Shown here piece after piece: positions 1-46,296 of a stretch of DNA of 46,296 nt. The position numbers and the translations under genes are program-made. The notes under the pieces were generated by a model. It searched no databases, was not told the origin of the DNA, and saw only the letters and a list, made by a program, of their open reading frames with translations. This DNA is from Myxococcales bacterium (GTDB taxonomy: Bacteria; Myxococcota; UBA727; GCA-2721815). The stretch is from NCBI GenBank assembly GCA_002721815.1, contig PBLQ01000062.1:1-46296 (forward strand). Reading direction: 5' to 3'. Every line of letters begins with the position of its first letter. The first letter of the stretch is position 1.

Positions 1-1111
1 AAAAGACCACTGCACTGACACCGATCAGGACCTTTTCTACGCCGCTTAACCCGGCGCTTTTTTGGGGTGAGGGTGCGATGCCAGATACCTCACCCAGCTC
101 GTCTCCTGTGACGATTTTATTGGTGAAGCCACTCAAGTCGGCACTGAGACTCATTTCACTTGAACCAGACATGGAGGTAGACATGGAACTCAAGGCCGAT
201 GCGACACTGTTTTCATCCAAATCATCGTCGTCTTTGGAATTGTCATCGAGGTTTTCACCGCCGCCCATCATGGGGTCTAAATCTTTGCCTTGCTGTGGAT
301 CTTCAATGTCTCCGAGTGCACTTTCTTCGTCGATGGATTCTTCATCTCGAGCAAAAGCGGGTAGTCCTTCGAGGGTTTGTAAGATGGCTGCGGTGGGGTC
401 TACAAAGGTAAGCCGTACTGCTCCAAGAAGGATTTCGTCTGCATCTCGCAATCGCTTGGGTTTACCAAGTTTCTTGTTGTTGAGGACCACCCCGTTTTTG
501 GAGCCAGCGTCATGAATGGTGATGTCATTCCAGTCACGCAAAATTTTGGCATGTTGTCTGGACACGTTGGCATCGTTGATTTGAAAATCACACTCATCTG
601 CACGGCCCACCAGCGCTTCGGTGAGGTCGGGACGTATCTCAAACTTTTGTCCTTCGGCGGGCCCGTTCATCACCCTTAAATAAGGGAGGTCTTGATGAGC
701 ACCAATGGTGGCCATGAGGTCGCCAACCATATTGCGCGCTGCTTGCGTGGGGTTGTCGTCTTGATCGATGTTGAGTTCGGGTTGAGGGCCGGACACATAC
801 TCCAAACTTAAATGAATGATCTTTAGGGTGTCACCGGGCCGAAAAAGGCGAACCCCGCCTTTGCCCACGTGTTGGCCATTGTGTTCGGTCCCGTGAGTGG
901 ATTTGAGATCTTCCACGTACCATTGGCCATCTTCATGCTTGAGGATGGCGTGGTTTCTAGAGGCGGTGGATAAGGGGATTTGAACATCGCTGGTTTCATC
1001 GCGACCAATGGTAATCATGGGCTTTTGAAATGTATACGACTCTGTCTTGGGTTCCACACCGGGAATCTCAAGTCGCATTTCTAAATGAATCGGCGATGAG
1101 GGTTCTTGCAT
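1..1111 (-). CDS. Two-FHA-domain protein with acidic linker (C-terminus beyond window)
   Basis: An open frame runs from an ATG at 1111 to the left edge with no stop, so at least 370 residues are present and the C-terminus is missing. Two forkhead-associated (phosphothreonine-binding) domains are visible. The first spans about 31-105, with TIGRDETSDV, STASRNHA and STHGTEHNG. The second spans about 145-237, with LVGRADECDFQI, VSRQHAKI and GSKNGVVLNN. An acidic, Ser/Met-rich linker follows (about 255-330), and a hydrophobic stretch begins near residue 360, suggesting a membrane segment at or past the edge. The start lies 9 nt after the stop of the TPR gene, so the two are probably co-transcribed. 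FHA domains usually read Ser/Thr-kinase signals. The output domain is unseen, so the specific role is unknown. Confidence 0.85.
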   Translation of the reverse strand, partial: MQEPSSPIHLEMRLEIPGVEPKTESYTFQKPMITIGRDETSDVQIPLSTASRNHAILKHEDGQWYVEDLKSTHGTEHNGQHVGKGGVRLFRPGDTLKIIHLSLEYVSGPQPELNIDQDDNPTQAARNMVGDLMATIGAHQDLPYLRVMNGPAEGQKFEIRPDLTEALVGRADECDFQINDANVSRQHAKILRDWNDITIHDAGSKNGVVLNNKKLGKPKRLRDADEILLGAVRLTFVDPTAAILQTLEGLPAFARDEESIDEESALGDIEDPQQGKDLDPMMGGGENLDDNSKDDDDLDENSVASALSSMSTSMSGSSEMSLSADLSGFTNKIVTGDELGEVSGIAPSPQKSAGLSGVEKVLIGVSAVVF

Positions 1112-1120
1112 GGACTCCGC

Positions 1121-2380
1121 TTACTCCACTTCCAATGCGCGAATGGTTTCTTTGCAGATGCCCAATTCGGTCGGATAACGTTCGTCGGTGTCACAGGAAA
1201 CAAAAGAACGGCAATGGTGGAGCGCCCGGGCGCTGTCAAGAACTGCCTCATAATGTTTGCCCAGCTGAAAGTGGGCCAAGCAAATGGTCTCATCCAGTTT
1301 GAGTGCATTTTCGCATTCGGTGACCGCCATATCGAGCAGCCCTTTGTTGAAAAGGGCCAAACAAAACCCATAATGGCCCATCCCGTAACCTGGGTTTTCT
1401 GCCAGCTGCACCATATAGGCTTGTAGGCTTTCTTCTTTGAGTTGCGAACCTTCGTATGCGATTTGTAGTTCGTGCTGGCAGACGGGGTTATTCTTGTCTT
1501 CTGCTAAGCATTGCACGTAGTGAAAAAGGGCTTCGTCATAGCGCCCAATAACCAGCAACACGTGGGCCAAGCTCTCGTGGCAGGCCCCATTGGTGCTGTT
1601 CAAATCCAAGCAACGGACAAAATAGCGTTCGGCGTCGAGTAGGTCGTTGCGCCGATCGTTTTCACTTTTCTCCATGGCCGCACGGTAGGTCATGATCAAC
1701 CCCATGTCGCGATAGGAATCGATGTGATTGGGATGTAATTCAAACATGCGCCGGTAGTGATCTTCGGCAATGCGAAAATCTTTCATCACCCGTTCGTGCC
1801 ATGTGTCGCGGGGGCCCGGCGGAGCGGCGCTCCACACTTGCTCTCCCAGATTGTTTTTGCCGTCCCCAATGAGGTTAGAGAGCTCTGCTTCGGCGCGCAC
1901 ACGGTTTTGCTCGCCCAAACGCAAGTGGGTCAGTGCCAGATTGTAGCGCGCATCTGCGTAACGGGGATCGATTTCCACCGCTGCCATAAACATGGGGGCT
2001 GCTTCTTCAAATCGGCCGTTTTTGAATCGCAACACACCTAAGTTGTTTCGGGCTTGCGCAAAGTCATTGTTTTCACGAATGGCTTTAAAAAAGAATTCAT
2101 CCGCTTTTGCATCCACCCCGCGGGCGTACCAAATCAAACCCATGCCATTGAGGCATTCTGGATTGCGCTCATCGTACTCCAAACAAATCTCGCATCGCGT
2201 TTCTGCGCGTTCAAAATCGCCCTGTTGGATGTTTTGGACACAGGCCTGTTGCTGGATGAGCATTTGGGGGTTGGCATCCGTACGCTGTCCACAGAAGGCC
2301 GCACCGGTCATGATGCATAGGCCCATCACCCCCAACAAGAGTTTTGAGCGTTTCATCCAAGAAGCCTGAGCCTGGTTCAT
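1121..2380 (-). CDS. Exported TPR-repeat protein
   Basis: A 419-residue protein with an N-terminal hydrophobic export signal (residues about 10-30, after MKRSK). Tandem tetratricopeptide repeats fill most of the rest; NPECLNGMGLIWYARGVD, DFAQARNNLGVLRFKNGRF and YADARYNLALTHLRLGE are clear units. Cysteines lie near the signal-peptide end, but none sits in a canonical lipobox, so I do not call it a lipoprotein. It overlaps the end of plsY by 4 nt and is followed 9 nt later by the FHA gene, suggesting one operon. Tgl/PilF-type pilus assembly TPR proteins are a possible comparison in deltaproteobacteria, but this protein is longer and lacks the lipobox, so that link is weak. Function: probably protein-protein scaffolding in the periplasm. 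Confidence 0.85.
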   Translation of the reverse strand: MNQAQASWMKRSKLLLGVMGLCIMTGAAFCGQRTDANPQMLIQQQACVQNIQQGDFERAETRCEICLEYDERNPECLNGMGLIWYARGVDAKADEFFFKAIRENNDFAQARNNLGVLRFKNGRFEEAAPMFMAAVEIDPRYADARYNLALTHLRLGEQNRVRAEAELSNLIGDGKNNLGEQVWSAAPPGPRDTWHERVMKDFRIAEDHYRRMFELHPNHIDSYRDMGLIMTYRAAMEKSENDRRNDLLDAERYFVRCLDLNSTNGACHESLAHVLLVIGRYDEALFHYVQCLAEDKNNPVCQHELQIAYEGSQLKEESLQAYMVQLAENPGYGMGHYGFCLALFNKGLLDMAVTECENALKLDETICLAHFQLGKHYEAVLDSARALHHCRSFVSCDTDERYPTELGICKETIRALEVE

Positions 2381-2976
2381 ATAGACAGTTCCTTTCTCTG
2401 CATCAGTCTGGAAATATTGCTTTTATGCCTAAAAATCAAAATCAAAACCAGTAGACTGACGCAGATTTGGGTCAGCAAGTCCATCTGGGAGGACCAAGTG
2501 ACCACCACTGCGGTGACGGCCCCCGCCAAGGAGCCCAGACTGACCTTCTTTTGCAGCAGGTAAACCACTAAAAATGCTGCCAAACCCGATATTGCGGCGG
2601 TGGGCACCAGCAGCAGCATGACCCCCAGTCCAGTGGCCACCCCTTTACCGCCATTAAATTTCAGCCAAGGTGTGAAACAATGCCCCAAAAAGGCAAACAG
2701 ACCCAAAACGGCGGCGGTACCTGCCGGCAAGGCCAAATGGAAAGCTGTGAGCACACAGGCGAGCCCTTTGCAAATGTCCAAAACCAGGGTGACAATGCCC
2801 AGCTTTTTACCGGCCACACGCGCCACATTGGTGGCCCCAATATTACCACTGCCTTCCTTTTTAATGTCTTTTTTGAGGATGAACCGGACCAGCAAATAGC
2901 CAAATGGAATGGCACCCACGAAGAAACTTATGGCTGCACCAACGATCATCGTCATGTCTATTGTGAAAGGGGCCAC
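2377..2976 (-). CDS. plsY: Glycerol-3-phosphate acyltransferase PlsY
   Basis: PlsY transfers an acyl group from acyl-phosphate to glycerol-3-phosphate at the inner membrane, the first step of phosphatidic acid synthesis. The 199-residue length matches the family. The signature loops are present: GSGNIGATNVAR at about 42-53 and FNGGKGVATGLG at about 107-118, between several hydrophobic membrane helices. The start is a GTG at 2976, preceded by an AGGAG at good spacing; methionines at residues 8 and 10 are alternatives. It sits 16 nt downstream of the zinc-ribbon/Yip1 gene and overlaps the TPR gene by 4 nt. plsX is not in the window. Confidence 0.96.
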   Translation of the reverse strand: MAPFTIDMTMIVGAAISFFVGAIPFGYLLVRFILKKDIKKEGSGNIGATNVARVAGKKLGIVTLVLDICKGLACVLTAFHLALPAGTAAVLGLFAFLGHCFTPWLKFNGGKGVATGLGVMLLLVPTAAISGLAAFLVVYLLQKKVSLGSLAGAVTAVVVTWSSQMDLLTQICVSLLVLILIFRHKSNISRLMQRKELSI

Positions 2977-2992
2977 TGTGCGTCTCCTGTGA

Positions 2993-3844
2993 TTAACTCA
3001 AATGGGGGAAGAAGGTGAGAAGAATGTAAAGACTGACCCGGTGGAGGGCGCTGGACCATAAAATCTTCAGCAGCATTCCCGTACTCAACACCGTTACCAT
3101 GGCACGTGCGAAGCTGATTTGATGAAATCGGACCAATCCCCGGATGAGCAAGACGCCCGTCCAGCCGGTGGCCAACAAAAGACCCAAAGTGGGAATGGTC
3201 GCGAAAATGAAGGGCGCCTGGGCGTAAGCGACCCACCGGAGCGTTAAATCGTAGGGCGGTGATTCGGCTTCAGGCCCTTGCATGGACCGGCCCAGAAAAT
3301 GACAGCTGCCCGCAATTAAATGGATGGCAAAAAAGGCGATGAGTGGGGCCAGGATAAACTCCAGGTGTGCCTGCACGGTGGCCAGGTGGATAAGGTAAGA
3401 TAAATCCTCGGGGTTAGGTTGAGATTCGCCGTTGCCCAGCAAGGCCCCCAACAGCGCATTTTCTTTAGATCCCTGAAAAATGGTGTCTAGGCTTTGGCCT
3501 GCCAGGGAGATCAGCCAAAAGGCGGAGATGCTTTGCCCCAAAAAGAGCACCCAGACCCCAAAAATGAAGGCTTTATTGCTGCTTGGCGCTTTTTCCTGGT
3601 GGGCGGCCATGTGTTCGAAGAATCGGGTGGGCCTCAAGATGACCTGGGCCAGGGTACCCCAGAATCTGGCGATGGAGCCGATATTGTCGAGTTCCATCAG
3701 AGGCCCAAAATCACCTAAGTCTCTGTTTTCCTTCGGTGAAGTAGCCTTTTCAGCACTCAACAGTTCACCGCACATGGGGCAACATCCCGCCTGAACTTTG
3801 GTGGTGACATAGGTTGTTTCGCAATGTGGGCACTGATCCAGCAC
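2993..3844 (-). CDS. Zinc-ribbon plus Yip1-like integral membrane protein
   Basis: A 283-residue protein. The N-terminus is a small zinc ribbon, CPHCETTY followed by CCPMCGELL (two CxxC pairs, residues 5-26), the MJ0042/DUF-type ribbon often seen at the start of deltaproteobacterial membrane proteins. After a short linker, from about residue 60, comes a Yip1-like domain: an amphipathic RFWGTLAQVILRPTRFFEHM segment, then about five hydrophobic helices. Yip1-like proteins have no settled bacterial function; roles in membrane organisation have been suggested. It appears to be the first gene of a four-gene minus-strand unit. It is separated by about 165 nt from the divergent Hsp70 gene, so promoters for both probably lie between them. 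Confidence 0.8.
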   Translation of the reverse strand: MLDQCPHCETTYVTTKVQAGCCPMCGELLSAEKATSPKENRDLGDFGPLMELDNIGSIARFWGTLAQVILRPTRFFEHMAAHQEKAPSSNKAFIFGVWVLFLGQSISAFWLISLAGQSLDTIFQGSKENALLGALLGNGESQPNPEDLSYLIHLATVQAHLEFILAPLIAFFAIHLIAGSCHFLGRSMQGPEAESPPYDLTLRWVAYAQAPFIFATIPTLGLLLATGWTGVLLIRGLVRFHQISFARAMVTVLSTGMLLKILWSSALHRVSLYILLTFFPHLS

Positions 3845-4010
3845 AATTCCCCCAAGGTGACGTTTGGTGTCTTAAGTTTAAAACAAAGGGTCAATGGGGC
3901 CCCATTTCCTTATTTTTTTATTTTTTCAGGAACTTGAAAGGGTGATAGGAAATTGTTCTGTCCGTGATTTTTGTGAGATGAATACGGATACGTAATTCAT
4001 AGGGATGCTC

Positions 4011-5537
4011 ATGAGCGACATCATTATTGGAATCGATTTAGGCACCACCAACTCATGTGGGGCCTATGTGAATGAAGAAGGTAACGTCAAATTGGTCCCC
4101 ACGCCGGGAGGGGGAACCACCATTCCATCCATTTTTGCCATTGATGACAAAGGCAACGAACTATTGGGTTTTGAGGCCAAACGCCAATGGCTTTTGAATC
4201 CCACCAAGACCGTCTATGGGGCCAAGCGTTTGATGGGCCGTAATCCGAGTGGTGGCTTCGTCAGTAAAATGAAGGAATATTTTCCCTACGAAATTAATTC
4301 TAGCGAGTCCGGCAAGGTGGTGATTTCCATCGGCGACCGCGAAATGAACTTGGTGGAAATCTCTTCATGCATTTTGAATAAGGTGCGCACCTTGGCGGCC
4401 GACCACTTAGGGCAACCGGTGACACAAGCCGTGGTCACCGTACCCGCTTATTTTAACGATCGTCAGCGGCAAGCCGTCAAAGAAGCGGGCAAAATGGTGA
4501 ACCTCGAAGTGACGCGCGTGGTGAATGAACCCACAGCGGCGGCCATGGCATATGGCTTGCGCAAAGATGTGAACCAAACGGTGGCCATCTATGATTTAGG
4601 TGGCGGCACTTTTGATGTATCGGTGATCGAAATTCGAGGAAAAGTCTTCGAAGTGAAGGCCACCGGTGGCGATATCTTTTTGGGTGGAATTGACTGGGAC
4701 AACGCCCTTATCGATTACGTGTTGCGCGACTTTGAAACCAAAAACGGTGTGGATTTAAGCAAAGACCCCATCGCCATGCAGCGCATTAAGGATTTGGCTG
4801 AGCGTACCAAGGTGGATTTGTCATCCCGTACAGAAGCCCCTTTTTCGATTCCCTTTATTTCAATGACGCCGGAGGGTACGCCGCTGGATATCAATCTGGT
4901 CATATCGCGCCAGCTTTACGAAAATCTCACCCAGCCATTGGTGGATCGAACCATTGAGATCGCGGAGATGGTGGTTCAAGACTCTGGGCTCACCGTCCAA
5001 GATTTAGATGCTGTGTTGTTGGTGGGAGGACAAACCCGTTGGCCAGCGGTTCAAGAGGCGGTGCAAGAGTTTTTTGGGCAAGAGCCTTCTAAGGGGGTGC
5101 ATCCAGATGAGGCGGTTGCTGCAGGGGCTGCCATTTATGGACACAGCCTTCAAAGCGAAGCCACCGATGAAAAGATGCAGCTGCTCGACGTTATTCCAAT
5201 GCGAATTGGTATCGAGCGGGCCGATGGTACCTTGCAGGAAATCTTTGAACGTAATGCTGCTGTGCCGAACCAAAAGAGCATGAACTTTACAACCAGTTAC
5301 GACAACCAAGCAGAATTGGCCATGCGTATTTATCAAGGCGACGCACAGACTGCATTGAAGAATGAGATGTTGGGGGAATTTGAATTCTCGGGCATTCGCC
5401 AAGGACCAGAGGGCGCAGTAAATGTCCAAGTGGTTTTTGATTGCAGTGTGGATGGGATCTTGACCTTGTCCGCCCATGATGCTGACACCGGCAATGAAAT
5501 GACCACCACGATTAAAGTGGCCTCCTCGGAACAATAA
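4011..5537 (+). CDS. Hsp70-family chaperone lacking the C-terminal lid
   Basis: An Hsp70/DnaK-type ATPase of 508 residues. The nucleotide-binding domain is complete: GIDLGTTNS phosphate loop, the catalytic-lysine segment AKRLMGR, VVNEPTAAAMAYGL, YDLGGGTFDVSVIEI and LLVGGQTRWPAV. A substrate-binding beta domain follows, ending in VDGILTLSAHDADTGNEM, and the protein stops there. DnaK-class proteins of about 600-640 residues continue into a helical lid, so the lid is absent. I chose ATG 4011 over ATG 4005 because an AGGG (4001-4004) sits 6 nt upstream and MSDIIIGIDL matches family N-termini. Only 2 nt separate it from the malic-enzyme-like gene, so the two are co-expressed. It is likely a specialised chaperone, not the housekeeping DnaK; no dnaJ or grpE is adjacent. 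Confidence 0.9.
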   Translation: MSDIIIGIDLGTTNSCGAYVNEEGNVKLVPTPGGGTTIPSIFAIDDKGNELLGFEAKRQWLLNPTKTVYGAKRLMGRNPSGGFVSKMKEYFPYEINSSESGKVVISIGDREMNLVEISSCILNKVRTLAADHLGQPVTQAVVTVPAYFNDRQRQAVKEAGKMVNLEVTRVVNEPTAAAMAYGLRKDVNQTVAIYDLGGGTFDVSVIEIRGKVFEVKATGGDIFLGGIDWDNALIDYVLRDFETKNGVDLSKDPIAMQRIKDLAERTKVDLSSRTEAPFSIPFISMTPEGTPLDINLVISRQLYENLTQPLVDRTIEIAEMVVQDSGLTVQDLDAVLLVGGQTRWPAVQEAVQEFFGQEPSKGVHPDEAVAAGAAIYGHSLQSEATDEKMQLLDVIPMRIGIERADGTLQEIFERNAAVPNQKSMNFTTSYDNQAELAMRIYQGDAQTALKNEMLGEFEFSGIRQGPEGAVNVQVVFDCSVDGILTLSAHDADTGNEMTTTIKVASSEQ

Positions 5538-5539
5538 GC

Positions 5540-6943
5540 ATGAGCAAAGAAAAATTAGTGAGAACGGTGCGCATACGCACCAAGCGTAAAGTGGGCAATC
5601 TCGGTGTATTAACCACCGCGCTGGGTAATGCCGGTGCCTCCATCGGTGAGATTGTGACCTTCAAGTTAGGGCACAATTATACGATTCGGGATTTTTCCTT
5701 GTTTCTCAACGACAAAGACCATCTGCGTATGGTGTTGCGTTCAGTGGACTCGCTGCCTGATTCTGAAGTGATCGAGGTTCAAGACAATGTGCGGCGTCTG
5801 CACCAAGACGGCAAAGTACGTATGATGTCGCGGGTGCCCTTAACCGATATCAACTTGCTGCGAACCGTATACGTGCCAGGTGCCAAGGAAATTGTACGTC
5901 GTATTCAGCGTCACCCGGAAGAGGCCCTGACCTATACTGGCGTAGGGCGAACGGTGGGTATCGTGTCCAACGGGAGTGGACTTTTGGGGGTTGGTCGCGT
6001 GAATCCGCGTGCCATGCTGCCCATGCTCGAGGGCAAAGCCGCTTTGCTTGCGGATATGGTTGGCATATCCGGATTGCCTTTGCCCTTAGATGTCACCGAC
6101 GAATCTCATTTTGTAGATACCGTTCTGCGTTTGGCGCCTGCTTGTGGTGCCTTGCTGCTCGATGCCATGCCAGCACCTCGAGGTCAGCGGGTTTGTAGTA
6201 CCTTGGACAAAGAGTTGGACATTCCGATTTACCATGACGATGCAGACTCCCCTGCAGTCATCGGGCTCGCTTCGTTTGTGAATGCTTGTGCTCGGGCCGG
6301 TTTAGATCCTCTCGAAGTAAAAGTGGGCCAAGTGGGATTGGGGACGGCTGGCGGCTCCATCGCACGGCTGTTAATGCGCTACACCGAGAACCCTGTTTTG
6401 GGCGACGACATTCATCCTGAAGCCATCAACCAGCATGTGGCCGAGGGAGGCATTGCCGCCAATTTAGATGAAATCATGAAAACCTGTGATGTGGTCATTG
6501 CTAACACCGGGCATGGGCGTGTGATCAAGCCCTCACAAGTACAGCCGGGACAGGTCATCATTGCTTTGTCAGAGCCTGAACCCGAAATTGAAACCTACGA
6601 TGCCACGTTGGCTGGAGCGGCACTGGCTGCCGATGGAAAGTCCGTTCATAAGGCTGTGGTGTTTCCAGGGATGTTGCTGGGTGCCATGTGGGTGCGAGCG
6701 CGAACCATCAACGATGAGATGCGGGTGGCGGCATCTTTGTCTTTGGCCAGTCAAGTGGAAGAAGGCGACTTGGTTCCATCTCCTTTGACCGATGGTGTTC
6801 ACGCCAAAGTGGCCGCCTCGGTGACAGCCGCTGCCATTTCTTCTGGGGTGGCTCAAATTGATGTGGATGACGACGAAATTCGCGCCGAGCATTTTGAAAA
6901 GGTGATTCACGGTTGGCGTGATTCAGGCACGTTCGCCCTCTGA
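5540..6943 (+). CDS. ACT-domain malic-enzyme-like oxidoreductase
   Basis: A 467-residue protein. Residues about 8-80 form an ACT-like regulatory domain (VGNLGVLTTALGNAGASIGE). Residues about 95-440 follow the malic enzyme fold: YTGVGRTVGIVSNGSGLLG with the conserved Tyr (about 132), MEGKAALLADM with the conserved Lys (about 166), and a Rossmann motif GLGTAGGS near 267. Malic enzymes decarboxylate malate to pyruvate with NAD(P). Key positions differ, however: the usual NLEDI metal segment reads LLLDAM, with the Glu lost and the Asp kept, and HDDQHGTA reads HDDADSPA. ACT-malic fusions are known, but the altered site makes the reaction uncertain. The gene is 2 nt after the Hsp70 gene, and its end overlaps the opposing lipoprotein gene by 37 nt. 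Confidence 0.85.
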   Translation: MSKEKLVRTVRIRTKRKVGNLGVLTTALGNAGASIGEIVTFKLGHNYTIRDFSLFLNDKDHLRMVLRSVDSLPDSEVIEVQDNVRRLHQDGKVRMMSRVPLTDINLLRTVYVPGAKEIVRRIQRHPEEALTYTGVGRTVGIVSNGSGLLGVGRVNPRAMLPMLEGKAALLADMVGISGLPLPLDVTDESHFVDTVLRLAPACGALLLDAMPAPRGQRVCSTLDKELDIPIYHDDADSPAVIGLASFVNACARAGLDPLEVKVGQVGLGTAGGSIARLLMRYTENPVLGDDIHPEAINQHVAEGGIAANLDEIMKTCDVVIANTGHGRVIKPSQVQPGQVIIALSEPEPEIETYDATLAGAALAADGKSVHKAVVFPGMLLGAMWVRARTINDEMRVAASLSLASQVEEGDLVPSPLTDGVHAKVAASVTAAAISSGVAQIDVDDDEIRAEHFEKVIHGWRDSGTFAL

Positions 6944-7422
6944 TGGGGGTGCAAAGCTGGGGCTTTGGTGCCGGCTTTTTGCATTTTTTTGGCCATGGCA
7001 TCAAAGTGATCCAACGATTTCACCATTCCCGATGGAACCGCTAATACCCATTTTCCTTTTTCATTGACCATTCGTACTTCTGTGAGCGATCCATCGGGTT
7101 TTTGTGCTTTGATTTGCACATGATCTTTTTTCACCATGACTTCAACGGGTTTGGGGTCCGAGCGAATGAAGCCACGCATGAATGTTTCTATGGAGAAGGC
7201 GCCCTTTATCTCGGGCCGCTGGGCCGCCATTTCTTGGTACCGTTGGATCACCAATAAAAAGTTGGCAGACAATCCATTTTTAAAAGCATCGGCGTCGTTG
7301 GTTTTGGCTGCAGCAAGGAGATTGGTGAGCGCATCAAGGGCCTGGGTTTTCGGATGGGGGGCGCTGACCCTGGGACAGGCGCTTAACAGGCAGGCCATGG
7401 CAAGGGGAAGCAGATACTTCAT
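6907..7422 (-). CDS. Small predicted lipoprotein, unknown function
   Basis: A 171-residue protein beginning with a short signal peptide and a good lipobox (MKYLLPLAMACLLSAC), so it is probably lipidated at Cys16. The mature part has helical sequence, then beta-type sequence such as VEVMVKKDHVQIKAQ and TEVRMVNEKGKWVLAVP. This resembles the small NTF2-like or DUF4878-type domains of many bacterial lipoproteins, but I cannot assign a family. It overlaps the upstream TPR lipoprotein gene by 4 nt, indicating translational coupling, and the opposing malic-like gene by 37 nt. Confidence 0.75.
   Translation of the reverse strand: MKYLLPLAMACLLSACPRVSAPHPKTQALDALTNLLAAAKTNDADAFKNGLSANFLLVIQRYQEMAAQRPEIKGAFSIETFMRGFIRSDPKPVEVMVKKDHVQIKAQKPDGSLTEVRMVNEKGKWVLAVPSGMVKSLDHFDAMAKKMQKAGTKAPALHPHQRANVPESRQP
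6952..6990 (+). terminator. Possible intrinsic terminator after the Hsp70/malic pair
   Basis: Nine nt past the malic-like stop, CAAAGC-TGGG-GCTTTG can form a 6-bp hairpin, followed by T-rich tracts at 6976-6980 and 6984-6990. An alternative longer pairing of GCAAAGC with GCTTTTTGC is also possible. The site lies inside the 3' end of the opposing lipoprotein gene, so the pattern may be incidental coding sequence. Confidence 0.3.
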
Positions 7423-8585
7423 GGTGATTGCTGTGAACTCATACGCTCGGCCACTTGGATGCGCCGGGAGAGCTGATGGGTTTGCGCGTAGGCGGGATCT
7501 TTAGAAACCACCGTTTTCCATGATTGAACCGCTTTTTCAGGACTGCCACCCAGCAAAAAGGCCATGCCTTGATAGTGCCAAGCCGGCACATGGTTGGGAA
7601 AAAGTTCCACGGCCTTGGCAAAGGCTTCTTGCGCTTCGGGGACTTTCTGCAGGCGTACCAACGTTCGGCCCAGAGCCGTGAGAATTTCGGGCTCAGGTTT
7701 CAGATTGGTGAGCGCTTGTCGAAGAATGGGCAAAGCCGCTTGCGGTGATTTTTGTTCAAAGGCATCGAGGGCTTTTGCTCTGTTTTTTTCGGTATCACTC
7801 GCGCCTTCGCCCAGCTGTGCCAAACGGCTGTTTGGATTGACACCGTCGGGTGTATTCATGGCATTTCGCATGGCGGCCAGGCCCTTTTCAACGGTGGTTT
7901 TTTGGGGGCTTTGAGGCGCCTCTTTCAGATAGGTTTCCCAAGCATCAATGCCTTGAGAGAGGTTTTCTTTAGAGGGGGTTTGGGATTCTAAAACGGCAGC
8001 CCCCAACAGAAAAAGGGCATCTAATTTTTCTGTTTTTGGTGGGTTGCCCGTGTTCAGTACAAAGTTGAGCTCGGCAATGGTCCGGTCCTGGTTTCCCAAA
8101 AAGAAAAAACAACGGGCCAGCAGATTGCGTGCATCTGGATAATTGGGGGCTTCATCCAAAAGGCTGGAAAGCTGATGGGCTGCCTCAATGAACCGGCGTT
8201 CATCAAAGTAGAGTTTGGCCAAGATCAATTTCTGCTTGTTTGTATCAGCAAGGGGGGTTTGTTCTGAAATACCGGCGGGGAGTCGCCGGTAAAGATCGTG
8301 GACCATGATGGCTTTTTGTGCTTCCCCGTCCAGGACTTGTGTGGGTGCTTTAAGAAGCGCTTGGGCTTTCTCCACTGCTTGTTGGAGTTGCTCGGTGGGG
8401 ATTTTTCCCTGCATCATGAGGCTGAGAAGTTCTACTTTTTCCTTGAGCAATGCATTGGAGGTGGCGGACCCCATGGGCGCTGGACCTTTGCTGGCTTCTG
8501 GCATGGCCGATGGGGCGTAGGCTGGGGGTTTATGACACCCCACAAGGACCAAGCAGATCAGAATGATTTTTTGAGCAAATGGCAT
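7419..8585 (-). CDS. TPR-repeat lipoprotein
   Basis: I start this at the second methionine (8585) because GAGGAA lies 7 nt upstream of it; the first ATG at 8600 has only a weak site and would add five residues. The N-terminus MPFAQKIILICLVLVGC is a typical lipoprotein signal with lipobox LVGC. The mature protein of about 370 residues carries TPR-like helical repeats, clearest at NYPDARNLLARCFFFLGNQD, EILTALGRTLVRLQKVPEA and HVPAWHYQGMAFLLGGSPE. It probably acts as a periplasm-facing scaffold. It is translationally coupled (4-nt overlap) to the small lipoprotein gene, so the two may act together. Confidence 0.85.
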   Translation of the reverse strand: MPFAQKIILICLVLVGCHKPPAYAPSAMPEASKGPAPMGSATSNALLKEKVELLSLMMQGKIPTEQLQQAVEKAQALLKAPTQVLDGEAQKAIMVHDLYRRLPAGISEQTPLADTNKQKLILAKLYFDERRFIEAAHQLSSLLDEAPNYPDARNLLARCFFFLGNQDRTIAELNFVLNTGNPPKTEKLDALFLLGAAVLESQTPSKENLSQGIDAWETYLKEAPQSPQKTTVEKGLAAMRNAMNTPDGVNPNSRLAQLGEGASDTEKNRAKALDAFEQKSPQAALPILRQALTNLKPEPEILTALGRTLVRLQKVPEAQEAFAKAVELFPNHVPAWHYQGMAFLLGGSPEKAVQSWKTVVSKDPAYAQTHQLSRRIQVAERMSSQQSP

Positions 8586-8670
8586 GGTGAACTTCCTCAT
8601 TGGGCAGATCCAACCACTTGTATGCTGTTTTCAGCACGAATTGACAAGGGGCTCATGTGGGGAAGGAAGG

Positions 8671-9270
8671 TCAAAAATAGACGTTAAAACTTAAACGACT
8701 GGCGAAGGAGTGGCGCACGGGATTGTCCAGGCTGACAAACAAAATGTAATTGACTTCACCCATGAGGCTGATTTCATCCCCGATGAACATCTCGTAGCCC
8801 GCACCCGGTCGCAGCCCTAAGAACAACGCGGTATTTCCGAGGTTGGGATTGCCCTTAATGGCCGTCCCTTCAATGTTAAAAAACTGGAGGTAATGAAAGT
8901 TAGCATTCACAAAGGGGCGGTGTTTGTGTCTCAAAAAATTATAGCGCAAGCCCGAAGATACACTGAGGCTGATCAGGGTTTTGTCCACCCCGAGTTGCAA
9001 GGGCTGTCCGAAACCCAAGTAGGTTTGATTGTCCCACCACAGTTGGTACCCGATGGCGCTGAAGTAGCCGCTGCCCAAGGTCCAATGATCGGTGGTTTCC
9101 CACTCTTGGTTACCGGCATTGTTAATGGCGTTGGTGCTGTTTCCGAAACCCATCCAACCCACGCTGGGCAAGTACATCCCGTGATTGCGAAACTGGGCTT
9201 GCGCCTGCTGACCGCCGAAGCTCACCCCAAAAATGAGGAGCATCATGATGATTTTGGACTGGTATTTCAT
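8671..9270 (-). CDS. Predicted outer-membrane beta-barrel protein
   Basis: A 199-residue protein with a Sec signal peptide (MKYQSKIIMMLLIFGVSFG, then AQAQF, cleavage likely after AQA). The mature sequence alternates hydrophobic and polar residues with many aromatics (YFSAIGYQLWWDNQTYLGFG, LGLRPGAGYEMFIGDEI) and ends in aromatic FNVYF, as in outer-membrane barrels whose terminal Phe is read by BAM. At this size about eight strands are expected. No specific family is recognised. It lies 85 nt upstream of the TPR lipoprotein gene on the same strand and could share its envelope role. Confidence 0.75.
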   Translation of the reverse strand: MKYQSKIIMMLLIFGVSFGGQQAQAQFRNHGMYLPSVGWMGFGNSTNAINNAGNQEWETTDHWTLGSGYFSAIGYQLWWDNQTYLGFGQPLQLGVDKTLISLSVSSGLRYNFLRHKHRPFVNANFHYLQFFNIEGTAIKGNPNLGNTALFLGLRPGAGYEMFIGDEISLMGEVNYILFVSLDNPVRHSFASRLSFNVYF

Positions 9271-9359
9271 ACATAGACCCCGTTTGCTCGGATGGTTGCT
9301 CTAGTGTAAGCATTTTTGAGGACAACTGCAAAAGCAAGGCAGGAAAAACAAGGGACTTC

Positions 9360-10208
9360 ATGAACGCATCTATTTCGTGGCGGCAACCTCAGCAGCTTTT
9401 AAAGGCTTATGGGCTTTCCCCAAAAAAGTCTTTCGGCCAAAATTTCCTCATGGACGAGGCCCATTTGGCGGGTATTGCCCAAGATGTGTTCGATTTGTTC
9501 CCTCAAGAGCAAGCAACCAAGCCCTGTGTGGAGTACGGTGGGGGGCTTGGCGCCCTCACTGAAAATCTTTTGACTGAGGCCTTGCAAGTACACTGTGTGG
9601 AGCGGGATCGTGATTTGGTGCCCGTCCTCAATAACTATTTTGCCTTGGCCATTCGTGAGAACCGACTTCAGGTTCATGAGGCCGATGCCGCGAAGTTTCA
9701 TTTGCCCTTTGATGACGTGCAAGGCGTGGTCTGTGGCAACTTGCCTTACCATCTCACATCCACACTGTTGCTCAAGACATGTGAAGAAGTGGCCCAGTTG
9801 CATGGCGGGGTTTTTCTCGTGCAAAAAGAAGTGGCCGAGCGTTTTGTGGCACAGCCCGGCAGTAAAAATTATTCAGCACTTTCCGTGTGGGTTCAGTCTT
9901 TGTACGAGGCCACCATTACCCGCCACTTGCCGCCTGGTTGTTTTGTACCACCGCCTAAAGTGGATTCAGCGGTCGTGAAGTTGCGTCGCAGAGTGCCTGC
10001 CTTGTTGCAAGCACATATGTTTCCACAACTAAAAACGTTGGTGAAACAGGCCTTCGGTCAAAGAAGAAAAACTTTGCGTAACAACTTCAAAAAACAGGTC
10101 CATGTACAAGCGCATTTAGAAGCATTGGGCGTATCATTGGGGCAGCGTCCTGAAACGGTTCCAGTGGAAACCTTTGTGGCGTTGGTGAACCGGATGCAGG
10201 AAGACTAG
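9360..10208 (+). CDS. rsmA: 16S rRNA dimethyladenosine transferase RsmA (KsgA)
   Basis: RsmA dimethylates two adjacent adenines near the 3' end of 16S rRNA late in small-subunit assembly. The 282-residue sequence has the family hallmarks: KSFGQNFLMD at the N-terminus, the SAM-binding segment VEYGGGLGALTENLL, the catalytic GNLPYHLTSTLL, and FGQRRKTLRNNFKK in the C-terminal domain. The ATG at 9360 follows a GGGA-type ribosome site by about 5 nt. It is transcribed away from the beta-barrel gene across an 89-nt gap. Its stop overlaps the end of convergent mutM by 4 nt. Confidence 0.97.
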   Translation: MNASISWRQPQQLLKAYGLSPKKSFGQNFLMDEAHLAGIAQDVFDLFPQEQATKPCVEYGGGLGALTENLLTEALQVHCVERDRDLVPVLNNYFALAIRENRLQVHEADAAKFHLPFDDVQGVVCGNLPYHLTSTLLLKTCEEVAQLHGGVFLVQKEVAERFVAQPGSKNYSALSVWVQSLYEATITRHLPPGCFVPPPKVDSAVVKLRRRVPALLQAHMFPQLKTLVKQAFGQRRKTLRNNFKKQVHVQAHLEALGVSLGQRPETVPVETFVALVNRMQED

Positions 10209-11035
10209 CCGCGCGTTTTTTGACACCGAGGGCAGAAAAATGTGGAACGCCCGTGTTGGGTTCTCGATTTGATGGGGGTGTTGCATTGATGGCAGGGCTC
10301 TTCATCGCGTTGGAAAACCTGACGGTGATTGAAATTATCGCCCGCAGAGCCATCGGGCTGCTCGTAGTCTGAAAAGGTGGTTCCGCCGTGAGCCACGGCG
10401 CGTTTTAAGATGGCTTCGGTGGCATTTAACAACCTGAAGCGTTCATTGATATTTAGACTCTTGGACTGTCGGAAGGGTGAGATGTGGGCTTCGAATAAAG
10501 CTTCACACGCATAAATATTACCCACGCCAGAAAGAATGCCTTGGTCCAAGAGAGCCACTTTGATTTGTCGTTTGGTTTGACCCAGCGCACGGACCACCCG
10601 TTGTTTGTCGGGTTCGCTCCATGACAAGGGGTCGGGGCCGAGCTTTTGCAGCTCAGTTTCCAGCATTGCGAGAGAGGGGAAAGGCACCAATTCACCGAAA
10701 CGTCTTGGATCCACGTACGCCAAACGTTGACCATTATCGAAATGTAGGACCACGTGGCTGTGCGGCCTCAGGGGCGCCCCCTTGTTTTGCCACAACAATT
10801 TACCAGCCATGCCCAAACGACACCAAAAACCTTGATGGGGACCGGTCAGGCAATACAGAAATTTTCCTCGGCGAAGGCATTGTTGCACCACAGCACCCTT
10901 TAAAAAATTAAAATCTTTTTGAGTGACCGGTCGACGGAGGGCTTTATCACTGACTTTGACGCGAGCGATTCGCTGATGCAGGAGGACCTCTTCAAGAGAT
11001 TGGCGCACCACTTCAACTTCAGGACCTTCAGGCAT
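10205..11035 (-). CDS. mutM: Formamidopyrimidine-DNA glycosylase MutM (Fpg)
   Basis: MutM excises 8-oxoguanine and formamidopyrimidines and nicks the abasic site. The protein (276 residues) begins MPEGPEVEVV; after Met removal the catalytic Pro and following Glu are at the N-terminus. The conserved Lys lies in LRRGKFLY, the helix-two-turn-helix region includes GVGNIYACEALFEAHISP, and the C-terminal zinc finger has Cys pairs at CHQC and CPRC. Length is normal. The start overlaps the stop of the upstream GT2 gene by one base at 11035, which suggests coupling. Confidence 0.97.
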   Translation of the reverse strand: MPEGPEVEVVRQSLEEVLLHQRIARVKVSDKALRRPVTQKDFNFLKGAVVQQCLRRGKFLYCLTGPHQGFWCRLGMAGKLLWQNKGAPLRPHSHVVLHFDNGQRLAYVDPRRFGELVPFPSLAMLETELQKLGPDPLSWSEPDKQRVVRALGQTKRQIKVALLDQGILSGVGNIYACEALFEAHISPFRQSKSLNINERFRLLNATEAILKRAVAHGGTTFSDYEQPDGSAGDNFNHRQVFQRDEEPCHQCNTPIKSRTQHGRSTFFCPRCQKTRG

Positions 11036-11790
11036 TATTTTTTCACACGGTGTTTGCCCGGTCCATCGCCCTCGATGCGAATGGCGTAGACCAGCCTGCC
11101 CAAGCCTTTGAGCACACCCGGGACCCGGCGTACCAAATTGATGGGCGGCGACCGTTGTTCTTCGAGTTCAATGGGGATTTCTTGAATGTCCAACCCTGCG
11201 CGTTCAGCCCGTATGACCAGCTCGGAGGCAAACAGGTCTTTATCCACGATGCAGGCGTCGACAATGGGGAGTAGTGCGTCTCTGAGAAAGCCTTTGAGCC
11301 CATGGGTGTCACTGCCTTGAAATCCCAAAGACGCCCACAGCAGCCCGTTGATCACACGGGTGGCGGCACGGCGGGTCATGGGGCGCCGATCGCGGCTCCC
11401 TCGCATCGCTTTGGAACCCACCACCATGTGGCATTCTCCGTGATCGAGGCGCCGAAGCGCCCTGCGATAGAAATCCACGTCACAGAGGTCGATTTCATCA
11501 CACAGCACCACGCGCCCGCGGGCCATTTGAATGCCCCGACGCAAGGCAAGCCCGTAGTTGGGCTCAGGCGAATCCAAAACGATGATTTCAGGGAAAAGGG
11601 TGGAAAGCTCATTGGCAATGGGAATGGTAGAATCCACACAGCCATTGGCCGCCAAAATGAGCTCGAAGGGCCGCTCCATTTCTCGAACTTTGGGAATGAG
11701 GCCTCGCAGCGCGCCCTCAAGAATGGCTTCTTCATTGTAAACTGGGATCACGATGGAGAGTTCGACCGTGGGTGTCTTTTCTTTTCCCAT
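11035..11790 (-). CDS. Family 2 glycosyltransferase
   Basis: A 251-residue GT-A fold protein: VELSIVIPVYNEEAILEG at the N-terminus, then a segment at ELILAANGCVDST in the nucleotide-sugar region and an acidic DEIDLCD in place of a canonical DxD. SHARED features with polyprenyl-phosphate sugar transferases include the GSKAMRGS-RDRR region. No membrane helix is evident, so it is cytosolic or peripheral. The acceptor cannot be read from sequence. It lies directly upstream of mutM on the minus strand and diverges from dnaE across about 155 nt. Confidence 0.85.
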   Translation of the reverse strand: MGKEKTPTVELSIVIPVYNEEAILEGALRGLIPKVREMERPFELILAANGCVDSTIPIANELSTLFPEIIVLDSPEPNYGLALRRGIQMARGRVVLCDEIDLCDVDFYRRALRRLDHGECHMVVGSKAMRGSRDRRPMTRRAATRVINGLLWASLGFQGSDTHGLKGFLRDALLPIVDACIVDKDLFASELVIRAERAGLDIQEIPIELEEQRSPPINLVRRVPGVLKGLGRLVYAIRIEGDGPGKHRVKK

Positions 11791-11945
11791 TATTTTTTAG
11801 ACCCTTATGACTCCGGTGCCCCTTTTGCGCCACCGGCAGTTTCTGTTTGCGAAGGCAGTGTATCAAAACCGAAAGCACTTGTCCTTAGGCCTTTGAACAG
11901 ACAAAGTATAGCAACGATCGCTGCTGGAAGTGATCCGGAGGTGTT

Positions 11946-14900
11946 GTGGCGAATTCTGACTTTACCCATCTGCATTTGCATACCCAGTACTCCTTTTTGG
12001 ATGGGGCCATTCGCATCAAAGATTTGGTGAGTAAGGTGTCTGAGCTTGGCATGAAACAGGTGGCCGTGACCGATCACGGCAACATGTTTGGGGCCGTAGA
12101 CTTTTATCAACAGGCCACCAAAGCAGGCATCAAACCCATCATGGGCATGGAAGCCTATGTGACGGGCAAAGCCAAGCACACAGACAAGATTCGTGAAAAC
12201 TTTCACCTGGTGCTGTTAGCTGAAAATGACGTGGGCTATCACAACCTTAAAAAGCTCTCATCCGTGGCCTTTGTGGATGGGAAATACTACTACCCGCGGG
12301 TGGACAAAGCACTCCTAAAAAAGCATTCCGAAGGCCTCATCGTATCCACGGCCTGCCTGGGGGGCGAGGTTGGTAAAAAGTGTGCCAAAGGCGACCTTGA
12401 TGGCGCGCGTGAAGCAGCCCGGGAGTTTAAAGAAATTTTTGGGCCAGATAATTTCTTTTTAGAAGTTCAGCCCAACGGCATTGATATTCAAAACAAAGTG
12501 AACAGTGATTTGGCCCAACTGGCAAAGGACGAGGGGCTCCGGTTGATCGCAACCAATGACTGTCACTACGTGACGCGCGATCAGCACGAAGCCCAAAATA
12601 TCTTAATGGCCATCCGGCAACAAAAGGCCTTCGATGATCCAACCCTTCACAAGCATGAGACGGATGCATTTTACATCCGTTCTGGCGATGAAATGTGGGA
12701 GTTGCTGAAAGACGAATATGCCTCAGCCTTCGCCACTGCATGTGAAGTGGGGGCACGTTGCAACGTCAAACTCGATTTGGGTAATACCTATTTGCCGCCT
12801 TTTCCTTTTCCTGCTGAGCACAAAGACGAAGCGGATTACTTGGTTCACATCTCCGAAGAAGGGCTGAAGTCCAGGTTCAAAGAAATCACCTACCCGGTGG
12901 ACCGCGAAGCTTATTTTGGACGGCTGCATGCTGAATTAGAAATCATCATTAAAATGGGCTTCCCTGGTTACTTCTTGATTGTGCAAGACTTCATCAACTG
13001 GTCCAAGCAAGAGAGCATACGGGTGGGGCCGGGTCGTGGTTCCGGTGCGGGCTCTTTGGTGGCCTACGCATTGCGCATCACCGACATCGACCCCATCCCA
13101 TACAACTTGCTTTTTGAGCGGTTCTTAAATCCCGAACGGGTATCCATGCCCGACTTTGACGTGGACTTTATGCAAGAACGTCGAGGCGAAGTGATTAACT
13201 ACGTGGCGGATAAATATGGCCGCGATCGAGTTGGTCAGATTGCAACGTATTCTGGCTTGAACCCAAAAAGTGCCATCAAAGATGTGGCCCGAACTTTGGG
13301 CGTTCCATTTGCGGAAATTAACGAACTGACCAAGCCCATGCCCTTACTGGTGGACGGAAAAAAACCAGACCTAAAATTGGCTTTGGAGTTTGCACCCAAA
13401 CTCAAGACATTGGGTGAAACCGACGAAAAGTATAAGCGTATTATCAATATCGCTGGGGTCTTAGAAGGGCTGTTTCGCCAAGCTGGCATGCATGCTGGCG
13501 GTGTGGTTATCGGTGAGAAGCCGCTGGTGGATTACGTTCCTATCTTTTCCGGCGCCAATGGTGAGTTAGTTACCCAATTCGATAAAGACAAGGTCGAAAG
13601 TGCAGGGTTGGTGAAGTTCGATTTTCTCGGGTTGAAAACCCTTGATGTGATTGAGCACGCGCAAAAGATCGTCAACGAACGCATCGCTCGTGAAAATAAA
13701 GGCGATGCCCAAGAAAAAGATTTGGCGTCGCAGGGGCACCCACACGTCTTGGGCCATGACATCGATGGAAAAGCATTGCGCCAAGATGGCGAGGATATCA
13801 TTCCTCTCAACATCGACCTGTTGCGCCCCGATCACCCTGAAATTTACCGGCTCATTTCATCGGGTGACACCATGGGGGTGTTCCAGGTCGAATCCACCGG
13901 TTTTCAAGATTTATGTCGCAAACTAAAACCAGACTGTTTTGAGGACATTGTGGCGGCGGTGGCGCTGTACCGGCCGGGCCCCATGCAATCAGGCATGGTG
14001 GATGACTTTATTGACCGTAAACACGGACGCAAGAAAGTAGAGTACCCACACCTCATGCTTGAAGAAGTGTTAGCGCCCACTTACGGTACTTTCGTCTATC
14101 AAGAGCAAATCATGCAATCGGCGCAAATCTTGGCCGGCTATACGTTGGGCGGCGCGGATATTTTACGTCGCGCCATGGGCAAAAAGAAGTTTGAGGAGAT
14201 GCAACGCCAACGAGGACTGTTCGTTATGGGGGCAGAAGAAAAGGGCGTCGATTCGGGGCAAGCGGGTGAGATCTTCGACACCATCGAAAAATTCGCTGGG
14301 TATGGATTTAACAAAAGTCACTCGGCTGCCTACGCCATGATCACGTATCAAACCGCTTATTTAAAACGTTTTTACCCCGTGGAATTTATGGCGGCGTTAC
14401 TCACCACCGAATCCGGCTCCACCGATAACGTGGTGAAGTACATCCACGAGGCCCGAACCAATGGTATCAAAGTGTTGCCCCCTGATGTGAACATCTCTGA
14501 TCGCAGTTTCACGGTGGATTATAACGTTGACGAAGCAACCCGCATGCGGCGCAAACACAAGCGCACCAACTATGCCTACATTCGTTTTGGCCTCTCTGCC
14601 GTAAAGGGCTTGGGGGCGGCCGCTCTACAAGCCATTTTGGAAACCCGTGCAGAAGAGAAACATTTTTCATCAATTTACAACTTCTGTGAAAAAGTTCCTT
14701 CTCAAAAAATCAACAAAAAAGTACTCGAGGTGTTGGTGAAATCAGGTGCCATGGATGGCTTCGGGTACCCGCGGTCTCAGTTGATGGGCAGTGTTCAAAG
14801 AGCCCTCGACGCTGCGCATTCCCTTCAAAAAGATGCGCGTGTGGGGCAAACCAATATGTTTGGCATGTTCACCGCGGACGATGGTGCACAAATTGAAGAA

Positions 14901-15656
14901 ACCTACGATAACGCTCCACCGTGGGCTGAAAAAGAACGACTGGCTTATGAACGAGAGGCATTGGGTTTTTACTTGTCGGGTCACCCTCTCGATCGATACG
15001 TGGACGATGCGAAGAAGCTAGGCGCCATCTCCACCACGCAACTCACAGAACAAAATCATAATGCCAGCGTTGTGGTGGCGGGCATTGTGGCCTCCATGAG
15101 AGAGCGCCGGTTAAAGAGTGGGGACGGTCGTTGGGCCATCGTCACCCTTGAGGACACCTTTGGACAAGCGGAGGTTCTCACTTTCCGTAAAGTCTTTGAA
15201 GAAAACGAAATGGTGTTGAAGAGTGGAGAGCCCCTTCTTATCTGGGGGGCCGCCTTATTGGACGACATTGACGACGAAGGCAAGCAGCGCACCCCGAAAA
15301 TGCGCGCGACTGAGGTGATGTCGCTGGCAGACGCACAAATCGAACGTACCCGTTGGGTGGATATCGAACTGGACATGCCACAGCGTGAAAATGCCGATGA
15401 CACCGTTCAAGAATGGCACCGCGGTCAACCAGTGCATCGGGTGACCAATGACAAAGCGTGTATCGCCCTCATGGAGCAAATCCAAACAGTCATGAAGCGT
15501 TTTTCGGGTAAAAAGCCGGTACGTTTACGTCTGGAGATGGCTGAGGGCTTTCGGGTGGACGTCCGTATGGGACAAGAGATCGCCGTCCATCCTTCCGAAG
15601 ATTTGGTGTTGGCGCTGGAGCGGTTGCCCGGTGTGACCCGTGTGTTGCGCCGTTAG
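11946..15656 (+). CDS. dnaE: DNA polymerase III alpha subunit DnaE
   Basis: The replicative polymerase, 1236 residues. The PHP domain at the N-terminus has HLHLHTQYSFLDG, VTDHGNM, FHLVLLAEN, STACLGGEV and NDCHYV, retaining the His/Asp/Glu/Cys ligands that E. coli DnaE has partly lost. The polymerase core includes VGPGRGSGAGSLVAYAL and the catalytic PDFDVDF. VKFDFLGLKTLDVI follows, and the YRPGPM and GYGFNKSHSAAYA blocks are intact. The C-terminus contains an OB fold (VVVAGIVASMRERR) and a short domain after it. The start is a GTG at 11946 with GGAGG at 11937-11941. The gene ends 2 nt before the convergent FlgO-like gene. Confidence 0.98.
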   Translation: MANSDFTHLHLHTQYSFLDGAIRIKDLVSKVSELGMKQVAVTDHGNMFGAVDFYQQATKAGIKPIMGMEAYVTGKAKHTDKIRENFHLVLLAENDVGYHNLKKLSSVAFVDGKYYYPRVDKALLKKHSEGLIVSTACLGGEVGKKCAKGDLDGAREAAREFKEIFGPDNFFLEVQPNGIDIQNKVNSDLAQLAKDEGLRLIATNDCHYVTRDQHEAQNILMAIRQQKAFDDPTLHKHETDAFYIRSGDEMWELLKDEYASAFATACEVGARCNVKLDLGNTYLPPFPFPAEHKDEADYLVHISEEGLKSRFKEITYPVDREAYFGRLHAELEIIIKMGFPGYFLIVQDFINWSKQESIRVGPGRGSGAGSLVAYALRITDIDPIPYNLLFERFLNPERVSMPDFDVDFMQERRGEVINYVADKYGRDRVGQIATYSGLNPKSAIKDVARTLGVPFAEINELTKPMPLLVDGKKPDLKLALEFAPKLKTLGETDEKYKRIINIAGVLEGLFRQAGMHAGGVVIGEKPLVDYVPIFSGANGELVTQFDKDKVESAGLVKFDFLGLKTLDVIEHAQKIVNERIARENKGDAQEKDLASQGHPHVLGHDIDGKALRQDGEDIIPLNIDLLRPDHPEIYRLISSGDTMGVFQVESTGFQDLCRKLKPDCFEDIVAAVALYRPGPMQSGMVDDFIDRKHGRKKVEYPHLMLEEVLAPTYGTFVYQEQIMQSAQILAGYTLGGADILRRAMGKKKFEEMQRQRGLFVMGAEEKGVDSGQAGEIFDTIEKFAGYGFNKSHSAAYAMITYQTAYLKRFYPVEFMAALLTTESGSTDNVVKYIHEARTNGIKVLPPDVNISDRSFTVDYNVDEATRMRRKHKRTNYAYIRFGLSAVKGLGAAALQAILETRAEEKHFSSIYNFCEKVPSQKINKKVLEVLVKSGAMDGFGYPRSQLMGSVQRALDAAHSLQKDARVGQTNMFGMFTADDGAQIEETYDNAPPWAEKERLAYEREALGFYLSGHPLDRYVDDAKKLGAISTTQLTEQNHNASVVVAGIVASMRERRLKSGDGRWAIVTLEDTFGQAEVLTFRKVFEENEMVLKSGEPLLIWGAALLDDIDDEGKQRTPKMRATEVMSLADAQIERTRWVDIELDMPQRENADDTVQEWHRGQPVHRVTNDKACIALMEQIQTVMKRFSGKKPVRLRLEMAEGFRVDVRMGQEIAVHPSEDLVLALERLPGVTRVLRR

Positions 15657-15658
15657 AT

Positions 15659-16930
15659 TTACTCTAGAGCGCTCGCGATGGCATATGCGTCTAATAAGTT
15701 GGACAACCACAAGACCCCCGCCAGTCCCCCGCCCACAGCAGCAGCCGTGTAAAGCGAGTTAGCTTGTTCTCGCGAGGCGGTCAGTGCGGCTTGGGTTTCA
15801 GGGCCGGCTTCGCCATCGTCGGGCTCAAAGTTTTTGTAAGCTTGTTCTTGAGAGTAGGCGGCGCTGAACAATCCCACACCCATGAGGGCTGACCCATAGG
15901 TGCTCACTGCCCAGAGCATGCCACGCATGGGTCGTTGGTAGTAATAGTGTCCCCAACCCGGCAAGACCGCCGCGCGAAATACAGCGCCACCAGATGTGCG
16001 CGTGTCCACGAGTCCAGAGCCTAGGGTCACCACGTTGTTTCGGTTGGCTTTGATTTCTGCGGCACCCAGAACTGTTCCGTTCTGCGCATCCAGAACGCGA
16101 CTCGTGATCACGAATTGGTTCCCCAGCTCGGTGACGGTGCCCAGTACCAGAATTTGCGCACCGAGCATTTGCCCCATGGCGGGTGCGTTTTCGGCACTCA
16201 GAGCTTGGGCCACGCCCATTTGCCCCACCGCCTCATTCAGTCTGGCGCGTTCCACGGTCAGATACCCTCGGTCTTTAAAAGCCATGCTCATTTCTTGTTG
16301 TAGGTACTTCCCCAAACCGAGGTTTTTTGTAGCCGTACCGATCTCTTCTAGGGTCATTACTGCCACTCGTTGGTATCGAACATTGCCTGGCAATTTGCCC
16401 ATTTCTACGTAAAGTGCATCGGCCAATCGTTCTACAGCGCCTCGAATGGTTTGGGCTTCAAGGGAACTTTCTTTCAACGCAGCGCCAGCGATGGCTGTGA
16501 CATTTGAGACGATCTCTCCAGTGGTGACCTTAAGCAGCCTCAACGAAACCATAATTTGCGACCCGGTGGTGGTGGCTTCGCCTAAAATCAGATGATCGGC
16601 CCAAAGAGCGTCGGCCTTGGGCATTTCGCCTGTTTGCTCTGCCTGCGATAACTGCTGTTTCACTTTTGCAGGGGTTAGAACATCGATTCCCTCTTCTTGA
16701 AGGATTTGTAACAGCTGCAATTCTAACGCGTAAGCGGTTTTTTCGTCGGGACTTTGAATGGATTGCAGACCCAGTCGTCCGATATTTGTTTGGCCATCCA
16801 AAAGCTGGCGAACCCCCAGGTGCATATCAGCCAAGGCCGGTTCTTTGGCAAAGCCGGGAAAGGCTGATAACAAAAGACAGGAAAATGCTATGACGCACGC
16901 CCCACATTTGTTCAATTTTTTCGTAAACAT
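15659..16930 (-). CDS. Exported FlgO/CsgG-like protein with C-terminal hydrophobic domain
   Basis: A 423-residue exported protein with signal peptide CVIAFSCLLLSAFPGFA. Residues about 35-180 and 190-310 each look like a FlgO/CsgG-type unit, in which a protein samples whether an activity is present: ADHLILGEATTTGSQIMVSLRLL and GAQILVLGTVTELGNQFVITSRV. The C-terminal 110 residues (AAVLPGWGHYYYQRPMRGML, then two hydrophobic helices) resemble the DUF5683-type tail of envelope proteins. FlgO is linked to flagellar outer-membrane structures and CsgG to curli secretion, but no such genes are nearby. The start is 29 nt from a divergent gene, so regulatory DNA must lie within coding sequence. Confidence 0.75.
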   Translation of the reverse strand: MFTKKLNKCGACVIAFSCLLLSAFPGFAKEPALADMHLGVRQLLDGQTNIGRLGLQSIQSPDEKTAYALELQLLQILQEEGIDVLTPAKVKQQLSQAEQTGEMPKADALWADHLILGEATTTGSQIMVSLRLLKVTTGEIVSNVTAIAGAALKESSLEAQTIRGAVERLADALYVEMGKLPGNVRYQRVAVMTLEEIGTATKNLGLGKYLQQEMSMAFKDRGYLTVERARLNEAVGQMGVAQALSAENAPAMGQMLGAQILVLGTVTELGNQFVITSRVLDAQNGTVLGAAEIKANRNNVVTLGSGLVDTRTSGGAVFRAAVLPGWGHYYYQRPMRGMLWAVSTYGSALMGVGLFSAAYSQEQAYKNFEPDDGEAGPETQAALTASREQANSLYTAAAVGGGLAGVLWLSNLLDAYAIASALE

Positions 16931-16959
16931 GCCAGATATCCCCTAATAAGGCGTTTTTA

Positions 16960-17940
16960 ATGATTTTAGGTTACCCGTTCCTCAGTCTATTGAAAACCCT
17001 ACAGGCCTCATTAATCAAAGAGCGCAGCGGTCAGGTTTTTGTCTTAATGACGGCTCTGGGGGCAATGCTGATGCCACAAGCGGTTAGGGCCGCAGAATTC
17101 CAACCATTGTCCAAAAGCGACATGCAAAAACGAATGGTTACTTTTGAGCCGGACCAAACATTGTTGGAGCGTTTGATTTATGTGAGCGATCCCTTTTTGG
17201 GGGCACCTTACGTGACCTCTCCATTGGGGGAAGGAGAAGGGGTTGACCCTGATCCGCGCATTCGTTTTGACGCCTTTGATTGCACGACGTTTGTGGAAAC
17301 CACTTTGGCGTTGGCTTTTTCCCCGGACTTGGAAAGGGCCCAAGAGCGGCTGGAGCAAATTCGATATCAAGGACAAGAACGTCAATTCCTAAACCGTCGA
17401 CATTTCCCCGCGGCAGAATGGATTCCAGAATTGATTCAGGCCGGCTATTTCAAAGACATCACCAAGAAGGTTGGCGGTACAAAGGTGAACCTGCAGTCTA
17501 AAATCTTAAATGCAAAAGTATGGAACAACAGACGAAAACCCCGGCATTTGGAATTGCCCGATGAACGCATTCCTTCTGGAACTTTTTCCATCGCCACCTG
17601 GCCTTTGGAACTGGCTTTGGAAAATCACAAAAAAATTCCCCCAGGAACGGTGTTAAATGTGGTCCGTGTTAATTTTAGACAAATGCCGGTGCGGGTCAGT
17701 CACCAAGGTATCGTGATTCGTAAAGGCAAAAGGTTGTATATGCGGCACGCTGCCGATCGCATGTATCATTCCGTGGTGGATGAACCTTTGGGCCGATTTT
17801 TAAATCGCATTGCTCAATACAAAAAATGGCCTGTCCACGGCATCAACCTGTTACAAATCCAGCGGCCTTACGCCACAACGCAAGGGGCGCCGGTGGGTTT
17901 GCCAGTATCTCCCATATCGACGAAATCATCTGCGCCTTAA
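16960..17940 (+). CDS. DUF1460-family putative amidase/peptidase
   Basis: A 326-residue protein with a hydrophobic N-terminal export segment (residues 26-44, ending AVRAAEF). The DUF1460 signature FDAFDCTTFVE places a likely nucleophile Cys at residue 108. SHQGIVI supplies a plausible partner His near residue 248. DUF1460 proteins adopt an NlpC/P60-like fold and are proposed to be N-acetylmuramoyl-L-alanine amidases or related cell-wall hydrolases. The start ATG at 16960 follows AAGG by 8 nt; a start at 17047 would weaken the export signal. It overlaps the convergent GT2 gene by 4 nt. Confidence 0.85.
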   Translation: MILGYPFLSLLKTLQASLIKERSGQVFVLMTALGAMLMPQAVRAAEFQPLSKSDMQKRMVTFEPDQTLLERLIYVSDPFLGAPYVTSPLGEGEGVDPDPRIRFDAFDCTTFVETTLALAFSPDLERAQERLEQIRYQGQERQFLNRRHFPAAEWIPELIQAGYFKDITKKVGGTKVNLQSKILNAKVWNNRRKPRHLELPDERIPSGTFSIATWPLELALENHKKIPPGTVLNVVRVNFRQMPVRVSHQGIVIRKGKRLYMRHAADRMYHSVVDEPLGRFLNRIAQYKKWPVHGINLLQIQRPYATTQGAPVGLPVSPISTKSSAP

Positions 17941-19097
17941 GACGTAGACCTGTCTGATAACACCACTTCTCGACCTCGCCACCGCAACGGCTTATGCGCA
18001 AGAACGTGGTAGGCGCTTTTGACAGCTATGAGCAAAACCCCCACGGCGGTGATTGGCACAAAAATAACGGGCCACACAGGCAGGCCCATTTGCTGACGGG
18101 TCATCGTTTGCATGAGACACACCCAGACCAGCGCCAACAAGGCGGGTAGGGCATCCTGGGGGCCCATTAATGAGGCGATACTGAAGACCCAAGGAGCTGT
18201 ACTTATCACAAGGCCGAACAATGCCATCCACAAGCCTTTCGCTGCACCCTGGTTCAATGCACTAAAGTTTTTTGCAAAACCATTCATGATTTCCGAGAAG
18301 TTGTTGTACATGCGGGTGGCGCAAACCTGTTGAAAATCCACTAAGCGAATTTGACTGCCGGTATCCACCAATCGTTGGGCCAAGGCCACATCCTCTAGCA
18401 CTTCGTTTGCCACCGATGACCAACCACCCGCTTTTTGGAGGGCCGCAGTTCGAATGAGAATGACTTGGCCATTGAGAAAGCCTTTGCGGTCCAAGCCGCT
18501 GGGTGGGTACAAGGCGGCGGCCAAGGCGGCGATGGCTGGAACCAAGAGCGCTTCCCAAAAACTTTTGCAGATGAGTTTGGGGACGCCAGAAAGGGCATCC
18601 GCATCATGGTCACGCATGACCTTGAGCAGCCCGCCGAGAAAACCGGGCTGGACCTGCATGTCCGCATCTAAAAAAAGGATTTCTGACGGCATGTCAGCGT
18701 GACTGCTTTTTAAGGACGCCACCCAAGCGGCCATGGCCCCCGGTTTTCCGGCGCTTTCCGCCGCGTTTCTGAACAGGCCTAAGCGGGGATCTTTTTGCGC
18801 TTTTTTTAAGACCCACTGGCTCGTTTCGTCCTCCGAATTATCATCCACCACCACCACTGAAAGATGGGGGCAGGTTTCGGTGAGAAGGCTGTCCACCGTG
18901 GCCGGCAGTCTTTGCGCCTCGTTTCGTGCCGGAATGCAGACCCACAGGCGCTCATTCAAGGGGGTCGGGACTATTTTAAGTATCTGTTTTTTCTCTCTAA
19001 ATGCTTTAAACAGGCCCCAGGTATACAGGGTACATCCCAAGCCCACGAGCACCGGCAGCACCCATAGTTCCAGATTGTTCCACGCGCTCGCAATCAT
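17937..19097 (-). CDS. Membrane-bound family 2 glycosyltransferase (CrtQ/HpnB-like)
   Basis: A 386-residue processive-type GT2 enzyme. There is one N-terminal membrane helix (LPVLVGLGCTLYTWGLF), then the catalytic domain: WVCIPARNEAQRLPATVDS, VVVVDDNSEDET, LFLDADMQVQPGF with the DxD-type metal motif, and NEVLEDVALAQRL with the ED acid pair. RMYNNFSEIMNGFAKN precedes two or three C-terminal helices. This layout matches the carotenoid glycosyltransferase CrtQ and hopanoid-associated HpnB group. No carotenoid or hopanoid genes are beside it, so the acceptor is open. Divergent from purD across about 143 nt. Confidence 0.85.
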   Translation of the reverse strand: MIASAWNNLELWVLPVLVGLGCTLYTWGLFKAFREKKQILKIVPTPLNERLWVCIPARNEAQRLPATVDSLLTETCPHLSVVVVDDNSEDETSQWVLKKAQKDPRLGLFRNAAESAGKPGAMAAWVASLKSSHADMPSEILFLDADMQVQPGFLGGLLKVMRDHDADALSGVPKLICKSFWEALLVPAIAALAAALYPPSGLDRKGFLNGQVILIRTAALQKAGGWSSVANEVLEDVALAQRLVDTGSQIRLVDFQQVCATRMYNNFSEIMNGFAKNFSALNQGAAKGLWMALFGLVISTAPWVFSIASLMGPQDALPALLALVWVCLMQTMTRQQMGLPVWPVIFVPITAVGVLLIAVKSAYHVLAHKPLRWRGREVVLSDRSTS

Positions 19098-19184
19098 GCG
19101 CTGATCCTACGTTTTTCTCCTTGGGCTGGCCAATGATTTCCCTATTGCAGCCCATTCGGTCCTGTGATTCCTTTCAAAACGTAA

Positions 19185-19210
19185 ATGACGGTGATGACGG
19201 TGATGACGGC
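19185..19210 (+). repeat. Nine-base tandem repeat upstream of purD
   Basis: The unit ATGACGGTG occurs twice perfectly and a third time as ATGACGGC. It lies in the gap before the purD start. It is also inside the longer reading frame upstream of purD, where it would encode an Asp/Gly run. Confidence 0.6.
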
Positions 19211-19240
19211 TTTGATGCGTTTTTCGGCAAGGACGGAACG

Positions 19241-20545
19241 ATGGCAAAACGAATTTTAGTAATCGGCAGTGGCGGACGAGAACATGCGTGGGCATTGCGC
19301 TTGGCCAACGGAGCGACCTCTGCGCCCATGACAGATCGACAAGTTTTTGTATGCCCTGGTAATGGCGGTATTGCCCAATCTTTCGAATGCATCACGCCTC
19401 CCTCAAATGATGTGGCGGGTTTTGTGTCGGTGGCCCAAAAGCTTCAAGCAGATTTGGTGGTGGTGGGTCCTGAACAGCCACTGACTGAAGGCTTGGTCGA
19501 GGCGTTAGAATCTCAAAATATTTTGGCCTTTGGACCCGATACTTTTTGTGCCCAGCTTGAAGGCAGCAAAAGTTTCATGAAGACGGTGTGCACTGAAGCT
19601 CAAGTGGCCACAGCCGCATATGGTGTTTTCGATAGCATTGACGATGTTAAATCATTCTTGGCCGACAAAATGGGTGGCTGGGTGGTCAAAGCCGACGGCC
19701 TGTGTGCAGGCAAAGGGGTCACCGTTTGTACGAGTGCGCAAGAGGCGTTAGAGGTGGCCGAGCAAATGTTGGGGACCCAAGGTACACCTTTGTTTGGCGA
19801 AGCGTCGCAAAAAGTCGTGGTGGAAGCTTTTTTGCCAGGAACCGAACTCAGTCTTTTGGCGTTGTGCGACGGTGAAGAAGCCCACCTGTTCGCACCGGCC
19901 AGAGATCACAAGCAGTTGCAAGATGCCAACAAGGGACCCAACACGGGTGGGATGGGCGCGGTCGCTCCCTGCCTCATGGTCAATGAACCGAGCGAGCCGT
20001 TCCTTTTGAGAGCCAAAAACGAAGTGTTTCAGCCCGTGTTGTCTTGGTTCAAAGAACAAGGGCACCCCTACCGTGGTATTTTGTATGCGGGCCTCATGGT
20101 CGAAAATGACGCCATCCGGGTTTTGGAGTTTAATGTTCGGTTTGGCGACCCAGAGGCACAGGCCATTTTGTGGGGGACGCCTGCCGACCTTTTGCCGGAC
20201 TTGATGGCGGTGGCACAAGGCAAACAGATCGATGCGCCGGCATACGAGAAAAAATGCGAGCCCACCTGTGTGGTGGTTTTGGCGGCACCTGGATATCCCC
20301 AAAAGGCGCAAAAAGGTTTGACCATTCACGGGTTAAAGGATTTTGAGTCCTCAACCCGCTCCGAGTGCTTTTTCGCAGGGGTTGCTCGAGATGAAGATGG
20401 GCTGCAGACCTCGGGCGGCCGGGTGTTGGGTATTGGTGCCAAGGGGGATTCCCTTCCTGAAGCCATTAAAAATGCATATGAAGCTATGAAGCCAGTGCAT
20501 TTTGATGGTATGCAGTGGCGGACTGATATTGGGACAGCCCCTTAG
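19241..20545 (+). CDS. purD: Phosphoribosylamine-glycine ligase PurD
   Basis: PurD makes glycinamide ribonucleotide, the second step of de novo purine synthesis. The ATP-grasp protein has the N-terminal MAKRILVIGSGGREHA, the central KADGLCAGKGVTV, the NTGGMGAVAP loop and the metal-binding LEFNVRFGDPEAQ. The frame is open back to a TTG at 19121, but those 40 residues encode a low-complexity Asp/Gly stretch and are not PurD-like. ATG 19241 gives 434 residues, the normal size, with an upstream AAGGA-type site. yajQ begins 15 nt after the stop. Confidence 0.96.
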   Translation: MAKRILVIGSGGREHAWALRLANGATSAPMTDRQVFVCPGNGGIAQSFECITPPSNDVAGFVSVAQKLQADLVVVGPEQPLTEGLVEALESQNILAFGPDTFCAQLEGSKSFMKTVCTEAQVATAAYGVFDSIDDVKSFLADKMGGWVVKADGLCAGKGVTVCTSAQEALEVAEQMLGTQGTPLFGEASQKVVVEAFLPGTELSLLALCDGEEAHLFAPARDHKQLQDANKGPNTGGMGAVAPCLMVNEPSEPFLLRAKNEVFQPVLSWFKEQGHPYRGILYAGLMVENDAIRVLEFNVRFGDPEAQAILWGTPADLLPDLMAVAQGKQIDAPAYEKKCEPTCVVVLAAPGYPQKAQKGLTIHGLKDFESSTRSECFFAGVARDEDGLQTSGGRVLGIGAKGDSLPEAIKNAYEAMKPVHFDGMQWRTDIGTAP

Positions 20546-20560
20546 CGGTAGGAGAAACAA

Positions 20561-21049
20561 ATGCCTTCATTTGACGTGGTCAGTGAACCTGACATGCACG
20601 AAGTTCAAAATGCCTTCGATCAAGCCATTCGCGAAGTACGACAGCGTTACGATTTTCAAGGAACAGATGCCAACTTAGAACAACTGGATGATGGCTTTAA
20701 AGCCACTGCGAATTCCGAAGAAAGAACCAAGGCCATTGGAACGGTTTTGGAAGACAAATTCATTAAGCGCAAACTGTCTTTAAAATACTTAGACACCCAA
20801 GACGCCCAACCTGCGGGCGGGCAAATGTGGTTGATGAACATCAAACTGAAAAAAGGTCTCGACAGCCCCAACGCGAAAAAAATTGTGGCCATGATCAAAG
20901 ACGAAAAGAAATTAAAAGTAACCCCAGCCATTCAGGGTGATTTGGTGCGCATCACCGGAAAAAAGAAAGATAACCTCCAAGATGCAATGGGGCTTCTACG
21001 TGAAGCTGACTTGGAAGTGGCACTCTCTTTCAAAAACTTTCGTGATTAG
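20561..21049 (+). CDS. YajQ-family cyclic-di-GMP/nucleotide-binding protein
   Basis: A 162-residue, full-length YajQ (UPF0234) protein, starting MPSFDVVSEPDMHEVQNAFD. It has the characteristic VRQRYDFQGT segment and C-terminal DNLQDAMGLLREADLEV. YajQ proteins have two RNP-like folds; one Xanthomonas member binds cyclic di-GMP and affects transcription, and others bind RNA or nucleotides. GGAG lies 6 nt before the ATG. It is between purD and the SDR gene on the same strand, likely one operon. Confidence 0.95.
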   Translation: MPSFDVVSEPDMHEVQNAFDQAIREVRQRYDFQGTDANLEQLDDGFKATANSEERTKAIGTVLEDKFIKRKLSLKYLDTQDAQPAGGQMWLMNIKLKKGLDSPNAKKIVAMIKDEKKLKVTPAIQGDLVRITGKKKDNLQDAMGLLREADLEVALSFKNFRD

Positions 21050-21058
21050 GGGTTCGAT

Positions 21059-21784
21059 GTGGGTTGGTCACTGGTAACGGGTGCGGGCATTCGAATTGGA
21101 CGAGCGGTGGCAGAGGCACTTGCAGCGAAGGGTGATAAAGTCATCCTGCATGCCAATCGATCGTTAGAAAAGGCTGAAGATTGCGCCAAAGCCATCGCGG
21201 AACAAGGTGGCACTGCGTGTGTGGTTCAAGCCGACTTGTCCGAGCCTTCGGGGCCGGCCAAACTGGTTGAAGGTGTTTTGGGCGTCACCGACGTGCTTGA
21301 CACTTTGGTGAACAACGCTGCCATTTACGAAAAGGTGGCCTTTGAGAACATCACGCAACCTCAAATCAGCGAGATGTTGCGAATCAATCTGTTATCTCCC
21401 TTTTTGTTAATCCAAAATTGTTTGCCATTGTTTGATAGGGCATCGGCACCCTCTGTGGTCAACATCATCGACACCAATGTACACCGACCCGAAATCGGTT
21501 ACGCCCATTACGCCATGAGTAAAGCAGGCTTGTGGGGGCTGACCAAAGCCTTGTCCTCTGAGCTGGGCGCAAGATTACGTGTGAACGGGGTTGGCCCGGG
21601 GGCCATCGCTTTTCCAGAGCGCTTTAGTGAAGCAGAGCGCGCTTCGGTGCTCGCGCGTGTGCCCATGGACCGGGTGGGCTCTGTGGACGATATTGCGGCT
21701 GCGGTGGTCTTCTTGGCCAAAGACGCACCGTATATTAGCGGTGAAATGATCCATGTGGACGGAGGGTGGAATGCCAACTCCTAA
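21059..21784 (+). CDS. Short-chain dehydrogenase/reductase, possible pteridine reductase
   Basis: A 241-residue SDR. It has the dinucleotide motif TGAGIRIGRAVAEA near the N-terminus, the NNAA motif, and the catalytic YAMSK in YAHYAMSKAGLWG. The C-terminal VDGG (YISGEMIHVDGGWN) is standard. The IRIG in place of the more common GIG resembles the TGxxRRIG of pteridine reductases (FolM, PTR1). The next gene is FolB-like and overlaps its end by 14 nt, so a dihydropterin or related reductase role is reasonable, but this rests on context. The start is GTG at 21059, 9 nt after the yajQ stop. Confidence 0.88.
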   Translation: MGWSLVTGAGIRIGRAVAEALAAKGDKVILHANRSLEKAEDCAKAIAEQGGTACVVQADLSEPSGPAKLVEGVLGVTDVLDTLVNNAAIYEKVAFENITQPQISEMLRINLLSPFLLIQNCLPLFDRASAPSVVNIIDTNVHRPEIGYAHYAMSKAGLWGLTKALSSELGARLRVNGVGPGAIAFPERFSEAERASVLARVPMDRVGSVDDIAAAVVFLAKDAPYISGEMIHVDGGWNANS

Positions 21785-22673
21785 AATGAGTCAAATGGGA
21801 ATTCGAATCGAAGATCTGGAGGTCCCGTGTGTCGTGGGCATTTATCAGGGTGAGCGTTGTGCCCCCCAGCCGCTTCGATTGACCATCGAAGTGACCCATG
21901 AAGGACACATTGGTGAAAGTGACGCCGCTCCATTTTTTGATTACGCCGCCCTGAGTTTAGCGATTACCTTTATGTGCCAAAGCGCCCATTTTTTGCTCCT
22001 CGAAGATGTGGCAACAGCGGTAGATGATTTGGTCTGGGCCATGTTACCTGCGAGCTGGCATTCGCGAGCCATGGTGAGCGTCGATGTGAAAAAGCCGCAA
22101 GCACTCAAGCACAGCGGCACTCCCGTGGTCTTTGCCAGAAATGACCGTCCTCGCCTTAGCGCTTTGACGCATGTGGCTCAGGGGCTGCGATGGGCACGCT
22201 TGGCGGAGTGGGCACAAGGACGTCTCTACTTCATTGATGGCGCTACCCAGGCAAATATTTCAATCACTCACGACGATACTGCATGTTTCGTGGTGTCAGG
22301 GGACGTGCTGTTATCAGAAGCTGAAAAGGGATTGCCCATTCGTAAAGCGCTCACCCTTCACAAGCTGAATGTTTTGAGGGTTCAGGCCAGCACGGAGCCA
22401 TTGGGTGTGCTTTTATATCTTCCCAGCTTGGAAAAGCCGCAAGTGGTTACCGAGAACGCCCATGACCTCAAGCCCCTTAAGTGGAAAGAGGGAGAGGACT
22501 TGTTCCAGCGTTTAGGGGTACCGAATAACGAAAGGGTTCCCTTTAGCGAATTAATTTGGGGAGAAGCGCCACGTCGCCATCCTGAGGCTGAACCTCAAAA
22601 CGAATGGCACGACACTGATGTTGCTCCAGCAGCGCCTTCGCCGTATCCATCAAAACGGGCACCAAATCGTTAA
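21771..22673 (+). CDS. FolB-like dihydroneopterin aldolase domain plus C-terminal extension
   Basis: 300 residues from ATG 21771, chosen because GGAGGG (21760-21765) lies just upstream; in-frame ATG 21753 would lengthen it by six residues. Residues about 8-110 resemble dihydroneopterin aldolase: IRIEDLEVPCVVGIYQGERC, FFDYAAL (likely active-site Tyr), LLLEDVATAV (Glu) and VKKPQAL (the KP lysine). FolB is normally about 120 residues. The remaining 180 residues include a beta-rich stretch (SITHDDTACFVVSGDVLLSE, LGVLLYLPSL) that looks cupin-like but is unassigned. Its last 131 nt overlap the end of the opposing HAMP gene. Confidence 0.75.
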   Translation: MPTPKMSQMGIRIEDLEVPCVVGIYQGERCAPQPLRLTIEVTHEGHIGESDAAPFFDYAALSLAITFMCQSAHFLLLEDVATAVDDLVWAMLPASWHSRAMVSVDVKKPQALKHSGTPVVFARNDRPRLSALTHVAQGLRWARLAEWAQGRLYFIDGATQANISITHDDTACFVVSGDVLLSEAEKGLPIRKALTLHKLNVLRVQASTEPLGVLLYLPSLEKPQVVTENAHDLKPLKWKEGEDLFQRLGVPNNERVPFSELIWGEAPRRHPEAEPQNEWHDTDVAPAAPSPYPSKRAPNR

Positions 22674-23712
22674 ACTCCACTTGGGGCAAATCAAATTGCA
22701 GCCGAATGGCGTTGTACTTCGCGTGCAGGTGTTCCATTTCTTCATCAGATTGAAGTGGGGACATATCGGCTTGAGGCGGTTCGGAATCCACCGACTCCTC
22801 TTGCGCTGCGTCCGAATCTTCAGGGTCGTTTTCTTCTATTTCGTCCTCTTCCTGCACTGGGTCTTCGTCGTTAGATGAAGCGTCTTCGGCTGGTGCCTCA
22901 TCAGATTCAGAGCTGGACTCTTGGACACTTTCTTCGGTATCCCCGTCGGCGGTTCCGTGATCTGTTTCTGTATTGTCATCGGCTTCTTCAGCCAGATGGG
23001 TTTCTGTCTCATCCGATCCTTCCGTTTGTTCTCCGGTATCAGAGCCGTTCGCGGATGCTTCTGGCTGGGATGTCTCAGCGCCTGAATCGGTTTGTTGTTC
23101 GCTGGTGTCCTCGCTTTGGTCTTGGACATCCTCGTTATTCTCAGGTTCGACATGAGAATTTTGATCCGAAGTGGCGGTTTCTTGCTCGGTGCTCTCTTCT
23201 GTTTCACGGTTCTCTGTGTCTTCAGTTTGCGCCTCAGGTTCTGATTCGTTTTCGTCTGTGGCCACTTGCTCTTTGTTGGCATCAATGGGGCGAACGGAAC
23301 CTAATTCGGGATGATAGGAGTGATTTACATCCGCTTCGTCTCTGTTTTGTTTGGGACGATAGCGAACGACGCCCACGTGAGGATCCAGACGATCGGACAT
23401 CACCCCTGCCAGTTCGTTGAAGGCATGAGCCGCTTCGGTGAGATCGCCAAAACTCTCGGCATCCAATCGTTTGTGGTAGTGACCTCGTGCCAATTCACGT
23501 AGCGCATCGGTGATTTGCGTGGCGGTGGCGCGCGGTGGTGCCACAAAGTCTCGCACCACGAAATGTATCACGCCCACGAGGAGGAGGTCCAAAACGAGAC
23601 GGACCCAGGCCGCAGTGGTGTTCGCACGAAACACAATGATGAATCCAGCGATAGCTGCAATGATGACACAAAGGCTGAGGGCGCCCAAAAGGGACTTTCG
23701 CACATCTTTCAA
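22543..23712 (-). CDS. HAMP-type membrane protein with long acidic linker
   Basis: A 389-residue protein in three parts. Residues 8-55 form two membrane helices, and about 60-105 form a HAMP-like signal relay (ELARGHYHKRLDAESFGDLT). Residues about 130-320 are low-complexity, dominated by Glu, Asp, Ser, Thr and Gln. The last 65 residues are a compact domain (HLHAKYNAIRLQFDLPQVEF, CRAIRFEVQ) that I think resembles the C-terminal domain of Myxococcus MXAN_5187-type proteins; this is from memory and tentative. No kinase or cyclase output is present. It overlaps the HEAT gene by 4 nt and the folB-like gene, antisense, by 131 nt. Confidence 0.8.
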   Translation of the reverse strand: MKDVRKSLLGALSLCVIIAAIAGFIIVFRANTTAAWVRLVLDLLLVGVIHFVVRDFVAPPRATATQITDALRELARGHYHKRLDAESFGDLTEAAHAFNELAGVMSDRLDPHVGVVRYRPKQNRDEADVNHSYHPELGSVRPIDANKEQVATDENESEPEAQTEDTENRETEESTEQETATSDQNSHVEPENNEDVQDQSEDTSEQQTDSGAETSQPEASANGSDTGEQTEGSDETETHLAEEADDNTETDHGTADGDTEESVQESSSESDEAPAEDASSNDEDPVQEEDEIEENDPEDSDAAQEESVDSEPPQADMSPLQSDEEMEHLHAKYNAIRLQFDLPQVEFNDLVPVLMDTAKALLEQHQCRAIRFEVQPQDGDVALLPKLIR

Positions 23713-24338
23713 AGCTCATTTGCTCCTTTCGTATTGGCCGCTTCCAAAAAACCGTCCAGGCTTTTTTGGACCACATGGGTCGGGGTCGTATCGCGGTCAA
23801 AACGATTTCCGGTTATTTTCTCAACCGCCTTCAGCGCTGCCTCTTGCACCAGAGGGTCGGCATCTTGAAGGCCCTGTTGAATGATTTGGTGGAGTTGATT
23901 TGGGGCCACATCGCTGCAAACGGCAGCGTTGAGGACCAGGGCCCGAATCCGTGCGTCCTTACTTTTGAGAAGGGATTTCATACCCATTTCAGTGTTGGTC
24001 TCAGGGGTTTTTCGAGCGCGGTATTCTCGAAGTTGACCGGGTATAATCAACAACAAAATGACCAGCCCGAATCCCACTTGAAAGGGCAGCCAAGCACTTT
24101 TTTGGGAGCCACTGGTGTTGTTGGCCGCACGGGTCCAAACATAGAGCAACAAAGAAATGAAGAAGACGACTGCTGGGGCCCAAAGCAGCTCAGGCGCCAT
24201 TTGCTCTTCTCGGACCCATCGAATGAGGATGGGTCTCATAAACACCACCGCAACCGCACTCAACACCATCATGGCCAAGATGACTTTGGCGAATGGGCTC
24301 GCATTTTTCATATTTTTGATGGTTGAATTATCAGTCAT
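23709..24338 (-). CDS. Membrane protein with HEAT-like C-terminal domain
   Basis: A 209-residue protein with three hydrophobic helices in residues about 17-110 (KVILAMMVLSAVAVVFM, LWAPAVVFFISLLLYVW, VGFGLVILLLIIPG). A cytosolic helical tail follows with HEAT-type repeats: MKSLLKSKDARIRALVLNAA and GLQDADPLVQEAALKAVEKI. HEAT repeats bind proteins. Translational coupling (4-nt overlap) with the HAMP-type protein suggests the two work at the same membrane site. ATG 24338 starts the frame; Met10 is an alternative. No known family is recognised. Confidence 0.78.
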   Translation of the reverse strand: MTDNSTIKNMKNASPFAKVILAMMVLSAVAVVFMRPILIRWVREEQMAPELLWAPAVVFFISLLLYVWTRAANNTSGSQKSAWLPFQVGFGLVILLLIIPGQLREYRARKTPETNTEMGMKSLLKSKDARIRALVLNAAVCSDVAPNQLHQIIQQGLQDADPLVQEAALKAVEKITGNRFDRDTTPTHVVQKSLDGFLEAANTKGANEL

Positions 24339-24491
24339 GGGAGAACTTAGTGGGGTGGTGGCAAAACAAAGGCAGACTTTTCCGTGGTTTCGCTAACATA
24401 AACAACTAGTTGCTTGCAATCCACTGGGGACAAAAGAGCCGTAAAAACGTTTTTTTCCTGGTTCGGACCTCACAACTGCTCGTTTTCGTTG

Positions 24492-24497
24492 TATAAC
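24492..24497 (+). promoter_or_regulatory. Possible -10 element TATAAC
   Basis: TATAAC lies 40 nt before the GTG of the SGYNHN gene in the 198-nt gap between divergent genes, and would give a start near 24504. No convincing -35 hexamer is seen at 16-18 nt. The rest of the gap (24339-24536) holds no gene I can recognise. Confidence 0.3.
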
Positions 24498-24536
24498 CCT
24501 AGGAAACAGGCCATGGCCGCGCGGGAGTGATGAAGG

Positions 24537-24917
24537 GTGTTATCGGGATACAATCACAATATTAGCCACGAGGGCAAAACGTTCCACATCCAAACTGAGG
24601 ATTTTGGCCGGACCAAGTCCTTTTTTCTCGCTCAGGTCTTCTTAGGGGGGGCTTTGGTGGCCAAAGAGCGACATTCCTACGCCGAATTGACCCAACGGGA
24701 CCCCTCTGACGGTCCAACGGACCCCATTCGGGTTCGTATGCAGGCTTTTCACACCAAAGTGATTCAAAACCTTAAAGCGGGAATGTACGATAAGCCACCG
24801 CCATTACAGCCGCTCGGTGCATCTCCATCAACCCCACCCGGCAGAATGTCCGCCGAGGTTTTGGAAAAAATGATTTTGAAATATTTTGAACCCCAAGTCA
24901 TGATTGGCGAGTCGTAA
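24537..24917 (+). CDS. Conserved small SGYNHN-type protein, unknown function
   Basis: A 126-residue protein. The N-terminal 70 residues (LSGYNHNISHEGKTFHIQTE, then SFFLAQVFLGGALVAKERHS) resemble a small conserved domain seen in many Myxococcota and other deltaproteobacteria, of unknown function, with invariant Gly-x-Asn-His-Asn and HIQTED segments. The remainder is Pro/Ser-rich linker and a short C-terminal helix. The start is GTG 24537; the in-frame codon upstream is a stop, and GGGAG lies 9 nt before. It stands alone, 37 nt before nadC. The family assignment rests on my recollection and is moderate. Confidence 0.7.
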   Translation: MLSGYNHNISHEGKTFHIQTEDFGRTKSFFLAQVFLGGALVAKERHSYAELTQRDPSDGPTDPIRVRMQAFHTKVIQNLKAGMYDKPPPLQPLGASPSTPPGRMSAEVLEKMILKYFEPQVMIGES

Positions 24918-24954
24918 CTCTAAGCATCTGTGACCTGAGAAAGGGCGATCGTCC

Positions 24955-25818
24955 GTGAGACAAGATACAGCGTTAGATGGGTTAATCCACTTGGCATTAC
25001 AAGAGGATTTGGGAACTGGTGACCTTACCACCGAATTGTGTGTCGAACCCCAGCGGCACATTCGCGCCCAGGTCAAGGCAAAAGCTGACTTGGTGTTGGC
25101 GGGGGTCCATGCATTCGATCGCGTGTTCGACCTGGTGGATGAAAACGTCGCTTTGAAATGGCACAGGCAAGAAGGTGATCACGCTGCCTTTGGCGACGTA
25201 TTGGTTGAGCTAGAGGGCAATGCGCAATCATTGTTGATCGGCGAACGACCGGCGCTTAATTTTCTGGGTCGTTTGTGTGGTATCGCCACGCAAACGCACA
25301 AGTGGGCGGCGTTGTTGGGTGATTATCCCCATTGCCAATTGGTGGACACTCGAAAGACCACACCCGGTTGGCGGGCATTGGAGAAAGCCGCAGTGCGCGC
25401 AGGGGGGGGTGGCAACCATCGCATGGGTCTGTTCGACGGAATTTTGATCAAAGAAAACCATATTGCAGCGGCAGGTGGATTAAAACAGGCCGTGCAACGG
25501 GCACGTGCTGGTCGCCATCACCTGATCAAAATCGAAGTGGAGGTGGTCAGCTTAGCCCAACTGAAAGAAGTGCTAGATTATGGTGTCGACGCCGTCATGC
25601 TTGACAATATGGACAATGAAACCATGGCGCAAGGCGTTCAGATGGTCCGGGAGCATGAAAATAAAAACGGGGGCCACATCACCATCGAAGCGTCGGGCAA
25701 CATGGTCGCAGAACGCTTGTCGTCGGTGGCTGCTTTGGGCGTCAATTTGATCAGCATGGGCGCCCTGACGCATTCGGTTGGGGTGGCAGACATGTCGATG
25801 ATTTTTGATTGGAAATGA
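24955..25818 (+). CDS. nadC: Quinolinate phosphoribosyltransferase NadC
   Basis: NadC converts quinolinate and PRPP to nicotinate mononucleotide in NAD synthesis. The 287-residue protein has all core segments: LQEDLGTGDLTT, LVDTRKTTPGWRALEKAAVR, the GGGGNHRMGLFDGILIKENH loop, IKIEVEVVSL, DAVMLDNM and IEASGNM. The start is GTG 24955. nadA and nadB are not in the window. BirA starts 1 nt after its stop, so NAD and biotin genes are linked here. Confidence 0.97.
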   Translation: MRQDTALDGLIHLALQEDLGTGDLTTELCVEPQRHIRAQVKAKADLVLAGVHAFDRVFDLVDENVALKWHRQEGDHAAFGDVLVELEGNAQSLLIGERPALNFLGRLCGIATQTHKWAALLGDYPHCQLVDTRKTTPGWRALEKAAVRAGGGGNHRMGLFDGILIKENHIAAAGGLKQAVQRARAGRHHLIKIEVEVVSLAQLKEVLDYGVDAVMLDNMDNETMAQGVQMVREHENKNGGHITIEASGNMVAERLSSVAALGVNLISMGALTHSVGVADMSMIFDWK

Positions 25819-25819
25819 C

Positions 25820-26626
25820 ATGCCGGCCGTGAAACCCATGGGACTCATTTTTTCTCAGTGTGCTGAGACCGCTGGATTTCCTTGGGTCCGTTATGTGCCA
25901 GAGTGCGCATCCACCAGCGACCTTGCCAAAGCAGGTACAGAGGCGGAACGTCAACATGGAACCTTGGTGGTGGCGGGCCATCAAACCCAAGGACGAGGTC
26001 GTCATGGGAGAACTTGGTACACCCATGAGGGAACGTTGGCATTTTCGATGGCATTAACCCAAAACATCGCTCCGCAAAAAGCCACGGCATATACTTTTTT
26101 GGCGGGCGCCGCAGTTTTAGAGGCTTGTGAAAGAATGCCTCAGGTGGTCAGTAAATGGCCCAATGATATTTTGGTCGAACACCGAGAAGGCGCCTATAAA
26201 AAGGTGGCTGGAATTCTGGTTGAAGCCACCAGTCACTTGTCCAAGTTGTCCACTTTGGTGGTGGGCATCGGGATGAATTTACAAACCCCTCCCAATGGGT
26301 TTCCCGAGACACTGCCTTCAGCAGGGGCTTTTCCGTTGGAGACCGAGGCAGATAGGATGCGCTTTCTCGATGGCCTTTCCTCGGCGCTGCTGAAATGGGT
26401 GGTTTCACCCAGCGCCATCGAACGCCTGCCCCAGGCCTTGGCGCTGTTAACGCAACGATCAGCCATGAAAGGCAAGCAAATTGACGTAGATACCGGTTCA
26501 GAGCGCATTAAAGGTCTTTTTGATGGTTTTGGTGAAGACGGCGCGTTACTTTTACGTCAAAAAGAGGGCAACCGGCAGCAGATCACAGTGGGAGATGTTT
26601 TTTTTGATGGATATGAAAATGCTTAA
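25820..26626 (+). CDS. birA: Biotin-[acetyl-CoA-carboxylase] ligase BirA
   Basis: BirA activates biotin as biotinyl-AMP and attaches it to the biotin carboxyl carrier protein. Residues carry GRGRHGRTWYTHEGTLAFSM (the biotin loop GRGRxGR plus W), SKWPNDILV and KKVAGILVE. The N-terminal DNA-binding domain of E. coli BirA is absent, making it a monofunctional ligase of 268 residues. ATG 25820 is 1 nt past the nadC stop; in-frame TTG 25805 inside nadC is a poorer start. A C-terminal SH3-like part (ERIKGLFDGFGEDGALLL) is present. Confidence 0.96.
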   Translation: MPAVKPMGLIFSQCAETAGFPWVRYVPECASTSDLAKAGTEAERQHGTLVVAGHQTQGRGRHGRTWYTHEGTLAFSMALTQNIAPQKATAYTFLAGAAVLEACERMPQVVSKWPNDILVEHREGAYKKVAGILVEATSHLSKLSTLVVGIGMNLQTPPNGFPETLPSAGAFPLETEADRMRFLDGLSSALLKWVVSPSAIERLPQALALLTQRSAMKGKQIDVDTGSERIKGLFDGFGEDGALLLRQKEGNRQQITVGDVFFDGYENA

Positions 26627-27272
26627 ACTATCGCTTTGGGTCGTGGGACTCACGTTGCTCTCTAGTCAGGGTGCCAACGCCCAAAACGCAGAGTGGAACC
26701 CTGCGCTTTTCAAGCCAGCGGACAAAGCGTTCGTTCAGCAAGAAGGCTATTACCATGTGGTGATTCCCCAAGGCTTCACTTGCGAAGAAAAAAAACGACG
26801 ATTGGAATGTCGATCTGCCAAAGGGGACAGTGCGCTGTTGCACCTCGAAGTGGTGAATATCCCGGCCAACGGCACCTTGGAGTTGGTGGCTCTCAATTAC
26901 GAACGTCGCTTTCAAAAGAAAAGTCACTATCAGTTATTGCAAAAAAGCAAATTAACCGTGGATGGCACGCCCGCCATTTTACACTCTCTGCGATACGATT
27001 ACCTCGGCAATGTGCAAACGCCCGTGGCGGTACAAGCGTTGTATTTGGTGCGGCAAAACAAACTTTTCCTCATTCATTTCGAGTGTGCGTTACAATATTA
27101 CGCGGGCTATGTTCAGGCTTTGGGCAAGCTGTATAATACTTTTAAGCCCGCCCAAATCGATCCGGGTGGACATCCGGTGTTGCCTAGGGCAAAGACAAAG
27201 AACAGGACAACCAAGGGCAAACCCCCGGTACCCAACAATTTGAAACCCTTTTTAGATGGACGCAGGTTCTAG
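26607..27272 (+). CDS. Exported protein, unknown function
   Basis: From ATG 26607 the product is 221 residues with a signal peptide (MLKLSLWVVGLTLLSSQGANAQ). The mature part begins NAEWNPALFKPADKAFVQQE, followed by beta-rich sequence with YYHVVIPQGFTCEEKKRRLE and YDYLGNVQTPVAVQALYLVR. The Cys pair at FTCEEKKRRLEC suggests a disulfide. It ends in a basic Lys/Arg/Pro tail. I do not recognise the family. The frame opens at 26520, within birA, but the export signal fixes the start at 26607 (or ATG 26613). It overlaps the end of birA by 20 nt. Confidence 0.7.
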   Translation: MDMKMLKLSLWVVGLTLLSSQGANAQNAEWNPALFKPADKAFVQQEGYYHVVIPQGFTCEEKKRRLECRSAKGDSALLHLEVVNIPANGTLELVALNYERRFQKKSHYQLLQKSKLTVDGTPAILHSLRYDYLGNVQTPVAVQALYLVRQNKLFLIHFECALQYYAGYVQALGKLYNTFKPAQIDPGGHPVLPRAKTKNRTTKGKPPVPNNLKPFLDGRRF

Positions 27273-27281
27273 GCACCACCA

Positions 27282-27725
27282 ATGACGGATGAAAAATCAA
27301 AAGACGAAACGCAGCCCCAAAAACGGTCACCGTATCGTGTGGGTGGCCCGCTCAATCACTTTGGCACCCGGCGAAGGCGTCGCATTGAATGCCAGGCGTG
27401 CGGCAAAACTGATTACGTTTCCTTTGTGCCCAAAGAAGGTCAAAAAGTGTATTGCGGCACCTGTGCCCGTGAAGAGCTTTCTTTGTATGAAGAAGGCGAA
27501 GAATTCCCCACAGAGGCGAACCCCGTGGTTTGTCCCGAATGTTCCCGTACCTTCAATTGCCCCAGCCACATACCCGTTTCCGAGGATCTGCTTTGCCCCG
27601 ACTGCTTCAAAGGTTTTGAGACCTGGAAGGGGGCCAAAGGGGGCTCTCAGGAGACAAAAAACTACGAAAAAGGGCCCTCAGGCACCATTTTACGCAGAAA
27701 AGCCAAATCTAAGCCCGAAACGTGA
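27282..27725 (+). CDS. Small zinc-ribbon protein
   Basis: A 147-residue protein with two zinc-ribbon-like modules: CQACGKTDYVSFVPKEG then CGTCA (residues 38-62), and CPECSRTFNCPSHIP then CPDCF (about 84-108). The first, with Cys-x2-Cys, a basic-aromatic spacer and Cys-x2-Cys, is common in deltaproteobacterial proteins. The N-terminus is polar and basic (HFGTRRRRRIE) and the tail is Lys/Pro-rich. It could bind RNA or protein. It lies 9 nt after the exported protein gene and 27 nt before the cyclase gene, so it may be in their operon. Confidence 0.8.
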   Translation: MTDEKSKDETQPQKRSPYRVGGPLNHFGTRRRRRIECQACGKTDYVSFVPKEGQKVYCGTCAREELSLYEEGEEFPTEANPVVCPECSRTFNCPSHIPVSEDLLCPDCFKGFETWKGAKGGSQETKNYEKGPSGTILRRKAKSKPET

Positions 27726-27752
27726 TTTTGCACCTCGCAAAATTTGGCATCA

Positions 27753-29684
27753 ATGCCGTCTTTGCCTAGTATTCTCAAGGTAAGGCAATCAGAGGTGTCA
27801 GTGGGCGACGGGGCTGGAAATATTTTTCGAATCAAGCTGGAAAGGGTGGATGGAATCACCCAATATCTGGCGTTGCGTTCGGGGCAGTCAGCCCTGTTGG
27901 GGCGTCACTTGGTGTGTGATGTCCGTCTTGAGGGCCGTAAAGTATCGCGCCGCCACGTTCGTTTACACTATCGTACGGATGGCCGGGTGCACTTAAATGA
28001 CATGGGTTCTCACAACGGCACTTATGTGAATGGTGTGCGGGTTTCTGAAACCCTTCTTCACGGTGGTGAGATCATTCAAATTGGTGAATGGCGGGGTTTG
28101 GCCGAAATAGTTGCGGGTGAATTCTCTCTCCCCTCTTCAGACAACCTTTCCTCCGAAGATGACGATTCCGGGTGGGAAGAATTCACCGGAACGCAACCGG
28201 TGCCAGATTTCAGCGGTGGAAATATCACCAGCCCGCCCAACAGCAGTTCTGAAGACGTCCCAGCCGACCCAGAACCTGGCAAGGACAACAATTCAGGATG
28301 GGCCTGGAAAGAAGTGGTCGGAGACGATGTGGAAGACGAGTTCGTGCGGGAAGCACGTTTGGTGGACAACCCCCTCGTACGCCGATTTCAACAAGGACGG
28401 CATCAGACTGATATCTCTGGACTGGTGAGCTCAGCGGCCCCTTCAGGCGCCTTGGTGGAAGAGGATGACAGCGGTCAGGTCGACGCGGTGGCATTGCAGC
28501 TGATGTTTCGTTTAATGGAAACCTTGCAAGCGTCCCCCTCTTTAGATGCTTTCTTAGCGGAATTATCAGACGCGCTGGCGATGGCATTAAGAGCCAATGC
28601 AGTGGTGGTGTTGCTCAAAGACGAAGAGACCGATGAGTTTCTGCCTCGTGCGGTAAAAAACCGACGTGCTGAAGAGAAGATTCAAATTTCTAAAACGGTG
28701 TTGCACCGGGCCATTGAATCCAGGGCCGCAGTGACTGCCGAAGACGCGGGTCGTGATGCCCGCTTTTCTGAAGCGTTGAGCGTGATGAACTTTGATCTCA
28801 AGGCGGTGCTGGTGGTCCCGCTGGTTAAAGATCAAGAATGTGTGGGCGCGTTATACATCTCCCGAGAACTGCCTTTCACCAACACCGAACGTGATGCTGT
28901 GGCCGCCTTGGCGCATTTGATCGCGGTGGGTTTAGAGCGCGCAAGGTTGCATGAAAAAGTGGCCAATGAAGAGAAGCAACGACGTGCGTTAGAGCGTTTC
29001 CATGCGCCCAATGTGGTGAGGCGGCTCATGCAAGAAGCGAATACCGAGGTGACCGGTGGACTCTTCCTCGAAACGTTGCCCGCGACGGTGATGTTTTGTG
29101 ACCTGTCGGGCTTTACGTCTTATTGTGAAACCCACACACCGGAAATGATCGGTAAACTGCTCAATGCTTATTTGTCGCGCATGACCGAGATTATTTTTGC
29201 GCATGGGGGCACCGTCGACAAATACATTGGCGACGCGGTGATGGCTATTTTCGGTGCGCCCTTTCCCACCGAAGAGGATGCAATGAACGCAGTTCAATGC
29301 GCCCTCAAAATGCGACAAGCTTTCAACCAAATGGTGCTGGAACCAGATGGCATCGAAGACATGGATGATATGCAGGTTCACATTGGCATCAACACCGGTA
29401 AGGTGGTGGTGGGGACTGTGGGCTCAACCTTACGGATGGAGTACACCGCTTTGGGCGATACGGTGAACATCGCGTCGCGTTTGGAGTCACTTTCTCGTCC
29501 GGGGCAAATCGTTTTGGGAGAAAGCACTGCGCTTGAAGTGAAGGCGAAGGTGCCGGTGGTGCCTTTGGGTAATGTGCGGCTCAAAGGTAAAAAAGAACCC
29601 ATCAATGTCTTTGAAGTGGTGACCACGGGGCAAATGGACCAGTTGGTTTCCTCCACGCTGAACTCTTTGGGTTCTGATAGCTAA
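27753..29684 (+). CDS. FHA-GAF adenylate/guanylate cyclase (class III)
   Basis: 643 residues from ATG 27753 (a TTG at 27744 would add three). Domains in order are FHA (about 28-110: SALLGRHLVCDVRL, KVSRRHVRLH, GSHNGTYVNG), an acidic Gly/Asp/Glu linker (about 125-220), GAF (about 240-410, with AVVVLLKDEET and ALYISRELPF), and a cyclase homology domain (about 435-620). The last has the two metal Asp segments FCDLSGFTSY and KYIGDAVMAIF. It also has ALGDTVNIASRLES with the Asn and Arg of the transition-state pair. Lys in DKYIGD and Asp in LGDTVN are the adenine-selecting residues, so cAMP is likely. Confidence 0.92.
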   Translation: MPSLPSILKVRQSEVSVGDGAGNIFRIKLERVDGITQYLALRSGQSALLGRHLVCDVRLEGRKVSRRHVRLHYRTDGRVHLNDMGSHNGTYVNGVRVSETLLHGGEIIQIGEWRGLAEIVAGEFSLPSSDNLSSEDDDSGWEEFTGTQPVPDFSGGNITSPPNSSSEDVPADPEPGKDNNSGWAWKEVVGDDVEDEFVREARLVDNPLVRRFQQGRHQTDISGLVSSAAPSGALVEEDDSGQVDAVALQLMFRLMETLQASPSLDAFLAELSDALAMALRANAVVVLLKDEETDEFLPRAVKNRRAEEKIQISKTVLHRAIESRAAVTAEDAGRDARFSEALSVMNFDLKAVLVVPLVKDQECVGALYISRELPFTNTERDAVAALAHLIAVGLERARLHEKVANEEKQRRALERFHAPNVVRRLMQEANTEVTGGLFLETLPATVMFCDLSGFTSYCETHTPEMIGKLLNAYLSRMTEIIFAHGGTVDKYIGDAVMAIFGAPFPTEEDAMNAVQCALKMRQAFNQMVLEPDGIEDMDDMQVHIGINTGKVVVGTVGSTLRMEYTALGDTVNIASRLESLSRPGQIVLGESTALEVKAKVPVVPLGNVRLKGKKEPINVFEVVTTGQMDQLVSSTLNSLGSDS

Positions 29685-29690
29685 CGCGAT

Positions 29691-30146
29691 CTATAAAGAT
29701 TTACCTGGGGCGCCTTGGGTGGCCGCGCGTTCGGTGGCCTCTTGGAGGTTTAAGTGCGGGCTTTCGCCTTTGCGGTGTTCTGCGGTGACGATGGTGGTGA
29801 TCCCTCCTCGAACCCAGAAGTCTGCTTCTACTTTTAAATGCCTTGGATCCAGGAGTTTGACCAGATCATCACAAATTTCATTCGTGACCGCTTCATGAAA
29901 AGCACCCGTGTCTCTGAAGGACCAGAGGTACATTTTTAAGCTCTTTAACTCCACGCAAAACTGGTCGGGGGTGTAGCTGATCTTGATGGTCGCAAAATCG
30001 GGCTGACCGGTTAATGGGCATAAACAGGTGAATTCAGGGCAATCGAACCGAATTTCATAGTCCCGCTCGGGTCGAGGGTTATGGAACCGCTCCATGGTTT
30101 TGGTGGGGCGGGAAGGGGCTGGAACGGCTGGGGAATGAGACGACAT
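29691..30146 (-). CDS. queF: NADPH-dependent 7-cyano-7-deazaguanine reductase QueF
   Basis: QueF reduces preQ0 to preQ1 in queuosine synthesis. The sequence has [19 protein letters not shown] with the catalytic Cys in [24 protein letters not shown] and the C-terminal [13 protein letters not shown] start at ATG 30146: AGGA lies about 8 nt upstream, giving 151 residues, the usual unimodular size. The open frame continues to 30356, but the extra 70 residues are not QueF-like and would run to the yidC start. No other que gene is nearby. The gene converges with the cyclase across 6 nt. Confidence 0.96.
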
Positions 30147-30175
30147 AAGGCATCCTTTGTGAGAAGACCGGGTCA

Positions 30176-30189
30176 AAATATCGATATTT
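30176..30189. promoter_or_regulatory. Perfect 14-nt palindrome between queF and yidC
   Basis: AAATATCGATATTT is a perfect inverted repeat without spacer, 30 nt upstream of the queF ATG in the 209-nt divergent gap that also holds the yidC 5' region. It could be an operator. A small GAAA-loop hairpin (CCCC-CGAAAG-GGGG) occurs about 35 nt further on. I find no preQ1 riboswitch pattern here. Confidence 0.3.
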
Positions 30190-30355
30190 CTGAACTTGGG
30201 AAGAGGGCTGGGTGATTTTCCCCCGAAAGGGGTTGAAAAATACGGATTTTTTGCCCAAAAGAAGTGAGCAAACCCCAGTTTCGGCAGTGCCACCTGCTTT
30301 TTACGTGGATTTGAGGGGTTGAGGCGCGTCAAAGCCAAACAATAAGGAAATTGCA

Positions 30356-32083
30356 ATGCAATTCGAACCGGTGGGATTGGAGCCGCAAGGCCCAGACAAA
30401 AAGAGACTTTTTTTGGCCGTGAGCATGATGATGCTCATGTGGTTCGGTTACGTGGAATGGGTGACCCAAAACACGCCAGCGCCCACGGCCCCGGCCGCAT
30501 CCAGCCAGGCTGACGCTGCTGCGGTTGCAAACGAAGCCAAAGTGGCCCCAAAGGCCGATGTCATTGATGTGCCCAAGCAAGAAGAAGCGGTTGCATCGGC
30601 GGCCACGCCCGCCAGCGCCGAAGTCATCACCCATGCCAAAGCCCAGATTATGGACAAGGCCATGGGCAAAAAAGGTGAAATGGTGCAAGTGGGATATGAT
30701 GTGAGTTTCACCAATCAGGGGGGACAAATCCTCGGTTATGAGCTCACGGGCTATAAAGCAGCCTCCACCGAGACCAGCGAAGACGATGCTGTTAAATGGG
30801 TGGATTTGGTTCATGGTTCAGTGGAAGATGTTCACCTGATGGGCTTGGCCTCTCGAGGCGGTGATGTGGTTTTGCGTCCCAAAGACACGTACCGCTTGGT
30901 TTCCAATGACAGCCACCGCGTGACGTACGAGCGCCTGACCCACGAGGGGGTGAAAATCACTCGAACCTATACCTTTGGAAAAAACGATTTTACCTACAAG
31001 CACAACATCGAGCTTGAAAACGTCGGGCAGACCGTTCGCGAGCTTCAACTGGATCTGCAATTGGCAGCAGAAAACCAAGGTGACAGCGGGGGCGGTATGA
31101 TGAACCCCATGGTGGCTGGGTTTGGTGCTGCTTGCCACGGCAACGACCATGAGCACCACCGGGTAGAAACCGCGGACCTCGAGGACGGGCCGCTTGAAAT
31201 AAAGACACCTCTTTTGCACGTGGCCATGGATGACCAGTACTTTTTACACGCTTTGATGCCCAACCCTGTGGACAAAGCCACCTGTAAAGTGGCCTTGAGT
31301 GAAACCAACGAAACACCCGGTTTTATCTTGTCTCTGTCTTATCCGGCGTTCAAAATTAGACCAGGAGAAAAAATCAGCTGGGGCCAAGAGGCTTTTGCGG
31401 GTCCGAAAGAATTAGACACCCTACAAGCCCTGGGAAATGACCTCGACCAGAACGTTGATTTTGGTTGGTTCGGTGCCATTGCGCGTCCCATGTTGTGGGT
31501 GCTCATGCAAAACTACAGCTACACCGGCAACTTCGGTCTTGCGATTATTTTGCTGACCTTATTGGTCAAACTCATCACCTTCCCGTTGACCCAGAAGTCT
31601 TACGTCTCCATGCAGCAGATGAAAACCATCGCGCCGGAGCTCAAGTCCCTCCAGAAGAAGTACGCGCACGACCGACAGCTCCAAGGGCAAAAGCAAATGG
31701 AGCTCTATCGGGAGAAGGGTATCAATCCCATGGCGGGGTGTCTGCCCATGTTCATTCAAATGCCCATTTGGATTGCGTTGTACCGGACCTTGTGGGGCTC
31801 CGTTGAACTGTATCAGCAACCTTTTTTCGGTTGGCTCACTGATCTCACCATGCCTGACCCACTTTACGTGTTGCCCATCGCGATGGGTGTGACCATGGCC
31901 ATTCAAACCGCTTTTCAACCTGCGCCTGAAGATCAACCACAGATGAAATACATCATGTGGGGGATGCCTATATTTTTGACGGTGATCATGATTTCATTGC
32001 CTGCTGGCTTGTCGCTCTACATGCTCACCAATAACCTGCTCACCATTGTGCAGCAGTACTACATTAAGCGCAAATATACCTAA
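30356..32083 (+). CDS. yidC: Membrane protein insertase YidC
   Basis: YidC inserts and folds inner-membrane proteins, alone or with SecYEG. The 575-residue protein has an N-terminal membrane helix ([19 protein letters not shown]), an Ala/Pro linker, and a periplasmic beta domain (about 95-340). The conserved C-terminal core has five helices: [39 protein letters not shown] and [15 protein letters not shown]. The large periplasmic domain is the Gram-negative type. The start is ATG 30356. The Jag-like gene follows after 12 nt. The usual rpmH-rnpA-yidD upstream neighbours are absent and queF is divergent instead. Confidence 0.97.
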
Positions 32084-32095
32084 AGGAGTGTGCCC

Positions 32096-33256
32096 ATGGC
32101 ACAACATCACCGCCGTCGTAAAAAGAATCACGGAAGAGGACGCCGTCGCAATCGCGGCAAGCACACCGGCGAACCCAATGGCTTACAACCAGGCGACGAT
32201 GTAGGAAACCGTAAAAAAGCTTCAGACAATCGCCTTCCACCGGATGACATTGGTAACCGAAAACCGCCTGAAGATGAAAAGGCGATTTTAGCTGATGATT
32301 ACGGCAACCGAGTAGAAAGTTCACCAACGCACACATTTAGCGGAATTTTGAGTGAACTCGATGGCAAACGAAAAAAACGTCGGCGAATGGGCCCGCCCCT
32401 GGTACGCATGGGTCGGTATTACATGGGCGGGGTGAATCCCGTGGTGTCGGGAAATCCTTTTTATGTTCAGCAGGCGCTAGAGGCGGAACGTAAAGAGCGC
32501 GAAACAGAGCGCGCAGCCATGGAAGCCCAAATAGCTCAAGAGGAGCACAAACGGAAAGCAGAGCTGTGGGAGAAGAAAGCAAAACGTCTTTTCGATTTTG
32601 ATGCTGAGGGCCGGTTTGAGTATCGCCTCAAAAGCGACCCTGAAGAAAAACGAGAAATGGCTGAAGATGTCATTGCTCAGGTCATGCGTTTGGGCGGTTT
32701 GAGCACTCAGGTCAAAGCTTCTTTATTGGGTAATGAGCAATTCCCACACGTGGTGGTAACCATACATGAAGAAGGCGAAACTTTATTCCACAAAGGGAGT
32801 GGGGCATTATTGTCCTTGAACTTTTTGGTGAATAAGATCGTGAACCGGTATCCCGACGATCGGATTCGCTTGGCGGTGTTGCCCGCGGATGAAGAAGAGA
32901 GTTTTCGTCAGCTGCTCGATGAAGCGCTTGAGGCTTTTGCCGCATCCAAAGCGACTGAAGATGCCGAGCAAAAAGATGCGGCTCAGACCCAAGAAGAGCC
33001 ATCAACCACGGAAGAAGATCCCACGGAGCCCGAGTCTGCGGAAGAATTAAAGACCGCGGCTAAGGCGAAGAAGAAGCGCACCACCAAGAAGAAAGTAGCC
33101 AAAAAAGCCACCAAGGTTGGTACCACGGCGAAAAAGACACAAAAAAAGGCAGCAACCAAGAAAAAAGCCACCAAAAAGGCTAAGGTGACCAAGAAAGCCA
33201 AAGTGTCGAAAAAGGCCAAGGCCACCAAAAAGCCGAAGGTCACGAAAAAAGCATAG
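32096..33256 (+). CDS. Jag/KhpB-like RNA-binding protein with Lys-rich tail
   Basis: 386 residues from ATG 32096, with AGGAG 7 nt upstream (a GTG at 32090 is the alternative). The N-terminus is very basic (HHRRRKKNHGRGRRRNRGKH), then a DDxGNR motif occurs at 34-39, 50-55 and 67-72. A coiled coil of charged residues spans about 124-165. Residues about 186-263 resemble the KH-like domain of Jag/KhpB, with GSGALLSLNFLVNKIVNRY matching the family's G-x-TL-x-LQYLVN block. The R3H domain of Jag is not seen; an acidic stretch and then a Lys/Ala/Thr-rich tail like histone H1 (about 319-386) replace it. Position after yidC supports a Jag-type role. Confidence 0.75.
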   Translation: MAQHHRRRKKNHGRGRRRNRGKHTGEPNGLQPGDDVGNRKKASDNRLPPDDIGNRKPPEDEKAILADDYGNRVESSPTHTFSGILSELDGKRKKRRRMGPPLVRMGRYYMGGVNPVVSGNPFYVQQALEAERKERETERAAMEAQIAQEEHKRKAELWEKKAKRLFDFDAEGRFEYRLKSDPEEKREMAEDVIAQVMRLGGLSTQVKASLLGNEQFPHVVVTIHEEGETLFHKGSGALLSLNFLVNKIVNRYPDDRIRLAVLPADEEESFRQLLDEALEAFAASKATEDAEQKDAAQTQEEPSTTEEDPTEPESAEELKTAAKAKKKRTTKKKVAKKATKVGTTAKKTQKKAATKKKATKKAKVTKKAKVSKKAKATKKPKVTKKA

Positions 33257-33265
33257 GACGCTTCA

Positions 33266-34009
33266 GTGGAAGAAGAGAAAATCAGAGCCATTGCTGATCT
33301 GGTCGCAGAAGGAAACGCATATACCCAAGCGGGTGAAAAGCGCGAGGCGGTGAAATCGTACGCCGCGGCCTATAAAGACATGCAAGAAGTATTGGTCGGG
33401 CTGCACGCCTTGTGGGTGAATGCCTACGAAGCCATGACCGATGGTGAGGATGCCATCGACGAGGCGCAAGAAGCCTTCGATGCCATGGTGCGAGAATCTG
33501 CTGAAAAGGAAGAGGCCAAAGCCCTCGAGATAGCGCAGTCAGAATCAGCATCACAGTCATCGGTGGTCGAAGAAACCCCAACCAAGGACCCGCCCAAAAT
33601 TATTGGTTTGGCCGAGGAAGCCCAACGGGACGAAAACACGTTTTCGGTTGCCAAAGAGGACGTGGACCGAGGGCCTTTGAGCATTCAGCGTATTCGCACC
33701 AACCCGTTCGCTCAAGCAGCCCGGGATTTGGCGGCAGCGGTGGTTGAGGCGGCCAGCGATGTGGCGGCAGCGGTGGTGGATGTACGCACCAAAACCACGT
33801 CGAAGTCATCCTCATTGGACGTCACCGAAACGGCGGAGTTTGAAGACAGGGTGTCGGATGCAGGGTCTCAGGATGCAGCCGAGCAAAATGTTGGTTCGGT
33901 CGAAGACGTCAATGAGATGGAGGCTCCAGGCCCAGTCCCTAATTCAGATGCGCAGCTGGCGGTTTTACAGAACCTCCTGGAGCAGGTACGCGATCGAAAG
34001 CATCCTTAG
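33266..34009 (+). CDS. Acidic, helical protein of unknown function
   Basis: A 247-residue protein starting at GTG 33266. The first 60 residues are helical and TPR-like (AYTQAGEKREAVKSYAAAYK), then Glu/Ala-rich sequence, and the second half is low-complexity with Ala/Val runs (ARDLAAAVVEAASDVAAAVV) and Ser/Asp-rich linkers. It ends in a short helix (QLAVLQNLLEQVRDRK). No known domain is identifiable. It follows the Jag-like gene by 9 nt and precedes the methyltransferase gene by 9 nt, so it belongs to the yidC operon by position. It may be a partner for the strongly basic Jag-like protein. Confidence 0.65.
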   Translation: MEEEKIRAIADLVAEGNAYTQAGEKREAVKSYAAAYKDMQEVLVGLHALWVNAYEAMTDGEDAIDEAQEAFDAMVRESAEKEEAKALEIAQSESASQSSVVEETPTKDPPKIIGLAEEAQRDENTFSVAKEDVDRGPLSIQRIRTNPFAQAARDLAAAVVEAASDVAAAVVDVRTKTTSKSSSLDVTETAEFEDRVSDAGSQDAAEQNVGSVEDVNEMEAPGPVPNSDAQLAVLQNLLEQVRDRKHP

Positions 34010-34018
34010 AAGGTGTGC

Positions 34019-34993
34019 ATGTCCGTTGAACCCGCTTGGAAAAAGTCATTACGTAAGGCGATCGCCATTAGAACCCCATTGTTTCGGGCTTCCCGTCACA
34101 ATGTTTTTCGATTGGTACATGATTTAGGTGATGACCTTGAGGGTCTGTTCATCGATCATTATGCGGGACATTTACGTTTAGAGGCCCATGATGCCAAATG
34201 GGAGACTGAATGGGATGCCATGCATCAGATGCTGCAAGATGAACTTCCCCATATTCAAAGCATGGTGGCTGTTTCGCGCGATGTTCGTGGAAAAGCACGC
34301 AGCATGCGCACTTTGAGTGGAACGCCGCCATCCTTGGTGGTGGGTTTAGAGAATGGCTGTCGGTTTGCCCTACGCTTGAATGAAGCCGACGCTCTGGGAA
34401 CAGGCTTATTTGCCGATATGCGATTGGTGCGAGAGCGGGTGTTGAGGGAAGCTGGTGGGAAAACGGTGCTCAACCTTTTTGCCCACGCGGGTGGTTTTGG
34501 TGCTGTGGCGGCCGTATCTGGTGCGAAGCGTGTAGACCACGTGGATGCGGCTCGTAAGTGTGCCCCTTGGGCGGCCTTAAACATGGCCCTTAATGGCATC
34601 AACCCAAGGCAGCACCGATTTATGGTGGATGACGCCATCAAAATTTTAAAAAAGGCAGCGAAGAAGACAGCCCAATACGATTTGATTTTGTGTGACCCCC
34701 CCGCCACCGCCATTGCGCCCGACGGCAAACGGTGGACTACCCGTGAGCATTTGGACTTTTATGGGTCCCACTTGGTGACGGCCCTCAAACCTGGTGGTTC
34801 ATTTATGTTTTCCACCAACGATCGCTCTTTATCGGTGTCGCAAATTAAATCCGAGGTGAGCGAAAGTGTCATCTCAACAGAGCGGACCATCAAAAGCATT
34901 GAGGCGTTAACCCTGGGGATTGATTATCCTGAGAAGAAAAACGCTTTGCGTTTAAGACCCATGCGCGGTGTTTGGGTAAGACTGGACGACTAA
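34019..34993 (+). CDS. RlmK/RlmI-type SAM-dependent RNA methyltransferase
   Basis: 324 residues from ATG 34019, chosen because AGAAGG ends 5 nt upstream. The Rossmann methyltransferase core has LNLFAHAGGFGAVAAVSGAK (SAM motif I), an acidic end at VDHVDAARK, and CDPPATAIAPDG (motif IV). The motif following is FMFSTNDRSLS. In the 5-methylcytosine enzyme RlmI the equivalent segment carries the catalytic Cys. Here it is Thr/Asn, as in RlmK, which methylates guanosine N7 in 23S rRNA, so RlmK-like activity fits better. The first 110 residues look like an RNA-binding N-terminal domain. It ends 42 nt inside the HD gene. Confidence 0.85.
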   Translation: MSVEPAWKKSLRKAIAIRTPLFRASRHNVFRLVHDLGDDLEGLFIDHYAGHLRLEAHDAKWETEWDAMHQMLQDELPHIQSMVAVSRDVRGKARSMRTLSGTPPSLVVGLENGCRFALRLNEADALGTGLFADMRLVRERVLREAGGKTVLNLFAHAGGFGAVAAVSGAKRVDHVDAARKCAPWAALNMALNGINPRQHRFMVDDAIKILKKAAKKTAQYDLILCDPPATAIAPDGKRWTTREHLDFYGSHLVTALKPGGSFMFSTNDRSLSVSQIKSEVSESVISTERTIKSIEALTLGIDYPEKKNALRLRPMRGVWVRLDD

Positions 34994-36322
34994 AGACTGT
35001 TTGGATGCTTCCATGGGCGTTCCTTTGTCTTGTCGGTTTTGATGCACGGCTTGCACAATCTTTTTAGCCAAGGTCTTTTGTTCGGGGTCTACGTAGACGT
35101 GGGACATCACCGATGGGTTTTGGTATCGGTGGTACAAAGGCGTGTATTCACCTAAAGGCATCACATTGTGAGACCCCGTTACCACAAAAATAGGAATCAC
35201 AGCATCGCTGTTGCCGTAGTACTTGGACAGCAAACTACGTGACCTGGTATTAATGGCGTCGACCCCTGCCGCTTGAAGCGCTGTCATGATTTCGTTTTGC
35301 GGATCTTCATCAGAGAGAGAAATGTCGGTTTCATCGATCAAGGCATAGGGACGGCGTGCCACGATACGTTCTGCCCATGGGTTTTTAGACCGTCGCAAAA
35401 CATACCAAAGGTCCACGTCATCCAGTTGGATGTATTGTTCCACATCGGCAGGGAGGGCGAACTCACCATCACTCTCTTCGATATAGCGCGCGAGTAATTT
35501 TTCGAAGATGACCGGCGTGTAATGCAAATAAACGCTTGCAAACATGTGATAGCGCGACAGCAAAAAGTCTTCGAAACTAAACATGGCACGACTTTTGATG
35601 CCGAGATAAATACGACCCTCTTTCTGGACGGGTGTCACATTGTCGATGAGCCAGTGGGAATCAAACTTGCCGTAACTAACCCCGCAATAAAAAGAGTCTC
35701 GTTGCAGGTAATCCATGCGGTCAGCGTCGACTTCGGAGGACACCAGTTGTCGCAATACGGGCGCATAGTCGATACCGCCATAACGGTAACGGGTGGTCGG
35801 AACCTGACCGTGAATGAGGTCCACGATGTCCATGGGCGTGATGCCTTCATTCCCGAAGAGCTTGTTGATGGCGTCACCCAAGGCAGAGTGGAGGATGATT
35901 TTAAGGGTGTAGTCTTCGTGGCTGGCTTGACGGTTGGGCTTGTCGCCGCCCAGTTCACCGAGCTTCAATTCTCCCACCTTAGGCATGAGCATTTCGGTGG
36001 TGTGAGACAGGGGCGCGTGACCAATATCGTGGAAGAGAATGGCCAGACGAACCGCTTGTCTGAATCGATTAAGGACGGGGCCTGGGAGATCACCCGTTCT
36101 GAAAAGGCGATCAAAAAGACGTGATGCCACGTGCAGCGCGCCGAGGGAGTGCCCATACCTTGTATGGGTGGCCCCGGGGAACGCTTGGTCTGCAAACCCC
36201 AACTGCTTAATGTTCCGCAGTCTTTGAAACGCCATTTGATCCACCAGGCGAATCTCTTTGGTGTTTAAAGACAGGGTACCGTGAATGGGGTCACGTATGA
36301 CGATGACATCTTTGTTTTGCAT
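34952..36322 (-). CDS. HD-domain phosphohydrolase (dNTPase/SAMHD1-like)
   Basis: I start at ATG 36322, 19 nt after the ssb stop, because the longer frame uses a TTG. The 456-residue product has the HD signature: RYGHSLGALHVA, LFHDIGHAPLSHTTE with the metal His-Asp, SHEDYTL, and SEVDADRMDYLQRD completing the fourth ligand. Proteins of this type (YdhJ/SAMHD1 group) hydrolyse dNTPs or related phosphoesters. Adjacency to ssb is consistent with a link to DNA metabolism. The C-terminus is less conserved. It overlaps the convergent methyltransferase gene by 42 nt. Confidence 0.92.
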   Translation of the reverse strand: MQNKDVIVIRDPIHGTLSLNTKEIRLVDQMAFQRLRNIKQLGFADQAFPGATHTRYGHSLGALHVASRLFDRLFRTGDLPGPVLNRFRQAVRLAILFHDIGHAPLSHTTEMLMPKVGELKLGELGGDKPNRQASHEDYTLKIILHSALGDAINKLFGNEGITPMDIVDLIHGQVPTTRYRYGGIDYAPVLRQLVSSEVDADRMDYLQRDSFYCGVSYGKFDSHWLIDNVTPVQKEGRIYLGIKSRAMFSFEDFLLSRYHMFASVYLHYTPVIFEKLLARYIEESDGEFALPADVEQYIQLDDVDLWYVLRRSKNPWAERIVARRPYALIDETDISLSDEDPQNEIMTALQAAGVDAINTRSRSLLSKYYGNSDAVIPIFVVTGSHNVMPLGEYTPLYHRYQNPSVMSHVYVDPEQKTLAKKIVQAVHQNRQDKGTPMEASKQSLVVQSYPNTAHGS

Positions 36323-36341
36323 GTTTCTCAAGCTTTAAAAG

Positions 36342-36803
36342 TTAAAACGGCACGTCATCGTAAAAATCATCACCGCCACCGCCACCGCCACCGGTGCTGG
36401 GTGCAGCGTTGTTGCCACCAGAGAATCCATCGGGCTTGTTATTGGAGTAGTTGCTTCGGCCTTCACCACTGCCACTGCCCAAAAAGAGAACCTGATTGGC
36501 CACCACTTCAGTGGTGTATTGATCTTGGCCTTCTTTGTTGGTCCATTTGCGGGTCTGCAAACGACCTTCCACGTACACTTGGCGCCCTTTTTTGAGGTAG
36601 TTGCCAACATTGTCGGCGGTTTTGCCGAAACATACGGTTCGCACCCATTCGGTGTGATCAGCCCAGTTGCCGTCTTGGCCTTTGCGGCGCTCGCTCACGG
36701 CCAAGCGCAGGTTGGCCACGGCTGTTCCGCTTTGGCTGTATCGCACTTCTGGATCAGCCCCTAAATTACCGACTAAAATGACTTTATTAATTCCTGATGC
36801 CAT
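36342..36803 (-). CDS. ssb: Single-stranded DNA-binding protein SSB
   Basis: A 153-residue SSB. The OB fold holds [40 protein letters not shown] and [11 protein letters not shown] Gly/Ser/Asn-rich linker follows, and the protein ends in the acidic tip DDVPF, which recruits partner proteins. It starts at ATG 36803 with AGGAG 7 nt upstream. Other replication genes in the window, such as dnaE and rnhA, are not in the same operon. Confidence 0.97.
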
Positions 36804-36880
36804 CTGGATCTCCTTCGCTTAGCACGTCGATTAATTTGGTCGATCCCGGCGCAAAGGTCAACGGGGCATACTCGCTTTAG

Positions 36881-36901
36881 CGGTGATATCACCGTCTTTT
36901 T
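36881..36901 (+). terminator. Palindrome followed by T-run (orphan terminator or operator)
   Basis: CGGTGATATCACCG is a perfect 14-nt palindrome, directly followed by TCTTTTT. On the plus strand this reads as a short hairpin with a U-run, but no plus-strand gene ends upstream: ssb starts on the minus strand at 36803. It could be a terminator of an unseen small RNA, or an operator upstream of ssb. The rest of the 247-nt gap (36804-37050) has no recognisable gene. Confidence 0.35.
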
Positions 36902-37050
36902 AGGCCGCCGCATGACGGGATTTCTGGATGGGGCGCCCATGCTGGCCGGCACGCCTCGAACAGCAGGGGAAAATTATAAATATGGATATAAAACAGGGGC
37001 TTGGGGTGGCACAAGTAGCGCTGTGGCCGCAGAAGGATGGGAAGCGACCC

Positions 37051-37524
37051 TTAACTTTGCCTCATGCGGCTGAAGGGACGGAGCGAGCGCGCGGCCATTT
37101 CCCAATGACTTGGTGGGGAAAGGGCGGCATCCGTCCATGCATCGATCGCGGGAAGAAGAGCAAAATCTCGCTCCAGAAAACGGGGGTGGGGCACTTGTAA
37201 CCAGCTTTGTTTAGAGGTTTTTTCTGCCCACAAAATATCCAGATCCAGGCTTCGAGCGCTGTTTTTGAGTAACCGCACCCGGCCTTGTTTGCGTTCCAGT
37301 TGGTGCAGGGTTTGCCACAAGCGCTCCAAGGATAATGAGGTTTCCAGCAAAACCGCAGCATTGGCGAAAGCTGCGAGGGTCACGCCACCCACAGCAGGGT
37401 TTTCATAGACCGGACTTTGACCCAGCACTTTACTCTCAGGAACATCCAACATCCAAGACAAGGCGGCCTTCACCCGTGTGCTCACCTGGCTACCGCTGCC
37501 GCCTACGCCAACGATGACCTTCAT
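37051..37524 (-). CDS. folK: 2-amino-4-hydroxy-6-hydroxymethyldihydropteridine diphosphokinase FolK
   Basis: FolK makes the pyrophosphorylated pterin used by FolP in folate synthesis. The 157-residue protein has [13 protein letters not shown] with the metal-binding Asp pair and [16 protein letters not shown]. The N-terminal phosphate region reads [20 protein letters not shown], differing from the usual ALGSN motif, so the family is secure but this part has diverged. The 4-nt overlap with rnhA upstream indicates coupling. Other folate genes are distant: the folB-like gene at 21771 and its neighbouring SDR. Confidence 0.92.
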
Positions 37525-37997
37525 TGTGCGCTGTCCAATAGGCTTTGGGCTGCATGACGTGCGGCATCATCAACGCGCTCATTTTCGGGATGACCATCGT
37601 GGGCTTTCACCCATCGCCATTGCAATGTGTGTGGTTTCACGGCTTCGAGGAGGGCTTGCCACAGGTCAGTATTGGCCACAGGCTTTTTTTTGGCATTTCG
37701 CCAATCGTTCCGAATCCAATTGTGAACCCATTCGGTCATGCCTTTTTTGACGTATTGGCTGTCGGTGTAAAGAGTCACGTGACAAGGTTTCTTCAGCGCT
37801 GATAACCCTTGAAGCGCGGCCATGAGTTCCATTCGATTATTGGTGGTGTCTGGCTCGCACCCGTCGATCATTTTTTCGTGGATTTGATCTTTTTGCCGAA
37901 AAAGCAAAAGGGCCGCCCAGCCTCCAGGGCCCGGGTTTCCGAGGCATGAGCCATCGGTGTAAAGTTCGACGGGTGGGAGATGGTTGGACTCACCCAT
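37521..37997 (-). CDS. rnhA: Ribonuclease HI
   Basis: RNase HI removes RNA in RNA-DNA hybrids. The 158-residue protein has the catalytic acidic residues in [34 protein letters not shown], and the active-site [14 protein letters not shown]. Length is normal. It overlaps mgtE upstream by 8 nt and folK downstream by 4 nt, so translation of this group is likely coupled. Confidence 0.97.
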
Positions 37998-39396
37998 GGG
38001 TCAATGCATCCAAAAAGTAGATGGCCGTGCCCATATAGATACAAATGCCAATGATGTCGTTGACGGTGGTGACAAAGGGACCAGCGGCTACGGCAGGGTC
38101 GATGCCCACTTGTTTCATGCCGGCAGGGGCAATGGCACCTAAGGCCGCAGAGACGGTCATGGCGGCGATCATAGATAAGCCCACAATGACACCCAGGTAA
38201 GCGGGGTCAACGCTATCGCCCACGGGAAAAAAGATATAAGCGAATGCCCCCACCAATAGACCGCAGGCCAAACCCATGATGGCCCCAATGCGCAGTTCTC
38301 GTGAGAATATTTCGGGGATATCGGTGACGTCCAAACGCCCAGTGGCCATTCCCCGCAAAAAGATGGTGGCGCTTTGGGTACCCACGTTACCGCACATGGC
38401 GGTGATTACGGGTACGAAGGCGGCAATGACAATGGCTTTTTCAATCACAGGTTCAAACAAATATATCATGAAGGCCGAGACCAAAGACCCCATGAGGTTG
38501 ATGGCCAACCACGGCAAACGAATCTTTGCCACTGATAATACTTGAGAGCGATACAGGAGTTCTTCGGCACTGGTACCGGCCATGCGCAGGGCATCTTCGT
38601 TCGCCTCATCGGTGATAACATCCACCACATCATCGACCATGATGCGTCCGAGGAATTTCTGGTTCTCATCGACAACTGGCAAAGAAATGAGGTCATATTT
38701 ACGAAAGATTTGTGCCACCGCTTCTTGATCTTCGAGTGGTTTCACGGTGGCCACCGGGGGGACCATAATATCTTGGGCGAGGGTTTGGCCCTTGTGCATG
38801 AGCAAATCCACCACCGGAATCACACCCACCAGGCGCTCTTCTGCGTCCACCACCCAAATAGATAATATTTCTAAATCGTCATCAACGAGCTGTCGAACTT
38901 TGGCGATGGTTTCACTCAGGGTACTCATTTGTGAGACTTGAGCCCGTTCCACTTGCATGATGCCGCCCGCAGAATCTTCGGGCCAAAGAAGCAGGCCCGC
39001 CACATCTTCTCGGTCGGATTGCTCCAAACCGGCCAATGCTTTTTGCTGAAGTTCTTGCGTGGGAAGATCGCCAATCCAATCCGCTGCATCATCGGTTTCC
39101 ATTTCGCGCAGCAGAGGCGTTAACTTCTCTGGTGGGATAAGTTTGAGCAGCGTTTCACGGTCACCTTCATCCAAAAGGGAGATCACTTCGGCTTGCCGAT
39201 CGACTTCTTCAATGAGGCCTAAAAGTCGTGGCCACTCTTCTGCATTGACCGTGAGAATGGCTTCTTTGATATCTGCGGGGTGTCTAATGAGATGAAAGAA
39301 AGTCTTCACCGTATCATCATCGTCCATCAACATGGCGCTGAGATCGTCACTGCCCATCCCGGCAGATTGTGGTGGAAGACTCTCGAAACTTTTCAC
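37990..39396 (-). CDS. mgtE: Magnesium transporter MgtE
   Basis: MgtE is a homodimeric Mg2+ channel gated by cytosolic Mg2+. The 468-residue protein has an N-terminal domain of short helices ([20 protein letters not shown]), two CBS domains (about 160-290: [37 protein letters not shown]), and five membrane helices. The pore helix region includes [20 protein letters not shown] with conserved Asn-Gly and [17 protein letters not shown]. The start is GTG 39396, with AAAGGAG upstream. I found no M-box riboswitch in the 197-nt gap before it. Confidence 0.95.
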
Positions 39397-39526
39397 TGCA
39401 GACTCCTTTCTGAGGGGTCTAATTGATCAAGTTTTCAACCAAATGTCTACGGCAAGGATCTATGAAATACAACTAACAGGACAATCTGCTGATTTTGGCC
39501 ATGGAAACCCCGTTCCTGTCAGAATC

Positions 39527-39554
39527 TTGACCCATTAGCCCCCAGCGCTACACT
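39527..39554 (+). promoter_or_regulatory. Predicted sigma-70-type promoter
   Basis: TTGACC (39527-39532) and TACACT (39549-39554) are separated by 16 nt, matching 5 of 6 and 4 of 6 consensus bases. Transcription would start near 39561, 33 nt before the ATG of the membrane gene at 39594, with GGGAG between. The rest of the 39397-39593 gap has no recognisable gene. Confidence 0.5.
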
Positions 39555-39593
39555 GATGCCATCCAATTTTTAGCGTGGGAGTTTCTCAAACAC

Positions 39594-40481
39594 ATGGTTG
39601 CCACTTCCGCTTTTCAAGCCTCCATTGAAAAGATCATGATCGGTGATGATGAACGCTTGAGTGGCCAAGCGCGCTTCGACCAATTCTTGAATCTTTTGGT
39701 CTTTGTTTTGCTGGGGTGTTGGGTTCCCAGCCATTTGTTGATGTCCCCTGATTGGTCCGAACCCAAAGCACCCTTAACCTTGGTTTTCGTACTGGGCTCG
39801 GTGGTTTTTTACTGGGGGGCACCGGTGCGCAGACGGTTGGTATTGGGCGCCCTATTTATGGTGGGGTGTCTTCTGGCCGCCATCGAATTTCCCAATACGC
39901 CGAACCACCGGCTGCTCGAGCTGGTACCTTTGGGTTTGGCCGGTTTGACCTGCTCCCAAAGCGCAGTGGAGCGACGGGTATTTTTCTCTTTTATTCGCAC
40001 ATTCGCTTTGGTGGTTTTGTTTTACGCTGGCGTGCAAAAACTCTTATTGGGAACGTATTTTGAGGGGCAGTACCTGGCCTATAAAACTTACGCCACGCCC
40101 AGTTTTCAAAATGTGGCCCATTTGTGGTGCAGCCAAGCGGAACTTCAATATTTTCAATCTTTGCCCTGGCCTCCCTATGCGGGCTTGACTGGGTTCAAAC
40201 TCAAAACTTGGTATGGCTTGCTCATTTCCAATCTCACTTGGGTGTTAGAATTGGTGTTGCCCTTGTTGGTTGTCTTTTCAGCCAAACGTCAAGTCTGGCT
40301 GGTGATTACCTTGTTGTTTGCCGCCAGTTTTCAATTGGCGGCACTTGAGGCAGAATTCTTTTTAATGATGCTGATTTTGTTGTCATTGTATTTTAATGAT
40401 GCCCACGAAAAGAAGTTGTTCGGTGTGGTGGCTGTTATTTTAGCCGTGAACTTTATGGCTTTTTCGGGGGTGATTTCATGA
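39594..40481 (+). CDS. Multi-pass membrane protein (HTTM-like)
   Basis: A 295-residue protein with about seven to eight hydrophobic helices. RFDQFLNLLVFVLLGCW near the N-terminus and VVLFYAGVQKLLLGTYFEGQ in the middle look like the horizontally transferred transmembrane domain (HTTM) family, related to vitamin K-dependent gamma-carboxylase-type membrane proteins. This is a resemblance judged by eye. GGGAG lies 12 nt before the ATG. Its stop overlaps the start of the next gene by 4 nt, so the two form a coupled pair. Confidence 0.75.
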   Translation: MVATSAFQASIEKIMIGDDERLSGQARFDQFLNLLVFVLLGCWVPSHLLMSPDWSEPKAPLTLVFVLGSVVFYWGAPVRRRLVLGALFMVGCLLAAIEFPNTPNHRLLELVPLGLAGLTCSQSAVERRVFFSFIRTFALVVLFYAGVQKLLLGTYFEGQYLAYKTYATPSFQNVAHLWCSQAELQYFQSLPWPPYAGLTGFKLKTWYGLLISNLTWVLELVLPLLVVFSAKRQVWLVITLLFAASFQLAALEAEFFLMMLILLSLYFNDAHEKKLFGVVAVILAVNFMAFSGVIS

Positions 40482-40879
40482 CGCCCCTAAAAAAACGAAT
40501 CTATTTGGCCTTAGCGGTATTGTTATTGGTGTGGCCTTGGGTGCAGCACAGCATGGTACAGCAGGTTCACATCAACCCGTGGCGCTTTTTCGGCTGGGCC
40601 ATGTACGCCATGCCATCTCCGGGAATTCGCATCGCGGCGGCTGATGACAAAGGCCAAAGGATCGACCTCACACAGCAACCGTTACGGGGCTTTTCTGACA
40701 CTTTCTCGGCGAAACGAATGCATTACGGTGATTTATTGGAGCCTTATGATTTGGCAGATGCTATTTTGGCCGAATACCCCAAAATGCAAAGCGTGTCTTT
40801 GGATGTGTCCACCATTATGTTGGAGCCCGCCACTGGAAACATCAAAGAACGCAAGCAAACCTTTGTTTTTTCCCGTTAG
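40478..40879 (+). CDS. Small membrane-anchored partner protein
   Basis: A 133-residue protein with one N-terminal hydrophobic helix (IYLALAVLLLVWPWV), then a predicted periplasmic domain. NPWRFFGWAMYAMPSPGIRI follows the helix, then beta-type sequence. No known family. Translational coupling (4-nt overlap) to the HTTM-like gene suggests a two-part membrane system. It converges on the O-methyltransferase gene with only 9 nt between. Confidence 0.75.
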   Translation: MTPLKKRIYLALAVLLLVWPWVQHSMVQQVHINPWRFFGWAMYAMPSPGIRIAAADDKGQRIDLTQQPLRGFSDTFSAKRMHYGDLLEPYDLADAILAEYPKMQSVSLDVSTIMLEPATGNIKERKQTFVFSR

Positions 40880-40888
40880 TAAACTGGA

Positions 40889-41521
40889 TTACTTTTTGAG
40901 GGCGAGCATCAATCCGTCACGCAACGGTAAGAGCATGTTGTGCACGCGCTTGTCAGCGTGTACGTGGTCGTTCATGTCAGCCAACGCTTGGTCGCTTTCT
41001 TCTTTTGGATCGAGCACCGAGCCGCTCCAAAGGGCATTGTCCAAAATGATCATGCCCCCAGGTCGTAGCATTTCCAGTAAAGCCTCGTAATAGGCGATGT
41101 AATTCACTTTGTCCGCATCAATAAAAGCGAGATCAATTGGCCCTTGAAGATGTGACAAATGGTCTAACGCCGCCCCTTGTTGAAGTGTGATTTTTTGACC
41201 CCAGTCACTTTGATCAAAAAAGGATTGGGCAAAAGCAGCGTGTTTGCTTTCATATTCCAGGGTGATGACCTCGCCATCGTCGGGGAGGGCCTGGGCCATT
41301 TTGAGACTGCTGTAACCGGTGAAGGTGCCCACTTCCACCACACGTTTCGCACCCGAAAGACGAATCATCAGTTGAAGAAAATTGCCCACCAAATTACCGG
41401 CCAGCATTTGGGGAATTTCCATTTCGGCGTAAGTCCGCTCATGCAGCTCGGCAAAAATGGGATGTTCCGGTTCGGAATGGTTCACGCAGTACTGGTCAAT
41501 GGCTTCGTCGATAAAGTTCAT
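40889..41521 (-). CDS. Class I SAM-dependent O-methyltransferase (CCoAOMT-like)
   Basis: A 210-residue protein with the SAM motif VVEVGTFTGYSSLKMA, the acidic LEYESKHA, LAFIDADKVNYIAYYEALLE and the late DNALWSGSVLDP motif. These mark the cation-dependent O-methyltransferase family that includes catechol and caffeoyl-CoA methyltransferases; the Asp residues in FIDADK and DNALW bind the metal. The substrate cannot be read from sequence. It is 30 nt from the PHA-type gene upstream. Confidence 0.93.
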   Translation of the reverse strand: MNFIDEAIDQYCVNHSEPEHPIFAELHERTYAEMEIPQMLAGNLVGNFLQLMIRLSGAKRVVEVGTFTGYSSLKMAQALPDDGEVITLEYESKHAAFAQSFFDQSDWGQKITLQQGAALDHLSHLQGPIDLAFIDADKVNYIAYYEALLEMLRPGGMIILDNALWSGSVLDPKEESDQALADMNDHVHADKRVHNMLLPLRDGLMLALKK

Positions 41522-41551
41522 CGTTCAATTTCCTTTGATGGCTGGCAGGGG

Positions 41552-41839
41552 TTAACCGTCGCTCAGTGCGGGACCCAAACGTTTTTCAATACTCTTTTTG
41601 AGTCGATCGGCATCCACGCCAGCGGCTTTCGCCATCATCCCAAGTTTGAGGGTCACCACCACTTCAGAATCGGACACATCGATGGAGCCGGAGACGCCTA
41701 AGCCTTTTAAGTCGGCGTGGTGGCCTTTCCATTTGGCTTTGACACCGTACTTGGCCATCATTTCTTGAAAGCCCGCAATTTTTGAAATGGCTTCATCGGG
41801 GCTTAGGGAATGGTTTTGTTGGACAACGACTTTTGCCAT
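41552..41839 (-). CDS. Polyhydroxyalkanoate-system family protein
   Basis: A 95-residue protein that looks like the small PHA_gran_rgn family (PF09650), first noted in polyhydroxyalkanoate clusters: HSLSPDEAISKIAGFQEMMA, YGVKAKWKGHHADLKGLGVS and VVVTLKLGMMAKAAG are its typical blocks. No PHA synthase or phasin is nearby, so a direct role in granules is not supported here. Family assignment is from motif memory. The start is ATG 41839. Confidence 0.82.
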   Translation of the reverse strand: MAKVVVQQNHSLSPDEAISKIAGFQEMMAKYGVKAKWKGHHADLKGLGVSGSIDVSDSEVVVTLKLGMMAKAAGVDADRLKKSIEKRLGPALSDG

Positions 41840-41909
41840 TTGGAACTCCTGCTTTGAAAAAATAGTGGGGCCACGCTACCACAGGAACGACCTGCCCAGA
41901 ACCGTAATC

Positions 41910-42629
41910 TTACTGAGGAAAGAACGTCTTGAAATCAAAGCCTTGCATGCGGGTGATTTTCCAGCGGTCGTTTTCTTTCACCACTTCGATTTGGTAATCT
42001 GCGCTTTCGATGATGACCGCCTTTTCCGCTTTTTGCAGACACACCGCTTTGGTGATGCGCATTTCTCGGTAGTTACCTGGCCAAGACCACGTGAGTACAG
42101 CGCGGTTACCTCGCGTGACCACGTTTTCAATGCGGATTTCGTTCCAATAGGTGTCGCTGGATACGTCTAAGGAGTTGGTCCACGGGTTCGCCCCGTTCCC
42201 GTAGGGGGGCGTATAGCCGGCTTCGTAAATCATTTCTTTGGTACGCAAACGCCGGTGAATCTCGTGACCAATTTTTGTGTAGTTGTCGAGGAAAGCCTGG
42301 GTAAAAAGACCAGAGTCCTTGAGTTGCTGGACACGCAATTCAAAAGCACCTTCATCCAAACCCGTAAAAAAGTCACCACTTTCGGTGTGTGGGAAGTCAA
42401 CACTGACGCCTTGGGTGTGGTACCACTTATAAAGTTGACGCACGGCACTTTTGATGTCGGCTTCGTCTTGTTGGCACTGGGGGTCGGGGGCCGGAGCCGC
42501 TGCAGGTTGTCCTTGCGTAACTTGTTTATCTTGCAGGTCAGGCTTTTTTTGCATGACGGCTTTTTGGTGGCACCCCCCAAAGCCCAGCAATAGAAAAAGA
42601 AATACGAGCGAATGTAAATGTTTCATCAT
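41910..42629 (-). CDS. Predicted lipoprotein, unknown function
   Basis: A 239-residue protein with lipobox FGGC after a hydrophobic signal (MMKHLHSLVFLFLLLGFGGC). A Lys/Gln/Pro/Ala-rich linker precedes one folded domain: SAVRQLYKWYHTQGVSVDFP, DEGAFELRVQQLKDSGLFTQ and WKITRMQGFDFKTFF. The overall shape resembles the DUF3828-type family of secreted proteins, tentatively. AAGGA lies upstream of both start Mets. It sits 70 nt from the PHA-type gene on the same strand and 35 nt from glmS. Confidence 0.72.
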   Translation of the reverse strand: MMKHLHSLVFLFLLLGFGGCHQKAVMQKKPDLQDKQVTQGQPAAAPAPDPQCQQDEADIKSAVRQLYKWYHTQGVSVDFPHTESGDFFTGLDEGAFELRVQQLKDSGLFTQAFLDNYTKIGHEIHRRLRTKEMIYEAGYTPPYGNGANPWTNSLDVSSDTYWNEIRIENVVTRGNRAVLTWSWPGNYREMRITKAVCLQKAEKAVIIESADYQIEVVKENDRWKITRMQGFDFKTFFPQ

Positions 42630-42664
42630 ATTTCCTTTATTGCCGTAGATGTCTGAGGCGGGCC

Positions 42665-44512
42665 CTATTCGACCGTGACGCTTTTGGCAAGGTTGCGAGG
42701 CTGGTCGATATCGGTGCCGCGCAGTTTAGCGATGTGGTAAGCGAGCATTTGCAAGGGCAATACCGAAAGAATCGGTAAGATCCAAAAGGGCGCTTGGGGC
42801 AGGGTCATCATGTCGGTGCTGACATTGGCGAGCCGCTCATCATCTTCGAGGCCCACGCTGATAATTTTTCCGCCACGGGCTTTTACCTCTTCGAGGTTGG
42901 ACATGACTTTATCATAACCAGGCCCTTGGGTCGCCATGACCACCACGGGCATGTTTTCATCAATGAGCGCGATGGGACCGTGCTTCATTTCGCCGGCGGC
43001 ATACCCTTCGGCGTGCACGTAAGAAATTTCCTTGAGTTTGAGTGCGCCCTCTAAAGCAATGGGAAAGAAAGGACCACGCCCCAGGTACAACATGTGGTCC
43101 ATGTGTTGGTAGCGTTCGGCAATCTCTTGCACGGCGTTTTCTGATTTAAGAATCTCTTCCATCTCCCGGGGAATGCGCGCCAAGTCCACCATTTCGGCTT
43201 TGAGGTTTTCGGCGGAGATTTGTCCGCGTTGATTGGCCAGTACGAGGGCGAGCATGTGCAAGCACACCAGTTGGGTGACAAAGGCTTTGGTACTGGCCAC
43301 ACCGATTTCAGGGCCGGCGCGGGTATAGAGCACGCCAGCACGGGCATCGCAAAAACGTGCAATCGCCGAATCCATCACATTGCAAATGGCCAAGCAGGGT
43401 GAGCCGTGCTGGGCGGCTTCTTTTAATGCTGCGAGCGTATCTGCGGTTTCACCGGATTGGGAAATGGCGATAATCAACGTTTTTTCATCGACCACGGGGT
43501 TGCGGTAGCGGAACTCGCTGGCCAAATCCACCTCGACGTGAACCCGTGCCAATTGCTCAAATAAATATTTGGCCACCATGCCGGAATGGTATGAGGTGCC
43601 ACAGCCCAAAAGCAAAATACGATCGATGTTTTGAAGCTTGTCCAAATGGACTTGCTCTAAAACCGGTTCGCCCACATCAAAATCAATACGACCACGCAAG
43701 GTGTCGGTGATGGCTCTGGGTTGTTCAAAAATCTCTTTGTGCATGAAATGTTCATGGCCGTCTTTTTCGGCCATCACTGGAGACCATTCTACGGTTTTAA
43801 CCGGCCGCTGCTGTTCGGTATGGGTTTTGGTGTCCCAAATGGTCACCTTGTCTGCAGTGAGTGATGCCAAGTCGCCATCTTCTAGAAAATGAAAATCGCG
43901 GGTGTATTTTAAAACTGCTGGAATATCAGAGGCGATAAAGTTTTCACCGTCACCCAAACCAATGACCAGCGGTGATGCATTCTTGGCACAAATCAAACGT
44001 TCAGGATCGCTCTCATCTAAGACCACCAAGGCATAAGCGCCATCTACTTTTTCTAAAGCTGCTTTAACGGCCAACAAAAGATCGGGTTCATTCTTTTTGG
44101 CTTCGGCAATGAGATGGGCAAAGACTTCGGTATCGGTTTCAGAGGAGAAGGTCCGGCCAATCTTTTGCAGCACGGTTTTGAGTTCTTGGTGGTTTTCGAT
44201 GATCCCATTGTGGACAACCGTGATGCCATCGGTGTGATGGGGGTGTGCGTTTTGTTCGTTGGGTTTGCCATGGGTGGCCCAGCGGGTGTGGCCAATACCG
44301 GTAGAGCCTGGACATGGTTTGGATTTCAACGCTTCTTGGAGTTGGTTGAGTTTGCCGGGGGCGCGGGTGATGGTGGTGGTATGTTGGGCATTATCCCGCG
44401 TTAGGGTGGCCAGACCGGCCGAATCATAGCCCCGGTATTCCAATCGACGCAGACCTTCGAGCAGAATGTCTTGAGCTGGTTGTTGTCCTAAATATCCAAC
44501 GATGCCGCACAT
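42665..44512 (-). CDS. glmS: Glutamine-fructose-6-phosphate aminotransferase GlmS
   Basis: GlmS makes glucosamine-6-phosphate for peptidoglycan and LPS. The 615-residue protein begins MCGIVGYLG, with Cys2 as the glutaminase nucleophile. GHTRWATHGKPNEQNAHPH belongs to the glutaminase domain, followed by two SIS isomerase domains (LLGCGTSYHSGMVAKYLFEQ, AISQSGETADTLAALKEA, MKHGPIALIDENMPVVV) and the C-terminal RNLAKSVTVE. Length and motifs are normal. No glmS ribozyme pattern was evident before it. Confidence 0.98.
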   Translation of the reverse strand: MCGIVGYLGQQPAQDILLEGLRRLEYRGYDSAGLATLTRDNAQHTTTITRAPGKLNQLQEALKSKPCPGSTGIGHTRWATHGKPNEQNAHPHHTDGITVVHNGIIENHQELKTVLQKIGRTFSSETDTEVFAHLIAEAKKNEPDLLLAVKAALEKVDGAYALVVLDESDPERLICAKNASPLVIGLGDGENFIASDIPAVLKYTRDFHFLEDGDLASLTADKVTIWDTKTHTEQQRPVKTVEWSPVMAEKDGHEHFMHKEIFEQPRAITDTLRGRIDFDVGEPVLEQVHLDKLQNIDRILLLGCGTSYHSGMVAKYLFEQLARVHVEVDLASEFRYRNPVVDEKTLIIAISQSGETADTLAALKEAAQHGSPCLAICNVMDSAIARFCDARAGVLYTRAGPEIGVASTKAFVTQLVCLHMLALVLANQRGQISAENLKAEMVDLARIPREMEEILKSENAVQEIAERYQHMDHMLYLGRGPFFPIALEGALKLKEISYVHAEGYAAGEMKHGPIALIDENMPVVVMATQGPGYDKVMSNLEEVKARGGKIISVGLEDDERLANVSTDMMTLPQAPFWILPILSVLPLQMLAYHIAKLRGTDIDQPRNLAKSVTVE

Positions 44513-44542
44513 GGGTGAAAATCCTTTTTGCTGCCTTTGTAA

Positions 44543-46096
44543 TTAGCTGATTTCCTTGTGGCTTTCAACTGGCTCGTTCTTAGACAGTCTGGCCTTCAGG
44601 CTGGCAAACGCGTTAAAGGCGGTTTCTTCCTCGGTTTCCTCGATGGGTTTGGGGGTATCCAAGGTTTTTGCCGGGATATTTTCAAGGAAGCGTGAGGGTT
44701 CTCGCTTGATTCTTTCATGACGACGTCTGCGCCACTGGGCGTAAGACAAGACCAATTGGGCTTTCGCCCGGGTGATGCCCACGTAGCAAAGACGTCTTTC
44801 CTCTTGAACACCTGTGTCGCCACTCTCTTCAAGGGAACGTCGATGGGGTAACAGCCCTTCTTCAAAGCCCACTAAGTATACTTTTTCAAATTCGAGACCT
44901 TTGGCTGCATGGAGGGACATGAGGGTGACTTTGCCTTTGCTGGTCTTGCTCTTGTCTTCTTCTCGGAGGTCTTCTTTGTCTTCCAGGGACAATTTTTGCA
45001 AAAAGGCGCGCAGTACGGATCGTTTGGTGTCGATGCTTTCATGGGCCCGTGGGTTGGATTTGGCCTCTTCGTATTGCTCGCAGAAGAGCGCCAGTGCATC
45101 GAAGAACCCTTGATGCGCTTCCCGGATACGATCTCGGATTTTCGGGTCTTTTTCTTCAGCAACCCATCGTTTGTACCCGGCGTCTTGAATGGCCCGTTCG
45201 CAAATGGCAACCATTTGACGTGGATGTGCTTTTTGGGCTGCCTGAGCCGCTTCAAAAAGGGGGGCAGCAAAAGAGATCAAGCTTTGTTGCGCGGTCTTTT
45301 TGAGATCGAGTCCTGGGGCACCGGCTGCAGAAAAAGCCAGAAAACTTTGTTTGGCTTGTGGCGCGTTATCTACCAGTCGTTCGAGCGTTTTGTGCCCGAT
45401 TCCCCGGGCCGGGAAGTTCACCATGCGGCGAAAACTCATCTCGTTACCGGGATAGTCAATGAGAGAGAGCCAGGCCAAAAGGTTTTTTACTTCTTTGGTA
45501 TCGAAGAACGAAGTCCCGCCAACGATTTTGTAGGGAATGGCTTGCTGGCGAAGAGATTCTTCGAACAATCTGCTTTGGGGGTTGGCGCGATAAAGCAGTG
45601 CAATATTGTGCGCGGGCATGCCACGCTTGTGTAAGTCGTCGTGGATGTTGAGGGCTACCGTTTCGGCTTCCTTAGAACCATCCTCGCATTCGAGAACTTT
45701 AATTTTGTTGCCTGGTCCGAGATTGGAGAAAAGCTTCTTCCCTTTGCGGTGCGGATTTTTTGAGATAACGCCGTGGGCAGCGGTGAGAATGTTTTGGTAC
45801 GAGCGGTAGTTTTCTTCAAGCTTGATCACCCGGCATGGCGCGAAGTCTTGTTCAAAACGTAAAATGTTTTCAATGTTGGCCCCACGAAAAGCGTAGATGG
45901 CTTGATCGTCATCGCCCACCGCACACACTTGACATTGGGGGCTGGCGAGCAGCTGGATCAAGGACAACTGTAATGGATTGGTGTCTTGATATTCGTCGAT
46001 AAGTAGGTGGTGAATGCGTTCTTGGAGCTGGTTTCTTATGTCAACATTTTGTTGCAGCAGTTCTCTCGCTAGCAATAACAAATCGTCAAAGTCCAC
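44543..46096 (-). CDS. UvrD/PcrA-family DNA helicase, 5'-truncated
   Basis: The intact frame (517 residues from GTG 46096) begins DFDDLLLLAREL, a segment that lies about 200 residues into full UvrD/PcrA proteins. Motif II (LLIDEYQDTN), III (VGDDDQAIYAFRGA), IV-V (VTLMSLHAAKGLEFEKVYLVGF) and VI (RRLCYVGITRAKAQL) are intact. The Q motif, Walker A and motif Ia are missing. The homologous frame continues upstream as YPLYQENLKALQLV, then meets a TAA at 46145-46147. Beyond that the DNA is AT-rich and unrelated. As it stands the protein cannot bind ATP, so this is a broken gene, an insertion junction or a chimeric contig end. Confidence 0.9.
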   Translation of the reverse strand: MDFDDLLLLARELLQQNVDIRNQLQERIHHLLIDEYQDTNPLQLSLIQLLASPQCQVCAVGDDDQAIYAFRGANIENILRFEQDFAPCRVIKLEENYRSYQNILTAAHGVISKNPHRKGKKLFSNLGPGNKIKVLECEDGSKEAETVALNIHDDLHKRGMPAHNIALLYRANPQSRLFEESLRQQAIPYKIVGGTSFFDTKEVKNLLAWLSLIDYPGNEMSFRRMVNFPARGIGHKTLERLVDNAPQAKQSFLAFSAAGAPGLDLKKTAQQSLISFAAPLFEAAQAAQKAHPRQMVAICERAIQDAGYKRWVAEEKDPKIRDRIREAHQGFFDALALFCEQYEEAKSNPRAHESIDTKRSVLRAFLQKLSLEDKEDLREEDKSKTSKGKVTLMSLHAAKGLEFEKVYLVGFEEGLLPHRRSLEESGDTGVQEERRLCYVGITRAKAQLVLSYAQWRRRRHERIKREPSRFLENIPAKTLDTPKPIEETEEETAFNAFASLKARLSKNEPVESHKEIS

Positions 46097-46295
46097 TAAC
46101 TGGAGTGCCTTGAGGTTTTCTTGGTAAAGGGGGTAGGTAAGACGTTAGCTTATGCGATGCTCCCTGCCGTTTTGCTCGCTTTTTGCTTTTATCAACTTCT
46201 GATCTTTGTTTATTGAAATCTATTTTATTAATACCTCCAAATACCAAACTTTTTAAAGTATCACGCTTGTGCAGCCACTTATCGTGATTATCTAG
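46086..46295 (-). CDS. Unidentified Lys-rich ORF entering from the right edge
   Basis: In the minus-strand frame shifted from uvrD, 69 codons are open from the window edge to a TGA at 46086, reading into the uvrD coding strand out of frame. The visible part is Lys/Arg-rich (DKWLHKRDTLKSLVFGG, then VDKSKKRAKRQGASHKL) and uses AT-rich codons in its first two thirds. I do not recognise it. It may be the C-terminus of a protein carried by inserted DNA, extended by chance into the uvrD sequence, since the last 18 or so codons overlap the host gene. Confidence 0.35.
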   Translation of the reverse strand, partial: LDNHDKWLHKRDTLKSLVFGGINKIDFNKQRSEVDKSKKRAKRQGASHKLTSYLPPLPRKPQGTPVSGL

Positions 46296-46296
46296 T
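46145..46296. other. AT-rich segment of foreign composition at window edge
   Basis: By my count 56 of the 156 bases from 46141 to 46296 are G or C (36 percent), with only about 22 percent in 46181-46260, well below the rest of the window. It begins where the uvrD homology stops. I see no clear terminal inverted repeat, target duplication or group II intron domain V in the part visible. Confidence 0.6.

Follow-up and report, generated by a model that had tools for sequence, protein, structure and literature searches.

A helicase gene that appears interrupted at a contig tip is probably an intact uvrD/pcrA gene at an assembly break

The UvrD/PcrA/Rep SF1 DNA helicases (PF00580, PF13361; TIGR01073, TIGR01074) are recognized by an N-terminal domain with the Walker A motif and a C-terminal domain, both in a single collinear frame. 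A gene that is interrupted by an IS or an intron shows a sudden loss of homology, a change in composition and an in-frame stop, and in draft assemblies of the metagenome type a gene can also be cut by a contig break at which strain variants overlap. The window analysed here is the complete contig C62 (46,296 nt), one of the 74 contigs of a draft assembly of 4.60 Mb with a completeness of 98.3% and a contamination of 2.6%. It ends in a helicase gene followed by a short piece of unrelated DNA, here called the flap. We consider it very probable that this is an intact, ordinary uvrD/pcrA gene at an assembly break, with the flap being a short false extension or at most a variant of a minor strain.

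On the minus strand, the helicase frame with its stop at 44543 could be traced back to RLTYPLYQENLKALQLVDFDD, reads RLTYPLYQENLKALQLVDFDDLLLL at the junction and then meets the TAA at 46145-46147. Alignment to the intact copy on contig C56 showed that the UvrD/PcrA homology stops at 46136/46137. As the window is all of C62, this junction is only 160 bases away from the contig end, and the GC content of these terminal bases contrasts with a mean of approximately 51-52% for the contig ends in the same assembly. A sequence-only reading of the window had described an abrupt end of the UvrD/PcrA homology with this in-frame TAA, which was confirmed by the minus-strand frame and by the C56 alignment. 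The AT-rich terminal DNA (36% GC) that it had called unrelated was likewise confirmed for the last 160 bases, which show no relation to uvrD. Its foreign DNA from about 46141 was right as to the existence of a junction but not as to the exact place, as the homology reaches its limit approximately 5 bases away, at 46136.

The fragment encoded in C62 matched Pfam UvrD_C (3.9e-66) and matched the NCBIfam Rep/PcrA models from position ~166-169, and it covered Pfam UvrD-helicase (PF00580) only at profile positions 172-270 of 271. The latter match begins at position 172, so the window lacks the N-terminal portion that contains Walker A. This absence had been recognized from the sequence alone, but the number of missing residues is about 166 and not about 200. 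The features of the contig end are collected in Table 1.

Table 1. Features at the C62 end of the window
Feature	Position	Strand	Evidence or reading
SF1 helicase of the UvrD/PcrA/Rep type, C-terminal ~530 codons, frame kept up to the junction	44543..46136	-	Pfam, NCBIfam
Overlap with the end of C56 (C56:63486-63805), 320 bases	45817..46136	-	314/320 identical, no gaps
Terminal flap of 160 bases (36% GC), without relation to uvrD and without a homologue in the searches	46137..46296		Spurious tip or minor-strain variant
TAA in the helicase frame, within the flap	46145..46147	-	Reading frame

With the junction DNA and the helicase fragment as queries, a search of the assembly led to the end of C56. 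Identity over the overlap is 98.1%; of the six differences, one is a Q/E exchange and the other five are synonymous. C56 runs 320 bases beyond the junction as unbroken uvrD sequence, and upstream of the junction its frame extends intact to an ATG at C56:62986, with LAGAGSGKT as Walker A and a stretch of 273 codons that matches positions 2-275 of the TIGR01073 PcrA model. Joined together, C56 and C62 give one continuous helicase frame of 697 codons, in which the N-terminal domain with Walker A and the C-terminal domain of the UvrD/PcrA/Rep group are both present and collinear. The joined protein is collinear with eight relatives at 39-48% identity, from residues 1-4 to residues 654-689; the frames of these relatives comprise 696-837 codons, and the alignment has no break at the position of the junction. 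The C56 copy was the sole N-terminal half of uvrD found in the assembly, the further helicase matches being paralogues with 23-35% identity. The N-terminal half that was to be looked for on the far side of the flap does therefore exist, but it is located on C56 and continues uninterrupted through the junction.

The abrupt change in homology and composition and the in-frame stop would also be expected if the helicase gene of the organism as a whole were split by an IS, an intron or another element. This reading is largely refuted by C56, which in the same assembly is uninterrupted over the junction, and we regard it as highly improbable. The searches with the flap argue against it as well. No homologue or other copy of the flap was detected in 195 genomes of the phylum, either as DNA or as protein. 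An intron is not supported, as the region 45800-46296, in which the 160 flap bases are all that is visible of any insert, gave no hit to Rfam at E values up to 5, and the suggested intron boundaries at the junction were thus not found. Repeats near the junction, including terminal inverted repeats, were absent around the one edge of any insert that is present (160 bases), and the frame in the flap matched no transposase or other protein family within the same 160 bases. With neither junction repeats nor an intron, a family match or a second N-terminal half of the gene, the proposal of the sequence-only reading that an insertion had split the gene found no support.

Other collections gave no source for the flap either. 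Matches within its own genome did not exceed chance, and 16 genomes of the order gave just two matches of 23-25 bases, which we took as chance. There was no homologue in plasmids and phages at the DNA or protein level, the best match in that search being a microvirus (44 bases at 84%, E = 0.01) that was also taken as chance, and none among viral contigs by protein comparison. Exact flap patterns of 22 and 20 bases were not found in the genome and viral collections, and a flap source that would prove a mis-join was not found in the collections searched. An open-ended frame of 69 codons (window 46086-46295, minus strand) crosses the junction and has 53 codons inside the flap. It was rejected as a gene, as its length was equalled in 13% of shuffles and it had no family match.

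The C62 haplotype differs from that of C56 by 6 SNPs in the 320 overlapping bases, with the nearest SNP 16 bases from the junction. As C62 has its own SNPs so close by, the haplotype that carries the flap is not the one assembled in C56, and for this reason a true variant in a co-existing minor strain has to be weighed. Such a strain would carry a real structural variant (insertion, deletion or rearrangement) with the flap as its boundary, and uvrD would be truncated there only. The linkage of the SNPs to the flap and the lack of a flap match elsewhere in the assembly are in favour of this, and a rearrangement in a minor strain would look the same as a flap on the distinct C62 haplotype. On the other hand, the junction is without repeats, there is no match to a mobile element, intron or phage, the assembly holds no second N-terminal half, and an unrelated gene shows the same arrangement, as described below. 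We therefore judge a minor-strain variant to be unlikely, and slightly more doubtful still is the specific case in which uvrD in a minor strain of the sampled population is truncated by an uncharacterised AT-rich element that has the 160-base flap as its edge.

A comparison of the two ends of each of the 74 contigs gave approximately 20 head-on overlaps between contig ends. The majority are gap-free and flush on either side; examples of the overlaps are C14/C41 with 899 bases at 90.9% and C4/C9 with 515 bases at 92.8%. At many places in the assembly the overlaps have about 90-98% identity and differ mainly at third positions. Over the ten pairs that were taken as simple overlaps, to which this count is limited, 49, 39 and 179 differences fell on codon positions 1, 2 and 3, respectively, which indicates strain divergence in coding sequence and not sequencing error. 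Errors of noisy reads were rejected as the origin of these differences on the basis of the third-position bias and the near absence of indels. A fixed k-mer overlap was also rejected, as the terminal exact matches range from 30 to 109 bases in length and no single k is visible. From the contig ends, and not from the assembly record, the draft appears to mix closely related strains in a metagenome-type assembly. Repeats, rather than clear overlaps between strains, seem to underlie C46/C48, C2/C37, C21/C4, C17/C3 and other pairs that have multiple matches.

At its opposite end, in positions 1-3390, C56 encodes a large protein with an open end and a length of at least 1129 residues, in which 'CPSNSTRQNDDSCACDSNYEWN' units recur together with 'DVDGDGDMDILSAS..DDKIAWYENDG' repeats that by eye resemble FG-GAP/VCBS. 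C13 and C27 carry similar sequence at their 5' ends, with a DNA identity of roughly 63-80%, and repeats of this type probably caused the breaks at those contig ends.

Among the simple pairs, C56/C62 and C61/C72 are the only two that are not flush. C72 starts with a flap (positions 1-73, 33% GC) without any match in the assembly, followed by a gene for a UgpC/MalK-like ATPase that lacks its N-terminus. The end of C61 carries the intact N-terminal half of this gene, with GPSGCGKST as Walker A, and overlaps C72 by 228 bases at 96.5% (C61:258918-259145). At the tips of two contigs, unrelated genes are thus cut alike by AT-rich flaps that also have nothing in common, which argues for a property of the assembly and not of uvrD.

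We infer a mis-join as the origin of the flap, in preference to true minor-strain sequence. One haplotype of the front half of uvrD would have been assembled to the end of C56, while the remainder of the gene is in C62; most likely the assembler was unable to merge the two strain haplotypes and followed a short false path at the end of one contig, which became longer by it. The AT-rich tip of C62 would then be a mis-joined read or graph tip, and it would have stopped C56 and C62 from being merged. A chimeric assembly end had been the other suggestion made from the sequence. Its contig-end component stands, with the N-terminal half on C56, and the choice of a chimera over a true minor-strain variant is the part that we deduce.

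For annotation, the uvrD of this genome should be recorded neither as a pseudogene nor as the site of an insertion. Contig tips that are spurious or come from a minor strain, which this draft carries on C62 and C72, can give the appearance of a disrupted gene. Under the minor-strain reading, the case would represent an ordinary strain-level loss of a DNA-repair helicase.

In comparison with known systems, the C62 end shares with IS- or intron-interrupted genes the features named at the outset, but neither terminal repeats nor an intron structure, a second half or further copies were found, and the assembly contains an uninterrupted copy. As a UvrD/PcrA/Rep SF1 helicase, the gene on C56 and C62 is full-length and collinear, with 697 aa and Walker A, and shows nothing unusual besides the contig break. 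It agrees best with a strain-variant contig break in a metagenome-type draft: the junction is near the end of C62, intact overlapping sequence is present on the end of C56, and the overlap is head-on and gap-free like the others of this assembly. The difference is that the overlap is not flush, as C62 carries a 160-base unrelated tip, comparable to the tip of 73 bases on C72.
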